DNA from: an uncultured Bacteroidota bacterium | Lineage (GTDB): Bacteria > Bacteroidota > Bacteroidia > Bacteroidales > GCA-2748055 | DNA length: 64,000 nucleotides | Reading direction: 5' to 3' | NCBI GenBank assembly: GCA_937129385.1 | Contig: CAKZNC010000102.1 | Location: 1-64,000 of the forward strand | Part shown: positions 1-64,000 of the stretch, piece by piece | Layout: each line of letters starts with the position of its first letter | Position numbering within the stretch: the first letter of the stretch is position 1 | The notes under the pieces: model-generated | Databases searched by the model: none | Told to the model about the DNA's origin: nothing | What the model saw: only the letters and a program-made list of their open reading frames with translations | Made by a program: the position numbers and the translations under genes

Positions 1-166
1 TGGTTTGCAGGTGGTGTGAGCCTCCCCCATTCCAGGGATCACGTAAGTAATCCCTTCAGCTTCTGACTGAAAGCACTTCATGTAAACCAGCTCTGAACGA
101 AGTGAAGAGCGTGGTTTGCAGGTGGTGTGAGCCTCCCCCATTCCAGGGATCACGTAAGTAATCCCT
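1..166. repeat. 111-bp-period tandem repeat (55-nt copies at 1..55 and 112..166; probably continues left of the window)
   Basis: TGGTTTGCAGGTGGTGTGAGCCTCCCCCATTCCAGGGATCACGTAAGTAATCCCT is present identically at 1..55 and 112..166. Each unit contains the inverted repeat AGGGAT/ATCCCT, and the spacer contains AAACC-GCTCT/AGAGC-GGTTT. Confidence 0.9.
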
Positions 167-723
167 CAAATCACCTCGACACCATGCTTCTCGAGCTTTC
201 TCAGCATCTTCTCAGATTTACGCGTCTTTTTTGCTGTTACAGCTTCCCTGATCACGGTGACACGATATCCCTTTTCCTTTGCATCTATAGCAGTTGCCGA
301 CAGACACTCCCCAAGGTAGATACCTGCAAGATAGAGGTGATCAATTTGGTTGGATTCCAGGTAGGCCGACAATTCGGAGACTGTGAGTGCACTTGATTCC
401 TCTTTCATAAATACCGGATCAATCTTCTTCCTGTTCAACCGCCCATCCAGCTTAAGGTTTTCCTCCGTTTCAACTTTGATACCTTTAAACGAGATGTTCA
501 GCGTCTGGATGTGCGCCTGTATAAAGATAACTTCCTCAGGCCGCCAGCCAGAAATGAAGTTATTGATATTCGTTATCAGTCGCTGAGAAACAACTGAATC
601 CATTTGATGCTGCGTAAATGCTTCCTGCATATCCACTATGATCAGGATAGGCTGTTCTTCCTGCGCCGGCAGCATCTTCCAACTGAAGGCCAAAAACAGC
701 AGGGCTATGAATACCTTTCTCAT
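166..723 (-). CDS. secreted isochorismatase-like cysteine hydrolase
   Basis: Signal peptide followed by ILIIVDMQEAF and LYLAGIYLGECLSATAIDA, typical of the isochorismatase fold. Confidence 0.8.
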   Translation of the reverse strand: MRKVFIALLFLAFSWKMLPAQEEQPILIIVDMQEAFTQHQMDSVVSQRLITNINNFISGWRPEEVIFIQAHIQTLNISFKGIKVETEENLKLDGRLNRKKIDPVFMKEESSALTVSELSAYLESNQIDHLYLAGIYLGECLSATAIDAKEKGYRVTVIREAVTAKKTRKSEKMLRKLEKHGVEVI

Positions 724-865
724 TTCTGATGGGAATTAATGATTGTAAATTACCTCAATTATGGATACATCCCTGGTTTGCTAACATTTTTTAAGAGAGA
801 TTACAGATTGTTAACACTTGTTATTTCAGATGTTTTTTGATAATTTCTGCCCCCAAAATAATGAC

Positions 866-1285
866 ATGAGATACATCACACGTCCGCACCGGTTTATTCG
901 CCACCTGCCTACCCTGCCCTTTATCTATTTTGCTACCGTACCTATTATATTTCTGGACATCTGGATAGAGATCTATCACCGGATATGCTTCCCCTTCTAC
1001 AATATACCCTATGTGAAAAGGAGTGATTATATTAAAATCGACCGACAAAAACTCTCCTACCTGGGGTTCATGCAGAAACTCAATTGCACTTATTGTGGTT
1101 ATGCCAATGGCGCTGTGAAATACTGGACCAGGATATTTGCCGAAACCGAAAAATACTGGTGTGCAATCCAGCATCAGCAAGATGAAAAATTCGAGGTGCC
1201 GGAACACCATGCTGAATTCATTCCCTTTGGCGATGAGAAAGCTTACAAGGAGACGTATGATGACAAAAAAACACGAATGTTGTGA
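866..1285 (+). CDS. conserved hypothetical small membrane protein
   Basis: ORF MRYITRPHRF... with one hydrophobic segment and a conserved-looking LNCTYCGYANG...EKYWC motif. Start moved to the internal ATG at 866. The antisense ORF 821..1210 looks non-coding. Confidence 0.7.
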   Translation: MRYITRPHRFIRHLPTLPFIYFATVPIIFLDIWIEIYHRICFPFYNIPYVKRSDYIKIDRQKLSYLGFMQKLNCTYCGYANGAVKYWTRIFAETEKYWCAIQHQQDEKFEVPEHHAEFIPFGDEKAYKETYDDKKTRML

Positions 1286-1292
1286 GGCTCCC

Positions 1293-2255
1293 CTACTTCT
1301 TCCTCAATAACCGGTAATTCCTGAACTCTCCCAGCCGCATACCGCCCAATAACCTTTTTTCGATCCAGGAAATGACCCTGTACTTCAACCTGTCGTGCTT
1401 CATTTTCATGGGTACCAGGCTGACTGCAGGACCGGAAAATCTTAATTGACCCTGCCAGTTGAACTGCTCCATCCATGGCTTCAACACCTCAGGATGCGAA
1501 CCTTCATATCGAGTGAGTCGTGACAGATTCCCGTAATCAAAATAATCGGGGTACTTTTTCATCCTGATCTTCTGTTCTACCGCAGCCCGTCCTTCATGAT
1601 TTGCGGTAAAGGCCTTGATCTTGTTCTGCATAACTGCCGGCGGCCGGACCCAACCATAATGGAAGATTTCCGCATCCACATCAGCCACCTTTAATTTATG
1701 GGTATGCTCCTGCTGCCTGTAATTCAATCCGTCAAAACCAGGAATACGCCGGAATGATTGTGCAGATTCCCAGGAGTGGATCTCCGGATCATTCCTTATG
1801 ATCCTGATCTCCTTCCTGTACCAACAATGGGTGTCCTGGAGGTGCTGATAATCACCCCAGAAATGCCGGTATCTGAATAACAGACCCTCCACTTCCCGGT
1901 CTTCCAGTAACTCCTCACAGCGATCTCGGATTACGGGCAGGTACTTCTCGTGTAACAGTTCATCAGACTGAAGATAGAAAAGCCAGTCCCCTGAACAGGC
2001 CTCCTTGGCAATATCGGTCTGGTGTGCATGCTCCATACCCCTCGGGTACTTCTCTATGTCCCAAACCGTATCAATGATACGAATCTTGTCACTCCCGATC
2101 TTATCAATCTCCTCACGGGTTGTATCATCAGCATCACTGTCTCCCAGTGCTACCACAAACTCATCCACGATCGGCAATATCGATTCGATCGCATACCGCA
2201 TCGGGTAATAAAGCTTGTGGGCATTCTTGCCCATGCTGAATCCACTGATCTTCAT
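1293..2255 (-). CDS. family 2-like glycosyltransferase
   Basis: MKISGFSMGKNAHKLYYPMRYAIESILPIVDEFVVALGDSDADDTT resembles the GT2 N-terminal fold. Confidence 0.75.
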   Translation of the reverse strand: MKISGFSMGKNAHKLYYPMRYAIESILPIVDEFVVALGDSDADDTTREEIDKIGSDKIRIIDTVWDIEKYPRGMEHAHQTDIAKEACSGDWLFYLQSDELLHEKYLPVIRDRCEELLEDREVEGLLFRYRHFWGDYQHLQDTHCWYRKEIRIIRNDPEIHSWESAQSFRRIPGFDGLNYRQQEHTHKLKVADVDAEIFHYGWVRPPAVMQNKIKAFTANHEGRAAVEQKIRMKKYPDYFDYGNLSRLTRYEGSHPEVLKPWMEQFNWQGQLRFSGPAVSLVPMKMKHDRLKYRVISWIEKRLLGGMRLGEFRNYRLLRKK

Positions 2256-2286
2256 CCTTCTCTAGTATTTGTATCCCACCACCCTT

Positions 2287-2312
2287 AACTCTCCTCTCTC
2301 AACTCTCCTCTC
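2287..2312. repeat. direct repeat of AACTCTCCTCTC (2287..2298, 2301..2312)
   Basis: Two identical 12-mers at the 3' end of the ABC transporter gene. A third copy lies at 8169..8180. Confidence 0.9.
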
Positions 2313-4137
2313 AAAAAGACTGCATTGAATGCAACTTCTGGTACACCCCGCCTTCATGTTGTATAAGCTCTTCATGCCTTCCCTTCTCAACGATGCGGCC
2401 TTCATCCAGGACTACGATCATATCCGCATTCTTGATAGTCGAAAGGCGGTGTGCAATGACAATAGAAGTCCTGTTTTTCATCAGGTTCTCAATGGCATCC
2501 TGCACCACCCGCTCACTTTCCGTGTCCAGCGAGGAGGTTGCCTCGTCAAGTATAAGAATGGGCGGATTGGCCATTACGGCACGTGCAATACTGATCCGCT
2601 GTTTCTGTCCGCCTGAAAGTTTATTCCCTCCGTCACCAACACCCTCCTGCATGCCATCCCCGGTCTCTTCGATGAATTCCATGGCATTCGCTACCCTGGC
2701 TGCCTCTGTAACTCCAGACTCCTCAGCATCGTCACACCCGAAAGCTATATTGTTGAAAAAACTGTCGTTGAATAGGATCGACTCCTGGGAGACAATGCCC
2801 ATCAGGTTGCGAAGATCACTGATCTTGTAATCCTCCAATGAAATACCGTCAAGCAGCACCTCTCCTTCCACCGGATCCATGAACCTGGGAAGCAGGTCCA
2901 CGAGCGTGGATTTTCCCGCTCCGGATTTGCCGACAAGTGCGATGAGCTGACCTTTCCTGATCTTCAGATTTATATTTTTTAATACATCTTCCTTTTCATA
3001 GCGAAATGTAACATTCCTGAATTCAATTTCCTTGCTAAAGTCCTCAACCGTTTTTGGGTTCTCCGACTCAATGATCTTTTCATCAGCATTCAGCAATTCA
3101 TCAACACGGTCAACGGAGGCAATCCCTTTCTGTATCGAAAACCATGCATTCGAGAAATTCTTTACCGGATTGATCACCTGGCTGAAGACAATCAAAAAAA
3201 GTATCAGGTTCTCCGATGTCATCCGTGGCTCTTCTGAAAGCACCATCCACCCACCAAAAATCATCAAAAGCATCAATACAATGGTTCCCATGAACTCGCT
3301 CAGTGGACCGGCGAGCTGCCGTCGTCGCATGATCCGTTTCATCAATCGTGCAAAACGACTATTGGCCTGCCCGAATTTCTCCTCCATCTGCTTCTCGCCA
3401 TTGAATCCCTTGATGATGCGCAGACCAGAAAGTGTCTCTTCAATCACCGACATTACCTCACCCAGTCGCTGCTGACCACGAAATGATCGCTTACGTAAGC
3501 TCCTTGCAATCCTCCCGATCAGGAGTCCGGACACAGGCAATATCAGGATCACGAATAAGGTCATCTGCCAGTTGATTGCCACAAGAAAGCCCAGGTAGAT
3601 GATGACCGTCAGGGGATCTCGGAAAACCATCTGCAAAGAACTCATGATCGATGTCTCAATCTCCTGGACATCGTTCGAAATACGGGCCATGACATCTCCT
3701 TTACGCGATTCACTGTAGAAAGAGAGCGGCAGACGTATCAGCTTATGATAAATCTCCCTCCTGATATCTCTCACCGTATAAGCTCGAACTGGCGCAAGCA
3801 TATAATTCGCAAGGTAGAGGAAGCCGTTTTTAAGCAGACTGAAAACAATGACGAAGCCACTGACAAGCACCATGGCCATGGGCTTTCCGTAGTTGCTCAT
3901 CACTTCAGTCAGGTAATAATTGATCGTGTGAAAAAAATACTCGGTAGTCAGCGCAAATGCCATGGGTTCGGTCACCGGTTCCTGGTTTTGAAACAGGACT
4001 TTCAAAAAGGGGACAATCATCGCAAATGAGAAAAGTGCAAAGAATGCGCCCAGGACATTGTAGACCACATTCTGGACCACCTTCCACTTATAGGGTTCAA
4101 GATACCTGAATAATTTGAAAAATCGATTCATAAGCAT
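2311..4137 (-). CDS. msbA: ABC transporter, permease/ATPase fusion (MsbA-like lipid exporter family)
   Basis: Six-TM domain, Walker A VGKSGAGKST, signature LSGGQKQRISIARA, Walker B ILILDEATSSLD. Confidence 0.85.
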   Translation of the reverse strand: MLMNRFFKLFRYLEPYKWKVVQNVVYNVLGAFFALFSFAMIVPFLKVLFQNQEPVTEPMAFALTTEYFFHTINYYLTEVMSNYGKPMAMVLVSGFVIVFSLLKNGFLYLANYMLAPVRAYTVRDIRREIYHKLIRLPLSFYSESRKGDVMARISNDVQEIETSIMSSLQMVFRDPLTVIIYLGFLVAINWQMTLFVILILPVSGLLIGRIARSLRKRSFRGQQRLGEVMSVIEETLSGLRIIKGFNGEKQMEEKFGQANSRFARLMKRIMRRRQLAGPLSEFMGTIVLMLLMIFGGWMVLSEEPRMTSENLILFLIVFSQVINPVKNFSNAWFSIQKGIASVDRVDELLNADEKIIESENPKTVEDFSKEIEFRNVTFRYEKEDVLKNINLKIRKGQLIALVGKSGAGKSTLVDLLPRFMDPVEGEVLLDGISLEDYKISDLRNLMGIVSQESILFNDSFFNNIAFGCDDAEESGVTEAARVANAMEFIEETGDGMQEGVGDGGNKLSGGQKQRISIARAVMANPPILILDEATSSLDTESERVVQDAIENLMKNRTSIVIAHRLSTIKNADMIVVLDEGRIVEKGRHEELIQHEGGVYQKLHSMQSF

Positions 4138-4143
4138 CAGGCG

Positions 4144-5487
4144 CTACAGGCCTGTGTAATTCATGGGAGTGATCCGTTTTAGCTCTTTCTTTACATCATC
4201 CTTAACATCTAAAGTCTCAATGAACTCCCTGATTGCCTCTTTTGTTACCTTCGTATTACGACGGGTAAGCTCAAGTAGCGCCTCATAAGGCTTTGGATAC
4301 CCTTCCCTTCTAAGGATGGTCTGGATGGCCTCCGCTACAACTGCCCAGTTGTTCTCAAGGTCCTGACTAATAGCTGATTCATTGACAACCAGTTTTTTAA
4401 GCCCTTTCATTATGGAATGAAGCGCGATCATGGTATGGGCAAAGGGAACCCCGATATTTCTCAGCACGGTGGAATCCGTCAGATCACGTTGCAATCTCGA
4501 AATCGGAAGCTTTGCAGCCATATGCTCAAAAAGGGCATTGGCCACCCCAAGGTTCCCTTCCGCATTCTCAAAATCGATGGGATTCACTTTATGCGGCATG
4601 GCTGAGGATCCGATTTCACCCTTTTTGATCTTTTGCTTGAAATAATCCATGGATATATAGGTCCATATATCGCGCGCCAGGTCGATCAATATTGTGTTTA
4701 CCCTCGACATGGCATGAAACATCGCAGCAATATTGTCGTAATGCTCGATCTGGGTGGTCGGCCATGAACGTTTCAATCCAAAGGCATTGGCAAGCAGTTC
4801 CTCTCCAAACTCAAACCAGTCTACCTCGGGATAGGCGATCATATGGGCATTCATATTTCCGGTTGCACCCCCGAACTTGGCAGGTACTGCAATCTCTTCC
4901 AGCCTGGTAAGTTGCTCATCGATCCTGGATGTAAACACCCTGATCTCCTTACCCAACCGGGTAGGAGATGCAGGCTGACCATGGGTTCTTGCCAGCATTG
5001 GTATTTCCCACCACTCCTCAGCCAGCTCCTCCAATTGTCCGATTACCTCCTCCATCATCGGGTAATACACCTTGTCAAGCGCATGCTTGAATGAGACAGG
5101 AACAGCAGTATTATTAATATCCTGCGAAGTGAGTCCGAAATGGATAAATTCCTCGAATTTTGAGAGTCCCAGTTCCCTGAAACGCTCTTTCAAATAGTAC
5201 TCCACTGCCTTTACATCATGGTTAGTAACCGCCTCGATCTCCTTAACCTTCTGGGCATCCTCTGCCTTAAAAGCAGTATAGATTTTGCGGAGCACCTCCT
5301 TTTTCTCTTCGGGGAAGTCAGCAAGCTGGGGAATTCCTGTATTCACCAGCGCAATGAAATATTCCACCTCCACGTGCAGCCGGTACTTGATCAGTGCATA
5401 TTCAGAGAAGTACGATTCCAAAACAAGCACCTTTGATTTGTAGCGTCCGTCAACCGGGGAAATAGCCATTAGCGTATGTGTACTCAT
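4144..5487 (-). CDS. purB: adenylosuccinate lyase
   Basis: MAISPVDGRYKSKV..., GSSAMPHKVNPIDFENAEGN signature. Confidence 0.97.
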   Translation of the reverse strand: MSTHTLMAISPVDGRYKSKVLVLESYFSEYALIKYRLHVEVEYFIALVNTGIPQLADFPEEKKEVLRKIYTAFKAEDAQKVKEIEAVTNHDVKAVEYYLKERFRELGLSKFEEFIHFGLTSQDINNTAVPVSFKHALDKVYYPMMEEVIGQLEELAEEWWEIPMLARTHGQPASPTRLGKEIRVFTSRIDEQLTRLEEIAVPAKFGGATGNMNAHMIAYPEVDWFEFGEELLANAFGLKRSWPTTQIEHYDNIAAMFHAMSRVNTILIDLARDIWTYISMDYFKQKIKKGEIGSSAMPHKVNPIDFENAEGNLGVANALFEHMAAKLPISRLQRDLTDSTVLRNIGVPFAHTMIALHSIMKGLKKLVVNESAISQDLENNWAVVAEAIQTILRREGYPKPYEALLELTRRNTKVTKEAIREFIETLDVKDDVKKELKRITPMNYTGL

Positions 5488-5504
5488 AATTCTAAATTAG
5501 ATCA

Positions 5505-5512
5505 CAAATTTA
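5505..5512 (-). promoter_or_regulatory. Bacteroidota -7 element (TAAATTTG) for purB
   Basis: CAAATTTA on the plus strand is the reverse complement of TAAATTTG and matches TAnnTTTG, 18 bp upstream of the purB ATG. Confidence 0.45.
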
Positions 5513-5578
5513 AGGGAAATAGTTGAAACGATAAGGACGAATATTTTTCGTATTTTTATTCCAACTAGAATTAAGAAG

Positions 5579-7009
5579 ATGAAAAAGATCCTGTATGCAC
5601 TTATATTGCTTTCTGTCTCCTTTGGGAGTTCTGGGCAGCAATCCGACAGAATGAGGAATTCTGAACAGCTACCTGAAGAACCCGAAAAGACCATTGTCTA
5701 TGTATACGAGATCAAGGAGATGATCGCAAAACCTATATGGAGAACGACAAAACTCGCTTTCCAGGAGGCAGACTCCCTCGGTGCAGACGTAATGCTCATC
5801 GATATGAATACCTATGGCGGTGAAGTGGCATCTGCAGATTCAATCCGTACCTTCCTGCTCAATGCAAAAATTCCGGTGTATGTATTTATCAACGACAATG
5901 CAGCATCTGCCGGAGCACTGATCTCAATTGCATGCGACAGCATTTATATGAAACCTGGTGCCAAGATCGGTGCAGCCACCGTCGTCAACCAATCCGGCGA
6001 ACAGGTACCTGATAAGTACCAGTCGTATATGCGCGCAACAATGCGGGCAACAGCAGAGGCACAGGGAAAAGACACGATTATTGTCAACGGTGATACCACG
6101 CTCGTCTGGAAAAGGGATCCCGCAATCGCAGAAGCAATGGTGGATCCCAGGATGTATGTAGAGAACGTAAGTGACAGCGGTCAGGTACTTACATTCACTG
6201 CTTCCGAAGCAGTTCAGAATGGATACTGCGAAGGGATCGCCAACAGTCGAAGGGAAGTCCTGGAACTGGTGGGAATCACTGAATATACCCTGGAAGAATA
6301 CAAGCCTTCAACGATGGACAGGATCATCGGCCTCCTGATCAGTCCGTATGTTACCGGCATCCTCATTATGATCATCATTGGAGGAATTTACTTTGAATTA
6401 CAATCTCCAGGGATCGGGTTTCCATTGGCTGCATCTGTAATCGCAGCACTACTCTATTTTGCACCCCTCTACATCGAAGGAATGGCCGAATACTGGGAAT
6501 TCCTGATCTTCGCCCTCGGAGTGATCCTCATGCTAGTAGAAATATTTGCCATCCCGGGGTTCGGGGTAGCTGGCGTTGCTGGCGTAATTGCAATGGTAAC
6601 CGGTCTGACCTTAAGCATGATTGACAATGAGATGCTGAAAGATTTTGAATTTACAGGAGAAGGAATGAGCCTGCTCATGAGATCCTTCGGAGTTGTGGTA
6701 CTCTCGGCACTCATGGGACTGATTGCCTCCATCTGGGCTGCAAGCAAGGTTTTAAGTACCACATCGTTTGCAGCACTCGTATTGGGTGCAGATCAAAAAA
6801 CTGATGAGGGATTCCTGGGAGTGGATTCCATGCAAAAAACACTTGTAGGAAAATCCGGTGAAGCATATACCGTTCTGCGGCCTTCGGGAAGGGTCCTTAT
6901 TGAAGGAAATATCTACGATGCCAAGTCAGAATTTGGTTATATCAATAAAGGTGACAAGGTCAAGGTGTTGCGGTATGAAACCGGACAGGTCTATGTAATG
7001 AAAGTCTGA
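5579..7009 (+). CDS. nfeD: NfeD-family membrane-bound serine protease (ClpP-class)
   Basis: N-terminal SppA/ClpP-like domain with NDNAASAGALISIACDSIYM, C-terminal TM bundle and OB-fold (GKSGEAYTVLRPSGRVLIEG). Confidence 0.9.
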   Translation: MKKILYALILLSVSFGSSGQQSDRMRNSEQLPEEPEKTIVYVYEIKEMIAKPIWRTTKLAFQEADSLGADVMLIDMNTYGGEVASADSIRTFLLNAKIPVYVFINDNAASAGALISIACDSIYMKPGAKIGAATVVNQSGEQVPDKYQSYMRATMRATAEAQGKDTIIVNGDTTLVWKRDPAIAEAMVDPRMYVENVSDSGQVLTFTASEAVQNGYCEGIANSRREVLELVGITEYTLEEYKPSTMDRIIGLLISPYVTGILIMIIIGGIYFELQSPGIGFPLAASVIAALLYFAPLYIEGMAEYWEFLIFALGVILMLVEIFAIPGFGVAGVAGVIAMVTGLTLSMIDNEMLKDFEFTGEGMSLLMRSFGVVVLSALMGLIASIWAASKVLSTTSFAALVLGADQKTDEGFLGVDSMQKTLVGKSGEAYTVLRPSGRVLIEGNIYDAKSEFGYINKGDKVKVLRYETGQVYVMKV

Positions 7010-7011
7010 TC

Positions 7012-7458
7012 ATGATGCATTTCAGGGATTACAGGCAGGAGGATTTTAAAGAAGTTTCTGATCTGTGGAACGAATTGGATATGGGCGGAGAAGAGCGAGG
7101 AGATACAGCTGAGATCATCGATCAGACGCTCTCCATGGGAGGAAAATTGATCGTCCTTGAGGATGAAAACAGGAAAAAGATTGTTGGAACTTCATGGATG
7201 ACATTCGACGGAAGACGAATTTTTCTCCATCATTTTGGTATCTGTCGTGAAGAACAAGGAAAAGGCTGGGGAACGAAACTCGCGATTGAATCACTGAAAT
7301 TTATCCGGAATAAAAAATGCCAGGTGAAACTGGAGGTCCATAAAAATAACCTGGTTGCAAAAAAAATATATGAAAAGGCAGGGTTCATGACATTTACCGA
7401 TTATGATATCTACATGATCAGAAAACCTGGAGAGATCCGGATCGACAATCGCATGTAA
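7012..7458 (+). CDS. GNAT-family N-acetyltransferase
   Basis: HHFGICREEQGKGWGTKLAIESLKF...NLVAKKIYEKAGF acetyl-CoA binding motifs. Confidence 0.88.
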   Translation: MMHFRDYRQEDFKEVSDLWNELDMGGEERGDTAEIIDQTLSMGGKLIVLEDENRKKIVGTSWMTFDGRRIFLHHFGICREEQGKGWGTKLAIESLKFIRNKKCQVKLEVHKNNLVAKKIYEKAGFMTFTDYDIYMIRKPGEIRIDNRM

Positions 7459-7497
7459 CTCTTCGAACACCCCGGGGCGGAATTTGTTATTTATGGT

Positions 7498-8154
7498 ATG
7501 AAATACATTTTAATTATCCTTGCATCTGTCTTTTTACTTCCAGGCTCAATGGCACAATCCATCCCCTGGGAAAAATGGGATCCGGAAACGATCGATCGGG
7601 CAAACACAGCTGCAGATTTTGAATATTACACTGAAGAAGAACAAAAAGTCGTCTTCTTTATGAACCTGGCCAGGATTGACGGCAGCCTCTTTGCTGAAAC
7701 AATACTTGACGCGTATGTCGAAGTGAATGATGTGAACAGCAATTCATACCTGCGCTCACTCTACCGGGATCTAAAAAAAACATATGGACTCGACCCCCTT
7801 ATTCCGGAGGAGGATCTGACAAGCGTGGCGCAACAACATGCAACAACATCCGGAGAATCCGGACATGTCGGACACAAGAATTTTAAGAAGCGGTTTAAAC
7901 CCTTTATGGGCAAACCTTACACCAAGGTAGGCGAAAATTGCTCTTATGGTTACAGGAACGCAATCGATATTGTTATCACCTTGCTGATAGACGATGGCGT
8001 GAAAGGGGTGGGCCACCGGGAAAACACACTCAGCCCTGAATTCAACTCGGTAGGAGTTGCAATCCGCGAACACAAAGGCTATCGCTTTAATTGCGTGATC
8101 GATTTTGGAAAACAGGACCGCAGCAACCTCAATGACCTACCCTTCAGTCCATAA
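7498..8154 (+). CDS. secreted CAP/SCP-domain protein
   Basis: Signal peptide; L..VAQQHATTSGESGHVGHKNF...GENCSYGY... CAP-domain motifs. Confidence 0.8.
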   Translation: MKYILIILASVFLLPGSMAQSIPWEKWDPETIDRANTAADFEYYTEEEQKVVFFMNLARIDGSLFAETILDAYVEVNDVNSNSYLRSLYRDLKKTYGLDPLIPEEDLTSVAQQHATTSGESGHVGHKNFKKRFKPFMGKPYTKVGENCSYGYRNAIDIVITLLIDDGVKGVGHRENTLSPEFNSVGVAIREHKGYRFNCVIDFGKQDRSNLNDLPFSP

Positions 8155-8164
8155 AAAACCTCTC

Positions 8165-8213
8165 TCTTAACTCTCCTCTCCCCACTCTTAACTCTTAACT
8201 CTTAACTCTTAAC
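8165..8213. repeat. heptamer short tandem repeat (TCTTAAC): four perfect copies 8186..8213 plus an outlier at 8165..8171
   Basis: Read directly: TCTTAACTCTTAACTCTTAACTCTTAAC, between convergent genes. Confidence 0.95.
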
Positions 8214-8217
8214 TCTC

Positions 8218-8607
8218 CTACTCCATATCCCCCAAATGAAGGTCCAGCGCCCTTGTAGAAATCTGGATCTCCCAGATCAGGAGGGCCAATGAGCCAATCA
8301 GTAAAACCAACGCCACACCGAAAACAACTTCGGCAAACAGCAGCGATCCAATGTAGATAAGAAACATCGTGGCCACACACAATAAGAGGCTCGATATACC
8401 CAGGACCTGCATCCCCCGGGTCAGGGCCAGCCTCCTTCTCAGGTTTTTAATCTGCCACAGTAAAACCTTATCCTTCTCCTCCTGGTATTTTGCATGCAGA
8501 CTCCTTACCAGGTTGGCATAGGCCAGAAAGCGGTTCGTATAGGCCAGCATGATCAGTGAGATCGCCGAAAACAGCAGGGCCGGGGTGGCCAGTGTCAATT
8601 CATTCAT
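8218..8607 (-). CDS. DUF2721-family membrane protein
   Basis: PALLFSAISLIMLAYTNRFLAYANLVRSLHAKY with three TM segments. Confidence 0.75.
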   Translation of the reverse strand: MNELTLATPALLFSAISLIMLAYTNRFLAYANLVRSLHAKYQEEKDKVLLWQIKNLRRRLALTRGMQVLGISSLLLCVATMFLIYIGSLLFAEVVFGVALVLLIGSLALLIWEIQISTRALDLHLGDME

Positions 8608-11600
8608 TGTCAGGTAAATAATCTACAGATAAAATCTTCTTCCGGTTGTATGCAATCACAGAAAGGACCGCCACCGAAAGTACTACAATATACACCCAGG
8701 CGGGAATCGCAAAAGCTGCCCCACCGGCATAAGAGTGAATGCCTCCCAGGAAATAATTCACGCCGAAATAGGTCATGAGAATGGCGAAATAACCAAGAAG
8801 CGTTGCGAGATTGAATGCAAATGTCCCTTTCATTCCCGGAAACCGATGCATGTGTGTTATGAAACTGTAAACCAGGACCGAGATCAGTGCCCAGGTCTCC
8901 TTTGGATCCCATCCCCAGTACCTTCCCCAGGATTCATTGGCCCAGACACCTCCAAGAAAGGTGCCGATGGTGAGAAAATAGAGCCCGATGATCACAGACA
9001 GGTGATTGACCTTTGTTACCTGCTCCACAACCGATGCAATGCGCGACTTGTTTTTCCTGGTTAGAATCGAGTAAAACACCAGGTTGATGAGTCCCATCAG
9101 CATGCTCATTCCCAGGAATCCATACCCCGCCATGATCACGGTCACATGTATGGTCAGCCAGGGTGATTTTAACACCGGGACAAGGTTGGTAATGTCCGGA
9201 TTCATCCAGCTCATATGTGCTACCAGCAATGACAAAGCCGATAGAATCGCCGTAAGCGACAAGGCAAAACCAGTCCTTTTCACGAAGATCAAGCCTGCGA
9301 GCAGGGAGATCCATGAGACAAAGATCATCGATTCATAGCCGTTGCTCAATGGTGCATGTCCGCTCACATACCACCGGATACCAAGGAAAACTGTGTGGAT
9401 CACAAATGCAACCGCCAGGTGGATCACCCCGATTGAGAAAGCACGATGCACCCATTTTTCCGGGCGAAAGATCCTTAGAAACTGAAGGACCAGGAGACTA
9501 AGTCCAAAAATAAAATAGAATTTGAACAACCTGTTGTATATCCTCGCCTTGTTGTAAAAGATTTCTGCCTTTTTTCTTCCTTCGTTTAGTTCGTGCAGAC
9601 TGTTCTTCTCCTGGTAGTTGCTAAAGAATTTGATAATATCGGAAGCAAGCGCCTCATTTTGCTCCTGCAGCGCCCGCTTGTACAACAGGAATACCTGGCC
9701 GAGGGTATCTCTTTCAGGCAGGTCACTATCCATCATCTCAGCGACGGAATGCCATTTCCCGTCCGCTGCATCCGGATCGGGAAACATCTTCAATAACGAG
9801 CCTGTCTGCACCATGTAAAATACATTGATCTTTTCGTCAAGCTTCATCACCTCCTTGTCAAGGTCGTCACGATCCTGTACCCGCTTGTTGTAGGCATTGT
9901 TCACCAACTGGGACAGGAGATACCTTCCGTCTGCAATAAAATCATTGAAACTGACCATAGCTCCCTTGAAACCGATCATCTGGTGCAGTTCTGGATTATC
10001 AACTTTAAAGATGGGCGCATTTTTCCACTGCTCCGGGTAGACCACCATGCCCAACATCACCTGGTCGGCATTCGATCCGTCAAAGTCAGCCCCCTTCACC
10101 ACCTTTCGCATCACTTCATTCGAGAGGGTGTTCATTGGTTTGAACCGCCCCTCTTTCCCCTGGACCCATAGATTACCAAACTCTGCAGCCGCAGCTTTTG
10201 ATGGAACCGGGAACTGCTGGGCCGAAAGTGTCACTCCTCCAACAAATAATAACAATGCAATCATGGCCGCTTTTACCGGTCCGCCTGCCGAGGTCTTTGC
10301 CAGGACAGAAAATCGTGTTCCTTTCACGAAAAGTGCCAGCACCATTCCCAGGGCCATGAGGAAATATCCAAAATAGGTGATTGTGGTTCCTGCCATGTCA
10401 CGGTTCACGGAGAGGATGGTCCCACGTTCGTCCTGGTCGTAGGATGACTGGTAAAACCTGTATCCCCTGTGCTTCAATACGTTATTCATATAGATGTTAT
10501 GGGTCTCCTCGATCCCCTGTTGCTTGTCAACCAGCACTACATCACTTTCAAATGAAGACGGACTGTTTGACCCGGGGTATCTGTCAATCCTGAAATCCTT
10601 CAGCCGCAATGCGAATGGCAACCTGATGTTCCTCGATCCGTATGCACCCTGTATGGTAGTGGAACCCATCGTCAGATCTGCGGTTTGGCCGGTGACATTG
10701 GCACCTCCGGGAATGAATAATTCCGATTTCATTCCGTCAACAGAAACTTCCACCTTCACAACATCCATTCCCGTGGATTGCCCCGAAGATCCAGGTTCGA
10801 CATACCTCAATGTTGCCGAAGGAAGGTATCGCTGCAATGCAAATCGGATATCATTGACAACATACAGATTTCCCTGTTCAATAAGAATACGCTCGCCTGG
10901 TGCATATGCCTCGCGCTCATCACCGCTCATCGATGTGATCGATACCGGGAAAGACGAGGTGGCTGTCAGCACTTCGCTGTCGGAAATGAATTGAAGGTCA
11001 CTTTTACTACCAGGGAGGTCAAAACTTACAGAAATTCCGGGATAATTCGCCTTTTCACCGCTCGTAAGGCCGACATTGACCTGTCTGCCTGCAATCATGA
11101 TCATTTGCATATAGGGTTTTCCACCCGGACTCCCCACATATTGCGCCACTGCATTTTGCAAATATCCCGTCGACTTCGCCCTGATCTTTTTGCCGTTGAG
11201 CTCTCCCGACCACCGGTACTTTCCGGGTGTCAATACCGAAAGTCTCACCTTTTCGGTGTGGGTTACCTGGTCCTCCCCATCAGAGACGGTCAGGGATAAA
11301 AAAGTCTCGTCACTGATCATGGTTGCCGACACATCCCCCTCACGAATGTGCATCATGCCTTCAACGCTGAAATACCGGGTGATCCCGGCTCCCAGGATGA
11401 TGAAGACAAAGGCGATGTGAAAAACAAAAACCGTGATCTTTGATCGCCTGTAGAGCTTCATCCTGAAAACATTCCCCACCAGGTTGACCAGGACGATGGC
11501 AAACAGCAGTTCAAACCACCAGGAATCATAGATCAGTGCCCATGCTGCATTGGTCCCCCGGCCGCTTTCAATAAAGGTGGCGAGGGCCATGGATACAATC

Positions 11601-11668
11601 ATGATCATCAGGAGGATGCCAGTAAATGGCATGCCGAATATAAACGAGAGCTTTTTTAAAATTTTCAT
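8600..11668 (-). CDS. ccsBA: cytochrome c biogenesis protein, ResB-CcsA fusion
   Basis: N-terminal ResB-like region; C-terminal CcsA with the haem-handling motif WGRYWGWDPKETWALI; 1022 aa. Confidence 0.93.
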   Translation of the reverse strand: MKILKKLSFIFGMPFTGILLMIMIVSMALATFIESGRGTNAAWALIYDSWWFELLFAIVLVNLVGNVFRMKLYRRSKITVFVFHIAFVFIILGAGITRYFSVEGMMHIREGDVSATMISDETFLSLTVSDGEDQVTHTEKVRLSVLTPGKYRWSGELNGKKIRAKSTGYLQNAVAQYVGSPGGKPYMQMIMIAGRQVNVGLTSGEKANYPGISVSFDLPGSKSDLQFISDSEVLTATSSFPVSITSMSGDEREAYAPGERILIEQGNLYVVNDIRFALQRYLPSATLRYVEPGSSGQSTGMDVVKVEVSVDGMKSELFIPGGANVTGQTADLTMGSTTIQGAYGSRNIRLPFALRLKDFRIDRYPGSNSPSSFESDVVLVDKQQGIEETHNIYMNNVLKHRGYRFYQSSYDQDERGTILSVNRDMAGTTITYFGYFLMALGMVLALFVKGTRFSVLAKTSAGGPVKAAMIALLLFVGGVTLSAQQFPVPSKAAAAEFGNLWVQGKEGRFKPMNTLSNEVMRKVVKGADFDGSNADQVMLGMVVYPEQWKNAPIFKVDNPELHQMIGFKGAMVSFNDFIADGRYLLSQLVNNAYNKRVQDRDDLDKEVMKLDEKINVFYMVQTGSLLKMFPDPDAADGKWHSVAEMMDSDLPERDTLGQVFLLYKRALQEQNEALASDIIKFFSNYQEKNSLHELNEGRKKAEIFYNKARIYNRLFKFYFIFGLSLLVLQFLRIFRPEKWVHRAFSIGVIHLAVAFVIHTVFLGIRWYVSGHAPLSNGYESMIFVSWISLLAGLIFVKRTGFALSLTAILSALSLLVAHMSWMNPDITNLVPVLKSPWLTIHVTVIMAGYGFLGMSMLMGLINLVFYSILTRKNKSRIASVVEQVTKVNHLSVIIGLYFLTIGTFLGGVWANESWGRYWGWDPKETWALISVLVYSFITHMHRFPGMKGTFAFNLATLLGYFAILMTYFGVNYFLGGIHSYAGGAAFAIPAWVYIVVLSVAVLSVIAYNRKKILSVDYLPDNE

Positions 11669-11705
11669 CTTCTATTGGTATCTTCTTCCATAAAAAAAGG
11701 GTCCG

Positions 11706-14216
11706 CTAAAATAGAGAACCTATCTGATAAACACAAAAACTGGCAAACCATGCTAAAAAAGTGGTGTAAAAGACGACAAAGGCAGACCATTTCCAGCTTC
11801 CCGACTCCCTTCCCACTGTGGCAATTACTGATACGCATGGAAGGTAGAGCAACACAAAGATCAGGAAACTGAAGCCCGCAAGCGGTGTATATACCTTCTG
11901 ACCTTTGCGTTCCCCCGATGTATACTTTTCATCCCGGAGCTTCTCCTGCAGCGACACCGTATTTTCTTCACTGTCGCTTACCTGGTATAAGACTCCCATC
12001 GTACTTACCACCACCTCCTTCGCAGAAAAACCTGCCAGCAGACTAACACCCATTTTCCAATCAAAACCGAGTGGCCGGATAACCGGCTCGATTGCATGAC
12101 CGATCATTCCGATGAATGAACCTGCCTGCTGTTCATTCATACGGGCTGTTTCGAGATCCTGGATCTCCTCACTTAACTGCGTGGAATCCATCACCTGCAC
12201 ACCTGCAGTCTCCTGACCGTACCCTTCAAACAGCTCCAGCTGCGCCTTCTTTTCGGAAATGAGCTGTCCATAATCCCGTGACAATTCCACCTCCCGGGGG
12301 AAATATCCCAATGCCCAGATGATCATCGACGCCACCAGGATCACACCGCCCATCTTTTTTAGGTATATCGCGCCTTTCAGCCACATGTGCTTAAGTACCA
12401 TGCGCATTCCCGGTGCCCGGTATGGAGGCAGTTCCATGACAAATGGAGCTTCGCTTTTTCTGAACAGGGAGGTCTTGAACACCATCGCCATCACGACCGA
12501 AAACAGGATGCCTATGATGTACATCAGGAAGATCACATTCCCGGCCTGCCCAGGAAACACCGCACCTGCAATAAGAATATATACAGGGAGCCGGGCACTA
12601 CATGACATGAAAGGTATGATCATCATGGTGAGCAAACGGTCTCTTTTGTTCTCAAGCATTCGGGTGGCCATGATGGCCGGAACATTGCATCCGAAGCCCA
12701 TCACCAGGGGGATGAAGGATTTACCGTGCAAGCCGAATATGTGCATGACACGGTCCATGATAAAAGCAGTTCGGGCCATATACCCAGTATCCTCCATCAG
12801 GGAAATGATGAAAAACAGGATCAGGATGTTGGGCAGGAATACGATCACCCCGCCAACACCTCCGATCATCCCGTCAATGACAAAATCATGAAGGATACCG
12901 TCAGGCAACAATGCCGAGAGGTTCCTTCCCAGCCAGTCAACCCCGGCTTCGATCCAGTTCATAGGGTACTGCCCGATGGAAAATGTCGCATGGAACATTC
13001 CGAACAGGATCAGCATAAAAATAAGAAAACCAAAATACCTGTGCGTTAGTACTTTATCAATTTTTTGCGATCGGGAAAGGGCGCGATCCCGCTTGCCCTT
13101 CCGGTAGGTCTCCTTCAGTGCCCCGGCAATGAAGGCATAACGGGCATTGGAGATCAATGTTTCAATATCCTCCCTGAACAGCTGGTCCAGCCGTGTAATC
13201 TCTTCTGTAATCACAGGACGTACATCCTCAAATTCTTCGTAGCGTGCAAGTTTATGCATACAGTAATCATCCCGCTCAAGCATTCTTATAGCATAATACC
13301 TGAGGTGCTGCCCCTCCAATGCTTCACTGAATTGCTCAAGCTCGGATTCGATCCTGTTGATCGACTGCTCCAGCTCCTTTCCATAATTGATATGGGTGTG
13401 GCGTATGACCGGCTCACGATCTTCATATACCTTGATGATCCGGCTGAGCAACCTGTAGATCCCCTTGCCCTGTCTTCCTATCGTAGGAACGATGGGCACC
13501 CCGATCAACCTGCCGAGTGTGGAGATATCCAGCTTGTCTCCCCTGTACCTGAGATCATCATACATGTTGAGCGCCATGATCACCTGCACGCCCATGTCGA
13601 TCAACTGGGTGGTCAGGTACATATGCCGCTCCGGGTTCCCGGCATCCACAACGTTCACAACTATGTCGGGTTGGGTATTGCTGAGATAATCCCTTACGAT
13701 CACCTCATCTTCGGAATAGGCCGACAAAGAATAGGTGCCGGGCAGATCGGTGAATGTGATCTCGTAACCACGGTACGAAAACACTGTCTCTTTGATACCG
13801 ACCGTTACACCGGAGTAATTTGCAACACGCTCATTGGATCTCGATAACCGATTGTAAAGGGTCGTTTTACCACTGTTGGGATTGCCCACCAGGGCGATCC
13901 TGATCTTCCGCGAAGACCCTTCCCCTTCAGATAGACCAGACCGGTCCTTGTAAATAGGCTCAAATGGATGTGCAGCAATCTCCTCTTCAGGAGCAGCAAT
14001 ATCAATATCAATAAGGCGGGCTTCGTTGCGACGCAATGATACCGTTCCTGACATGATGCGATATTCCACTGGACCCTTGAATGGAGCTGATTTGACAACA
14101 GTCACAACCTGCCCCTTCACAAATCCCATCTCCGTTATCCGCTTCCTGAAGGCACCTGAACCATGTACCTGCTTGATCACCGCAGACTCTCCGCTCTGAA
14201 TATCATTGAGCGTCAA
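11706..14216 (-). CDS. feoB: ferrous iron transporter, FeoA-FeoB fusion
   Basis: FeoA SH3-like domain (MTLNDIQSGESAVIKQVHGSGAFRKRITEMGF) followed by the FeoB G domain (GNPNSGKTTLYNRL, DLPGTYSL) and gate domains. Confidence 0.96.
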   Translation of the reverse strand: MTLNDIQSGESAVIKQVHGSGAFRKRITEMGFVKGQVVTVVKSAPFKGPVEYRIMSGTVSLRRNEARLIDIDIAAPEEEIAAHPFEPIYKDRSGLSEGEGSSRKIRIALVGNPNSGKTTLYNRLSRSNERVANYSGVTVGIKETVFSYRGYEITFTDLPGTYSLSAYSEDEVIVRDYLSNTQPDIVVNVVDAGNPERHMYLTTQLIDMGVQVIMALNMYDDLRYRGDKLDISTLGRLIGVPIVPTIGRQGKGIYRLLSRIIKVYEDREPVIRHTHINYGKELEQSINRIESELEQFSEALEGQHLRYYAIRMLERDDYCMHKLARYEEFEDVRPVITEEITRLDQLFREDIETLISNARYAFIAGALKETYRKGKRDRALSRSQKIDKVLTHRYFGFLIFMLILFGMFHATFSIGQYPMNWIEAGVDWLGRNLSALLPDGILHDFVIDGMIGGVGGVIVFLPNILILFFIISLMEDTGYMARTAFIMDRVMHIFGLHGKSFIPLVMGFGCNVPAIMATRMLENKRDRLLTMMIIPFMSCSARLPVYILIAGAVFPGQAGNVIFLMYIIGILFSVVMAMVFKTSLFRKSEAPFVMELPPYRAPGMRMVLKHMWLKGAIYLKKMGGVILVASMIIWALGYFPREVELSRDYGQLISEKKAQLELFEGYGQETAGVQVMDSTQLSEEIQDLETARMNEQQAGSFIGMIGHAIEPVIRPLGFDWKMGVSLLAGFSAKEVVVSTMGVLYQVSDSEENTVSLQEKLRDEKYTSGERKGQKVYTPLAGFSFLIFVLLYLPCVSVIATVGRESGSWKWSAFVVFYTTFLAWFASFCVYQIGSLF

Positions 14217-14218
14217 TA

Positions 14219-15481
14219 CTATTTCCTTCCTTTAAATATATAACCCAGTGACTCCACCTTTTCCCTGATCTTCTCCTCCGAAAGACCTGTTGCAGAAATG
14301 CGCAATTCATTTGTTGCAGGATCGGCATATACTTCACCTGTATCGTCCAGTTCACGCACACCTTTCTCAACATTTGCCTTGCAATGGTTGCAGGTCATCC
14401 CTTCTACCCGGTAGGTTTGCATCGCTTTCATATCTTTGAATTTATCTGGTCTGTTCATGGTTTTACTTCTTTCTATATATTTCTGAATAAAGCCGTTGAT
14501 GATCAACAGGATCATGACAATTGCCGAAATGATCTTGATCAGATTTCCTTCATGATGACCCGCTGCGTGATCAAACTCGGGGATCGCATTCATGATCCAT
14601 CCCCTTGGGATCAACTCGTTCACAACCGTCCCGAAAAGGACAGCACCCCCGACAATACTCAACAGGTATAACCAAAAGGTTCTCTTCCCCATGGAATTGC
14701 TGATCACGGCCATGGTGGCTGCATTCGTGGCCGGACCCGCCATCAGGAAAACGATCGCCGCACCAGGCGACAACCCTTTCATTAATAAGACAGCAGCAAT
14801 CGGGATCGAACCGGTGGCACATACATAAAGCGGGATCGACGCAACAAGGATCAACAGCATGGACAGGTACTCATTTGTGATCGTCTCAACAAAGAAATCA
14901 TCAGGAATGAGCACCGATAAAAAAGCTGCGATCAGGAAGCCGATCACCAGCCACTTGCTGATGTCCTGTACCATCTCCACGAAACCATATCGCACCATCT
15001 CCCTGAATGACTTTTCTCCTTCCTCATCCTTTGTGCTCTTCAACTGCTCCGAAGCCGCAATACTGCCCCCGAGGTAATTGGTTAGTGTACCCCCGAGCAC
15101 CCCTGAAAACAAAGCGATCACCGGCCGAAGAATTGCCATCGGCAAACCCAGCATCGCATAGGTCGCAATGATCGAGTCAACCCCCGTCTGAGGCGTCGAA
15201 ACAAGGAACGACACCGTTGATCCTCGTGAAGCACCGTTCTTGAAAAAGCTGATTCCCGTCGGCAGTACGCCACAGGAACACAGTGGCATCGGCACCCCAA
15301 GGAGAGATGCATTCAGGACCGACCTGAAATTCGATTTTCCAATGTACTTCCTGATGAGCCGCTTTGGAAAGAAAACTTTTAAGATCCCCGCGAAAAGGAA
15401 CCCGATAAGCAAATAGGGCGCCATCTCCTGCAACAGCACCCAAAGCTCACTGAAAAAGACCGAAATATTCTCCCACAACAT
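14219..15481 (-). CDS. SO_0444/DUF318-type permease (Cu/Zn efflux family) with C-terminal HMA domain
   Basis: GVPMPLCSCGVLPTGISFFKNGASRGSTVSFLVSTPQTGVDS permease motif; C-terminal YRVEGMTCNHCKANVEKGV heavy-metal-associated domain. Confidence 0.88.
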   Translation of the reverse strand: MLWENISVFFSELWVLLQEMAPYLLIGFLFAGILKVFFPKRLIRKYIGKSNFRSVLNASLLGVPMPLCSCGVLPTGISFFKNGASRGSTVSFLVSTPQTGVDSIIATYAMLGLPMAILRPVIALFSGVLGGTLTNYLGGSIAASEQLKSTKDEEGEKSFREMVRYGFVEMVQDISKWLVIGFLIAAFLSVLIPDDFFVETITNEYLSMLLILVASIPLYVCATGSIPIAAVLLMKGLSPGAAIVFLMAGPATNAATMAVISNSMGKRTFWLYLLSIVGGAVLFGTVVNELIPRGWIMNAIPEFDHAAGHHEGNLIKIISAIVMILLIINGFIQKYIERSKTMNRPDKFKDMKAMQTYRVEGMTCNHCKANVEKGVRELDDTGEVYADPATNELRISATGLSEEKIREKVESLGYIFKGRK

Positions 15482-15512
15482 CTTTACCCTTCCTTATCTG
15501 TGTTTCTGGGTG

Positions 15513-15535
15513 CAAAGATATTAGAATCAGTCTAA
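15513..15535 (-). promoter_or_regulatory. promoter -7 element (TATCTTTG, 15513..15520) abutting inverted repeat TTAGA-ATCAG-TCTAA (15521..15535): candidate metalloregulator operator
   Basis: CAAAGATA on the plus strand followed directly by TTAGAATCAGTCTAA, about 30-55 bp upstream of the permease/feoAB gene pair. Confidence 0.6.
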
Positions 15536-15566
15536 ATTAATAAATTTTCAAACAGAATAATCAGGG

Positions 15567-16010
15567 TTACATAACGATCCCGTCTTCCACAAGCTTTTTC
15601 ATTCCTCCAAGTACCTGCTCCCAACCGTCAATCGCATGGTCGCGGGCCGTTTCATTTGCAAAACCAACCTGGCTGACGGTCACCTGTGTGCCGGAATCGG
15701 TGGGAACAAGCTGGTAGGTGACAATTGAATAATTTTCCTCGCGATCCTCCAGACCGGAAAAACTGCTCCAATAAGTGTATTGCAGCCGCATCCTGGGCAA
15801 TATTTCCAGTAATATTCCTCGATCCTCAAAAGTCTTCCCATCCCAAGCCCCGGAAAAAACAATGGAAGACCCTTGCTTCCAGTCCGAACGCACCGTGGTA
15901 CCAAAAAAATACTTTTCCACAAGCGACGGCGTCACAATTGCCTTCCAGACACTGTCTGGCGTCGCCTCAATTTCAATCTGTGTTTCAACAACCAGGTCTT
16001 TATCGATCAT
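15567..16010 (-). CDS. SRPBCC (AHSA1-like) domain protein
   Basis: VVETQIEIEATPDSVWKAIVTPSLVEKYFFGT...GWEQVLGGMKKLVE. Confidence 0.85.
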   Translation of the reverse strand: MIDKDLVVETQIEIEATPDSVWKAIVTPSLVEKYFFGTTVRSDWKQGSSIVFSGAWDGKTFEDRGILLEILPRMRLQYTYWSSFSGLEDREENYSIVTYQLVPTDSGTQVTVSQVGFANETARDHAIDGWEQVLGGMKKLVEDGIVM

Positions 16011-16131
16011 GATCAGGAGATTTTGATGTCGTAACCATATAACAAGGAAATGGAATCGAATGTTTCAGGGATTTCATGAGGAATATTGCCCTTCTTTTCC
16101 CAAATTTGTCTGTATATCAACAAAACACATC

Positions 16132-17262
16132 ATGAAATTCCTCTTCGTCGCATGCCTTTTTTGTATGCTGAATATTACGTCCGCCGGGCAGTCCCTGGAT
16201 TATGTGACCTCTGAAGCAGATTTTCGCGAACCTGTGACAGCTGTGGATGTATCTCCCGATGGCAATTGGATCCTTGCTGGTTTTGAGAACGGCACACTGA
16301 GCGTATTGGATGCAAAATCACTTACCGAGATCTTTTCTGCGGAGCAGGTTGTGTCGGCAGCAGTTTTCGATATTGAGATGAGTCCGGCAATGGATGTGAT
16401 CTTCATTGCAGCGGGAAATCGAATCACGCTTTTTGATACAACCGGTACGAAGATAAATAGCTGGCCCCACCATAAAAATACGATGTGGAGCATGGATATC
16501 AATAAACAGGGCACCTTTATGGTCAGCACCGAAGTAAATAAAACATTTCAACTCACCAATGTTTACGAAGGAAGAATTGAACAGGCCATGCGGGGTCACG
16601 ACGATGTAACATTTGCAGTGGCATTCAGCCCCGACGGCACCTTGATCGCCAGCGGATCAAATGATAGAAAAGTATTCCTGTGGGACCTGGAATCAAGGGA
16701 GGTGATCGCCACTTTCCAGGGGATATCCGATAACATCTATGACGTTGCCTTCAGTCCGGATGGAAAAAGCATTGCCGCGGCCTCAGCAGATAACTCAGTT
16801 CACATCTGGGACATCGGATCAGGGAAACTCACCGCACTGCTGAAAGGACACCAGGAGATGGTACTGGAGATAGAATTCAGTCCGGACGGCAAATACCTGC
16901 TCAGTGCTTCAGCCGACCAGGCAATCAAACTCTGGGACCTGGCTTCAGGTGAGCAGTTATATGCATACCTTGAAAATGAAGCGAGTATACCAGATATCGA
17001 ATTTCTGCCCGAAGGTAATCAGTTTGTCAGCGCGTGTATGGATGGCAAACTCAGAATCCGTCGCATCGACCCTGAAATTTTTGTCATGAAATATTACCGC
17101 GAATCTTTCATGAAAGAAATCGATGAAAACCCCCTTTTCCTGCCAAAACAAAAAGGTGAAAAACGGTCAGACTTCATTGACAGGCAGTCTGCAGCAGTAG
17201 AAGCCCGGAAGGAGCTGATCGGGAAATACTATAAAAAATACCTGGATGAGAATAAGGATTAA
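16132..17262 (+). CDS. secreted WD40-repeat protein
   Basis: Signal peptide MKFLFVACLFCMLNITSAGQ; repeated AFSPDG...IASGSNDRKVFLWDL units. Confidence 0.9.
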   Translation: MKFLFVACLFCMLNITSAGQSLDYVTSEADFREPVTAVDVSPDGNWILAGFENGTLSVLDAKSLTEIFSAEQVVSAAVFDIEMSPAMDVIFIAAGNRITLFDTTGTKINSWPHHKNTMWSMDINKQGTFMVSTEVNKTFQLTNVYEGRIEQAMRGHDDVTFAVAFSPDGTLIASGSNDRKVFLWDLESREVIATFQGISDNIYDVAFSPDGKSIAAASADNSVHIWDIGSGKLTALLKGHQEMVLEIEFSPDGKYLLSASADQAIKLWDLASGEQLYAYLENEASIPDIEFLPEGNQFVSACMDGKLRIRRIDPEIFVMKYYRESFMKEIDENPLFLPKQKGEKRSDFIDRQSAAVEARKELIGKYYKKYLDENKD

Positions 17263-17458
17263 CCCGCTTACATTCAAATTTTTACCAGTTCTTACCTGGC
17301 ACTCCGGCTACCTGGTGCCAAATAACATTTGTTCCTTTTTCATTTTCTCCATCCCTGCAGTTACTTTTGTAATCCTATGTACAAAAGCATCTGGCATCAT
17401 CCCAGGTACCAATACATGCTCATTAAAAAGCGTGACGGATATCTGAAGTCTGCATAAG

Positions 17459-17484
17459 TCCCGGGGCGACTCAATGGTCACCGG
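17459..17484 (+). promoter_or_regulatory. hairpin in the tnaA leader (CCCGG-GGC-GAC-TCAATG-GTC-A-CCGGG)
   Basis: Inverted repeat read directly upstream of the tryptophanase ATG. Confidence 0.4.
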
Positions 17485-17537
17485 GCGGGATCTCCCTTCA
17501 TCCTATCTATTTCAATTTCCGGTTTTTTTTAACATTA

Positions 17538-18950
17538 ATGATCCAGGTCATGGAACTACCATACGCAGAACCATATAAAATAAAAACAATCGAACACATC
17601 CATTCCAGCACGAGGAAACAACGGGTCGAATGGATCAAGCAGGCAAAATACAATCTATTCAACCTCTCAAGCGACCAGGTATTTATTGATCTTCTGACCG
17701 ATTCAGGGACCGGCTCCATGAGCCAGGAACAATGGTCGGCCATCATGAGCGGCGATGAATCCTATGCAGGTAGTCGCTCATTCCTTGAACTGAGAGATAC
17801 GATTCGGGAGCTGACCGGTTTTGAGTATGTATTGCCCACCCACCAAGGAAGAGCGGCAGAAAATGTACTTTTTTCCGCGATGATAAAAAAAGGAGACATC
17901 ATCCCCGGAAATGCGCATTTTGATACCACGAAGGGTCATATCGAATTCAGGGAGGCAAGGGCCTATGACTGCACGATCGATGAGGCTTCCAATACATCCG
18001 CGATCCATCCTTTCAAAGGGAACATCGATACCAGGAAGCTTGAAAATGCGATTTCCATCTATGGAAAGGAGCGCATACCGATGATCATTGTCACCATCAC
18101 CTGCAACTCCACAGGTGGGCAACCTGTGAGCATGAAAAATCTCGCAGAGGTGCGTTCATTTGCCGACAAATACGGAATACCGGTATTTTTTGATTCTGCC
18201 AGGTTCGCTGAAAATGCCTACTTCATTCAGAATAGAGAAGCGGGTTACCATGACTGGTCGATCCGTGAAATCACCAGGGAAATGTTCAAATTCGCTGATG
18301 GAATGACCATGAGCAGCAAGAAAGACGGGTTGGTGAATATCGGGGGATTTATCGCAATGAACAGCGAATCTCTTTACAGGGAAGCATCCCATTTCAATAT
18401 CATGTTCGAAGGATTCCTCTCTTATGGCGGAATGGCAGGCAGGGACATGGCAGCGCTGGCGGTGGGACTGAGAGAGGCTACAACCTTTGAATTCCTTGAC
18501 AGCAGGATCAGGCAGGTACACTACCTGGGAGAGAAACTGGCCGAATTGGAAATCCCTGTGCAGGAACCCTTCGGCGGACATGCCATTTTTGTAGATGCAA
18601 AGAAATTTCTTCCAGGTGTCGCACATGAAGAATATATTGGACAAACCCTTGCTATTGAATTGTACCTGGAAGCCGGGATCCGGGCCGTGGAAATTGGAAC
18701 ACTCCTGGCCGACCGGGATCCGGATACAAGGGAAAACCGATATCCCGAACTGGAACTCGTGAGACTCGCTATTCCACGCAGGGTATATTCCAGGAACCAT
18801 ATGGACTATATTGCAGTGGCACTGAAAAATATTTACGATCGCCGGAATGATATTAAAAAGGGCTACAGGATCATATCCGAGGCCCCGATCATGAGACATT
18901 TTACTGTTGAACTGGAACCAGCAGAAGATGGGCAAAAGGGTACCAGGTGA
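17538..18950 (+). CDS. tnaA: tryptophanase (tyrosine phenol-lyase/tryptophanase family)
   Basis: FIDLLTDSGTGSMSQEQWSAIMSGDESYAGSRS, DSARFAENAYFI, SSKKDGLVNIGG, AGIRAVEIGTLLADRDP; closer to TnaA than Tpl in these motifs. Confidence 0.88.
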   Translation: MIQVMELPYAEPYKIKTIEHIHSSTRKQRVEWIKQAKYNLFNLSSDQVFIDLLTDSGTGSMSQEQWSAIMSGDESYAGSRSFLELRDTIRELTGFEYVLPTHQGRAAENVLFSAMIKKGDIIPGNAHFDTTKGHIEFREARAYDCTIDEASNTSAIHPFKGNIDTRKLENAISIYGKERIPMIIVTITCNSTGGQPVSMKNLAEVRSFADKYGIPVFFDSARFAENAYFIQNREAGYHDWSIREITREMFKFADGMTMSSKKDGLVNIGGFIAMNSESLYREASHFNIMFEGFLSYGGMAGRDMAALAVGLREATTFEFLDSRIRQVHYLGEKLAELEIPVQEPFGGHAIFVDAKKFLPGVAHEEYIGQTLAIELYLEAGIRAVEIGTLLADRDPDTRENRYPELELVRLAIPRRVYSRNHMDYIAVALKNIYDRRNDIKKGYRIISEAPIMRHFTVELEPAEDGQKGTR

Positions 18951-19034
18951 TCTTTTCGTAATTCCCCGTTTCAACTTAGAATAGAGAACTTTTGAAGCAC
19001 CCACTTTGTTCTGAACCTTGTGAATTAAAAATAA

Positions 19035-19054
19035 AAGCCGACATTTGTCGGCTT
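19035..19054. promoter_or_regulatory. perfect hairpin AAGCCGAC-ATTT-GTCGGCTT ending 4 nt before the MATE start codon
   Basis: Read directly. Followed by a T-rich tract on the minus strand (TTTTATTTTTAATT). Confidence 0.7.
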
Positions 19055-19058
19055 AAGA

Positions 19059-20399
19059 ATGAAAGATTTAACCGTAGGGAGAATAGGACTGTCGATATTC
19101 AAATTTGCTGTCCCGATGCTGATCGGCCAGATGTTTCAGCAGCTATATACATTTGTCGACCAGATCATCGTAGGAAATTACCTGGGTAAAGAGGCACTTG
19201 CTGCTGTCGGCGCATCATTCCCCATTATCTTTACACTTATTGCATTGGTCATCGGTGTTGCCAGCGGTGGCACAATCGTGATCTCACAATTTTTCGGGGC
19301 AAAGAATTTCCGGATGGTGAAACGCGCGATCGATACAGTGTTCATCATGCTCTTTATCGCTGCAATTTTGCTCACATCCCTGGGTTATCCTTTCATCGAA
19401 CAGATCTTCCGGCTGATGCAATTACCCGAGGAACTCATGGAGATGGGAGTTTCATACCTGTCTGTTTATATTGGCGGACTGATTCTTTTCTTCGGTTATA
19501 ACGGAGTCGCGGCAATCCTTAGAGGCCTGGGTGATTCCATCACACCGCTTTATTTCCTGATCCTTGCCACGGTATTGAACATTGGACTGGACCTGCTGTT
19601 TATCGTGGTCCTTGGATGGGGAGTTGCAGGAGCAGCATGGGCTACGCTGATCGCCCAGGGAACCGCCTTTATTACCGCAGCATTCTACCTCAACAAGCAC
19701 CATGAACTGATCAAATTCAATATCAGGCAATTTGCTTTCGACAAAAAGGTGTTCCGGGAAAGTCTTCGTATCGGTCTGCCCACGGGATTGCAGCACACCT
19801 TTGTAGCTCTCGGAATGATGGCCCTGATGGGAATCGTTAACACTTTTGGCACCAATGTCACTGCTGCATATACTGCTGCGGGAAGACTCGACAGCCTTGC
19901 CGTGATCCCAGCAATGGTATTTGCACAGGCGCTTGCGACCTATGTGGGACAAAATATGGGAGCCGGAAAGCTGGAACGTGTCAACAGGGGCCTCTGGACT
20001 ACTTTGCTGATGTCCTCTACAGTTTCTCTTGTGATGACCGCCGTTGTAATCATATTCAAATATCCCCTGATGGGATGGTTCACCGATGACCCGAATGTGA
20101 TCAGTATTGGAGGGGATTATCTTACCATTGTCACTTCATTCTACCTGGTATTTACCTCCATGTTTATATTTGGAAGTGTCATGCGTGGAGCGGGAGACAC
20201 TTTGATTCCAATGTTCATTACACTGTTCGCGCTGTGGTTTATTCGTATCCCGGCAGCTTTCATTCTTAGCCGGAAATTTGGAGAGACAGGGATCTGGTGG
20301 TCAATACCCACTGGATGGACCATGGGAATGGTCCTCACATTGATCTATTACAAGGTTGGCAGATGGAAATCCAAAGTGGTGGTTAAGCCGGCCGATTGA
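19059..20399 (+). CDS. MATE-family efflux transporter
   Basis: 12-TM protein; MLIGQMFQQLYTFVDQIIVGNYLGKEALAAVGASFPI. Confidence 0.93.
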   Translation: MKDLTVGRIGLSIFKFAVPMLIGQMFQQLYTFVDQIIVGNYLGKEALAAVGASFPIIFTLIALVIGVASGGTIVISQFFGAKNFRMVKRAIDTVFIMLFIAAILLTSLGYPFIEQIFRLMQLPEELMEMGVSYLSVYIGGLILFFGYNGVAAILRGLGDSITPLYFLILATVLNIGLDLLFIVVLGWGVAGAAWATLIAQGTAFITAAFYLNKHHELIKFNIRQFAFDKKVFRESLRIGLPTGLQHTFVALGMMALMGIVNTFGTNVTAAYTAAGRLDSLAVIPAMVFAQALATYVGQNMGAGKLERVNRGLWTTLLMSSTVSLVMTAVVIIFKYPLMGWFTDDPNVISIGGDYLTIVTSFYLVFTSMFIFGSVMRGAGDTLIPMFITLFALWFIRIPAAFILSRKFGETGIWWSIPTGWTMGMVLTLIYYKVGRWKSKVVVKPAD

Positions 20400-20449
20400 A
20401 CAAACACTCGGCCCCTGCGTATTTAATAGTGTCACCCATTCCATAATCG

Positions 20450-21421
20450 ATGCAAACTACCACAGCAATAACTGAAATGGCGCAGGATATTATTTCCGGA
20501 TTAACTGATGTGCCAAAATCTATTCCTTCCAAGTATTTTTACGATGCAAGGGGAAGTGAGATCTTCCGCAAGATCATGCGAATGCCTGAATACTATCTTA
20601 CCAATGCCGAAGCTGAAATATTCGAGGTACAGGGAAATGCAATCCTCGATCATTTCAGTCAGCATAGTGACCGTGTCGATCTTGTAGAACTCGGCGCCGG
20701 TGACGGATCCAAGACCAGTATCCTGGTCAGAATGATGATCAACAGGTCAATCCCTTTCAGATACATCCCCGTTGATATCTCCGAAAAGGCAAACCGCACA
20801 CTCATGAAAAAAATGACTGAGCAGTTCAGCAATATTGAGATTGAGACAAAAACAGGTGATTATTTCGACATGATCAATGAACTCGGTCAAGAATACAGGG
20901 ATGGTAAGATCATTATGTTCCTCGGCTCAAACCTGGGCAACTATTCACACAGACAAAGCGTGGAATTCCTTGAAAAGCTTGCATCAGCAATGAAAAGCCA
21001 GGACAGACTATTCCTCGGCCTGGACCTGAAAAAGGATCCTGCCGTGATCAGAAGCGCATATGACGACCCCCATGGATTTACGGAGGCTTTCAATATGAAT
21101 CTTCTTGAAAGGTTGAACAGGGAACTGGAGGCCAGTTTTATCCCCGATAATTTTATCCACGCGCCCACTTACGACCCGCATTCAGGCATTGCAAAAAGCT
21201 ATCTCGTAAGCAGAAAGAATCACCAGGTTTCACTGGGACAAACAGGCACTGTGATCACATTTGATAAATGGGAAACAATATGTACCGAAATGTCACAGAA
21301 ATATGACCAGGACCATATATCTGAAATCGCTGAAGCAGCGGGATTTGAAATCGAGAATAATTTCTTCGACAGCAGGTCCTGGTTTGTAAACTCTCTATGG
21401 AGATTAAAGGACAGGGAATGA
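20450..21421 (+). CDS. EgtD-like L-histidine N-alpha-methyltransferase family protein
   Basis: SIPSKYFYDARGSEIFRKIMRMPEYYLTNAEAEI...LVELGAGDGSKTS, typical of the EgtD/DUF2260 family. Confidence 0.85.
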   Translation: MQTTTAITEMAQDIISGLTDVPKSIPSKYFYDARGSEIFRKIMRMPEYYLTNAEAEIFEVQGNAILDHFSQHSDRVDLVELGAGDGSKTSILVRMMINRSIPFRYIPVDISEKANRTLMKKMTEQFSNIEIETKTGDYFDMINELGQEYRDGKIIMFLGSNLGNYSHRQSVEFLEKLASAMKSQDRLFLGLDLKKDPAVIRSAYDDPHGFTEAFNMNLLERLNRELEASFIPDNFIHAPTYDPHSGIAKSYLVSRKNHQVSLGQTGTVITFDKWETICTEMSQKYDQDHISEIAEAAGFEIENNFFDSRSWFVNSLWRLKDRE

Positions 21422-21702
21422 TGAAAGCCAAATGGAACAATGAAATTATTGCTGAAAGTGACAACACTGTCATTGTGGAGGGAAATCACTATTTTCCTGA
21501 GAATACCATCATTAAAGAATACTTCAGGAACAGTGATCATCACACTTACTGCAGCTGGAAAGGCAATGCATCCTATTACCACCTTGAAGTAAATGGAAAG
21601 ACCAATGAAAATGCCGCCTGGTATTACCCCGATGCAAAAAAAGCTGCAAAAAACATTGAGGGCAGGATCGCATTCTGGAAAGGTGTCGAGGTAATTGATT
21701 AG
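21418..21702 (+). CDS. DUF427 family protein
   Basis: MKAKWNNEIIAESDNTVIVEGNHYFPENTI...TYCSWKGNASYYHLEVNG; ATGA overlap with the preceding gene. Confidence 0.85.
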   Translation: MMKAKWNNEIIAESDNTVIVEGNHYFPENTIIKEYFRNSDHHTYCSWKGNASYYHLEVNGKTNENAAWYYPDAKKAAKNIEGRIAFWKGVEVID

Positions 21703-21815
21703 GCCAGGGGGGTCACCTGTTAAAAAAGCATAATTCACATCCTGAGCCATCAGAATAGTTGAAGAATGGTGAAGGATTACGTAATTTACAACCTGTTTTT
21801 ACGTTTAATGCGATA

Positions 21816-24800
21816 ATGACCACCCTGAACTACAATATCAGATCCTTCCTGGTAGGCATCATGCTGCTTGCATCTACAGTACTTTTTGCCCAGCACGAAA
21901 TCAGTTTCCGCCGGATAACAATCAATGACGGACTTTCCCTCAGTTCGGTTTACTACATTTTCCAGGATAGCAAAGGTTTTATGTGGTTTGCCACGGAAGA
22001 TGGACTGAACAAATATGACGGGACCGGTTTTACTGTTTATAATCATACGCCTGGTAATCCGAACAGCCTGTCCTACAAATGGATAGAAAAGATCGTTGAA
22101 GACAGACAGGGCAACCTCTGGCTTTCAACACGACAGGGTCTGAGTTATCTGAATCCGTCAAATGACAAAGTACTGCGTTTCTTCAATTCCGGTCCGGGAG
22201 AACACCATGTTTCCAATGATACCATATTAAATTTGCACCGGGAAGGTGATTTCATCTGGGTAGGCACAATGAATGGCCTTGACCGGTTTCACACTGGTAA
22301 CCTGAATAGAACAACCATTGATCTGGATTGCGATCCCCGGCATCAGCAGGTTCTCTCGATCAATACAGACCATTCCGGCAGGACATGGGTTGGAACAAAC
22401 GGCGGCTTGCACGTGGTTGAGAAGGGAAGTGACCAGGCGCAATGTATTACCTCTGGCGAAAGTGAGGTAGACCCGTTGGAAGTGAGAGCATTATTTCTTG
22501 AAAATGATACGGTATGGGTCGGCTCGAAACAAAGCCTGATGAAATTTACGCTAGAAGGGACCGGGCAGGTAAAGATAAAGTATCCTGTGGTTCGGGTTGA
22601 ATCTGATTCACCTGTCGAAAATATCTACCGGGATTCAGATCAACATCTGTGGGTTACAACATCAAACGGTTTGTATAGCTATGGGGCACGAATACTGAAA
22701 AAGATGATCCCGACCACGGGAAATGCCCCCAGCCTCGCAATGTTGCCTAAGAAACCCCTGCTGGAAGACTCGAAAGGAGCCATTTGGATGGGCACTTTCA
22801 GTCAGGGTGTCTACAGAATAACTCCCGGATCAGATGTCTATCATTACGCCTTTGATCCGACCAACCCCACCAGTCTGTCCGATAATACAGTGAACTGTAT
22901 ATATGAAGACCGGGCAGGAGGAATATGGATTGGTACTTTCGGCTCCGGAATCAGTGTTTATGATCCGCATTCCAACATTATCAAAACCTTGAAGAATGAT
23001 CCGTTTGATCCCAATAGTCTGACAAGTAGCTTTATTTGGTCTATACTTGAATCGAACGATCAGAAAGTATGGATCGGAACCAACAACGCAGGGATAAACA
23101 TCTACGATCCGGCAACCAAAAATGTCGAGGTCTTGAAACATGACCCGGATGACCCCTCTTCTCTTCCGGAAGGATCGGTAAGGGAAATCTTCCAGGACCG
23201 GGGTGGTACGATATGGGTGGGGACCGATGGTGGCGGACTCAGCAAATACAACCGGAAAACAGGATCATTCAGCCACTTCAGGAATGATCCGGGTCGGCTT
23301 ACATCCATATCCTCAAATTCGGTACGTACAATCTACCAAGATTCCACCGGAATTTTATGGATCGGTACCAGGAATGGCCTCAACAGCTTCGACCCCCGAT
23401 CCGAAAAGTTCAGGCAATATTTACATAATTCGGACGTGGAAGGTAGTCTCAGCAACAATTTTGTCTATTCAGCGATCTATATGGACAAAAGAGGATACCT
23501 GTGGGTGGGAACATATGGGGGTGGCCTTAACAGGCTAAATACCAAAACGGGTCAGTTCACAAGTTACCAGTTTGAACTGGGCAATCCATCCAGTATTTCA
23601 GACGATATTGTTTTTGCCATCTATGAGGATGAAAAAGGCTATTTCTGGATCGGAACGAACAGCGGTTTGAACCTGTTCAATCCCTCCACCGGGAAATTCA
23701 AAAGATATGGTACAGAGGCCGGTCTTCCCAATGATGTGATCTACGGAATCATGCCTGACCATGAAAACCGGCTCTGGATTACCACGAATAAAGGGATATC
23801 CAGACTTGATCTTACCGAATTCCGATTCAAGAACTTTGATGTGAACGATGGTCTGCAAAGTAACGAATTCAATGGGGGTGCATCTCATCGTGGTAAAAGT
23901 GGCAGGCTTTATGCCGGGGGTGTATACGGACTCAATATCATCGAACCGGAAAAGATCAAGCCTGTTGACAACCATGCCGAGCTGACCATAAACAGGTTGG
24001 AAATCCTGGGCAAAGAGGTTCAGGTGCTCAGGGAGGGAATGATCGCCGATAGTTCTGATCACAAATCCGGACTGATCGAGTCAGTGGAGAATTATTACCT
24101 GCCCAGGCATGTTGCATACCTTGATGAAATAAGGCTGAACTACAGGCAGCGTTTTTTCTCCATCGAATTCGCAGCTTTGAATCACCATCTTCCTGAGAAA
24201 CTGAATTACAGGTACAGGATGAGAGAACTCGAAGATCACTGGAACCTTGCCGGCAACAGGAATTATGTTACCTATGCAAACATGAAGCCCGGAACATATA
24301 TCTTTGAGGCTGATGCAAGCAATTCCGATGGATTCCTGGCCAGTAAACCGGCACAGCTTAAGATCATTATCACACCTCCCTTCTGGCGGTCTTACTGGTT
24401 CATGCTCATGATGGCAATGATCGTGCTCGCATTCATCGTTTTCATATACCGTTTCTTACTTAATCAGCGTATGAACAATCTGCTCAAATCTCAATATGAG
24501 CAGATCAAGGTAGCAAATGAAAAATTGCAGCAATCGGAAAACGATCTAAAAGATCTCAATGCAACAAAGGACAAATTCTTTTCCATAATATCGCATGACC
24601 TTAAAAATCCTTTTTCAAGTGTACTTTCCATCAGCGAACTGATGTCAAAAGAATTCGAATCAACGGAGACCAGCGAATTGAAGTATGGGATTTCCAAGAT
24701 TCATGATACAAACAGGCATATCTATGAACTCCTTGAAAACCTGTTGACCTGGTCCAAAACCCAGAGAGACAATCTGACCATGGAAAAGGTCAATTTCAAC

Positions 24801-25244
24801 CTTTCCCGGATCATTGAAACCAACCTGAATGTCCTGCGTTTGTCTGCAGAAAAAAAGGAAATAAAAATTGAAACGAACGTTCCGGACGAGATCTGTGCAT
24901 ATGCCGACAGGGAGATGATCAGTACCGTCTTCAGGAACCTTGCCAACAATTCGATCAAATTTACTCCGGTTGGCAAATCAATTCGTATCTCGGCTGAAGC
25001 ACGAGACAAACAGATTATTGTAAAAGTTGAAGATCAAGGTGTTGGAATTCCGCCCGATGATCTGAGGCGGCTATTCAGAATTGAAGAGAAATTTAAAAGG
25101 GAAGGGACAGCAGGAGAGAAAGGAACCGGCCTAGGACTGATCATTTGCCACGAATTTATCGGACGAAATGGCGGTGAGATCTCCGTGGAAAGCACCCTTG
25201 GTCAAGGCAGTATATTTACATTTACAGTACCTGAAGGTAACTGA
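21816..25244 (+). CDS. two-component regulator propeller sensor histidine kinase (Reg_prop + Y_Y_Y + TM + HisKA/HATPase)
   Basis: Many GxIWxGTxxGGLxxY repeats, Y_Y_Y domain, TM, FFSIISHDLKNPFSSVLS H-box, GTGLGLIICHEFI G-box. No receiver or HTH domain at the C-terminus. Confidence 0.92.
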   Translation: MTTLNYNIRSFLVGIMLLASTVLFAQHEISFRRITINDGLSLSSVYYIFQDSKGFMWFATEDGLNKYDGTGFTVYNHTPGNPNSLSYKWIEKIVEDRQGNLWLSTRQGLSYLNPSNDKVLRFFNSGPGEHHVSNDTILNLHREGDFIWVGTMNGLDRFHTGNLNRTTIDLDCDPRHQQVLSINTDHSGRTWVGTNGGLHVVEKGSDQAQCITSGESEVDPLEVRALFLENDTVWVGSKQSLMKFTLEGTGQVKIKYPVVRVESDSPVENIYRDSDQHLWVTTSNGLYSYGARILKKMIPTTGNAPSLAMLPKKPLLEDSKGAIWMGTFSQGVYRITPGSDVYHYAFDPTNPTSLSDNTVNCIYEDRAGGIWIGTFGSGISVYDPHSNIIKTLKNDPFDPNSLTSSFIWSILESNDQKVWIGTNNAGINIYDPATKNVEVLKHDPDDPSSLPEGSVREIFQDRGGTIWVGTDGGGLSKYNRKTGSFSHFRNDPGRLTSISSNSVRTIYQDSTGILWIGTRNGLNSFDPRSEKFRQYLHNSDVEGSLSNNFVYSAIYMDKRGYLWVGTYGGGLNRLNTKTGQFTSYQFELGNPSSISDDIVFAIYEDEKGYFWIGTNSGLNLFNPSTGKFKRYGTEAGLPNDVIYGIMPDHENRLWITTNKGISRLDLTEFRFKNFDVNDGLQSNEFNGGASHRGKSGRLYAGGVYGLNIIEPEKIKPVDNHAELTINRLEILGKEVQVLREGMIADSSDHKSGLIESVENYYLPRHVAYLDEIRLNYRQRFFSIEFAALNHHLPEKLNYRYRMRELEDHWNLAGNRNYVTYANMKPGTYIFEADASNSDGFLASKPAQLKIIITPPFWRSYWFMLMMAMIVLAFIVFIYRFLLNQRMNNLLKSQYEQIKVANEKLQQSENDLKDLNATKDKFFSIISHDLKNPFSSVLSISELMSKEFESTETSELKYGISKIHDTNRHIYELLENLLTWSKTQRDNLTMEKVNFNLSRIIETNLNVLRLSAEKKEIKIETNVPDEICAYADREMISTVFRNLANNSIKFTPVGKSIRISAEARDKQIIVKVEDQGVGIPPDDLRRLFRIEEKFKREGTAGEKGTGLGLIICHEFIGRNGGEISVESTLGQGSIFTFTVPEGN

Positions 25245-25261
25245 GTCTTGGGCTATTTTAC

Positions 25262-25269
25262 TAACTTTG
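25262..25269 (+). promoter_or_regulatory. Bacteroidota -7 element TAACTTTG upstream of yicC
   Basis: Match to TAnnTTTG 24 nt before the likely ATG at 25293. Confidence 0.5.
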
Positions 25270-25292
25270 CAGAAATCATTCATCCATTTTTG

Positions 25293-26162
25293 ATGCTGAA
25301 ATCAATGACAGGTTTTGGGAAAGCAGAATGCCTGCTTCCCACCATGAAACTGACGATCGAGATCAAATCCCTCAACAGTAAGCAGATCGATACAAGTACA
25401 AGACTTCCTGCCATATACAAGGTAAAGGAGCTTGAAATCAGGCAGTTGCTATCAAAAGAACTTGAGCGGGGAAAAATAGACTGCAGCTTCCACTATGAAG
25501 TGATCGAAGGAGCAAGTGCAAAGATCAATTCGAGTGTGATCAGGGATTATATAAAGCAGCTCGGAGAAATAACAAATGAGCTTGGTATTCAACCAGGCGA
25601 ACTGATCTCAACGATTTTGAGATTACCCGATACTGTTTCCTCCGAGAAAGATGACCTTGCGGAAGAAGAATGGGGGCTGGTACGAAAATCACTGGAAAGT
25701 GCCGTTGCGGAATTAAATGAGTTCAGGATTCAGGAAGGTGCTGCTCTCGAAAAAGACCTCAGGGATTGTGTCGCTGCAATCCAATCCAGGCAGGAAAAGA
25801 TAAAGCCATTTGAAAAAGAGCGCATAGAACGATTACGTGAAAGATTTCGGACAAACCTGGAAGAATTGAACATGGGAGAAGACATTGACCAAAATCGTTT
25901 TGAACAGGAATTGCTCTACTACCTCGAGAAACTTGATATCAATGAAGAAAAGGTGAGGCTTTCAAATCACCTATCTTACTTTATTGAAATACTGGATGAG
26001 GGTAGTCCCAATGGTAAAAAACTTGGATTTATCAGCCAGGAGATCGGTCGGGAGATCAACACCCTCGGATCCAAAGCAAATCACAGCGAAATTCAACGCC
26101 TTGTCGTGGAAATGAAAGATGAACTGGAGAGGATTAAAGAGCAAATTCTGAATGTCCTTTGA
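25293..26162 (+). CDS. yicC: YicC/YloC family endoribonuclease
   Basis: MLKSMTGFGKAE...IEIKSLNSKQIDTSTRLP and C-terminal GKKLGFISQEIGREINTLGSKAN. Confidence 0.93.
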   Translation: MLKSMTGFGKAECLLPTMKLTIEIKSLNSKQIDTSTRLPAIYKVKELEIRQLLSKELERGKIDCSFHYEVIEGASAKINSSVIRDYIKQLGEITNELGIQPGELISTILRLPDTVSSEKDDLAEEEWGLVRKSLESAVAELNEFRIQEGAALEKDLRDCVAAIQSRQEKIKPFEKERIERLRERFRTNLEELNMGEDIDQNRFEQELLYYLEKLDINEEKVRLSNHLSYFIEILDEGSPNGKKLGFISQEIGREINTLGSKANHSEIQRLVVEMKDELERIKEQILNVL

Positions 26163-26173
26163 AACAATGAGCG

Positions 26174-26740
26174 ATGAAAGGAAAACTGGTGATCTTCTCA
26201 GCCCCTTCGGGATCAGGTAAAACAACAGTTGTAAAGCACCTCTTGAAACAGGTTGACGGACTTGAATTCAGCATTTCAGCCACTTCCAGGGAGCCCAGGG
26301 GGAATGAACAGCACGGCCGGGAGTATTACTTCATGAGCCCTGTAGAATTCAGGAAGAAAATCGAGAGCAATGAATTCCTTGAATGGGAAGAGGTATACAA
26401 CCATCAGTTTTATGGTACACTCAAATCGGAAGTTGAAAGACTGAGAAAAGATGGTAAACACGTAATCTTCGATATAGATGTTGAAGGCGGACTGAACTTA
26501 AAAAAGACTTTTGGAAAGCAGGCACTGGCAGTATTTGTCAAACCACCGTCCATGGAGGTAATGGAACAAAGACTTCGAAACCGGGGCACTGATTCAGAGA
26601 AACAGATATCAAAACGAATAGCAAAAGCAGAGAAGGAAATGGCCTATGCAAATGCTTTTGATCTGATCCTGGTGAATGAAACACTGGAAAAGACACTTTC
26701 GGATGCGGAGATGATAGTTGAGAAATTCATCGGTTCATAG
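26174..26740 (+). CDS. gmk: guanylate kinase
   Basis: IFSAPSGSGKTTVVKHLL, TSREPRGNEQHGREYYF. Confidence 0.97.
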   Translation: MKGKLVIFSAPSGSGKTTVVKHLLKQVDGLEFSISATSREPRGNEQHGREYYFMSPVEFRKKIESNEFLEWEEVYNHQFYGTLKSEVERLRKDGKHVIFDIDVEGGLNLKKTFGKQALAVFVKPPSMEVMEQRLRNRGTDSEKQISKRIAKAEKEMAYANAFDLILVNETLEKTLSDAEMIVEKFIGS

Positions 26741-26779
26741 TTGCATTGTCAGTAACACGGGTTTTATTACTTTTAGAAC

Positions 26780-27358
26780 ATGATTAAAACGGGATTGTAC
26801 TTCGGATCTTTCAACCCGGTCCATATCGGGCATCTGGCCATTGCCAGCTATATGCTCGAATTCTCCGATATCTCGCAACTCTGGTTTGTCGTCAGTCCCC
26901 AAAACCCGCTCAAGGAAAAAAAATCTCTCTTAAAAGAACATCACAGGCTTGAACTGACCAGGAGAGCAGTTGGAGATGACGACAGGTTCTCTGTATCAGA
27001 TATAGAATTTAAAATGCCAAAACCCTCCTATACCATTGATACACTTACTTACCTTGGAGAAAAGTATCCCGGACGTGAATTTTACCTGATCATGGGCGCA
27101 GATGGATTGAGGAATTTTCACAGGTGGAAACATGCTGATCTGTTGGAAAAAAACTATCACAGGTTGGTCTATCCACGACCAGGTGTGTCATGTGAGGACC
27201 TATACAAACATAAAAATCTTACCGTTATGGAAGCTCCACTTATGGAGATATCTTCAAGTTTTATAAGGGAATCAATCAGAAATGGTAAAGATGTACGCTA
27301 TTTCCTTCCGGAAAAAACATACATCTACATCAGGGAAATGCATTTTTATGAGAAATAA
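26780..27358 (+). CDS. nadD: nicotinate-nucleotide adenylyltransferase
   Basis: GLYFGSFNPVHIGHLAIA, FYLIMGADGLRNFHRWKHAD, ISSSFIRESIRNG. Confidence 0.95.
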   Translation: MIKTGLYFGSFNPVHIGHLAIASYMLEFSDISQLWFVVSPQNPLKEKKSLLKEHHRLELTRRAVGDDDRFSVSDIEFKMPKPSYTIDTLTYLGEKYPGREFYLIMGADGLRNFHRWKHADLLEKNYHRLVYPRPGVSCEDLYKHKNLTVMEAPLMEISSSFIRESIRNGKDVRYFLPEKTYIYIREMHFYEK

Positions 27359-27395
27359 TTCAGTGGGTAAAAGCTCACATTAACCCCTAAAGATC

Positions 27396-28811
27396 ATGAA
27401 AACCAAACTTCACAGCCTTCTTTTAATCCTGCCACTCCTCTTGCAGGGATGTAATACTTCTCGGGATACAGCTAACGAAACTCCCAATATTATCTACATT
27501 ATGGCCGACGACCTTGGTTATGGAGATATCGGGGCCTTCGGGCAGAAGATTATTGAAACACCAGGGCTGGACCAGCTCGCAAGAGAGGGAATCATATTTA
27601 CCGACCATTACGCCGGCAATACAGTTTGTGCGCCCTCAAGGTGTTCACTGATGACCGGTAAACATCCTGGTCATGCAATTGTCAGAGGCAATATGCAATA
27701 TCCACCGTCGGGCCAGTTGCCCCTTCCAGAAGGCACTGTTACAGTTTCCTCTCTTTTAAGATCTGCCGGGTATACCACAGGTATGATCGGGAAATGGGGT
27801 CTGGGAAATATTGGGAACAGTGGTGATCCAGCAAATTTTGGCTGGGATTTCTATTATGGCTATCTCGACCAGGTACTCGCACATAATTATTATCCGGAAT
27901 TCCTCTATAAAAACGGGGAGAAAGTGTACCTGGACAATGAAGTAAAATATCTTGCAGACACCTTCTGGCACAAAGGCCTTGGCAGTTACAGCACGGTGCA
28001 GAACGACTATTCCCACGACCTCTTTACCGTGGAAGCGCTGAATTTTATAGAGAAGAACAAAGAAGGGCCTTTCTTCCTCTACCTTCCATATACGATCCCG
28101 CACGACAACGGGGAGGCTCCTGCAGGGGAGAAACAGGAAGTGCCTGACCAGGGGATCTATTCCTCCAGGGATGACTGGGACAATGAATCCAGGGGTTATG
28201 CTGCAATGATCACATTGATGGATCATGACATAGGAAAGATTGTAGAGCTACTTAAAAGTCTGGAAATAGAAAAGAATACCCTGGTAATATTTACCAGTGA
28301 CAATGGGCCGATGCCTGACCAGGAATTTACCGAAAGATTTGACAGTAACGGTCCGCTTAAAGGAGGGAAACGTGATATGTACGAGGGAGGAATCCGGATC
28401 CCCTTCGTGGCATGGTGGCCGGGTTCAATAGAAGCGGGCAGGAAATCTGACCATATAAGCGCATTCTGGGATTTTCTTCCCACTGCATGCGAAATCGCCG
28501 GTATTGATAGTCCGCCAGAAACGGACGGAATCTCATATCTTCCTGAACTGCTTGGCAAAAGCCAGGAAAAACATGACTATTTATATTGGGAATCACCCTT
28601 ACAAGGATTCATGACCGCCGTAAGAGCAGGTAAATGGAAAGCTGTGCAACCCGGATTCAATAAGCCCTTGGAACTCTATAACCTGGAAACAGATATCGGG
28701 GAAGATATCAACCTGGCATCTGAACGCAAGGATATTATGAAGAGGATGGCAAACATCATCCAGGAGGCCCATTCTCCATCTGAATATTTTCCGCGGCCAG
28801 ACGAGGAATAA
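27396..28811 (+). CDS. sulfatase (arylsulfatase A-like), lipoprotein, Cys-type
   Basis: Lipobox LLLQGC; NIIYIMADDLGYGDIG; formylglycine motif CAPSRCSLMTG. Confidence 0.92.
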   Translation: MKTKLHSLLLILPLLLQGCNTSRDTANETPNIIYIMADDLGYGDIGAFGQKIIETPGLDQLAREGIIFTDHYAGNTVCAPSRCSLMTGKHPGHAIVRGNMQYPPSGQLPLPEGTVTVSSLLRSAGYTTGMIGKWGLGNIGNSGDPANFGWDFYYGYLDQVLAHNYYPEFLYKNGEKVYLDNEVKYLADTFWHKGLGSYSTVQNDYSHDLFTVEALNFIEKNKEGPFFLYLPYTIPHDNGEAPAGEKQEVPDQGIYSSRDDWDNESRGYAAMITLMDHDIGKIVELLKSLEIEKNTLVIFTSDNGPMPDQEFTERFDSNGPLKGGKRDMYEGGIRIPFVAWWPGSIEAGRKSDHISAFWDFLPTACEIAGIDSPPETDGISYLPELLGKSQEKHDYLYWESPLQGFMTAVRAGKWKAVQPGFNKPLELYNLETDIGEDINLASERKDIMKRMANIIQEAHSPSEYFPRPDEE

Positions 28812-28814
28812 TGA

Positions 28815-29372
28815 TCAACTGGCGGCCAGCCTGGCCTCCTTCACGATCTCCATACCCCTGTGAATGGCCTGCTCATTGGCAGGAATAAGGTGGTGATGCC
28901 TTTCAGGAAGTGAGCTTTTGAGACCTTTGATCACATTTTCAACATCCACTACGGGGTTAATCTTCAGGTAAGCTCCCAGGACGATCATGTTGAAAGTTTT
29001 CGTTGAGGACATTTTTGCAGCCTCTGCTGCAGCTTCAATTTTAAAGACCCTGATGTCGTCACGCTCCGGATGCCGGGTAATACCATTGGGGTCATACAAT
29101 AAAAGTCCTCCCGGCTTTACTGCCTCTTCAAATTTATCAAGTGACTGCTGGTTCAGGATGATCGCAGTATCATAACTATGCAGTACTGGAGAACTTACCC
29201 TTTCATCGCTAAGGATTACGGTGACGTTTGCTGTTCCACCCCTCATTTCGGGCCCGTATGATGGCATCCAGCTTACCTCCTGCTCCTGCATTATTCCTGA
29301 ATAGGCAAGGATCTTACCCATTGAAAGTACGCCCTGTCCGCCGAAACCAGCAATAATTATTTCTTCAGTCAT
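28815..29372 (-). CDS. korC: 2-oxoacid:ferredoxin oxidoreductase, gamma subunit
   Basis: EIIIAGFGGQGVLSMGKILAYSGIMQ...MRGGTANVTVI. Confidence 0.88.
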   Translation of the reverse strand: MTEEIIIAGFGGQGVLSMGKILAYSGIMQEQEVSWMPSYGPEMRGGTANVTVILSDERVSSPVLHSYDTAIILNQQSLDKFEEAVKPGGLLLYDPNGITRHPERDDIRVFKIEAAAEAAKMSSTKTFNMIVLGAYLKINPVVDVENVIKGLKSSLPERHHHLIPANEQAIHRGMEIVKEARLAAS

Positions 29373-29399
29373 AATATTCGTTTTAGTCTGGGATTCAAT

Positions 29400-30197
29400 T
29401 TAAACCAGGTCCTTCATCAGGTCTTTTACGATTTTACCATCAACCTTCATGTCGCCCAAAGGGTAAGATGGAAACATATGCTCCTCCATCCATACATTGG
29501 ATTCATTGGGACTCATTTTCCAACCCGAATTACAGTTGGATACGATCTCAATAAAGGACATGCCCTTTTTCTCCCTCTGAACTTCGAACGCCTTGCGGAT
29601 GGCCTTTTTGGTCTTCCTGACATTCCCTGGCTTATGGACTGCCTGGCGGGTTACAAAATTTGTTCCCGGAAGCTGCGCAACAAGTTCGGTGATCTTCAAT
29701 GGATGTCCCATCGACTGCAAATCACGACCATAGGGCGAGGTTGATGATTTCATCCCTTCCAGCGTAGTGGGAGCCATCTGGCCACCTGTCATACCATAGA
29801 TCCCGTTGTTGATAAAGATGATAGTAATGTCCTCACCCCTGTTACAGGCATGGATAGTTTCTGCTGTGCCAATGGCAGCAAGGTCGCCATCTCCCTGGTA
29901 AGTAAAAACAAATTTATCTGGCCATAGCCTTTTGATCCCGGTAGCAACTGCTGGTGCCCTGCCATGTGCTGCCTGGGACATGTCAATGTCCATAAAGTCA
30001 TATGCCAGAACAGAACAACCTACCGGCGCTATTCCGATGGTTTGCTCCTGTATTTCCATCTCTTCCACAACCTCCATGACCAGGTGATGCACGGTTCCGT
30101 GACCACAACCCGGACAATACGAGAGTGTTGCATCGGTCATAAGAGAGGTGCGTTGATGCACCAGGTTTTCCGGTTTGATTATCTCTTTGATATCCAT
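29400..30197 (-). CDS. korB: 2-oxoacid:ferredoxin oxidoreductase, beta (TPP) subunit
   Basis: YCPGCGHGTVHHLVMEV, TYQGDGDLAAIGTAE...NNGIYGMTGGQMAPTT. Confidence 0.9.
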   Translation of the reverse strand: MDIKEIIKPENLVHQRTSLMTDATLSYCPGCGHGTVHHLVMEVVEEMEIQEQTIGIAPVGCSVLAYDFMDIDMSQAAHGRAPAVATGIKRLWPDKFVFTYQGDGDLAAIGTAETIHACNRGEDITIIFINNGIYGMTGGQMAPTTLEGMKSSTSPYGRDLQSMGHPLKITELVAQLPGTNFVTRQAVHKPGNVRKTKKAIRKAFEVQREKKGMSFIEIVSNCNSGWKMSPNESNVWMEEHMFPSYPLGDMKVDGKIVKDLMKDLV

Positions 30198-31267
30198 TAG
30201 TATCCTCCCATTAATTTTTCATCAATTGCTTTTAAGACATCATCGGGTGAAAAGATCTTGCCACCCGGAGTCCCATAGTGATAGACCGGAACCCTGCCGT
30301 TAACTGCCAGCATGACATCTTCCACCATCTGACCCGTATTAAGTTCTACGGAAAGGATGCCCTTTACCTGCCTGGCCAACTTTGAGATGATTGCATCAGG
30401 AAATGGAAAAAGGGTAATGGGTCGCAGGAGTCCCAGCTTCTTGCCCCGGCTTCTTGCCTCATCTACTGCTTTCTGACAAATCCGTGAGCTTGATCCATAG
30501 GCCACAAGCAAAAACTCAGCATCTTCACAATCAAATGTTTCATACATCACATCGTCCGACATGCTGTCGTACTTTTCCTTCAGTCTCATATTATGCTGGT
30601 ACTGTTTATCTGGATCCAGGTTCAGAGAGGTGATGATATTCCGTTCCCGGTCTTTCGTCTTTCCTGTGATCACCCAGCTCTGGTCAAATTCCTTCACCCG
30701 CTCCTTCTGATCGGGCAATTCTACCTTCTCCATCATCTGGCCGATCAAACCATCAGAAAGGATCATCACCGGATTCCTGTATTTAAATGCCAGCTCCATT
30801 CCTTTGTCCACAAAATCTGCCATTTCCTGCACCGAAGCGGGTGCCAGCACTACCAACCTGTAATCGCCATGTCCGCCACCTTTGGTGGCCTGGAAATAAT
30901 CGGCCTGGGAAGGCTGTATTGTTCCGAGCCCAGGTCCACCTCTTACAACATTCAGTATAAGGCATGGCAGTTCGGCTCCGGCAATGTAGCTGATCCCTTC
31001 CATTTTCAGACTGATACCCGGACTGGAGGAGGAGGTCATCACCTTTTTCCCCGTTCCTGCAGCTCCATATACCATATTGATTGCAGCAATCTCACTTTCT
31101 GCCTGGAGTACGACCATTCCGGTACGTTCCTCGGGTTTTTGCAGCATCAGGTATTCCAGCACTTCAGACTGGGGTGTGATCGGATATCCGAAATATGCAT
31201 CCACACCTGCTCGAATAGCAGCCTCCGCAACCGCTTCATTGCCTTTCATTAATCGAAGTTCTCCCAT
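30197..31267 (-). CDS. korA: 2-oxoacid:ferredoxin oxidoreductase, alpha subunit (VorB/KorA type)
   Basis: KGNEAVAEAAIRAGVDAYFGYPITPQSEVLEYL; GPGLGTIQPSQADYFQATKGGGHGDYR. Confidence 0.9.
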   Translation of the reverse strand: MGELRLMKGNEAVAEAAIRAGVDAYFGYPITPQSEVLEYLMLQKPEERTGMVVLQAESEIAAINMVYGAAGTGKKVMTSSSSPGISLKMEGISYIAGAELPCLILNVVRGGPGLGTIQPSQADYFQATKGGGHGDYRLVVLAPASVQEMADFVDKGMELAFKYRNPVMILSDGLIGQMMEKVELPDQKERVKEFDQSWVITGKTKDRERNIITSLNLDPDKQYQHNMRLKEKYDSMSDDVMYETFDCEDAEFLLVAYGSSSRICQKAVDEARSRGKKLGLLRPITLFPFPDAIISKLARQVKGILSVELNTGQMVEDVMLAVNGRVPVYHYGTPGGKIFSPDDVLKAIDEKLMGGY

Positions 31268-31280
31268 ATCTGTGTGTTTT

Positions 31281-31505
31281 TTAAGCTTTTACCCTGTATA
31301 CAGTTATCACACCATCCGGACAAACAATTGAACAATTCGCACACCCCGTGCAAGTCTCCGGTTTTTCCATGTAAGCATAATGATATCCCTTCCCATTCAC
31401 CTCGCTGGCCATTGCAATGGTATCGGCCGGACAGTTCACCATGCAGACTTCGCAACCTTTGCAGCGTTCATTGTCAACAACGATTGCTCCTCTCATTTTT
31501 CCCAT
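31281..31505 (-). CDS. 4Fe-4S dicluster ferredoxin subunit
   Basis: CKGCEVCMVNCP and CTGCANCSIVCP. Confidence 0.9.
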   Translation of the reverse strand: MGKMRGAIVVDNERCKGCEVCMVNCPADTIAMASEVNGKGYHYAYMEKPETCTGCANCSIVCPDGVITVYRVKA

Positions 31506-31693
31506 AATTCAGGTATATTAAATTTTTCAGTCTCAATATATAATGTCCCGTTCCCTTGTTCTTAAGCTCAATATTCAGTACCTCTCAAAACCACATCGAC
31601 AAAGTATGGAGTTCCCGGCGATATTAAAAAAAAGTTATCCCCGTATGAATTCTTTTGTCCCAAATCCCCCCTATTTAGAAGGATTATTTATAG

Positions 31694-33010
31694 TCATGCA
31701 GGATGATCTTCAGAAAAACACTTTAACCTGTATTCCAGGTCATCAAACTGTTCTCTCCTCACTTGTGACACGCATGCGCGAACCCCTTCAGGATAGGCGC
31801 TGCCCGTAATGTTCAGTGCAATCGCACTGATCCCGTAATACAGCATCTCCTCCACCAACTGTGTACCGTCAAATCCAGGGTAGGCAAGTGTAAAATAAAA
31901 TCCGTCTGCAATCGGTTCATCAATGTCCGTTTCATAGACAATCCGAAATCCGTACCTGGTGAAAAGCTCCTTCATGATCCTGGCTTTTTTGCCATATTCA
32001 CTGACCACCTCGATAAAATTATATTCACCGTCATTGGCAGCCTTTAACATCGCCGCAAGCGCATACTGCGGCGTGTGGGCGGCTCCGGCAGATAAGGCAT
32101 ATAAAGCCCCGTAGATCATTGCATGGCTGAACTTATCTGAATTGTAATATCTTTTCAAATCCGGAAATCTCCTGTTGTACAGTTCTGACGAAACAACCAT
32201 CATTCCGATCCTTTGCCCTGCATAACTGAATGCCTTTGAACTTGAGATCAGCATCAGCCAGTTGTCGGTATACCTCGCAGCTGTCGCCTGGTAAGGTGGC
32301 TTCCCTGGGGTTGACATATCTTTTCTGAAATCCATCCCGAAATAGGCGAGGTCTTCGATGACCGTTACATCATATTTCCTGGATATCTTGCCAATGATCT
32401 CCAGTTCCTGCTCTGTGAGACAAATCCATGAAGGGTTGTTCGGATTTGAATACAATAGCGAGGAGTATCTGCCCATGTTGATCTCCTCCTCAAGTTTTGC
32501 TTCAAGCTTGTCACCCCTGTAATCGTAAAGGTCAAATGAACCAAATGAATGTCCCAGCACCAGGCATTGCTGTTTCTGAACCGGGAATCCAGGATCAAGG
32601 AATAGTGTTCCTGTCCTGTAATGATCCGAACGGTTGACCACCATGAAAGAGGCCATGCCTCCCATCATCGATCCCACGGTAGGGATGCAACATTCTGGCG
32701 GTACATCAATATCCATGAACAGTTTCACGAACCTTGAGACCTCATTTTTCAATGTAGGAATCCCTTCAATATTCGGATATCTGGAGGCCACACCAGATTT
32801 GAGGGCTTTTATCTCGGCTTCTACACCCACTTCAGCAGGCTCAAGTCCGGGAACTCCCATCTCCATCCTGATGAATTCATTTCCGGTCTCCTCCTGTATA
32901 TCATTGACTATTTTTACAATCTCTCGGATCGTTCCGCGACCGACCGGGTGAATGCCAAAATCATTGATGACTTTGCTGACAATATCAGAATTAATTGGGG
33001 TCTTCCTCAT
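31694..33010 (-). CDS. class I/II PLP-dependent aminotransferase
   Basis: YSNPNNPSWICLTEQEL, SSSKAFSYAGQRIG. Confidence 0.88.
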   Translation of the reverse strand: MRKTPINSDIVSKVINDFGIHPVGRGTIREIVKIVNDIQEETGNEFIRMEMGVPGLEPAEVGVEAEIKALKSGVASRYPNIEGIPTLKNEVSRFVKLFMDIDVPPECCIPTVGSMMGGMASFMVVNRSDHYRTGTLFLDPGFPVQKQQCLVLGHSFGSFDLYDYRGDKLEAKLEEEINMGRYSSLLYSNPNNPSWICLTEQELEIIGKISRKYDVTVIEDLAYFGMDFRKDMSTPGKPPYQATAARYTDNWLMLISSSKAFSYAGQRIGMMVVSSELYNRRFPDLKRYYNSDKFSHAMIYGALYALSAGAAHTPQYALAAMLKAANDGEYNFIEVVSEYGKKARIMKELFTRYGFRIVYETDIDEPIADGFYFTLAYPGFDGTQLVEEMLYYGISAIALNITGSAYPEGVRACVSQVRREQFDDLEYRLKCFSEDHPA

Positions 33011-33126
33011 TCCTTCTTTTTTGCACCGTGAAAATAAAAATTGATAACAAAACCAGGGGTGCCGTTTAACATATTACCTATGTGTTCTTGAACTTATCAT
33101 CCCTCAGAATAATCAATATCACCTGT

Positions 33127-35190
33127 TTATGAGTCCAGGCCGACTCTGACCCTTGCATCAACAACTGTCAAACCATCCTTTCCTGCGATCAGGGGATTCA
33201 TATCCAGTTCTCTGATCTCAGGTGTATACCTGAGAACTGTGGAGAGCCTGACAATGATTTCAGCAAACTTTTCTGTATCTACACCTTGCTGCCCCCTGGT
33301 TCCTTTAAGTAATTCGTATGACCGCAACTTTTCAATCATGCTATTTGCTTCCGGAAAGGTCAATGGAGCGAGGCCGGAACTGATATCCTTCAGGGTCTCA
33401 ACGAAGATTCCACCCAGACCACACATGACCACATGTCCGTATTTCTCCTCATACACAGCCCCGATAAACAATTCAGTTCCACTAAGCATCGGTTGTAGAA
33501 GCACACCCTCAAATCCTTCAATATGTCTCATCTCATCAAAGGCTCTCTCCACCTCGACCAGGCTTTCCAGCCCAAGCACCACCCCACCTACATCAGTCTT
33601 GTGAAGCGGTCCGACCACCTTCATCACGAGGGGATACCCCAGATCGTCTGCTATCTTTTCGAGTGCATCCGGATCATTTACAACAGCTTCTTTGACAGCA
33701 GGGATTCCCGCATGTAGAAACAGCTCCTTCACATCTGCGGGAGTCATGTATCCATCACCAGACCGGTCAATCAATGTCCGAATGGATTTAATGTCAATTC
33801 CGTCCATGAAAATGCTCTCCCCGGCCGGCTTCGGAGTCTGGCTGATATTTACCAGTGCCCTGCCAAGAATGACTTCATCGGAAAAATTCAGGTGGCCATA
33901 GGACAAAAATTGCTCAATTTCAGAAGCCGCCGTTGTTACAGAAGGTAACACGGGATAAACAGGTTTCCTGCTCTTGCACATATGCTTATGAACCTCCTCA
34001 TATACATCATATACAGGTGCCAGGCCGGGAGTTCCAAAAATCAGGATCACCCCGTCAATCTTTTCAAACCTGTTTTCACAGTATTCCAGGCTGAGCCGGA
34101 CATGTTCAGCTGTACCGGTGGCAAGAATATCGATGGGGTTTGCCACGGATGAACCCGGGAAGAGATTTTCAAGCAGATCGTCAGCATCTTCCCCCGAAAG
34201 TTTTGGGACATCCAGCTGGCCCTCGGCCAGCGCATCGGTGAGCATTACCGCTGGTCCGCCTGCATGGGTGATGATAGCATAATTTTTTTCCGGCAACTCC
34301 GGGTAGAGAAGGATGCCGGCCACCGTTGCCAGCTCTTCCCTTCCAAAGCACCTGATGATTCCTGCCTTCCTGAACAGAGCATCCACAGCCTGGTCGGAAC
34401 TTGCCATGGCGCCAGTATGCGATGAAGCAGCCCGTGATCCTGCTTCTGAAGTCCCCGCTTTAATGGCTGCAATCCTGCAACCCTTCCTGATCAGGCTGGA
34501 GGCATGTTTCAGCAACTTATCGGGATTCCCAATGGATTCAAAATAGAGGATCTTTACCCTGGAGCTGATGCCATCCTCATAGGTATTGTCCATATATTCA
34601 AGGACATCCTCTACGCCGTTCTGTGCTGAATTACCAACTGAAAAAACACTGTTGAATTTCAATCCCTTCTGCAATCCCGCTTCCATGATAAACACCGCAG
34701 TGGCACCACTTCCTGAAATAAAATCACATCCTGCCCTGTCCAGCTTTGGTATAGGAAGGGTGAATACCCCCTGGTATCCCGGGGTCATCACACCAATACA
34801 ATTAGGTCCGATCAGGGAGGCTTCATAGCTGTTACATATCTCCGTAATCCTTCTTTCGATATCTGCCCCCTCCTGGTCTTCCTCACTGAAACCTGCAGAA
34901 ATGATCACAAAAGCCCTGGTAGATTTCTTTGATGCCAGGTAATCAACTGTCTCAACACAGAACTTCGCTGGAATCGCCAGGATTGCCATTTCTGAATCGG
35001 GTAATTCAGATAACTCCCTGAAGCAACTGTCATCCTGGATCTTGTCCTCCTTAGGATTCATTGGATAAAGTTTACCCGTGAATGTCCCGGATTTGAGGTT
35101 ATGGTAGATCTTGCCCCCTGGTTTGGAAATGTTATTGGAAGCACCAACAATCGCAATGCTCTTCGGATCAATAAGTTGACGTGTAATCAT
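33127..35190 (-). CDS. ADP-forming acetate/acyl-CoA synthetase (fused alpha-beta, NDP-forming)
   Basis: SIAIVGASNNISKPGGKIYHNL, SGSGATAVFIMEAGLQKG, C-terminal ATP-grasp YPLVMKVVGPLHKTDVGGVVLGL. Confidence 0.92.
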   Translation of the reverse strand: MITRQLIDPKSIAIVGASNNISKPGGKIYHNLKSGTFTGKLYPMNPKEDKIQDDSCFRELSELPDSEMAILAIPAKFCVETVDYLASKKSTRAFVIISAGFSEEDQEGADIERRITEICNSYEASLIGPNCIGVMTPGYQGVFTLPIPKLDRAGCDFISGSGATAVFIMEAGLQKGLKFNSVFSVGNSAQNGVEDVLEYMDNTYEDGISSRVKILYFESIGNPDKLLKHASSLIRKGCRIAAIKAGTSEAGSRAASSHTGAMASSDQAVDALFRKAGIIRCFGREELATVAGILLYPELPEKNYAIITHAGGPAVMLTDALAEGQLDVPKLSGEDADDLLENLFPGSSVANPIDILATGTAEHVRLSLEYCENRFEKIDGVILIFGTPGLAPVYDVYEEVHKHMCKSRKPVYPVLPSVTTAASEIEQFLSYGHLNFSDEVILGRALVNISQTPKPAGESIFMDGIDIKSIRTLIDRSGDGYMTPADVKELFLHAGIPAVKEAVVNDPDALEKIADDLGYPLVMKVVGPLHKTDVGGVVLGLESLVEVERAFDEMRHIEGFEGVLLQPMLSGTELFIGAVYEEKYGHVVMCGLGGIFVETLKDISSGLAPLTFPEANSMIEKLRSYELLKGTRGQQGVDTEKFAEIIVRLSTVLRYTPEIRELDMNPLIAGKDGLTVVDARVRVGLDS

Positions 35191-35522
35191 CTGGTGTGTT
35201 TTAGGCCTTCCAAAGATAAAAAAGGCACGCGTTACATCTGAATGTATCCCCGTGTCTTAAAACATAACTCTTTCCAAATTTTCCACCTTACAGGGCAAAT
35301 CTGCACCTAAACAGAAATAGAAAGATCAGTTTTTCGAAAAAAAAACAGAAAAGGAATGTGAAACAGGTCTGGAAGTGTATTGAAAATAGTGACCAGCTGA
35401 AACAGATATAATTATTATTAATTTGAGCCGACACCAGTCTTATGGGTGGTCATTATATCGCATTATATTGATCATGAGTGGATTGGAATGAGTGGAGATG
35501 ATTTGAAATCGGGCAAAAAAAT

Positions 35523-35575
35523 AAGGCAGACTGCTACTCTCCCTAAAACCCTCAAAAAGATTCGCAGTCTGCCTT
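35523..35575 (-). terminator. intrinsic terminator for the minus-strand operon (12-bp perfect stem, T-rich tail)
   Basis: Minus strand: AAGGCAGACTGC - 29 nt - GCAGTCTGCCTT followed by ATTTTTTT. Confidence 0.65.
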
Positions 35576-35674
35576 GCACCCCAACAATTACTTTCACAAA
35601 TTAAACCCCCAAACGTTAAAATTGTTGTTAACGGAAGTCATTTTAACAAAAAAATGAGGTTCTTTTAACATTTG

Positions 35675-35917
35675 TCAGTTTGCAAGGACAGATCTTACCC
35701 TGATTCCATCAAGTCTGCCGAGTTTTCCGGTCAATGATCCAATTTCATCTGTTGTTCCTTCGAGTACCAGCGAGACGATATTGACCTGTTTTTCGCGAAG
35801 CGGTATGCCCTGCCTCCCGAGGATCAGGTCGGAATGGGAGGAAATGATCCTGTTCAACCGTTCGACCTGGCCAGAGGATTCGATAAGAATGATCACTGTT
35901 CCTATTCTTTTTTCCAT
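35675..35917 (-). CDS. TM1266-type iron-only hydrogenase system regulator (ACT-like)
   Basis: MEKRIGTVIILIESSGQVERLNRIISSHSDLILGRQGIPLREKQVNIVSLVLEGTTDEIGSLTGKLGRLDGIRVRSVLAN; size and sequence fit the TM1266 family. Confidence 0.8.
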   Translation of the reverse strand: MEKRIGTVIILIESSGQVERLNRIISSHSDLILGRQGIPLREKQVNIVSLVLEGTTDEIGSLTGKLGRLDGIRVRSVLAN

Positions 35918-35935
35918 AGATATTGAAAACAAAAG

Positions 35936-37564
35936 TCAAATTCCAATCACCTTGTCCTTTGGATACTTGATTGAATACTTAAACGGGAGGGTTACTGTTT
36001 CACCTGGGTCAATGTTCAGCCGCCAGGTGACTTTCCCGGTTTGTTCATCCAGCTCACCCTCTCCTATCTCCTCCATATCAACGGTGATTTGACTATCTGA
36101 TGATAGTGGAATCTGATCTTCGACAACCAGCTCGGCGATACTGGATTTCGTGTTTCTCACTACGATCTCAAAGCCAAATGTTTTTCTTACGCTGTTCCCG
36201 ATGGTCCTGGCACGCGTAAAATCTTTCACCACCTTCCGGTCAACGATGATCCCTTTGTCCTCTCCAAGTGACAGACGGAGGGAATCCAATGTCATGTTGG
36301 TCGTCAAATAGGTCTCCCCAATAAACATCTTCTCATAATAGATATTAGCAGTTCCATCTACAAGTTCATAGCCCTCCCAATCTGTCATTGTGGCCATCAG
36401 ATAGGCTGCTTTCTCCTTTTTCGGAACTGACTGGAAATGATAGGAAGCATCAAGCTCCTCGCTACCCAGTGAGAAAGCATTGTCTTTTCCATCACTCCGG
36501 ATGGTTGCTTTCGTTTGAACTTCAAATTCAAGAATGGAGTTATTTCTACCTGTTTCTACCGCCACAAATCCATCATAACCAACTTCGACGACCTCACTCA
36601 ATGCCATTGTTTCAGAAGCTGCAGCCTCAGATTTGTCAACTACAGATTTTGACCTGGATCGTGTCATGCCGCTTGGTTTGATCTCCCGATTCTGCGGATA
36701 GACAAATTGAACGAACCAGGGCTGAAGTTCCGGGACCGTTTGTTGCTCCATGGGATTCCCCGTGGAAAATCTTAATTTCACATCTTCCCAGTCCTGACCA
36801 GTTTGCTGACTTACAGAGGCTTTCCTTATCACGTTCACCGGACCCCCGACCTCATCAATTCGAATATCATAATTGGCCGCCCAGCCAGCCTGCGGAACTA
36901 TATAGTCCAGAAAAATCCTGCAACTTCCCGCCTTTTCCATCTCAACTGTTACCTCTACCTTGCTTGTGGGCTGATTTCTTTGATAGTTCAATTCATTCAG
37001 CTGCGCCTGTATTTTATTGTTCTGCTCCTGCACATTTTTAATCTCCCTTCTCTTCAATAGAATTTGTTTCTCTATTTCCAGCAGCCTCGATCGATAAAAC
37101 ACTGCTCCCTCCCTAATCTGTGAAACCGCAACCCCGTTATCTGAACCTCCCAACTTCATGTTGGCAGCCAAGAGTGCTTTCTCCTGCTCATATACCTGAA
37201 TCTCAACATTCAGATCTTCTGTCTTTCTTCTGTTTTTATCCAGTTCTTCCTGGAGCTGGGTGATCTTCACAGAACTCTCCTGCTGGTTGATGTAATCGGT
37301 ACTTTTGACCACATTCAGAATCTTCGCTGTGCCTGTTATTCCAACGCGCAGACTGTTTACCTGCAGGGATCTCTCAAGTCCCTCAAGCGTAAGCAGATGC
37401 TGTCCCGTTGTGAGTGTAACATCTTCTGATGCCCTCGTTACCTGGGCTCCCTGGTAAAAAACGGTAACTTCCCGGATTACAGATGATAGGACTTTGTCTT
37501 GTGCAGGCAATATTGTATGTGCTGCAATCACAAGCACACATACCGGCAGGATTCTCTTTTTCAT
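35936..37564 (-). CDS. MuiA-like protein (DUF4139/DUF4140), secreted
   Basis: Signal peptide; VTVFYQGAQVTRASEDVTLTTGQHLLTLEGL..., coiled coil, LDYIVPQAGWAANYDIRI. Confidence 0.85.
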   Translation of the reverse strand: MKKRILPVCVLVIAAHTILPAQDKVLSSVIREVTVFYQGAQVTRASEDVTLTTGQHLLTLEGLERSLQVNSLRVGITGTAKILNVVKSTDYINQQESSVKITQLQEELDKNRRKTEDLNVEIQVYEQEKALLAANMKLGGSDNGVAVSQIREGAVFYRSRLLEIEKQILLKRREIKNVQEQNNKIQAQLNELNYQRNQPTSKVEVTVEMEKAGSCRIFLDYIVPQAGWAANYDIRIDEVGGPVNVIRKASVSQQTGQDWEDVKLRFSTGNPMEQQTVPELQPWFVQFVYPQNREIKPSGMTRSRSKSVVDKSEAAASETMALSEVVEVGYDGFVAVETGRNNSILEFEVQTKATIRSDGKDNAFSLGSEELDASYHFQSVPKKEKAAYLMATMTDWEGYELVDGTANIYYEKMFIGETYLTTNMTLDSLRLSLGEDKGIIVDRKVVKDFTRARTIGNSVRKTFGFEIVVRNTKSSIAELVVEDQIPLSSDSQITVDMEEIGEGELDEQTGKVTWRLNIDPGETVTLPFKYSIKYPKDKVIGI

Positions 37565-37673
37565 TGTATTGAGATTTCATTAGGAATGGAAGATACAAAA
37601 AAAGGACCAATACCCCTCACATAGCACTGAACAGTACATAGATGTATTGATCATCTCTTTTCAATCAAGAGCA

Positions 37674-38309
37674 TCAGGCAGTATTAACAGCCTTATTGGT
37701 TTTGACAAAATAGGCAACTTTCTCGAGTGAAGTGATCATATCATACTCATCGATATATACCTCAGGGGAGACATTCAACGGTACAGTTGTAAAGTTCAAC
37801 AACCCCCTCACCCCTGCAAGGTAAAGGTTTTCAGCAATTTCCCTCGCCTGGTCGGCTGGAACAGTAATGACAGCAATGGAGATGTTTTTCTGACTGATGA
37901 TCTCCTGCATCTGGTTGATAGCATAACACTTTACTCCAGAGATCACCCTGTCAACCTTGTTTGGATCCACATCAAAGGCAGCCACAATGTTCAGTTTGGA
38001 ACGCTTGCCCATAAAGTAGGCAGTGATTGCCCTGCCCAGATTACCGATCCCAACAACCGCAACATTTAAGCCGGTCTCACTGTCCAGGATGTTCCCGATT
38101 ACATCGATCAGCTCCTTGACATCGTAGCCTTTCCGCTGCATGCTGCTGTAACCGATAAACATGATGTCACGACGAACCTGCACAGCAGTATTATGGTGCA
38201 TCTGGGCCAACTCATGAGAATAAATATGTGTCTTGCCTTCTGCAAGACAGTTCAGCAAGGATCGCCTGTATTCACTGATACGCTCTACTGTTCTTTCGGG
38301 TAATTTCAT
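37674..38309 (-). CDS. rex: redox-sensing transcriptional repressor Rex
   Basis: LPERTVERISEYRRSL...HNTAVQVRRDIMFIGY HTH; VAVVGIGNLGRAITAY Rossmann motif. Start adjusted to the internal ATG. Confidence 0.92.
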   Translation of the reverse strand: MKLPERTVERISEYRRSLLNCLAEGKTHIYSHELAQMHHNTAVQVRRDIMFIGYSSMQRKGYDVKELIDVIGNILDSETGLNVAVVGIGNLGRAITAYFMGKRSKLNIVAAFDVDPNKVDRVISGVKCYAINQMQEIISQKNISIAVITVPADQAREIAENLYLAGVRGLLNFTTVPLNVSPEVYIDEYDMITSLEKVAYFVKTNKAVNTA

Positions 38310-38424
38310 ATATCCTGTTTTATTAATACCTGCTTCAGGCAATGCCTGTCATTGATTCAAATTCAGATATCAAAATATGTGCATAAGTTGATATGCAAAA
38401 ATGCAAATTCTGCGTAAATAAATA

Positions 38425-38442
38425 GTGTTATTTTTTGAACAA
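38425..38442. promoter_or_regulatory. weak Rex-like site GTGTTATTTTTTGAACAA upstream of rex
   Basis: 11/14 defined positions of TTGTTAANNNNTTAACAA. Confidence 0.35.
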
Positions 38443-38509
38443 TATACAAAAAAGTGCAATTCAATTTTAAATTCTGAACAGACATGCAGATCCTCTGAAC
38501 GGAAATTGA

Positions 38510-40231
38510 CTATTTCAGCACCTTTTTGTGCTCAAAACTGGCAAGGAATAATTCTCTGCTTTCATCTGAACCCGGTGATCTTGCCAGCTCCTCATAGATT
38601 TTTAATGCCGCCTTATTCTTATGGGCAGATTTCACGGATTCATTCTTATCCATCTCATAAATATTCCTTGTCCTGGCTTTGACGGCAGGCTGAGACGGGG
38701 GTATGGGCTGACCGCCCCCGTTGATGCAACCATCCTTGCAGACCATTACTTCAATCATATCATAATGTCTCTTCCCCGATACAACTTCATCCAGGAGTGA
38801 CAGTGCACTTTTCAGACCACTTACAGCAGCCACCCTGATCTCACCTTTCTGGCTGGGAATTGTTACTTCCTTAACGTCACGATGACCACGAAGTTTGGAT
38901 AAACGCGCGTCCTGGAGCTCCTTCTTATTCATCTCCCTGTATACGGTCCTGAGAGTTGCCTCTGCTTCACCTCCACATGTTGCAAGCAACTTACCTGCGG
39001 AACTGACTGCATGGAAAGGTCCGTCTGCAGGTTCTGGTTCGAGCTCCTGGAAATCAATTCCATTAAGCCGGATCAGTCTTGCCATTTCCCTGGTGGTCAG
39101 CACAAAATCAACATCCTGTGTGTGATCAGTATAATAATCCGGACGTGTTGCTTCCTGTTTGGCTGCAGTACAATTTGTGATCAAAACGGAGTGAATCCGA
39201 TGCTTCTTTGTTTTGAGCTTTGATGTGAACCATGTCTTGATCAGTTTCCCTGTGATCTGGTGGGGAGATCTGACCGGGACAAGGTTGGACATCAGTTCCG
39301 GCCTGAACGCTTCAACATAATTGACCCAGGCAGCACATCTGGATGTAATCATCGGAATTTTTTCTGACCGCTTTAGCCTGGTTGCCAATTCTGCAGCCTG
39401 TTCCATTACATAGACATCGCCCCCGCAGGAGGTCTCGAAAATATAGTCAAAACCGATCTTACGAAGCGCACTATTTAAAATACCTTTTAGCTCAGTCCCG
39501 GGTCTGAAACCGAATTCCTCTGCAATGGAAACCACCACCTCCGGCGTATACTGAATTGCAACAATGATCTCCGGATCATCAAGGGATGTATCTATTTCCT
39601 GGAATTGAGTATGATCAATAAGGGCTCCGGTCGGGCAGGAAATGACACACATTCCGCATTCAATACAACTTGAAAATGCCAGTGGTTCTGACAATGCTGT
39701 GGCAATACGCAACTGCTCTCCTCTTCTTTCAAAGTCAAATGCAGCCACGCCGACAATCTCTTCACAAACCCGCACACATCTCCCGCAAAGAATGCATTTT
39801 GCAGGATCCCGCACAATTCCCTTGCTGGAGGTATCAAGCTTGAAATTGCATTTCTGTCCCTGTATGGTTCTGTTCCTTACATTCAAGTCCTCAGAAAGCT
39901 TCTGAAGTTCACAGTTTCCATTCCTTTCACAATACAGGCAATCATCCGGATGGTTGGAAAGGAGCAATTCAACATTTGTCTTCCTTGCATTCAGTACACG
40001 CGCCGAGTGTGTCCTGATCTTCATCCATTCCTCTACCCTGAAAGAACAGGCAGGGACCAGGTTATCATAACCTTCCACCTCGACGACACACATCCTGCAT
40101 GCTCCGGTTGGGGACAGCTCACTCATACTACAAAGGGTCGGAACTTTGATCCCATTGTTCTTCAGCGCCGAAAGGATGGTCTCCCCTCTCTCAACACTGA
40201 TCATCTTTTTATTTACCTCAATCTTGATCAT
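38510..40231 (-). CDS. [FeFe]-hydrogenase-like subunit A (HydA/HndD architecture), atypical active-site surroundings
   Basis: N-terminal [2Fe-2S], His-ligated cluster (HPDDCLYCERNGNC) and 2x[4Fe-4S]; L1 ITSRCAAW, L2 ITNCTAAKQEA, L3 EVMVCKDGCINGGGQP. Confidence 0.92.
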   Translation of the reverse strand: MIKIEVNKKMISVERGETILSALKNNGIKVPTLCSMSELSPTGACRMCVVEVEGYDNLVPACSFRVEEWMKIRTHSARVLNARKTNVELLLSNHPDDCLYCERNGNCELQKLSEDLNVRNRTIQGQKCNFKLDTSSKGIVRDPAKCILCGRCVRVCEEIVGVAAFDFERRGEQLRIATALSEPLAFSSCIECGMCVISCPTGALIDHTQFQEIDTSLDDPEIIVAIQYTPEVVVSIAEEFGFRPGTELKGILNSALRKIGFDYIFETSCGGDVYVMEQAAELATRLKRSEKIPMITSRCAAWVNYVEAFRPELMSNLVPVRSPHQITGKLIKTWFTSKLKTKKHRIHSVLITNCTAAKQEATRPDYYTDHTQDVDFVLTTREMARLIRLNGIDFQELEPEPADGPFHAVSSAGKLLATCGGEAEATLRTVYREMNKKELQDARLSKLRGHRDVKEVTIPSQKGEIRVAAVSGLKSALSLLDEVVSGKRHYDMIEVMVCKDGCINGGGQPIPPSQPAVKARTRNIYEMDKNESVKSAHKNKAALKIYEELARSPGSDESRELFLASFEHKKVLK

Positions 40232-40245
40232 AGCTGTCTGAATGG

Positions 40246-42195
40246 TCAATTGTAGAATACTGCGCTGAATTTACATACCTCCCTGCATATACCACATCCG
40301 GTACATTTGTCCGATACAATAAAAAATGGGTGTCGTTCTGTACCAATGATCGCCTCCTCCGGACATCTTTTTGCGCAAATTGCACATCCCGTACAGAGCT
40401 CAACATCAATATAGTAAGTGCGTAATTCCCTGCAAACATTCGGCTTGCAATGACGGTCAAAAATATGCGCTTCAAACTCCTCCCTGAAATTGCGCAGACT
40501 GCTGATCAGTGGATTGGGCGCAAGCTGACCCAGGCCACAGAGCGAGGTGTCGCGCATCACATCCGCAAGTTTTTCCAATTGTATCAGCCCCCTGAACTTC
40601 TCGAGCGTATCATGCTGATCCTGGTCGGCCGGCTTACGGGTGATCTCATCCAGCAATTCAGACATTCGCTTGGTTCCCTCCCTGCATGGAATGCATTTTC
40701 CGCAACTCTGGTGTTTCATGAATCCCATGAAGTATTTTACCAGATCAACAATACACGTTTTTTCATCAAGCACCAGGATACCTCCGGCACCCAGTACAGC
40801 TCCTTCCCGCCTGAATGTCTCGTAGCAGACAGGAACATTCAGTTTGCCTGCCGGAATGATGCAGCCATAAGGCCCCCCGATATGCACTGCCTTTAGCGTC
40901 CGGTTATCGCTTGCTCCGCCAATGATCTCGTCAACAAGGAATTCGAGGCTTGTCCCCATGGGTATCTCGATAAGACCTTTGTGCCTGGCCCGTCCGCTGA
41001 CAGAAAATATCTTTGTTCCCGGACAATCCTTGGTGCCAATGGACCTGAACCAATCCGGACCGTTCATGACGATGTGTGGAATATTTGAAAGCGTCTCTAC
41101 ATTATTGATCACCGTTGGCTTTTTGTGAAAGCCCCGTTCGGCCGGATAGGGTGGTTTGGATTGCGGCATCCCTCGTTTCCCCTCCATACTGGCAATAAGT
41201 GCTGTCTCCTCTCCACACACAAATGCACCCGGTCCTTTCCTGATCATGATGTCAAGATTAAAACCACTGAAGAAGATATTGTGCCCCAGCAAACCATATG
41301 CCCGCGCCTGATCGATGGCTGCATTTAGTTTTCGAATGGAATCCCTGTATTCAGACCTGATATAGATGAAAGCCCGTGAAGCTCCAATCGCATAAGCAGC
41401 GGTACAGATTCCCTCGATCAATTGGTGTGGATTTCCTTCCATCAACGCACGGTCCATAAATGCCCCTGGATCACTCTCTTCAGCATTACATACCAGGTAT
41501 TTCTGTTCTGCAGGAGTCTGTTGCGCCACCATCCATTTTTTCCCGGTGTTGTATCCACTGCCTGATCTTCCCCGGAGCCCGCTCTCTTCAACCATGACAC
41601 AGATCTCCTCGAAGGTATGCATCCTGATCGCCTTCAGAAATGCTCCATATCCTCCGTTGGCAATATACTCATCGATCGAAAGTGGATTGATGATGCCATT
41701 GTGCCTGAGCAATACGCGCTGCTGTTTGCCAAAAAAGGGAAGTTCATCAAGAAAAGGAATATCCTGCCAGGCATCAAGCTCATCATTTCGAAGCTGACCA
41801 AGCAGTTTTTCCCGGGGAATTGTTTGGTGAAAAATATCGTCAAGCAAAAGGGGTATCTCATCTGCAACCAGGTTCGTATAGAAAATCCTGGTCCTTCCCG
41901 GGAGCTGGATGCTTATTATCGGCTCTTCTGATCCCAGTCCGATTGCACCCGTTTCACCAATCTCCGCATCAATCTCCCGATCATTCAGGTAGGTGTGCAA
42001 TGCCTCATAGATACTGTCGGCACCAGCGATCCGGCCTGATGTATTCATCCCCAGGAGTATCAGCGGCCTCGTCAGTGTATACCTGCGGTTTTCAGTCAGG
42101 GTATCCTGCATCTCCGGGGTAAGTGATTCATCCAACTGCTCTGCAAGTACAGGCAGTAACTCCTTCATCGATATTTTTTCCTTGTTTTCAGACAT
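40246..42195 (-). CDS. NuoF/HydB-like NADH-binding subunit with C-terminal 2x[4Fe-4S]
   Basis: GLRGRSGSGYNTGKKW, GAFVCGEETALIASMEG, SCGKCIPCREGT, CTGCAICAKRCP, CTGCGICREVC. N-terminal thioredoxin-like domain lacks cysteines. Confidence 0.93.
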   Translation of the reverse strand: MSENKEKISMKELLPVLAEQLDESLTPEMQDTLTENRRYTLTRPLILLGMNTSGRIAGADSIYEALHTYLNDREIDAEIGETGAIGLGSEEPIISIQLPGRTRIFYTNLVADEIPLLLDDIFHQTIPREKLLGQLRNDELDAWQDIPFLDELPFFGKQQRVLLRHNGIINPLSIDEYIANGGYGAFLKAIRMHTFEEICVMVEESGLRGRSGSGYNTGKKWMVAQQTPAEQKYLVCNAEESDPGAFMDRALMEGNPHQLIEGICTAAYAIGASRAFIYIRSEYRDSIRKLNAAIDQARAYGLLGHNIFFSGFNLDIMIRKGPGAFVCGEETALIASMEGKRGMPQSKPPYPAERGFHKKPTVINNVETLSNIPHIVMNGPDWFRSIGTKDCPGTKIFSVSGRARHKGLIEIPMGTSLEFLVDEIIGGASDNRTLKAVHIGGPYGCIIPAGKLNVPVCYETFRREGAVLGAGGILVLDEKTCIVDLVKYFMGFMKHQSCGKCIPCREGTKRMSELLDEITRKPADQDQHDTLEKFRGLIQLEKLADVMRDTSLCGLGQLAPNPLISSLRNFREEFEAHIFDRHCKPNVCRELRTYYIDVELCTGCAICAKRCPEEAIIGTERHPFFIVSDKCTGCGICREVCKFSAVFYN

Positions 42196-42206
42196 CTGTA
42201 TCTTCT

Positions 42207-42671
42207 CTACTGATGCATGGATCGGATCTCATCCAGCAACTTCTTTACCCTGTTCGATTTGAACTTCGGATAATACTCATCATTGACAGCGATCACAGGT
42301 GACTGTCCACACGCTCCAATACAAGCCACGATCTCCAGGCTTACCATGCCATCCCTGGTGGTTTCCCCGTCACCGATCCCAAGCTGCTTTTTAAACTCCT
42401 TGCGTATGGATTCAGAATGATCAATATGACAGGCTGAACCATTGCATATACGAATATGGTATTTACCCCGCGGACTGAATGTGAACTGGTTGTAAAAAGT
42501 CGCAAGTCCGTATATCTTGCTGGCAGGCAGATTCAGTTGTGCACCAATCTCTTCAAGTGCCTCTTCAGTAAGATATCCGTATTCGTCCTGGATGGCCTGG
42601 AGTACCGGAATGAGGGAATCCCGGTTTACCTGCTGGAAATGCTGCAGAATATCTTCTATGCGCTGTTTCAT
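42207..42671 (-). CDS. NuoE/HydC-like [2Fe-2S] subunit
   Basis: ICNGSACH...CIGACGQSP ligand pattern; IYGLATFYNQF. Confidence 0.93.
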   Translation of the reverse strand: MKQRIEDILQHFQQVNRDSLIPVLQAIQDEYGYLTEEALEEIGAQLNLPASKIYGLATFYNQFTFSPRGKYHIRICNGSACHIDHSESIRKEFKKQLGIGDGETTRDGMVSLEIVACIGACGQSPVIAVNDEYYPKFKSNRVKKLLDEIRSMHQ

Positions 42672-42742
42672 CTTTTAACATTGAGAAATGAGCTGCCCAC
42701 TCATCTTTTCACCGAATCTCATGTAGAAGATCCGGAGAATCA

Positions 42743-42775
42743 CAAATATATTGCATTGTTATGTGAATCTCCAAA
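42743..42775 (-). promoter_or_regulatory. Bacteroidota promoter for the HydCBA-like operon (-7 TATATTTG, N21, -33 TTTG)
   Basis: Plus strand CAAATATA (42743..42750), 21 nt, CAAA (42772..42775). Confidence 0.6.
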
Positions 42776-42776
42776 C

Positions 42777-42796
42777 ATTGTTACACTAATAACAAT
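42777..42796. promoter_or_regulatory. Rex-like operator ATTGTTA-CACTAA-TAACAAT
   Basis: Perfect 7+7 inverted repeat; 12/14 defined positions of TTGTTAANNNNTTAACAA; rex is encoded in the same cluster. Confidence 0.65.
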
Positions 42797-42934
42797 AAGA
42801 CAATCGAATTTTAATAACAACATTAATAATACATTCGTATATAATTGTATGTATGTGCTTTACGATATGAGTTCAACAATTTAAATGCAATATAAATTAC
42901 AGACTGGCCATGGAGCTTTGCCCAATGTTTATCC

Positions 42935-42963
42935 TTTGTGAATGATTTAACTTCGTATCTTTG
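42935..42963 (+). promoter_or_regulatory. Bacteroidota promoter (TTTG-N17-TATCTTTG) for the ferredoxin/sensor/phosphatase operon
   Basis: Direct motif reading; GTG start lies 6 nt after the -7 element. Confidence 0.55.
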
Positions 42964-42968
42964 TCAGT

Positions 42969-43217
42969 GTGAAAGAGAAGGTAATTATTCAGATATGCAT
43001 GGGAAGTTCCTGTTTCAGCAGGGGCAATAATAAAACCCTGGAAGTCATCCGGCATTACCTTGATGAACATCAGCTTTCAGGGGATGTGGTCCTGAAGGGA
43101 AATCACTGTTTCGGAGATTGCAGCAAGGGACCGGTAGTTAAGATCAACGATCACATTCACGAGGAGATTGACCGTGAAAATATTCTCGAACTGCTGCAGA
43201 AGACGTTTAATACGTAA
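42969..43217 (+). CDS. standalone [2Fe-2S] thioredoxin-like ferredoxin
   Basis: ICMGSSCFSRGN...HCFGDCSKGPVVKIND: CxxxxC...CxxxC ligand pattern; GTG start. Confidence 0.85.
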   Translation: MKEKVIIQICMGSSCFSRGNNKTLEVIRHYLDEHQLSGDVVLKGNHCFGDCSKGPVVKINDHIHEEIDRENILELLQKTFNT

Positions 43218-43226
43218 GATACCCCT

Positions 43227-45071
43227 ATGGAGCCATTGCTAAAGATAAACAGGGAAAAATGCACCGCCTGCTATGCGTGTGTAAGGTCATGTCCTGTCAA
43301 GGCGATCAAAGTCGAACCCGACCGGCCAAAGCCGATCATCATTCCTGAGCGCTGCATCGGATGTGGCAACTGTCATGCTGTCTGTTTCGACAACGCCGTT
43401 GATATCCGCAACAGTAAAGACGAGCTCAAGAAGTTGTTAAAAGGAGAAACACCTGTGGCTGCTCTTGTTGACCCTTCGATCGCAGGAGAATTCCCGGATA
43501 TTACGGATTACCGAAAATTTGTCAGCATGATCCGCAAACTGGGATTCAAGTATGTACAGGAGGTGGCATTTGGGGTTGAACTTGTCGCACAGCAGTATAA
43601 GGAACTCATAAGCAAAAGTAAAGGAAAATACTACCTGTTCGCCAACTGTCCGATCTCCGTTATGTATGTTGAAAAATACAAGCCGGAACTGATCAAAAAC
43701 CTGGCACCGATCGTGCCACCTGTTATTGCTACAGCACGTGTTGCGCGGAAACTCTACGGGAACGATATCCGCCTGGCCTATATATCACCCCTGATTGCAA
43801 GTAAAGAAGAGGCCGTGCGACTTTCCGGCGAAGAAAGAATTGATACTGTCCTCACTTTCCTTGAGCTCAGAGAACTCTTCAGCGAATCAGGAATCGATGA
43901 AAAAAACCTGGAATACAGTGAATTTAACGATCCCATCGGATACAAAGGATCCCTCTTCCCCTTGTCAAGCGGAATACTTGAAGCAGCCGACATTGACCAG
44001 CGTGTTCTCACCTCAAAGGTCATAACTGTAGAAGGTGACCTTATATTTGACAGCATCAGGGAGTTCGAAGAAGAGATTACGACGATCAAATCTCATTTTA
44101 ATATCTTCTACAAAGAGTTTATCATGGGGAGAGGCACCTCTCCCGGAGCCAGGAAATGGCTCCGGCGAAGTCAGCTGATCAAATACCTGAACAGGCGTGC
44201 AGGAAATTTTGATGAGAAGTCACACCAGGCAGCACTGTCAGCTTATGATGATATCAAGCTTGAAAGGGGGTTTGTGAATGATGATCAGCGACTTCCTGCA
44301 CCCCCGAAAGATAAAGTTGAGAAGATACAGGCTGAATTGCAAAAGCATGAAGAAAATGAAAGAGGATGCGGTGCATGTGGATATAAATCATGCCACGAAT
44401 TTGCCACTGCAATTGCCCAGGGACTCGCTGTTCCGGAGATGTGCAACTTCTACGCCACAAGCAATACCCTGGACCACATTCAGTCACTTAAAATCAGTAA
44501 TGAAAAACTGGCACAGGCACAGGCTGCCCTGAAGGCTTCAGAAAAAATTGCAAGACAGGAAAAAGAATCTTCGATGGAGGCTTCTGAAATAACCAGGACC
44601 ATGCTGCAAAAGCTTCCATCCGGGGTCGTGATCCTGGATAAATCACTTAAAATTATACAAGCCAATGAAAGCTTCATTGAACTGCTTGGCGAAGAGGCAC
44701 TTGAGATCAATGAGGTAATACCGGGATTAACAGGCGCAGATCTGAAGACATTACTCCCCTATCCGGTTCATAACCTGTTTACCTATGTACTCGCCAACAA
44801 TGAAAATATTACTGACCGGGACATCACACTAGTTGGTAAACAGTTCAGCATCTCTGTTTTCGTCATCAGGAAAGAAAAAATCGTCGGCGCAGTCATCCGC
44901 GACCTATCTGCTCCAGAAGTGCAAAAAGAAGAGATTGTCAAACGCCTTACCGATGTGGTCGATAAAAACCTGAGCCTGGTGCAACAGATCGGGTTTATCC
45001 TTGGCGAAGGGGCTTCGGAATCTGAGCGAATGCTGAACTCGATAATAGAATCCTACAAGCCAAAAAATTAG
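43227..45071 (+). CDS. [FeFe]-hydrogenase-like sensory protein (2x[4Fe-4S] + Fe_hyd_lg_C-like + FeS domain + PAS) with degenerate H-cluster motifs
   Basis: CTACYACVRSCP, CIGCGNCHAVC; LFANCPISVMYVEKYKPEL; GCGACGYKSCHEFATAIAQG; PAS-like VVILDKSLKIIQANESFIELLG. Confidence 0.88.
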   Translation: MEPLLKINREKCTACYACVRSCPVKAIKVEPDRPKPIIIPERCIGCGNCHAVCFDNAVDIRNSKDELKKLLKGETPVAALVDPSIAGEFPDITDYRKFVSMIRKLGFKYVQEVAFGVELVAQQYKELISKSKGKYYLFANCPISVMYVEKYKPELIKNLAPIVPPVIATARVARKLYGNDIRLAYISPLIASKEEAVRLSGEERIDTVLTFLELRELFSESGIDEKNLEYSEFNDPIGYKGSLFPLSSGILEAADIDQRVLTSKVITVEGDLIFDSIREFEEEITTIKSHFNIFYKEFIMGRGTSPGARKWLRRSQLIKYLNRRAGNFDEKSHQAALSAYDDIKLERGFVNDDQRLPAPPKDKVEKIQAELQKHEENERGCGACGYKSCHEFATAIAQGLAVPEMCNFYATSNTLDHIQSLKISNEKLAQAQAALKASEKIARQEKESSMEASEITRTMLQKLPSGVVILDKSLKIIQANESFIELLGEEALEINEVIPGLTGADLKTLLPYPVHNLFTYVLANNENITDRDITLVGKQFSISVFVIRKEKIVGAVIRDLSAPEVQKEEIVKRLTDVVDKNLSLVQQIGFILGEGASESERMLNSIIESYKPKN

Positions 45072-45083
45072 GCTGGACAAAGC

Positions 45084-46268
45084 ATGAACAGCGATTTTTA
45101 CATAGAGGTGATTTCTGAGCAAAGAAATTATGGTGAGGAACGGATTTGCGGGGATGTATTCCTGTCGCGTAAAATCAGGGAGGAAAACCGCACAATCGCA
45201 GTCCTGTCCGATGGAATGGGGCACGGTGTAAAAGCCAATGTACTTGCTACATTAACAGCCACTATGTCGGTCAATTTCACAATTGAACACAAACATCCTG
45301 AAACCATCGCAGATATCATCATGAATACACTGCCGGTATGCAGTGAGCGGCACATGAGCTATTCAACATTTACCATTGTGGATATCGAAGCCGATGGAAA
45401 AATCAATATACTGGAATATGACAACCCACAGACCATCATTATCCGAAACCTGAGACTGTTTGATCCGGGATGGCAGCAGACGGTGTTGCATACGGCAAAA
45501 AATGAAGGCAAGGAGATCAGGACCTGTCAGTTCAAACCCCTGAAGGAGGACAGGATCCTTATATTCTCGGATGGCATTACCCAGAGTGGATTGGGTACAG
45601 AAAAATTCCCGCTTGGATGGGGGCACGACCAACTTGCATCCTATGCTGAAAAGCTCGTCAGGAACACCCCCAGCCTGTCAGCTGCCAAACTTGCCGAAAA
45701 AATTGTCAATATGGCTTACCGTAACGACAATTATAGTTCAAAGGATGATACCAGCTGTGCAAGTATCTATTTCCGTGAACCCAGGAAATTACTCATCTCC
45801 ACCGGCCCTCCATATGAAAAAGAAAATGACAAGAAACTTGTCAGCGCAGTTAAGGAATTCAAAGGCAAGAAGATCATTTGTGGTGCAACCACCGCCGACA
45901 TCATCGCCAGGGGCCTGGATGTCACTATTGAAGACAGCCTTGAATTCTCAGATCCCGACCTTCCCCCGGTTTCTGTCATGCCCGGCATAGACCTGGTGAC
46001 CGAAGGAATTCTTACGCTGACAAAAGTTACCAGGATACTGAAAGAATACACCCCGGGTTACGACCTGGGCAATGGTCCGGCCGACAGGATCATAAAAATG
46101 GTGAAGGAGAGTGATGAGATCGAGATCATTATCGGCACACGTATCAATATCGCACACCAGGACCCAAATCTCCCGGTCGACCTCGAAATCCGCCGCACTG
46201 TGGCAAAAAGGATGTCCAGGCTGCTGGAAGAAAAATTCCTCAAAGAGGTCTCAATAAGGTATATTTAG
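45084..46268 (+). CDS. SpoIIE-like PP2C serine phosphatase with uncharacterised C-terminal domain
   Basis: IAVLSDGMGHGVKANVLATLT, STFTIVDIEADGKINILEYDNP, RILIFSDGITQSGLG. Confidence 0.85.
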   Translation: MNSDFYIEVISEQRNYGEERICGDVFLSRKIREENRTIAVLSDGMGHGVKANVLATLTATMSVNFTIEHKHPETIADIIMNTLPVCSERHMSYSTFTIVDIEADGKINILEYDNPQTIIIRNLRLFDPGWQQTVLHTAKNEGKEIRTCQFKPLKEDRILIFSDGITQSGLGTEKFPLGWGHDQLASYAEKLVRNTPSLSAAKLAEKIVNMAYRNDNYSSKDDTSCASIYFREPRKLLISTGPPYEKENDKKLVSAVKEFKGKKIICGATTADIIARGLDVTIEDSLEFSDPDLPPVSVMPGIDLVTEGILTLTKVTRILKEYTPGYDLGNGPADRIIKMVKESDEIEIIIGTRINIAHQDPNLPVDLEIRRTVAKRMSRLLEEKFLKEVSIRYI

Positions 46269-46298
46269 AACAAAAACCCCGCTTTTTCGTATATTTAG

Positions 46299-46319
46299 TA
46301 TGGCATACTTATTGCCATA
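46299..46319 (+). promoter_or_regulatory. palindrome TATGGCA-TACTTAT-TGCCATA containing a sigma54-like TGGCA-N6-TTGC element upstream of lon
   Basis: Perfect 7+7 inverted repeat; TGGCATACTTATTGC has the -24/-12 spacing of TGGCACGNNNNTTGC. Confidence 0.45.
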
Positions 46320-46383
46320 ACTGTAAAGCGAAAAAAAATCTTGTTATACTGACAGGTTGACTGTTTGAAATTAGGAGGGAAGA

Positions 46384-48831
46384 ATGAATAGTGATTTTGC
46401 AAAAGGACTTGAAGACCTTTTCCTGCCCATGGATGAAGAAGCGGAATATATTCCTTTGCTGGCCGATGACGAAGAAGAAGCAATGGGGAAAATGAATATC
46501 CCGGATGTACTGCCTGTACTCCCGCTGAGAAATACTGTGTTATTTCCTGGTGTTGTCATCCCCATTACTGTTGGACGAGACAAATCTGTCAAGCTGATCC
46601 AGGATGTTTATAAAAAGAATAAGATACTGGGGGCAGTTTCTCAGCTCGATTCCAATATCGAAGAGCCGAAACTCGAAGATATCTACCGGGTCGGTACTGT
46701 GGCACAGATACTGAAGATTCTTGAAATGCCGGATGGATCCACCAGTGTGATCATACAGGGCCGGAAAAGATTCAAGGTGGAAGACCTGATGACAGATAAG
46801 CCCTATCATATTGCCAGGATTTCCCCCCTTGAAGATTCCAGGGAAGAACCAAAGGAGGAGGCCGATGCTGTGGCCGCAACCCTGAAAGATCTGGCTATCA
46901 AGATCATTAAATTATCTTCAAATATACCGGCTGAAGCCACATTTGCTGTAAAAAACATTGAAAGCCCATCGTTTCTGATCAATTTCCTTGCCTCCAACAG
47001 TGAACTCAATATGGAGGAGAAGCAAAAATTGCTCGAAATGAACAATGTCGTGAAACGGGGTCTGTACCTGTTGGAACACCTTTCAAAAGAGGTACAAATG
47101 CTGGAATTGAAAAGCGACATTCAGTCCAAGGTGAAATCCGATCTCGACCAGCAACAAAGAGAATACCTGCTTCATCAACAGATGAAGACGATACAGGACG
47201 AACTCGGAGGTAATCCGGTTGACCAGGAAATTACTGAATACAGGAAAAAAGGAAAAAATAAAAAATGGTCAGAGGAGGTTAAAAAGGAGTTTTCAAAGGA
47301 GCTTGACAAATTACAACGCCTGAACCCTGCTACCGGTGAATATTCAGTCCAGGTAAATTACATCCAGACCATGCTGGAATTGCCCTGGAATGAATATACG
47401 AAAGATAATTTCAACCTGAAAAGAGCCGACAGGATACTTGAAAAGGACCACTTCGGCCTGGAGAAGGTAAAAGAACGAATCCTTGAACATCTTGCAGTAT
47501 TGAAGCTGAAGGGAGATATGAAATCCCCGATCCTTTGCCTGGTCGGACCTCCTGGAGTTGGAAAGACATCGCTTGGAAAATCAATCGGGGAAGCCCTGGG
47601 AAGAAAGTATATCCGGATGTCGCTGGGCGGACTGCACGATGAGGCGGAAATCAGGGGCCACAGGAAGACATACATCGGTGCCATGCCGGGCAGGATCATT
47701 CAAAATCTGAAAAAAACAAAATCCTCCAACCCGGTGTTTGTGCTGGATGAGATCGATAAGATCGGAAGGGATGCCCATGGAGATCCGGCATCAGCCTTGC
47801 TTGAAGTACTTGACCCGGAACAAAATTCCACATTCCACGATAACTTCCTGGAGGTCGACTATGACCTTTCAAGGGTCATGTTCATTGCTACTGCGAATAC
47901 CACGGCTGGTATTCATCCTGCATTGCTTGACCGGATGGAGATCATCAATGTCTCGGGATATATCGTAGAGGAAAAGGTTGAAATTGCAAAACGACACCTC
48001 ATACCAAAACAGCTGGACAACCACGGCCTGAACAGCAAACAGGTGATGTTTCCCAAAAAGACCATAGAGAGGATTGTGGAAGATTATACCCGGGAATCCG
48101 GAGTACGTCAACTGGATAAGCAGATCGCGAAATCACTCCGCGTAATTGCCAAACAATTGGCTTTCGAAGAGACCGTGGAAAGGAAGATCACCTCCTCCAG
48201 GATCAGCGAAATCCTGGGCAAACCGCTATATTCAAAGGAGAAATACCACGACAATAGCTTTGCAGGAGTGGTCACCGGATTGGCCTGGACCGCAAGCGGT
48301 GGAGAAATTTTGTATGTCGAAACATCTTTGAGCAAGGGAGATGGGAAACTTACCCTGACTGGAAACCTGGGTGATGTAATGAAGGAATCAGCCGTCATCG
48401 CACTTGAATTCCTGAAATCACATCCGGATGTTCTCGGTGTGGATTCCTCGCTGTTTTCAAAATACAACATACATATTCATGTACCTGAGGGTGCCATCCC
48501 AAAAGACGGACCATCTGCCGGTGTAACAATGGTGACCTCCATTGCCTCGGCCTTTACCCAGCGAAAAGTAAAAAACAAACTTGCAATGACTGGTGAAATC
48601 ACATTGCGGGGTAAAGTACTCCCGGTGGGTGGGATCAAGGAAAAAATTCTTGCAGCAAGAAGGGCAGGCATTACAAGTATCGTCTTATCAGGTGAGAACA
48701 GCAAAGATGTTGAAGAGATCAAGGAGATTTACCGTAAAGGGCTCCATTTTGATTATGTTGAAGATATACGGGAAGTGGTCGGCCTGGCAATTCTGAAGCA
48801 AAAGGTCAGCAAACCCATGCTGATCACATGA
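46384..48831 (+). CDS. lon: ATP-dependent Lon protease
   Basis: LVGPPGVGKTSLGKSIGEALGRKYIRMSLGG; catalytic PKDGPSAGVTM. Confidence 0.98.
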   Translation: MNSDFAKGLEDLFLPMDEEAEYIPLLADDEEEAMGKMNIPDVLPVLPLRNTVLFPGVVIPITVGRDKSVKLIQDVYKKNKILGAVSQLDSNIEEPKLEDIYRVGTVAQILKILEMPDGSTSVIIQGRKRFKVEDLMTDKPYHIARISPLEDSREEPKEEADAVAATLKDLAIKIIKLSSNIPAEATFAVKNIESPSFLINFLASNSELNMEEKQKLLEMNNVVKRGLYLLEHLSKEVQMLELKSDIQSKVKSDLDQQQREYLLHQQMKTIQDELGGNPVDQEITEYRKKGKNKKWSEEVKKEFSKELDKLQRLNPATGEYSVQVNYIQTMLELPWNEYTKDNFNLKRADRILEKDHFGLEKVKERILEHLAVLKLKGDMKSPILCLVGPPGVGKTSLGKSIGEALGRKYIRMSLGGLHDEAEIRGHRKTYIGAMPGRIIQNLKKTKSSNPVFVLDEIDKIGRDAHGDPASALLEVLDPEQNSTFHDNFLEVDYDLSRVMFIATANTTAGIHPALLDRMEIINVSGYIVEEKVEIAKRHLIPKQLDNHGLNSKQVMFPKKTIERIVEDYTRESGVRQLDKQIAKSLRVIAKQLAFEETVERKITSSRISEILGKPLYSKEKYHDNSFAGVVTGLAWTASGGEILYVETSLSKGDGKLTLTGNLGDVMKESAVIALEFLKSHPDVLGVDSSLFSKYNIHIHVPEGAIPKDGPSAGVTMVTSIASAFTQRKVKNKLAMTGEITLRGKVLPVGGIKEKILAARRAGITSIVLSGENSKDVEEIKEIYRKGLHFDYVEDIREVVGLAILKQKVSKPMLIT

Positions 48832-48851
48832 TAGCGTAAAAAGAAGATAAA

Positions 48852-48884
48852 AAAAGCCGGGGTCTTGTTCTGACCCCGGCTTTT
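48852..48884. terminator. bidirectional intrinsic terminator after lon
   Basis: AAAAGCCGGGGTC-TTGTTCT-GACCCCGGCTTTT, 13-bp perfect stem with A/T tails. Confidence 0.92.
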
Positions 48885-48903
48885 AATTTTCTCTTTTGAA
48901 TCG

Positions 48904-49074
48904 TTAGCAAATTAATAATTTAGATGTCTCAATTCCCCTGCTTGTCTTGATCTTGACAAAATAGACCCCACAGGGAAGTCCTTTGGATTCAAGTTCTGAA
49001 ATCTCAAAAGATTTGTTCGCTGCTGATCGGTACTTATATACCGGCATTCCGTCCAGGTTGTACACTTCAATCAT
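48904..49074 (-). pseudogene. orphan T9SS type A C-terminal sorting domain (gene remnant or miniature ORF)
   Basis: Translation MIEVYNLDGMPVYKYRSAANKSFEISELESKGLPCGVYFVKIKTSRGIETSKLLIC; in-frame TGA just upstream of the ATG. Confidence 0.75.
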
Positions 49075-49240
49075 AGCTCTTCAGGTTTAGGTTGCAACTA
49101 GTAAGATACCGAGGGTAAAAATATATGGTTGAATTACCATTTTAAAACCTTTGCTGACTTATTGTATAAAGTGTATGTCTCCATACATGAAAATAGGCTG
49201 ATGGCTTATGAACCAATTTTTTGCTGCACTTAAAAAAGGA

Positions 49241-49981
49241 TTAGAAATAGCCTTCGAGGAGCTTGATCTTCTGCATAGGAATCTTGATGGTATGCGTATG
49301 ACCGTTCTTCTCAAGCTCGCATATGTTTGAGCGACGGTCTACCCTGGAGATAAATTTCATATTGATAATGTATGAACGGCTGATCCGCAGGAATGAACCG
49401 GCCTCAATCATCTTTTCAAGGTTGCCCAGACTGAGTGTGCTTGTCTCTGTCTTCCCATTCACAAGCTTGATGTGACTGTAATTGCCATCTGCTTCTATAT
49501 ACATGATTTCATCCGGATCGACAAAAAAGTAACCCGTTCTTGTATTTAGCCGGATCCTCCCAGGTCTGGTCTTATTCAACAGATCGACCAGGTGATTTAG
49601 ATCACTCTTCTGGTTTCGGTTCAAAAATTCCCTGAACCGGTCGATCGCACCAAACAATTCCGCTTTGCTGATGGGTTTTAAAAGGTAATCAAATGCAGCG
49701 TTCCGTATGGCCCTAACTGCATAATTCTCGTATGCAGTCACAAAAATGATCCCTGGAAACAGACTGTATTTTCTAAGTTCATCCAGGAAAGTAAACCCAT
49801 CTTTTCCCGGCATTTGAATATCCAGTAAAACAAGATCCGGCTTGATTCTCAGTGCCAGTTCAATTGCATCGTCCACATTGGATGCCACTCCTGACACCTC
49901 CAGGTCTGGATACTTTCTTAACAAAATGTTCAGCAGATCCCTGACTTCAGGTTCGTCATCTATGATAAGCGTTTTGATCAT
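49241..49981 (-). CDS. LytTR-family response regulator
   Basis: TLIIDDEPEVRDLL, LVLLDIQMPGKDGF receiver; LytTR domain EADGNYSHIKLVNGKTETSTLSLGNLE. Confidence 0.93.
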   Translation of the reverse strand: MIKTLIIDDEPEVRDLLNILLRKYPDLEVSGVASNVDDAIELALRIKPDLVLLDIQMPGKDGFTFLDELRKYSLFPGIIFVTAYENYAVRAIRNAAFDYLLKPISKAELFGAIDRFREFLNRNQKSDLNHLVDLLNKTRPGRIRLNTRTGYFFVDPDEIMYIEADGNYSHIKLVNGKTETSTLSLGNLEKMIEAGSFLRISRSYIINMKFISRVDRRSNICELEKNGHTHTIKIPMQKIKLLEGYF

Positions 49982-50136
49982 AGCTCATACAAGGGTTCGG
50001 TTATTATTGGCTTTTTTCCGGGAAGCCCACCTTTGGAAAATGAGGTTCCATCTACAAATATCTTTAAAAAAAGAAAATCAGAAATGATTATACCATATTT
50101 TTTTGTATTATTCATCTCCTTTTAGCTGTTCTCTCT

Positions 50137-52365
50137 ATGGCAAATGGTAATATGAACAAAAGCAAGGGGTTCGGTACGGCTCCGGTCTTTTTCACAGCGA
50201 TCTCTACAATCCTGGGAGCCATCCTGTTCCTCAGGTTTGGATATGCAGTTGGTCACCAAGGATTTATCGGTGTACTCGGGATTATCATCCTGGGGCACCT
50301 GGTCACAATCCCCACTGCTATGGCTGTTGCTGAGATCGCAACAAACCAGAAGGTTCAGGGGGGAGGTGCCTACTTCATTATCAGCCGATCATTCGGGCTG
50401 AATATTGGCGCTTCCATTGGAATTGCTCTCTACCTCTCACAGGCCATTAGCGTGGCCTTCTATGTCATCGCATTCTCTGAAGCATTTATGCCGCTGTTCG
50501 ACTATTTGCATTACAATTTCAATATCCCCTATATTGACAAACGATGGGTCGGACTTGCATTGATGACTTTCCTGTCAATATTGATGCTCACAAAGGGTGC
50601 AAATGTGGGGATCAAGGCCTTGTATATTGTGGTTGCAATACTCTTTACATCCCTGCTGATGTTTTTTGCAGGCAAGACCAGTACACCCCCAGAGTCGATC
50701 AATTTTAATCTTTCTATCCGGAACAACGACAGCTTTTTCTATGTATTCACCATCATTTTTCCAGCGTTTACAGGTCTGATCGCGGGCCTGGGGCTCTCAG
50801 GCGACCTGCGCAATCCGAGCAAGTCAATTCCAAAAGGTACACTTTGGGCCACTTTTGCAGGATTGATCATCTACATCCTGGTAGGCTATAAACTCGTGAT
50901 CAGCGCAACTCCAGAAGAACTGGCCGCTGACCCACTGATCATGGAAAAAATTGCCCTGTGGGGTCCGATTATTCCCATAGGACTTGCTGCAGCATCACTC
51001 TCTTCCGCCCTTGGCTCCATAATGGTAGCCCCACGTACACTCCAGGCCATAGGTCTGGACAATTCATTTCCGAATAAGCTGCTTAATGGATGGCTTGCAA
51101 AGGGAAAACCTGTTACCAATGAACCTGTAAACAGCGGATTGATTACGATCATTGTGGCATATTTTTTCGTCTCGATTGGAGACATCGACTTTGTGGCAAA
51201 GATCATTGCCATGTTTTTTATGCTTACCTATGGTGCGATCTGTACGATCTCCCTGATGGAGCATTTTGCGGCAGATCCGGCATACAGGCCAACTTTTCGA
51301 TCCCGCTGGTACATCAGCTTTCTCGGTGCCGTGGCCTCCTTCTGGTTGATGTTCAAGATGAATGCCCCCTATGCCATCCTCTCCCTCGTGATCATGGTCT
51401 TGATCTATGTCATGGTCTCATCATACCAGTCGAGGGATAAGGGGATAGAGAATCTTTTCCGTGGCGTAATCTTTCAGCTGAGCAGACAGCTTCAACTCTT
51501 GGCTCAACGGGCAGACAAAGAAGACCTGGACAAGCACTGGAGACCCTTTACGATCTGTATCTCTGAGGATACTTTCCTCCGACGGAGCTCTTTTGATATG
51601 CTCCGCTGGATCTCCTACAAATACGGCTTTGGTACCTACATCCATTATATCAAAGGGTTCCTGTCGGAAAAAACCAACAAGGATTCAAAGGTGGTCCTTG
51701 ATAAATTACTGAACCTCGCTGCAGGAACAAAAAACAGGGTCTATCTTGATACCATCATCAGCCCCTCCTATACATCGGCGATTGCACAGGTAATCCAGCT
51801 TTCCGGGATCTCTGGAAAAGGCAACAATATGATCCTTTTTGAATTTTCCCAGAATCAGCCGGAATCACTGGAAGATGCACTGAATACACATGATATTCTT
51901 CATTCAACAGGATTTGATATCTGTGTCCTTAGTACATCATACAAGGGATTTGGGTATCACAAGCAGATCCACATCTGGATCACCCCGTCGGATTATGAAA
52001 ATGCAAACCTCATGATCCTGCTCGGTTATATCCTCATGGGCCACCCCGATTGGAAAAATGGATTTATCAAGATCTTCGCAATATATGATGCCTCCGAAAT
52101 GGAGCGGAAACGCGACCATATCAAAGAACTCATTCAGGAGGGGCGCCTTCCGATCTCTTTTAAAAATATCAACCTGATCCCGCTTAACCAGGATTCGAGC
52201 AATGTGAAAGAGACCATTTCAAATACTTCTGTTGATGCAGATCTCACCATTATCGGGTTCAGGGGTGAGAAAATAAAGACTGAAGGGAACAGGCTATTTA
52301 CAGGTTACGACAATCTGGGCAATATACTTTTCGTTAGCTCTAACAAGGAAAAAGAGATCAAATAG
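50137..52365 (+). CDS. APC-superfamily amino acid permease / cation-chloride cotransporter-like
   Basis: FGTAPVFFTAISTILGAILFLRFGYAVG; GLIAGLGLSGDLRNPSKSIPKGTLWA; soluble C-terminal domain. Confidence 0.85.
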   Translation: MANGNMNKSKGFGTAPVFFTAISTILGAILFLRFGYAVGHQGFIGVLGIIILGHLVTIPTAMAVAEIATNQKVQGGGAYFIISRSFGLNIGASIGIALYLSQAISVAFYVIAFSEAFMPLFDYLHYNFNIPYIDKRWVGLALMTFLSILMLTKGANVGIKALYIVVAILFTSLLMFFAGKTSTPPESINFNLSIRNNDSFFYVFTIIFPAFTGLIAGLGLSGDLRNPSKSIPKGTLWATFAGLIIYILVGYKLVISATPEELAADPLIMEKIALWGPIIPIGLAAASLSSALGSIMVAPRTLQAIGLDNSFPNKLLNGWLAKGKPVTNEPVNSGLITIIVAYFFVSIGDIDFVAKIIAMFFMLTYGAICTISLMEHFAADPAYRPTFRSRWYISFLGAVASFWLMFKMNAPYAILSLVIMVLIYVMVSSYQSRDKGIENLFRGVIFQLSRQLQLLAQRADKEDLDKHWRPFTICISEDTFLRRSSFDMLRWISYKYGFGTYIHYIKGFLSEKTNKDSKVVLDKLLNLAAGTKNRVYLDTIISPSYTSAIAQVIQLSGISGKGNNMILFEFSQNQPESLEDALNTHDILHSTGFDICVLSTSYKGFGYHKQIHIWITPSDYENANLMILLGYILMGHPDWKNGFIKIFAIYDASEMERKRDHIKELIQEGRLPISFKNINLIPLNQDSSNVKETISNTSVDADLTIIGFRGEKIKTEGNRLFTGYDNLGNILFVSSNKEKEIK

Positions 52366-52416
52366 TCATTTCTTCAAAAAAGATTAATTTTAGATCCTAA
52401 TCAAAATATTTGATGT

Positions 52417-52887
52417 ATGCTGAAAACTGCCATTTTTCCCGGCTCCTTTGATCCTTTTACCGTGGGTCATGAATCTATTGTCTGCAGGTCCCTGGGCCTG
52501 TTCGACCGGGTCATTGTAGCTGTTGGTGTGAATTCGGGGAAACAACCGCTGATGAGTATCGAATCCCGGGTAAGGATGATCAATGATGTATTTAAAAATG
52601 AAGAAAAAGTATCCTGCGACTTCTTCGAAGGACTCACGGTCGATTTTTGCAAAAAGGTAAATGCGAATTACATGTTAAGGGGGATACGCACTGCAGCAGA
52701 CTTTGAATATGAGCGTGCAATTGCACAGATCAATAAAAAAATGCTTCCCGCGGTGGAATCCGTCTTCCTGCTTACAAGCCCGGAACATACCCCGGTGAAT
52801 TCCACGATTATCAGGGATATCATCAGGAACCATGGGAATGCGTCGCAATTCCTTCCAGCCGGTATCGACATCCGGAAATATTTATAA
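52417..52887 (+). CDS. coaD: phosphopantetheine adenylyltransferase
   Basis: AIFPGSFDPFTVGHESIV; YMLRGIRTAADFEYERAIAQINKKM. Confidence 0.97.
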   Translation: MLKTAIFPGSFDPFTVGHESIVCRSLGLFDRVIVAVGVNSGKQPLMSIESRVRMINDVFKNEEKVSCDFFEGLTVDFCKKVNANYMLRGIRTAADFEYERAIAQINKKMLPAVESVFLLTSPEHTPVNSTIIRDIIRNHGNASQFLPAGIDIRKYL

Positions 52888-52888
52888 A

Positions 52889-54322
52889 ATGAAGTTATCC
52901 CTGATCCTAACCGTACTCATCTCTGTTTGCTACCAAAGCTTACCTGGCCAGGCAATACTTGAAGGAAATGCTCCCCAGTTTGCTAACGAAGTGCTCTTTG
53001 TCAGACAGATTACAAATCCTTTTACAGGACATTCGACCATCATAGATACGCTCGAATTTGACAGCACAGGGACCTTTCATGATTCGATTCCTGTTCAGGA
53101 AACCAGCTGGATATTTATCAATTCCGGACTCTTCAGGATTACAATGATGCTTCAGAAGGAACATGGCTATGATATTTCTCTTCCTCCGAAAACGAAAAAG
53201 AGTGAAGCAGATATCAGGAATCCATTCTTCAAGCCTGTCATCGCGCATATCCAGGTAAGGGAGGAATTCAGACTTGATGCACCTGGTGAAGTATATACAG
53301 GTAACGACATCAATACCCGGATTTTCAGGTTTGATACCCTTATCTCAGCAAGAAATCAGGATATCCTCCAGGCCCGTAGACTGAACAGGCAGTACAATTC
53401 CGATTCGCTGATCCGCAAGATCGAATCACACTTTAAGAAAGATACCTCATCGTATTTCAGGGATTACAGGAAATACCGCTACGGCCTGGTCAGGATCAAC
53501 AGCAGGGATGTTGGGCTCCGGTACATTTATGATCATTTCCTGGGCCCCGGAACACCTCCTACCGATAACCCGGCCTACTATGAACTGTTCAATGAGATGT
53601 TTGATGAATTCCTGTTTTACTTCTCCAGGACGCCAGAGGGAAAAAGTGTCAACTACCTTGTGAATCGTGCACAGGATGCTCGCGCACTGAATGACACCAT
53701 TATGAAACACCCGGCAGTACCCTCTGCTGGGATCGCTGAAATGATCATCCTCAAAGGTATTTTCGACATTTATCATCAGAACTACTATTACAAAGAGGCA
53801 CTATTACGTATCCTGGATACAATCATCGCTGCTCCTGTAGAGGAGATTCACGCTGAATGGGCAAGCGGAATCAAACAGGAACTGATCAAGCTGAAGATCG
53901 GTCAACAACCTCCTGATTTCAATTTACTGGATGCAAAAAACGTGAACAGGACACTAGAGGATTTCAGGGGAAAATATGTCTATCTGGACTTTTGTACACC
54001 AGATAATTACAGCTGCCTGAAAGAATTTCCATTTTTGAAGGCCATCCATGATGTGCACCAGGAATACCTGGAAATCGTTACCGTCATGGTAACCGAAAAA
54101 AGGCAAACGATGACCGACTTCATGGAGCGGAATGACTACAACTGGACAGCCCTTTTTTACGGAAACGATGAAAGCCTTTTAAGCAATTACAATGTGCGGG
54201 CATACCCGACATCCTATCTCATCGATCCTGAAGGAAAACTCATACAATCACCTGCCCCATTGGCAACAGAGGGTCTTGAGGAACAACTGTTTAAAATAAT
54301 GCGGGCTAGAGGAGATCTCTGA
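52889..54322 (+). CDS. secreted TlpA/thioredoxin-like protein
   Basis: Signal peptide; C-terminal QQPPDFNLLDAKNVNRTLEDFRGKYVYLDFCTPDNYSCLKE; start adjusted from 52832. Confidence 0.8.
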   Translation: MKLSLILTVLISVCYQSLPGQAILEGNAPQFANEVLFVRQITNPFTGHSTIIDTLEFDSTGTFHDSIPVQETSWIFINSGLFRITMMLQKEHGYDISLPPKTKKSEADIRNPFFKPVIAHIQVREEFRLDAPGEVYTGNDINTRIFRFDTLISARNQDILQARRLNRQYNSDSLIRKIESHFKKDTSSYFRDYRKYRYGLVRINSRDVGLRYIYDHFLGPGTPPTDNPAYYELFNEMFDEFLFYFSRTPEGKSVNYLVNRAQDARALNDTIMKHPAVPSAGIAEMIILKGIFDIYHQNYYYKEALLRILDTIIAAPVEEIHAEWASGIKQELIKLKIGQQPPDFNLLDAKNVNRTLEDFRGKYVYLDFCTPDNYSCLKEFPFLKAIHDVHQEYLEIVTVMVTEKRQTMTDFMERNDYNWTALFYGNDESLLSNYNVRAYPTSYLIDPEGKLIQSPAPLATEGLEEQLFKIMRARGDL

Positions 54323-54920
54323 TGTATAAAACATCAAGAACACTGGGATAGGTTTTTTTCCTGATAAAGTCTGTTTTTCCCTTTTCCACCCACCTGATCT
54401 CGGTAATGTTCTCTTCTTCCTGGGGTGTACCCTCTTCATCACCATCATACGCCATTTCGTACCACTTGGTCTTTTTCAGCCGCATGTCTTCTGTAATCTG
54501 GTATGTGTGAAAGGTTGAAAGAATGGGGTTGACGATTCGCAGTCCTTTCAGGCCCGTCTCTTCTTCCACTTCACGAATGGCAGCATCTTCATTGCTTTCA
54601 CCCTTTTCCAACTTCCCTTTTGGCAGATCCCATAAGCCATTCCTTTTCATGATCAAAAAGGTTTTGTCAGGCCGCATCACGACCCCACCAGCAGCTTCGA
54701 CATAAGTGAAACAGGCCTTGAATTCATCAAAAAGTGTCAGAATGTCATCATGGAAAATAAAAAGCTTATCAATGCGCTTCAGGTCATAAAATGCATGAAC
54801 AAGTTCTGTAAGCTCCTGCAGGTTGTTGAATTTATAGAATAGACCGTTGTTTCTTCCAAAAACCTTTGAAAAATTATCACCGAAATATACGGTTCTATCC
54901 TTGAAAAAAACTTTATACAT
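54306..54920 (-). CDS. NUDIX hydrolase
   Basis: NUDIX box GKLEKGESNEDAAIREVEEETG. Confidence 0.93.
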   Translation of the reverse strand: MYKVFFKDRTVYFGDNFSKVFGRNNGLFYKFNNLQELTELVHAFYDLKRIDKLFIFHDDILTLFDEFKACFTYVEAAGGVVMRPDKTFLIMKRNGLWDLPKGKLEKGESNEDAAIREVEEETGLKGLRIVNPILSTFHTYQITEDMRLKKTKWYEMAYDGDEEGTPQEEENITEIRWVEKGKTDFIRKKTYPSVLDVLYIRDLL

Positions 54921-54929
54921 TTGTCAACG

Positions 54930-55562
54930 ATGAGAACAAACAGACGAATTGCAGAATTCCTGCTGCAAAGTAAAGCAATAAAATTAGAACCTGCAAGTCC
55001 GTTCACATGGGCTTCAGGCTGGAAATCCCCGATATACTGCGACAATCGGAAGACCCTCTCCTACCCCGAAATAAGGACGAAAATCAGGGATGCATATGTG
55101 GAACTCATAAGAGAAAAATTCGGATCAGTTGAAGTGATCGCCGGAGTTGCCACAGGTGCAATTGCCCAGGGTGCCCTGGTTGCAGATGTAATGAACCTTC
55201 CCTTCATTTATGTCAGGAGCAGTGCAAAAGGACACGGAATGCAGAATCTGGTCGAGGGCAGTTACCAGGAGGGACAAAAGGTCGTCGTTTTGGAAGACCT
55301 GATCTCAACGGGTGGAAGCTCACTAAAAGCAGTAGAAGCCCTGCGCGCGGCAGGCTGCGAAGTCCTCGGCATGGTTGCAACATTTACTTATGGATTCAGG
55401 TTGTCTGAAGGCAATTTCAAACAGCAGGCACTGGAAGTTGTTACATTAACAGATTATGAAACAATGCTGACTCAGGCTTTGGAAAGCGGGTACATCAATG
55501 AAAAACAGCTTCCGGTTTTAAAAAACTGGCGAATCGACCCCGAAAACTGGCAGCCCAGCTAA
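54930..55562 (+). CDS. pyrE: orotate phosphoribosyltransferase
   Basis: FTWASGWKSPIYCDNR; VVVLEDLISTGGSSLKAVEAL. Confidence 0.95.
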   Translation: MRTNRRIAEFLLQSKAIKLEPASPFTWASGWKSPIYCDNRKTLSYPEIRTKIRDAYVELIREKFGSVEVIAGVATGAIAQGALVADVMNLPFIYVRSSAKGHGMQNLVEGSYQEGQKVVVLEDLISTGGSSLKAVEALRAAGCEVLGMVATFTYGFRLSEGNFKQQALEVVTLTDYETMLTQALESGYINEKQLPVLKNWRIDPENWQPS

Positions 55563-55584
55563 TCAGCAAAAGGAGCAACGCTAT

Positions 55585-55995
55585 ATGAAAATAGAAAGCA
55601 GAACAGGCCGTGCAGAATTTCCTGCCGAAACCATTTATTACTTCATTTCTGACTTCAGGAATTTTAATAATTTTATCCCTGGCGAGAAGGTCGCCGACTG
55701 GCAGGCTAACGAAAACGCTTGTAGTTTTTCGGTGGATATGCTGGGCAAGGTGAGAATGATGATCGTTGAAAGGGAAACAAATAAGATGGTCAAGGTCAGC
55801 AGTGATCCGAAAGTGTCCCAATACAACTTCAACCTTTGGATACAGCTAAAGGAATTGGAATCTGCAGACACCCGTATGAAGATCACCATTGAACCCAAAC
55901 TTAATCCGGTTATGCAGGCCATGGTAAAATCCCCGTTGAAAAAATTTGTCAACGCAGTGATGGATGAGTTCGAGAAATTTGATTTTTCGTCTTAG
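55585..55995 (+). CDS. SRPBCC-family protein
   Basis: MKIESRTGRAEFPAETIYYFISDFRNFNNFIP... Confidence 0.7.
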   Translation: MKIESRTGRAEFPAETIYYFISDFRNFNNFIPGEKVADWQANENACSFSVDMLGKVRMMIVERETNKMVKVSSDPKVSQYNFNLWIQLKELESADTRMKITIEPKLNPVMQAMVKSPLKKFVNAVMDEFEKFDFSS

Positions 55996-56729
55996 ATAAC
56001 CATGCTGATCTCATGAAATCCGTACCCAAACACACCTTTTTGTTTAGGAGTTTCAACGAGTAACTGACCTTTTTCATCCACTCCCCTGATGGTTCCCTTG
56101 AATACTGATTTCCCATCGCTGAATTCACACGTTTTATTCAGCATATACAACCGCTGAAGGTATCGTGAATCAATGGATTTCGTAAATCTCTGCTCAAGCT
56201 CCCTGTAGCCGGCCTCAAGCAGATCCATCAGGCTGGATTCTACGACTGATAAACTGAATTCGGTATTTGTCTCGAGACACATACTTGTCGCCGGTGTTTG
56301 GAAATCCGGGAAATCACGTTGGTTGATATTGAGACCGATCCCGACAATGCTATGCTGTAATTGTTCGCCTGCGATCCTGTTTTCGATCAGTATGCCGGCA
56401 ACCTTCCTTCCACTGCACAGGATATCGTTGGGCCATTTGATACTGGAAGACAAATCAAATGTCTCAAGCAGGTTGGTAATTGCCAGGGAGACTGTTTTTG
56501 ACAGTTGAAACTGAGCACCTACTGACAAAAATGCAGGTTGTATCACCCAGCTCATCAGAAGATTCATACCTCTTTCACTGTTCCAGGCGTGACTGCCCCT
56601 CCCTTTCCCATTTGCCTGTGAATCAGATACAACGAATGTATTTCCAGTAATCTTACCTTCATTTATTAGCCGCGACGCCTCACTATTGGTGGAATCAATT
56701 TGCTGATATCTGAATACCTTACGCCGCAT
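55992..56729 (-). CDS. birA: biotin--[acetyl-CoA-carboxylase] ligase
   Basis: QIDSTNSEASRLI; DSQANGKGRGSHAWNSERGMNLLMSW; SIKWPNDILCSGRKVAGIL. Confidence 0.92.
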   Translation of the reverse strand: MRRKVFRYQQIDSTNSEASRLINEGKITGNTFVVSDSQANGKGRGSHAWNSERGMNLLMSWVIQPAFLSVGAQFQLSKTVSLAITNLLETFDLSSSIKWPNDILCSGRKVAGILIENRIAGEQLQHSIVGIGLNINQRDFPDFQTPATSMCLETNTEFSLSVVESSLMDLLEAGYRELEQRFTKSIDSRYLQRLYMLNKTCEFSDGKSVFKGTIRGVDEKGQLLVETPKQKGVFGYGFHEISMVI

Positions 56730-56773
56730 GGTATAGTTTTTGACTATCTTAGGTGGAAATAAACTTTCAACGC

Positions 56774-56781
56774 AAATTTAG
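56774..56781 (-). promoter_or_regulatory. -7 element TAAATTTG for birA
   Basis: CAAATTTA on the plus strand. Confidence 0.4.
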
Positions 56782-56799
56782 GTTAATAAAATAACACAT

Positions 56800-56807
56800 A
56801 GATTTGC
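56800..56807 (+). promoter_or_regulatory. -7 element TAGATTTG for rsfS
   Basis: Match to TAnnTTTG 42 nt upstream of the rsfS ATG. Confidence 0.4.
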
Positions 56808-56849
56808 AGAAATAGCAAATTGATAAAAATAAAAGGATATTTGTTCTGA

Positions 56850-57224
56850 ATGACAGAGACCAGGGGAAAAACAGATACAGAAAAACTGGAGTTTATTCTT
56901 GAAGCACTGAAGGAGAAGAAGGGGAAGGAGATTGTCTCCATTGACCTTGAAAAAGTGGACAATGCAATATGGGACTATTTCGTTATTTGTCATGGTGATT
57001 CCACCACACAGGTGGACGCCCTGCAGGATGCAGTTCACAGAAAACTTAAAGAGGAACTGAAGACTGGTGCCCATCATATCGAAGGGACGAACAATTCGCT
57101 TTGGGTGCTGATGGATTATTCCGATATACTGGTTCATATCTTTCTTAAAGAGAAAAGAGCGTTTTACAATCTTGAAGAATTATGGGCAGATGGAAGGCTG
57201 GAGCATGTTGTGGATGAACAGTAA
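56850..57224 (+). CDS. rsfS: ribosome silencing factor
   Basis: ALKEKKGKEIVSIDLEKVDNAIWDYFVICHGDSTTQVDALQDAV; HHIEGTNNSLWVLMDYSDILVHIF. Confidence 0.95.
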   Translation: MTETRGKTDTEKLEFILEALKEKKGKEIVSIDLEKVDNAIWDYFVICHGDSTTQVDALQDAVHRKLKEELKTGAHHIEGTNNSLWVLMDYSDILVHIFLKEKRAFYNLEELWADGRLEHVVDEQ

Positions 57225-57238
57225 CGATGAATTAAGAG

Positions 57239-59365
57239 ATGGCAGAAAAAACAAATAAACCGGGAACTCCCGGAGGACCAAGAAAATCGGGAACACCCGG
57301 GGGTGGTCCGAACAAACCAGGCAATAAACCTAAATTCAACACATACTGGATCATAGGAATCATATTGCTTGCCCTGATAGGGATGCAATTTCTCAACAAT
57401 AGTGGTAATACAGTAGAGACCACAGAGAATGAATTCTTTGAAATGCTTACTTCAGGTGATGTTGAGAAGTACGTGATCGTCAACAGGGAGAAAGTCGAAA
57501 TTTATATCAAACCGGAACGGCTTGATGATGCAAGGCATTCAAAGGTAAGTGAGAAAAGGAGTAACTCCATGCTGGGGCAAAGTCTGCCACATTACTATTT
57601 TTCTATCTTTTCTCCTGATGTATTCGCACAGGAACTTAACGAGGTGTTGGATGAACTCCCACCGGAGAAAATGCCTGAACAATCAACTGTTACCAGGAAA
57701 AATGTACTGGGAGAAATGTTGTTATGGATCCTCCCCTTTCTACTGATCCTGGGGATATGGATATTCATGCTGCGCAGAATGGGCGGTGGTGCCGGCGGTG
57801 GCGGTGGTGGTGCCAACAGTATTTTCAATGTAGGAAAATCACGCGCCCAGATATTTGACAAAGACACCAATGTGAAAGTCGATTTTTCGGATGTGGCCGG
57901 ACTTGAAGAAGCCAAGGTGGAAATCCGTGAGATAGTTGAATTTCTTAAAAATCCGCAGAAATATACAAATCTCGGTGGCAAGATACCAAAAGGGGCACTG
58001 CTTGTCGGCCCTCCGGGAACAGGAAAAACCCTGCTTGCAAAAGCTGTGGCAGGTGAAGCCAATGTACCGTTCTTCTCCCTGTCCGGATCCGCTTTTGTGG
58101 AGATGTTCGTGGGTGTGGGAGCTTCCAGGGTCAGGGACCTTTTCAAACAGGCAAAGGAAAAAGCTCCATGTATCGTATTCATCGATGAGATAGATGCTGT
58201 AGGCCGTGCACGCGGAAGAAACCCGAATTTCGGATCCAATGATGAGCGTGAAAATACCCTGAATCAACTGCTTACCGAGATGGATGGATTCAGCTCCGAC
58301 ACCGGGGTGATCATTCTTGCTGCCACCAACCGTGCCGACATGCTCGACAAGGCACTATTGAGGGCTGGAAGGTTTGACAGGCAGATCCATGTGGAACTGC
58401 CCGACCTGAATGAAAGAAGAGAGATATTTAAGGTCCATGTCAAGCCACTGAAACTTGATACATCGGTCGAACTTGATTTTCTGGCGAAACAAACTCCTGG
58501 ATTCTCGGGTGCCGACATCGCCAATGTCTGTAATGAATCTGCCCTTATCGCTGCCAGGGGTGACAAAAAAGCAGTGGAAAAACAGGATTTCCTGGATGCG
58601 GTGGACCGGATTATCGGCGGACTGGAGAAGAAAAATAAGATTATTAAAAAAGATGAAAAGCGAGCCATTGCATTCCATGAAGCCGGTCATGCATCTGTCA
58701 GCTGGCTGCTGGAACATGCCAATCCGCTTGTGAAGGTTACCATTATACCCAGGGGCAGGGCACTTGGAGCAGCGTGGTACCTGCCGGAAGAAAGGCAGAT
58801 CACAACCACCGAACAAATGGAAGATGAGATGTGTGCACTCCTGGGAGGACGCGCTGCTGAAGACCTGGTCTTCGGAAAGATCTCCACCGGTGCCCTGAAT
58901 GATCTCGAAAGAGTAACAAAACAAGCCTATGCGATGATCTCCTATTTCGGGATGAGTGAGAAGATCGGAAACCGGAGCTATTTTGATTCTTCCGGACAGA
59001 ACGAATATTCCTTTAATAAGCCTTACAGTGAAAAAACAGCCGAACTGATCGATGATGAAGTGAAAAATAGCGTTGACAAGCAATATGTCAGGGCCATTGG
59101 AATTCTTCGGAAGAACAAGGCCAAGCTGACAAAACTTGCTGAGAAACTGCTGGAAAGTGAAGTGATATTCAGCGACGACCTCGAGGAGATCTTTGGAAAA
59201 CGGCCATGGAAGACCGAAGAAGAAGAAGAAAAACAAAAATCTGTTGAAAAAGCAAGGGAAAAGAAAAAGAAGATCGACGAGGCTCCTGCAACTGCTAAAG
59301 AGACTGATCAGCAAAATGCGCCCGATGATGATCAACCCGATGCATCAAAGGATGACAAGAAATGA
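57239..59365 (+). CDS. ftsH: ATP-dependent zinc metalloprotease FtsH
   Basis: [35 protein letters not shown] HExxH; SRH region. Confidence 0.98.
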
Positions 59366-59561
59366 CAATGTCACAATTTATACCACGGACAATATCTATG
59401 ACGCAGAATTGGCCAGAAATTACCTGGCCGATCACAATATCGGTGCGTTTATTCTCAATCAAAAAGATTCTGCCTACCATTTCGGGGAGATCAGTCTGAT
59501 GGTCAATCGTGATGATGTGATCAGGGCCAAAATGCTAATGGAGGAATATAGCAACAAATGA
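59352..59561 (+). CDS. DUF2007-like putative signal-transducing protein
   Basis: VTIYTTDNIYDAELARNYLADHNIGAFILNQKDSAYHFGEISLMVNRDDVIRAKMLME; overlaps the ftsH 3' end. Confidence 0.75.
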   Translation: MTRNDNVTIYTTDNIYDAELARNYLADHNIGAFILNQKDSAYHFGEISLMVNRDDVIRAKMLMEEYSNK

Positions 59562-60376
59562 AAGAACTTCTGACCCGGACCATCTCAGGGATAATGATTG
59601 TTCTGATCGTCCTGGGAAGCATACTTCTTGCAGGATACAGCATGCTCGCACTCATCCTGGTGATTTTTTCATTCGCATTGCTTGAATTCAGAACCATGTT
59701 CGGACTGAAGAACCAGGTCCTGTTCTTTATGGTCCTGGCCGGGGGACAGTTGATCCTGATCCTGGGATACCTGGCCTTCGCAGGCATTCTGGGTTATATT
59801 TACCTTTCAGCAGGCACAGCGATCTTACTTTCCTTCATGCTGCTATTGTCTTTACTGTCGGGGAAAATAAGCATCCGGGAGACGGGACATTACCTGTTCT
59901 CTCTGACCTGGATTGCAGGAACACTCCTTTTATTCCTTGCACTCGGTTGGAAATCAAAAACTGATACATATCACCCGCTAATGCCACTTTTGCTGATCAT
60001 TATGATCTGGGTCTATGATATCGGTGCATATGTTTTTGGCTCTCTTTTGGGAAAAACCCCAATGGCACCAAAGATCTCACCAGGAAAATCCTGGGAAGGA
60101 TTTGTCGCTGGAATATTACTGAATGGGATCGCAGGTTTATTGGTGTTCAGAATAACCGGACTGCTTGACCTGGGTGCCTGGCTCATCCTGAGCCTGATCG
60201 TCAGCCTCGGAGCAACAGCAGGTGATCTCCTGGAAAGCAAACTCAAAAGAGAAGCGGGTGTAAAAGATTCCGGTCATCTCATTCCAGGCCATGGCGGAAT
60301 GCTTGACCGCTTTGATTCATTACTGATCAGTGCCCCACTGTTCTATATATTTCTGCAAATCTTTTCATTGTCATGA
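59558..60376 (+). CDS. cdsA: phosphatidate cytidylyltransferase
   Basis: SPGKSWEGFVAGI...GDLLESKLKREAGVKDSGHLIPGHGGMLDRFDSLL. Confidence 0.97.
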   Translation: MKELLTRTISGIMIVLIVLGSILLAGYSMLALILVIFSFALLEFRTMFGLKNQVLFFMVLAGGQLILILGYLAFAGILGYIYLSAGTAILLSFMLLLSLLSGKISIRETGHYLFSLTWIAGTLLLFLALGWKSKTDTYHPLMPLLLIIMIWVYDIGAYVFGSLLGKTPMAPKISPGKSWEGFVAGILLNGIAGLLVFRITGLLDLGAWLILSLIVSLGATAGDLLESKLKREAGVKDSGHLIPGHGGMLDRFDSLLISAPLFYIFLQIFSLS

Positions 60377-61026
60377 TAAAAATTCACCCGGAAGGCACGA
60401 CCATTGTAATCATTGCATTTATTACAGCTACCATGCTGGTGATCATAGCTTCATGGCTGTTCCCGCTTTGGATCTTTATCCCATTCCTGGCAGCCATGGC
60501 TGTAATCCTCATACTCATATTCCGGTTTTTCAGAATACCCCGGAGAACACCCCTTGAAATTCCTGGTCATGTCATCGCCCCGGCAGATGGCAGGATCGCG
60601 GCAATCGAGACCGTGAAGGAAAATGAATATTTCAATGACGAAAGAATCATGGTCTCCATATTTATGAGCATTTATAATGTACATATCAATTGGTTCCCGA
60701 TTTCCGGAGAGGTAAAATACTTTAATTATCACCCGGGAAAATACCTGGTCGCGCGCCACCCAAAATCCTCGGAACTGAATGAACGCACATCAATTGTAAT
60801 CGGGGATGAAAACAATGATATCATGGTACGCCAGGTTGCCGGATATGTGGCCAGGAGAATCATCTGCTATGCAAACCAGGGCCGGACCATACAGCAATCA
60901 TCTGAAATGGGATTTATCAGGTTTGGCTCAAGACTCGATCTATACCTCCCTCCAAATGCCGAGATAAATGTCAACCTGGGTGATAAAACCTACGGCGGAA
61001 TAACCACCCTTGCAAAACTTGCCTAA
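60373..61026 (+). CDS. psd: phosphatidylserine decarboxylase
   Basis: HVIAPADGRIAAIE; LPPNAEINVNLGDKTYGGITTLAKL; putative GSR cleavage site RFGSRLDLYLP. Confidence 0.93.
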   Translation: MIKIHPEGTTIVIIAFITATMLVIIASWLFPLWIFIPFLAAMAVILILIFRFFRIPRRTPLEIPGHVIAPADGRIAAIETVKENEYFNDERIMVSIFMSIYNVHINWFPISGEVKYFNYHPGKYLVARHPKSSELNERTSIVIGDENNDIMVRQVAGYVARRIICYANQGRTIQQSSEMGFIRFGSRLDLYLPPNAEINVNLGDKTYGGITTLAKLA

Positions 61027-61126
61027 TAAAATACCTTTTTATCTTTTTTTAACAATCCTTTAACAAGGATTCTGTGACTGATGCCTTATCTTGCGTTCAG
61101 TTATAAATGATAAAAGATATAAAACC

Positions 61127-61357
61127 ATGAAGAAATTTTTAGCCGTTTTAGCACTTGTAGCATTCCTGGGTGGAATGGGTGCACCTGCAATCGCACAAGA
61201 GAATACATCACTTTTAACAATTACGCTCGCCGACAAGGATCCTAAAAAAGCTGACAAAAAAGCTGAAAAGAAGTCCGGCGAATGCGCTGATGCTAAAAAA
61301 GAGAAATCTTGTGAAAAGTCATGTGAAAAGAAATGTGACGACGACAAGAAAAAATAA
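61127..61357 (+). CDS. small secreted Lys/Cys-rich peptide
   Basis: Signal peptide MKKFLAVLALVAFLGGMGAPAIAQ; mature ...KKADKKAEKKSGECADAKKEKSCEKSCEKKCDDDKKK. Confidence 0.65.
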   Translation: MKKFLAVLALVAFLGGMGAPAIAQENTSLLTITLADKDPKKADKKAEKKSGECADAKKEKSCEKSCEKKCDDDKKK

Positions 61358-61411
61358 TACCTCGCAAAGATTTTTTAGTTAGATCCGTTACAGTCAGATT
61401 GTGAGTTTTAG

Positions 61412-61444
61412 AGCTGTCCCATTACGAATGGGGCAGCTTTTTTA
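61412..61444 (+). terminator. intrinsic terminator
   Basis: AGCTGTCCCAT-TACGA-ATGGGGCAGCT followed by a T tract. Confidence 0.88.
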
Positions 61445-61477
61445 TGTTTTCCGACCGGGTAAATATGCAATCATTTC

Positions 61478-61485
61478 TATCTTTG
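61478..61485 (+). promoter_or_regulatory. -7 element TATCTTTG for the flavodiiron gene
   Basis: Match to TAnnTTTG 20 nt before the ATG. Confidence 0.5.
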
Positions 61486-61504
61486 CCTCAAATTCCCGAA
61501 AAAT

Positions 61505-62713
61505 ATGACTGATAAAAAGACGCTTCCTGTTTCTGATACGGTTACCTGGACTGGTGTGCTGGACCGTGACATCATCACTTTCGATATCGTAATGGAAACC
61601 AAATATGGAACCACCTACAATTCCTATTTTATTGACGCGGGAAAGAAGGTGTTGATCGATACAGTGAAAGAGAGGTTTTATGACACCTATATTGAGAAGC
61701 TAAGATCGATCACAGATCCTGCCTCTATTGAATACATCATTTGCACACACACCGAGCCTGATCATTCCGGTTCTCTTAAATACCTGTTGGAATTAGCTCC
61801 CGAGGCTACGGTAATAGGTACCGGGCAGGCCATCAATTACCTGACAGAGATGATGGGAAGGCCGTTTAAATGGCAGAAAGTTAAAAATGGGGATGTACTT
61901 GACCTGGGAACTGATACCATCAAATTTGTAGGAGCACCTAACCTGCACTGGCCGGATAGTATATATGCATTCCTGGAAAAGGAAAAGATATTGTTTACAT
62001 GTGATTCATTCGGAGCCCATTTTGCCGACGATCGTATGTATGATGACATGAGTGGAGATTACCGCGAAGCCTATAAATACTACTTCGACGTTATTCTTAA
62101 ACCTTACAGTAAATTCATGCTGAAAGCCATCGACAGGATCAGCGAGCTGCCCATTAAATGCATTTGCCCGGGACATGGTCCCATCCTCCGTTCAACCTGG
62201 AAGGAAAAGGTGCAATGGGCAAGGCAGATGGCTGAAGAATACATGGCAAATACCGAAAAACAGAACAGGATACTCATCGCCTATGTTTCAGCCTATGGCT
62301 ATACCAAAGAGATGGCTGTCAAGATCGCCCACGGATTAAAGCAGAGTGGTGACTTTGAGATCGACCTGGTCGATATTGAAAATATGCTTTTAGGTGACCT
62401 CGAGGAAAAAATGGTAAGAGCCGACGCATTGATCCTTGGGTCCCCAACCATCAATCAGAATACACTTCTACCGGTATATAAACTTTTTTCAGTCATCAAC
62501 CCGATCCGTGATAAAGGTAAACCCGCTGCAGTTTTTGGTTCTTATGGCTGGAGTGGTGAAGCTGTTAAGATCATCGAAGACCACCTTGCCAACCTGAAAT
62601 TGAATGTAAAAAACAGCCTCTCCTCCAAATTTTATCCGGATGGAGAAAAGGCTGATGAATTAATCGATTTTGGAAAGGAGTTCGGGACCTCCCTTGACCT
62701 TCCCGCAGAATAG
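61505..62713 (+). CDS. A-type flavodiiron protein (FprA family)
   Basis: Metallo-beta-lactamase HTEPDHSGSLKYLLE; C-terminal flavodoxin ILIAYVSAYGYTKEMAVKIAHGL. Confidence 0.95.
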   Translation: MTDKKTLPVSDTVTWTGVLDRDIITFDIVMETKYGTTYNSYFIDAGKKVLIDTVKERFYDTYIEKLRSITDPASIEYIICTHTEPDHSGSLKYLLELAPEATVIGTGQAINYLTEMMGRPFKWQKVKNGDVLDLGTDTIKFVGAPNLHWPDSIYAFLEKEKILFTCDSFGAHFADDRMYDDMSGDYREAYKYYFDVILKPYSKFMLKAIDRISELPIKCICPGHGPILRSTWKEKVQWARQMAEEYMANTEKQNRILIAYVSAYGYTKEMAVKIAHGLKQSGDFEIDLVDIENMLLGDLEEKMVRADALILGSPTINQNTLLPVYKLFSVINPIRDKGKPAAVFGSYGWSGEAVKIIEDHLANLKLNVKNSLSSKFYPDGEKADELIDFGKEFGTSLDLPAE

Positions 62714-62715
62714 TT

Positions 62716-64000
62716 TTACCTGGCTTTAATGAAGGTATTCCTTCCTTTAAGCTGACCGTTCTGTTTCATAAAGATCAGGTAAGTTCCGGGTACCAGACCT
62801 GCAGTATTTATCTCAATGACAGGAGTATGATCCTGCAACTCTGCCTGCTTCAGGGTTCGTCCGGTCATATCAGTGATTTCAATAACCACAGTCCCGATAA
62901 TCTCCTCACCCGGTTCAATATAAAGATCGTACTGAACAGGATTTGGGTATACCTTCATTTTTCCAGTCTCCCGCTGAACAACCCTGTTGGGATGGATTGA
63001 TTCAGCCTCTATCACCTGTAATACCTTGCCAGTTTCCCGATTCTGCAGAAAAGCAACCATGCGCAGGTCAGCGATATCAAGCTCATCAACATGCTCATAC
63101 TGCCAGGTGAAATGCTCTGATTTAAGATCTCCCGGACTCCATGATCCGCCATAAACTTTACCTCCGGCTGTTGGTATCATATCAAGTACAATATTCCTGT
63201 AGGTAAGCAGCTCTTCATCTCCATTCCGGTCGACCAGGACGTGTTCAGTACTTTTTACAACAGCAAGGTTGAGCAATACATTCATGGAACTGATATTCTC
63301 AAGTGCAGTCATCTTCACATTCCCGGTCAGGTGGTCACTGTATGACTGGAATGTAAGATCCAGGTCAAACAGCGGACTTTCAAGTGTGAGGGATTTCAAC
63401 TGGGCAGCGGTCGGTTCACTGCCGAAATCATACCGGTTCTCGGCAGAGGGACCCCCATCCAACAAGGCGAATGGCAATTCTGACACACCATAATAGAAGG
63501 CACGGGCTGATGCTGGCGCCGGATTGCGGTCATATACCGGATCAAACCCGTTGTAATTCAGGTGATATTGCAAATTTGTCACATCAAGCGGGTTTGCATC
63601 AACAAAATCGTAAATAACAGTGTCGGCAACTCCCGATTCCTCATCAACAGTACTCGTAAAATGCTCCAGCAGCCCACGCTTCGTCCTTTCTCCAATAAAG
63701 ATATTGTCAACTGCAAAACCCTGGTTATCTGTTATGGAAGCACCATCCGTGGCATAATAGATACCGAAGATCACCAGCCGTTCGTTCATGATCGCATCCA
63801 GGTCATGTGCAACCATCACCCAGCTTGTATCAGCCTCCTGGTTTTTACTTCCCGACCAGCCAAACGGACTGCCATTACCTGCCTTTCCGCCGCCAGGTCT
63901 GTTGGAAATATCAAAAGCATTGTACCAGTTGATCCCTTCCCCGATATTGCCAACCGTATTCCAGCTGTTGCCATTGTCGAGCGAATATTGTAGTACCGCT
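62716..64000 (-). CDS. secreted protein with T9SS type A sorting domain, 5' end beyond the window
   Basis: C-terminal VYPNPVQYDLYIEPGEEIIGTVVIEITDMTGRTLKQAELQ...AGLVPGTYLIFMKQNG; frame stays open to 64000 (AVLQYSLDNGNSWNTVGNIGEGINWYN...). Confidence 0.88.
   Translation of the reverse strand, partial: AVLQYSLDNGNSWNTVGNIGEGINWYNAFDISNRPGGGKAGNGSPFGWSGSKNQEADTSWVMVAHDLDAIMNERLVIFGIYYATDGASITDNQGFAVDNIFIGERTKRGLLEHFTSTVDEESGVADTVIYDFVDANPLDVTNLQYHLNYNGFDPVYDRNPAPASARAFYYGVSELPFALLDGGPSAENRYDFGSEPTAAQLKSLTLESPLFDLDLTFQSYSDHLTGNVKMTALENISSMNVLLNLAVVKSTEHVLVDRNGDEELLTYRNIVLDMIPTAGGKVYGGSWSPGDLKSEHFTWQYEHVDELDIADLRMVAFLQNRETGKVLQVIEAESIHPNRVVQRETGKMKVYPNPVQYDLYIEPGEEIIGTVVIEITDMTGRTLKQAELQDHTPVIEINTAGLVPGTYLIFMKQNGQLKGRNTFIKAR

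Follow-up and report, generated by a model that had tools for sequence, protein, structure and literature searches.

The closest described systems to the locus considered here are the electron-bifurcating HydABC complexes (group A3 [FeFe]-hydrogenases; FeFe-Bfu), for which structures have been solved from Thermoanaerobacter kivui (8a6t), Acetobacterium woodii (7q4v), and Thermotoga maritima (7p5h). Non-H2 complexes of the Bfu class (Nfn/Stn-, Fdh-, Por-, and Wor-Bfu) combine a HydBC-like NADH/ferredoxin core with a non-H2 HydA-like subunit, and have other catalytic domains or added subunits (PMC9304861). Two further kinds of protein share features with HydA. Sensory HydS proteins (groups C and D) tolerate the loss of C299 and M353 (PMC10055695, PMC8163306), but in them the residues holding the diiron site are conserved (PMC10055695); they remain reactive with H2 and carry PAS or kinase domains. 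Motif-poor sensors are already known, since a study of Hydrogenedentota includes group C1 proteins in which H-cluster motifs are hardly findable (PMC11406978); no report of a HydABC HydA in such a state was found in the open papers searched. The eukaryotic Nar1/NARF proteins keep the cysteine site for [4Fe-4S]H but contain no diiron site in vivo (PMC12621388). They are single proteins of cytosolic Fe-S assembly, outside any NADH complex.

H-domain residues are numbered here as in CpI. In CpI structures K358 holds the diiron site; mutational data on this residue were not found in open papers. Residues lining the diiron cavity of CpI include V423 and F417 (PMC5954619). The activity of CpI falls below 1% with E279Q and likewise with C299A/S, but stays at 30–80% with C299D (PMC6226526).

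The window (the whole 64,000 nt stretch of DNA analyzed) encodes the same three subunits as HydABC, with the same domain order and cluster chain (Table 1). By fold and context, this complex is of HydABC/Bfu descent. The hydA-like frame starts at an ATG at 40231 or alternatively at a TTG at 40249, giving 573–579 amino acids with no internal stops. Its product scores 248 bits against Pfam PF02906 and resembles 8a6t_A along its entire length (phmmer E 1.8e-141; Foldseek 39% identity, E 3.6e-57), and an AlphaFold model (mean pLDDT 79.8) confirms the fold.

Table 1. Features of the HydABC-like locus and its surroundings, with positions in the window.
Feature	Position	Strand	Remarks
2-oxoacid:ferredoxin oxidoreductase (alpha, beta, gamma), aminotransferase, ADP-forming acyl-CoA synthetase	28815..35190	-	
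Rex redox-sensing repressor	37674..38342	-	downstream of hydA
HydA-like subunit (BfuA)	38510..40231	-	N-terminal [2Fe-2S] and three [4Fe-4S] sites; H-domain with four cubane cysteines, diiron pocket dismantled
HydA L3 motif EVMVCKDGCINGGGQP	38705..38752	-	C499 and C503 kept; CPGGC -> CKDGC
HydA Glu428 codon (CpI V423E)	38966..38968	-	Glu in 20/20 of K358-lacking family clade
HydA L2 motif ITNCTAAKQEA	39149..39181	-	M353T, P354N, C355 kept, K358A
HydA L1 motif TSRCAAW	39326..39346	-	C299R, C300 kept
HydB-like subunit	40246..42195	-	FMN/NADH domain, NADH_4Fe-4S site, five-ligand site (C481/T/H577/C583/C588), C-terminal 2x[4Fe-4S]
HydB N-terminal [2Fe-2S] region (B5 of Bfu scheme, our reading)	41932..42039	-	all cysteines lost
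HydC-like subunit, thioredoxin-like [2Fe-2S]	42207..42671	-	all four cysteines kept
Rex-like operator (predicted) TTGTTACACTAATAACAA	42778..42795	+	between divergent hydC and [2Fe-2S]/HydS genes
Small thioredoxin-like [2Fe-2S] protein	42969..43217	+	divergent from hydC
HydS-type PAS protein	43227..45071	+	C355, C499, C503 ligands lost; N-terminal Fer4 and C-terminal FeS sites kept
SpoIIE-type phosphatase, paired with HydS-PAS gene	45084..46268	+	

Alignment of the window HydA to CpI and the three solved HydA proteins gives E279Q, C299R, S319V, Q325H, M353T, and K358A, with all four [4Fe-4S]H ligands (C300, C355, C499, C503) retained. An earlier note on this sequence, which had aligned it to CpI by eye, listed exactly these changes and cysteines, and the arginine codon it placed at L1 is indeed AGA at 39338–39340 on the minus strand. 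There are further changes at P301A, G302A, P354N, F417L, and V423E; E282 and R286 are retained, as are M497 and K359. L3 had been called canonical, which is right as to both cysteines but not as to the sequence between them. The N-terminal FeS ligands are intact as claimed: all 15 accessory cysteines are present, and all 15 are also found in 20/20 members of the K358-lacking clade of the window's family. Misplaced gaps, which the note had named as a possible flaw, are excluded as the cause of the motif changes, since several alignments agree and none has unusual gaps near the motifs. Sequencing or assembly error is likewise excluded by the same changes in several independent genomes. The note had proposed looking for the R299/A358/V319 combination in a clade; R299 does recur, with A or S at 358, in three more genomes of the genus, but family-wide position 299 is R or S.

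In place of the diiron-site residues of L1 and L2 (TSCCPxW, MPCxxKKxEA), the window HydA thus has TSRCAAW and TNCTAAKQEA. Its score against TIGR02512, the NCBIfam model for group A [FeFe]-hydrogenases, is 372.8 bits, below the curated cut-off of 405.95. Because the diiron motifs are missing and the score is below this cut-off, it is not filed as a hydrogenase. Among relatives, five without K358 score 346–392 bits and two intact ones 492–507; three that belong to the eroding clade but keep K358 straddle the cut-off, at 403–460.

Sampling of 393 genomes of the order yielded a HydA orthologue (~41–70% identity) in 119. A tree of 180 distinct HydA sequences, most of them from Bacteroidales, was built after removing the trait columns from the alignment; it rests on a simple model and on incomplete MAGs, with SH-aLRT as the only branch support. 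Ninety-seven of the 180 form an eroding clade (SH-aLRT 98), in which C300, C355, C499, C503, K359, and E361 are invariant (97/97). Other H-domain residues are retained there to very different extents: E279 in 5, C299 in 46, M353 in 53, K358 in 61, F417 in 26, and V423 in 19 of the 97, counts which are not independent because the members share ancestry. The other 81 relatives keep all six of these residues (81/81), and their [4Fe-4S]H cysteines are invariant except for a serine at position 300 in 18. HydAs with this serine at a cubane ligand position (L1 motif TSCSPGW; L001 and many of L089–L149) are common outside Bacteroidales, and include A. woodii HydA1.

By parsimony, this tree requires at least six losses of K358, counting as lost any residue other than K or R. 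The largest of these losses comprises 20 distinct sequences, nearly all of the window's family, nested within the well-supported eroding clade (SH-aLRT 98–99). In all 20, K358, M353, and P354 are lost together and position 423 is Glu, which is never found in the 81 intact relatives and arises independently in a few eroding ones. Two members of the family (G007 and G011) branch just outside this clade and retain MPCTAKK. Five lineages of the order (L181, L225, L232, L239, L254) show separate H-domain erosion of their own: four have G, M, or A in place of K358, and L181 retains K358 but has Glu423. A first tree had suggested a single loss of E279; this was not upheld in the larger one, which has four changes.

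The headline of the earlier note was the dismantling of the proton-transfer pathway. That loss is real, but it is older than the window gene and more widespread, and it is not decisive by itself, because many relatives with K358 in place show variation at E279 and C299 and because C299D is active in CpI. Loss of the proton path alone was therefore rejected as a sign of lost function. The telling part is instead the set K358, M353, P354, F417, and V423. As far as residues can demonstrate it, the diiron pocket has been lost, and the ligands for the cubane and for the accessory clusters of HydA have been kept.

The NADH, FMN, and ferredoxin-side centers of HydB and HydC are for the most part retained. 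The HydB five-ligand [2Fe-2S]/Zn site has its ligands, including the Thr found in other FeFe enzymes and the His that is a mark of bifurcating enzymes (PMC9304861). The N-terminal [2Fe-2S] cysteines of HydB are replaced, not only in the window but in each of the 14 family HydBs examined that belong to K358-lacking loci, and likewise in several eroding relatives that keep K358. We read this cluster as B5 of the published scheme, where B5 is conserved in all bifurcating family members (PMC9304861); it is not B2, which in that scheme is the five-ligand site, kept here. Because B5 is lost, the coupling to ferredoxin may itself be altered. The closest HydB structure is NfnB (9n5u).

Surrounding genes were compared for loci of at least 11 kb: 53 intact, 47 eroding with K or R at 358, and 15 lacking K358. 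Intact operons run hydC-B-A, HydS-kinase, two response regulators, and often hydG-F-E, with hydG in 21 of 53. Eroding operons with K/R358 have in addition a divergent HydS-PAS/SpoIIE pair, rex, and ribF, with hydG in 13 of 47; the ribF-like gene (riboflavin kinase/FAD synthetase) is found in 30 of these 47 vs. one of the 53 intact. None of hydE, hydF, or hydG was found near the 15 K358-lacking loci. In the window's genus the HydS-kinase (an H2-sensor kinase) and both response regulators are absent; wherever the kinase was examined, it keeps all the H-cluster residues in question. The HydS-PAS protein follows a different course: nearly all outgroup loci have K358 and the four cysteines, those of the eroding clade lack K358 and keep most of the cysteines, and those of the window's family lack the equivalents of C355, C499, and C503 throughout. 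The only protein of HydS type in the window is of this last kind.

Upstream of hydC is a candidate Rex operator, a Rex-like palindrome with zero mismatches. Such sites precede 15 of 67 hydC copies, with about one expected, and the one in the window is clear. An ADP-forming acyl-CoA synthetase is joined to 11 of the 15 K358-lacking loci, all 11 in the window's family, and 10 of them have an aminotransferase as well; a 2-oxoacid:ferredoxin oxidoreductase is visible in four. None of the other 100 loci has this linkage, a synteny for which family history alone may account. The window's oxidoreductase genes (28815–31267) encode alpha, beta, and gamma subunits; an adjoining ferredoxin-like delta gene is absent.

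A search of the whole genome, as the earlier note had proposed, turned up two further HydAs, whose L2 and L3 are canonical and whose L1 reads TSCCPGW or TSCSPGW, as well as hydG, hydE, and hydF on other contigs. Delivery of the diiron cofactor to the window HydA is therefore possible, since the genome still makes it for other hydrogenases. Among genomes at least 90% complete, a further HydA accompanies an eroding one in 47 of 47 and an intact one in 21 of 39 (Fisher p = 4e-8, a value inflated by relatedness), leaving 18 of the 39 with no other HydA. This pattern fits another enzyme having taken over the H2 work, freeing HydA of the window type. Strong hydG matches were absent from three K358-lacking genomes (G012, G014, G016); these genomes have further HydA genes, which makes missing contigs a likelier explanation than true absence.

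Loss of H2 chemistry in the window's complex is well supported by these comparisons, and the earlier suggestion, that the subunit is unlikely to be an ordinary H2 enzyme and might bind the [4Fe-4S] part alone, has gained from them: the cubane site is frozen and the diiron pocket varies, with K358, M353, and P354 lost together. The lack of adjacent hydEFG, the loss of ligands in the neighboring sensor, and the further HydA in every eroding genome at least 90% complete point the same way. With moderate confidence, we favor the reading that this HydABC (Bfu)-type NADH/ferredoxin complex no longer carries out H2 chemistry, and that its H-domain houses a [4Fe-4S] cluster but no diiron site. The domain would most likely bind a single [4Fe-4S] on C300, C355, C499, and C503, with the diiron subsite neither held nor used. 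Electrons could pass among NAD(H), ferredoxin, and the cubane of the H-domain, because HydB and HydC keep their NADH, FMN, and ferredoxin-side centers and HydA its full cluster chain. The main role would be that of a ferredoxin:NAD(+) oxidoreductase, probably disposing under Rex control of reduced ferredoxin from amino-acid (2-oxoacid) oxidation by the neighboring genes, and the H-domain cubane may serve as an outlet to a protein partner. A point against it is that HydBC might suffice for a ferredoxin:NAD oxidoreductase, in which case the strict conservation of HydA needs another reason.

Compared with group A3 HydABC, then, the window complex has lost the residues of the diiron pocket and proton path and the HydB N-terminal [2Fe-2S] cysteines, and unlike the non-H2 Bfu complexes it retains an H-domain, with an altered pocket and with no added module seen. 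It would behave as a Bfu core with some third substrate. The window HydA is like Nar1 in that, of the H-cluster, the cubane site alone is kept. The loss of the diiron site in Nar1/NARF is taken as independent of that in the window HydA; membership in that family was discounted solely from the operon and subunit context.

That HydA is in use, with electron transfer as the conserved property, follows from purifying selection and from the accessory cysteines kept in 20/20 of the family clade. Pairwise dN/dS is 0.05–0.2 among K358-lacking HydAs, frames are intact, and the HydA cluster ligands are conserved in 100% of 20 distinct sequences, which excludes a pseudogene or simple decay and makes a functionless complex heading for loss, already disfavored, highly improbable, even though in the same pairs change is more rapid in the H-domain than in the N-terminal half and linked regulators have been deleted. 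A functioning complex might instead be concerned mainly with redox signaling, reading the NADH/ferredoxin state and passing cubane electrons to HydS-PAS, which would control the SpoIIE phosphatase, with metabolism secondary. HydS-PAS has lost its own H-cluster ligands and would therefore need another input; it keeps its N- and C-terminal Fe-S sites and PAS domain, the pair is linked in 13 of 15 K358-lacking loci, and Rex and its putative operator lie in the same locus. The same two genes accompany relatives that keep K358, however, so that the linkage is inherited, and a sensor that included whole NADH and ferredoxin modules would be a large one; we consider this unlikely.

Little credence is also given to a low-turnover or sensory-type hydrogenase that would still bind the diiron subsite and work slowly by another proton route, as in groups C and D. 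Those enzymes bind it without C299 and M353 (PMC10055695, PMC8163306), and in the present case maturation genes are in the genome and M497 and K359 are kept. The hydrogen-bonding residues that hold the diiron site are, however, conserved in the sensory enzymes (PMC10055695), whereas the family clade combines the loss of both K358 and P354 with a changed V423. E279Q alone, moreover, nearly abolishes activity in CpI (PMC6226526), there is always another HydA in the genome, and the H2-sensing partners are lost or disarmed. An emptied pocket might also have become a new active site, in which the invariant Glu423, and in the genus Arg299, would bind another substrate or cofactor for redox chemistry at the cubane. 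The distribution of Glu423 and the fact that the third substrate differs among published Bfu enzymes (PMC9304861) are in favor of this, but position 299 varies within the family, few other gained residues are invariant, no candidate substrate presents itself, and most of the changes are explicable by relaxed evolution, so that it seems improbable. Returning to the favored complex without H2 chemistry, a broader version of it is tentative and rather doubtful: Bacteroidales may repeatedly have made hydrogen-free HydABC complexes, with a lone [4Fe-4S] in the H-domain and the vacated pocket serving a new substrate or partner, and so have formed a Bfu class that reaches its third substrate by way of a repurposed H-domain.

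Metagenomic hydA gene counts are an unsafe proxy for H2 producers in this Bacteroidales lineage, of whose 180 sampled orthologues 97 belong to the eroding clade. What the family provides is a natural, stepwise set of [FeFe]-hydrogenase site losses within one operon family: the proton path is the most widely eroded, the diiron pocket is lost in fewer lineages, with matching sensors alongside, and the [4Fe-4S] site never is. With such a series it can be asked which residues are really needed to hold the diiron cofactor, and whether a HydABC core is able to function without H2.

Follow-up and report, generated by a model that had tools for sequence, protein, structure and literature searches.

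The closest described relatives of the protein considered here are the sensory [FeFe]-hydrogenases of group C. Thermotoga maritima HydS (group C, M2f) contains two N-terminal [4Fe-4S] motifs, an H domain, a Cx2Cx4Cx16C motif and a PAS domain, and its proton-transfer cysteine is replaced (PMC10055695, PMC8163306), this being a residue that is mostly missing from sensory hydrogenases (PMC10055695); its H-cluster has been characterised spectroscopically and the ligands are conserved. The Cx2Cx4Cx16C spacing is the published motif of the group C and D sensory hydrogenases (PMC8163306). The putative HydDB group C3 has a linked Ser/Thr phosphatase (PMC5037454) and is described as possibly H2 sensing. 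Ruminococcus albus 7 HydS (pRUMAL01, RUMAL_RS17375) has been proposed to sense H2 and to signal via its PAS domain (a proposal cited second-hand in PMC5707799). It contains all of the H-cluster cysteines (ISSCC, GPC, CNGSC) as well as the [2Fe]-anchoring lysine, and is encoded near rex in an operon with two [2Fe-2S] thioredoxin-like genes upstream of hydS and a SpoIIE phosphatase gene after it.

The window analysed here is a 64,000 bp stretch of DNA from an uncultured Bacteroidota bacterium of the order Bacteroidales, and it contains an operon of this same type, which is common to R. albus and the Bacteroidales. The central gene (43227–45071, + strand) encodes a 614 aa HydS-like protein with the domain order of R. 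albus HydS over 99% of its length (25% aa identity); unlike the relatives described above, it lacks the site for an H2-binding cofactor, and we refer to it as pseudo-HydS. Upstream is an 82 aa [2Fe-2S] thioredoxin-like protein (42969–43217, + strand, with a GTG start) that resembles the C-terminal domain of HydC (PF01257, E = 4.8e-13), has its four cluster cysteines in all 81 orthologues, and is the probable electron-transfer partner of pseudo-HydS. Directly downstream is the proposed output, a SpoIIE/PP2C phosphatase (45084–46268, + strand; PF07228, E = 1e-11), which is apparently catalytic, as the metal-binding aspartates are retained here and in every readable sequence among 86 orthologues. 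A group A-type hydrogenase operon is divergently transcribed and encodes, all on the – strand, HydC (NuoE-like; 42207–42671; PF01257), the flavin subunit HydB (NuoF-like; 40246–42195; PF01512 and PF10589) and HydA (38510–40249), followed by the NADH/NAD+-sensing repressor Rex (37674–38342; NF003995, E = 1.3e-58). Scans of the intergenic region for promoters, terminators and inverted repeats gave no signal above chance.

The reading frame, its coordinates and the accessory domains of pseudo-HydS are as given in the original prediction, which had been made from the sequence alone, and Pfam searches agree with them, as they do with its proposal of a HydS-type architecture near a PP2C phosphatase. 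The matches are two Fer4 domains, Fe_hyd_lg_C (aa 77–286; PF02906, E = 2.6e-31), an FeS domain (aa 381–407; PF04060, E = 3.1e-8) and a PAS domain (44622–44906, + strand; PF13188, E = 2.9e-6), and thus include every element of a group C (M2f) HydS in the same order. The two N-terminal [4Fe-4S] motifs (Cys 12, 15, 18, 22 and Cys 43, 46, 49, 53; 43260–43385, + strand) have all eight cysteines in each of 22 members of the family defined below. Cys 381, 384, 389 and 406 (44367–44444, + strand) match the Cx2Cx4Cx16C spacing exactly and are invariant in 94 orthologues, and in the model secondary structure the PAS domain is flanked by two long helices (407–461 and 563–609). Pseudo-HydS descends from HydS of the phosphatase-linked type (HydDB C3), an assignment made by architecture and synteny only. 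AlphaFold models of pseudo-HydS and of an intact orthologue (L138), compared for fold similarity and confidence only, have the same mean pLDDT (81) and both have [FeFe]-hydrogenases as their best Foldseek matches, with target TM values of 0.63–0.68 for pseudo-HydS against a Desulfovibrio desulfuricans-type hydrogenase.

The H domain itself departs from this architecture at the ligand positions. We collected orthologues from related genomes and by a scan of GTDB genomes, nearly all of them metagenome-assembled, and aligned their motifs; of the 94 sequences, 22 are from the window's taxonomic family within the Bacteroidales and 72 from outside it. The window protein retains only one of the four cysteines that would ligate an H-cluster. 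The L1 equivalent (YLFANCPISV; 43632–43661, + strand) keeps its ligand Cys141, the only cysteine left in this H domain, as the original prediction had recognised. That prediction also counted the preceding asparagine as a lost ligand, which does not stand, because the first L1 residue of [FeFe]-hydrogenases is a proton-transfer position rather than a cluster ligand, and it is cysteine in just two of the 72 intact orthologues. In the L2 equivalent (LAYISPLIASKEEA; 43773–43814, + strand) the cysteine is replaced by leucine as predicted, with Leu189 of AYISPLIASKEEA aligned to the cysteine of the orthologues, and the [2Fe]-anchoring lysine is replaced by Ser192. The L3 equivalent (SHFNIFYKEFIMGRGTS; 44091–44141, + strand) has no cysteine in FYKE-F when aligned against the FYCEGC of orthologues; both ligands are indeed absent, although their substitutes are not the tyrosine and phenylalanine named earlier but Lys296 and Phe298, with a glycine deleted.

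These changes are shared throughout the family, in line with the survey of homologues suggested at the outset. All 22 members have Leu, Val or Ile in place of the L2 cysteine, and all have lost both L3 cysteines (to Lys, Thr or Asn, and then to Phe) and are one residue shorter there; the L1 ligand is retained in seven and is Asp in the other 15, which thus have none of the four cysteines, and the H domain is free of any cysteine in 11. Outside the family the L1, L2 and second L3 cysteines are present in 72/72 orthologues, so that loss of the L2 and second L3 ligands is found in 22/22 against 0/72, a pattern far beyond chance. Only eight columns in the whole protein are fixed in a family-specific manner, and three of these are ligand positions. 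The claim that an H-cluster cannot be bound is therefore upheld for the window protein, as far as residues can predict it, and for the family at large.

The first L3 cysteine is less constant. It is replaced by Asn, Asp or His as the only lost ligand in 15 orthologues outside the family (L063, L066, L114, L116, L119, L121, L131, L141, L142, L154, L158, L159, L166, L169 and L170), and at least four changes in all are needed at this position on the tree. These sequences represent either intermediates of ligand loss or the use of an alternative ligand. Two of them, L158 and L166, are a near-identical Bacteroidales locus in a record titled Alphaproteobacteria (INTA.CYC.164), and wrong titles are also likely for the records of Chitinophaga pinensis and Bacteroides fragilis MiH.

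Precedents among related proteins come from other settings. Group C1 proteins of Hydrogenedentota are likewise sensory-type homologues in which H-cluster motifs are hardly found (PMC11406978); as far as the available text of that report goes they have a HATPase domain and are not resolved to residues or clades, whereas pseudo-HydS has a PAS domain and a SpoIIE link and its loss can be mapped on a tree. Yeast Nar1/IOP1 is [FeFe]-hydrogenase-like and without hydrogenase activity (PMC12621388). It differs in that it serves cluster assembly in eukaryotes, has two [4Fe-4S] sites that are both conserved and is linked to neither a PAS domain nor a phosphatase; pseudo-HydS has no counterpart of its second four-cysteine site, Cys141 being the only cysteine left in the H domain.

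Trees were built by a quick method, with the ligand loops excluded for the clade tree. The 22 ligand-less sequences form one clade (SH-aLRT 96) whose nearest outgroups, L137 and L138, are both intact. A single change is required for the L2 cysteine and another for the second L3 cysteine, with two for the L1 cysteine; on these trees ligand loss maps to one branch and has a single origin. Close homologues were present in only four of 395 genomes of a class-wide survey, the window's own genome counted. In the family the H domain is under continued selection, with dN/dS of 0.016–0.19 for six family pairs with unsaturated dS (some near saturation). Relaxed constraint on the H domain was looked for in the family as its rate relative to the C-terminal region and was not seen, the ratio being 1.57 as against 0.87–2.77 in intact clades. 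The twelve accessory cluster cysteines are present in 22/22 members. With the H domain constrained, these cysteines, those of the [2Fe-2S] partner and the SpoIIE aspartates kept, and the same fold predicted, the loss is specific to the H-cluster. Loss of functional residues might suggest a pseudogene in decay, or an error made in sequencing or assembly, and it was against an error of this kind, or against intact cysteines in the same clade, that the original prediction had to be weighed. The 22 genomes have full-length open reading frames with the same changes, the dN/dS values are low, the other cofactor sites are intact and unaltered orthologues are confined to sequences outside the clade; decay or error is scarcely credible and we have ruled it out. 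As a separate observation, Cys15, the second cysteine of the first N-terminal cluster, is replaced by Ser, Asn or Thr in 20 of the 72 orthologues outside the family and is always present in the family that lacks the H-cluster.

The former ligand loops (PLIASK and FYKEF-MGRGTS) are strongly conserved after the loss, as in a pocket that has been put to another use, and the emptied H domain could bind a new small ligand, such as a gas, a nucleotide or a metabolite, that is the real signal. However, packing alone would give equal conservation of the loops, the ligand positions themselves vary among genera (Cys or Asp; Lys, Thr or Asn), and the Pfam search shows no known ligand-binding signature; we think a new ligand quite improbable.

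A further change appears to precede the loss of the cysteines. The canonical L2 motif has a lysine at Cys+3 that forms a hydrogen bond to a cyanide of the [2Fe] subsite, and which we take to be the equivalent of Lys358 of CpI. None of the 94 orthologues has this lysine, even where all four cysteines are present, although an adjacent lysine at Cys+4 is kept and might take its place. Every other hydrogenase-like sensor examined has the Cys+3 lysine, including 63/63 histidine-kinase-linked HydS2 paralogues, 14/14 HydS proteins of the contig C145 type, and the homologues in R. albus, Monoglobus and Acetoanaerobium; HydA proteins outside the family have Lys (41) or Arg (6) at this position in 51 sequences. 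Loss of the lysine is a single change on a 61-sequence tree (branch support 97). Its absence even from four-cysteine orthologues indicates a two-step loss of the cofactor: the [2Fe] subsite probably went first, in the orthologue clade as a whole, and the cubane later, in the window's family.

The linked HydA is also altered. Its four ligand cysteines are present here, as in all 16 family members examined, although residues of the [2Fe] pocket are changed: the proton-transfer cysteine is Ser, Arg or Asp in 16/16, and 15/16 have also lost the residues around the [2Fe] subsite, namely Met, Pro and Lys, such that the window protein has TSRC and TNCTAA instead of TSCC and MPCTAK. Outside the family the Lys or an Arg is kept in 46/48 (Fisher p = 1e-11 versus the family, a test that ignores shared ancestry). 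From these residues the window HydA may not be a working hydrogenase. It is comparable to HydA of the Acetomicrobium mobile NiFe-HydABCSL complex, which has only a [4Fe-4S] cluster at the H-cluster site (PMC9304861); that protein is a subunit of a catalytic complex fed by a NiFe module and, unlike pseudo-HydS, is not a sensor. L108, which comes from a genus among the first to branch off within the family, combines a degenerate sensor with an otherwise canonical HydA, and the sensor was therefore probably changed before HydA.

Because pseudo-HydS and HydA are altered in the same family, because the head-to-head arrangement with hydCBA recurs across the Bacteroidales and because an additional HydC-like [2Fe-2S] protein is encoded alongside, pseudo-HydS could, rather than act as a sensor on its own, bind to the divergent HydABC-type complex in a structural or regulatory role and control the transfer of electrons through it. 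This is unlikely given that the SpoIIE phosphatase and PAS domain suggest signalling, and that in one genome (G005; L062, 5459–8650) rex lies immediately next to the [2Fe-2S]–pseudo-HydS–SpoIIE operon and HydABC of the window type is absent, so that the operon persists without this partner.

The cell nonetheless appears able to make H-clusters, since its genome encodes two canonical HydA proteins and one canonical HydS elsewhere, as well as HydE, HydF and HydG. The presence of all three maturases rules out, for this genome, that the ligands were lost for want of H-cluster maturation. All three are missing from five related metagenome-assembled genomes (G005, G007, G011, G014 and G016; 87–96% complete), and since all but G014 carry canonical HydA genes, this absence is probably due to incompleteness or binning and was left out of the argument. 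A separate canonical HydS locus beside canonical HydABC (G000:C145; L084, 9517–12800) also contains RsbW-like ATPase, DRTGG and PHP-domain genes, and G046 (L079, 6766–10050), a genome of the same taxonomic order, has a further [2Fe-2S]–HydS–SpoIIE operon with canonical ligands and lysine, which makes it a useful H2-sensing control.

Most relatives encode a second, canonical HydS, linked to a histidine kinase, beside hydA; in L106 (2453–4441, – strand) and its equivalents this paralogue has canonical ligands, is fused to HisKA–HATPase domains and adjoins a response-regulator–kinase hybrid gene. The typical Bacteroidales locus thus has two sensor arms, one of which is lacking in the window's genome, where a search for a histidine-kinase-linked HydS found none. 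Pairing with such an intact sensor, or with the canonical HydS elsewhere in the window's genome, could in principle allow pseudo-HydS to sense H2 indirectly, but the histidine-kinase-linked partner is missing here and at seven of 13 informative family loci, compared with three of 38 others, and indirect sensing of H2 is very improbable. A broader and tentative interpretation is that the whole locus may have been converted from hydrogen handling into a redox module independent of hydrogen, with a HydABC whose HydA has the cubane cysteines but is unable to hold the [2Fe] subsite, a HydS-derived sensor without an H-cluster, and the canonical histidine-kinase H2 sensor discarded. If so, HydABC would be an NADH/ferredoxin bifurcating core whose third substrate is different or which has none.

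The reading that we favour, with modest confidence, is that pseudo-HydS, a homologue of the sensory [FeFe]-hydrogenases, has lost the ability to respond to H2 and works as a redox sensor. The route of electron entry, the signal and the control of the phosphatase are what we infer from the anatomy described above. Electrons from an NADH/ferredoxin-linked HydABC-type complex or from the ferredoxin pool would pass by way of the [2Fe-2S] protein to the N-terminal clusters, and the cofactor-free H domain would act as a scaffold that joins these to the C-terminal cluster. Together with the PAS domain, the redox state of this last cluster would change the coiled coil and so alter SpoIIE activity, and SpoIIE would dephosphorylate a putative regulator of genes for fermentation or electron flow. 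On the simplest reading, a chain of this kind now carries a redox signal from the ferredoxin/NADH side without H2 input. Against redox sensing, the PAS domain could bind a ligand of its own and the clusters could be purely structural, and we know of no demonstration of a signalling role for the C-terminal cluster even in true HydS proteins.

The novel finding is that a HydS with a PAS domain and a SpoIIE link has lost its cofactor site in two steps, traced residue by residue across a whole clade, while all its other parts are kept. To our knowledge, HydS proteins are labelled as H2 sensors because of their H domain and not from direct physiological evidence, and no function has been proven for their accessory clusters or PAS domain. 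Pseudo-HydS lacks the residues that the cofactor needs and should therefore not be classed as a hydrogenase, and homology-based surveys would wrongly score genes of this kind as hydrogenases or H2 sensors. The natural removal of the H-cluster alone, with selection on the rest maintained, separates the reading of H2 from the remaining machine, and the retained selection implies a selected signal carried by the other clusters, the PAS domain and the phosphatase. Pseudo-HydS is thus a natural control for what group C sensors read, and the series from canonical proteins through those that have lost the lysine, then one ligand and then all of them preserves, in living lineages, intermediate stages in the loss of a sensor's cofactor.
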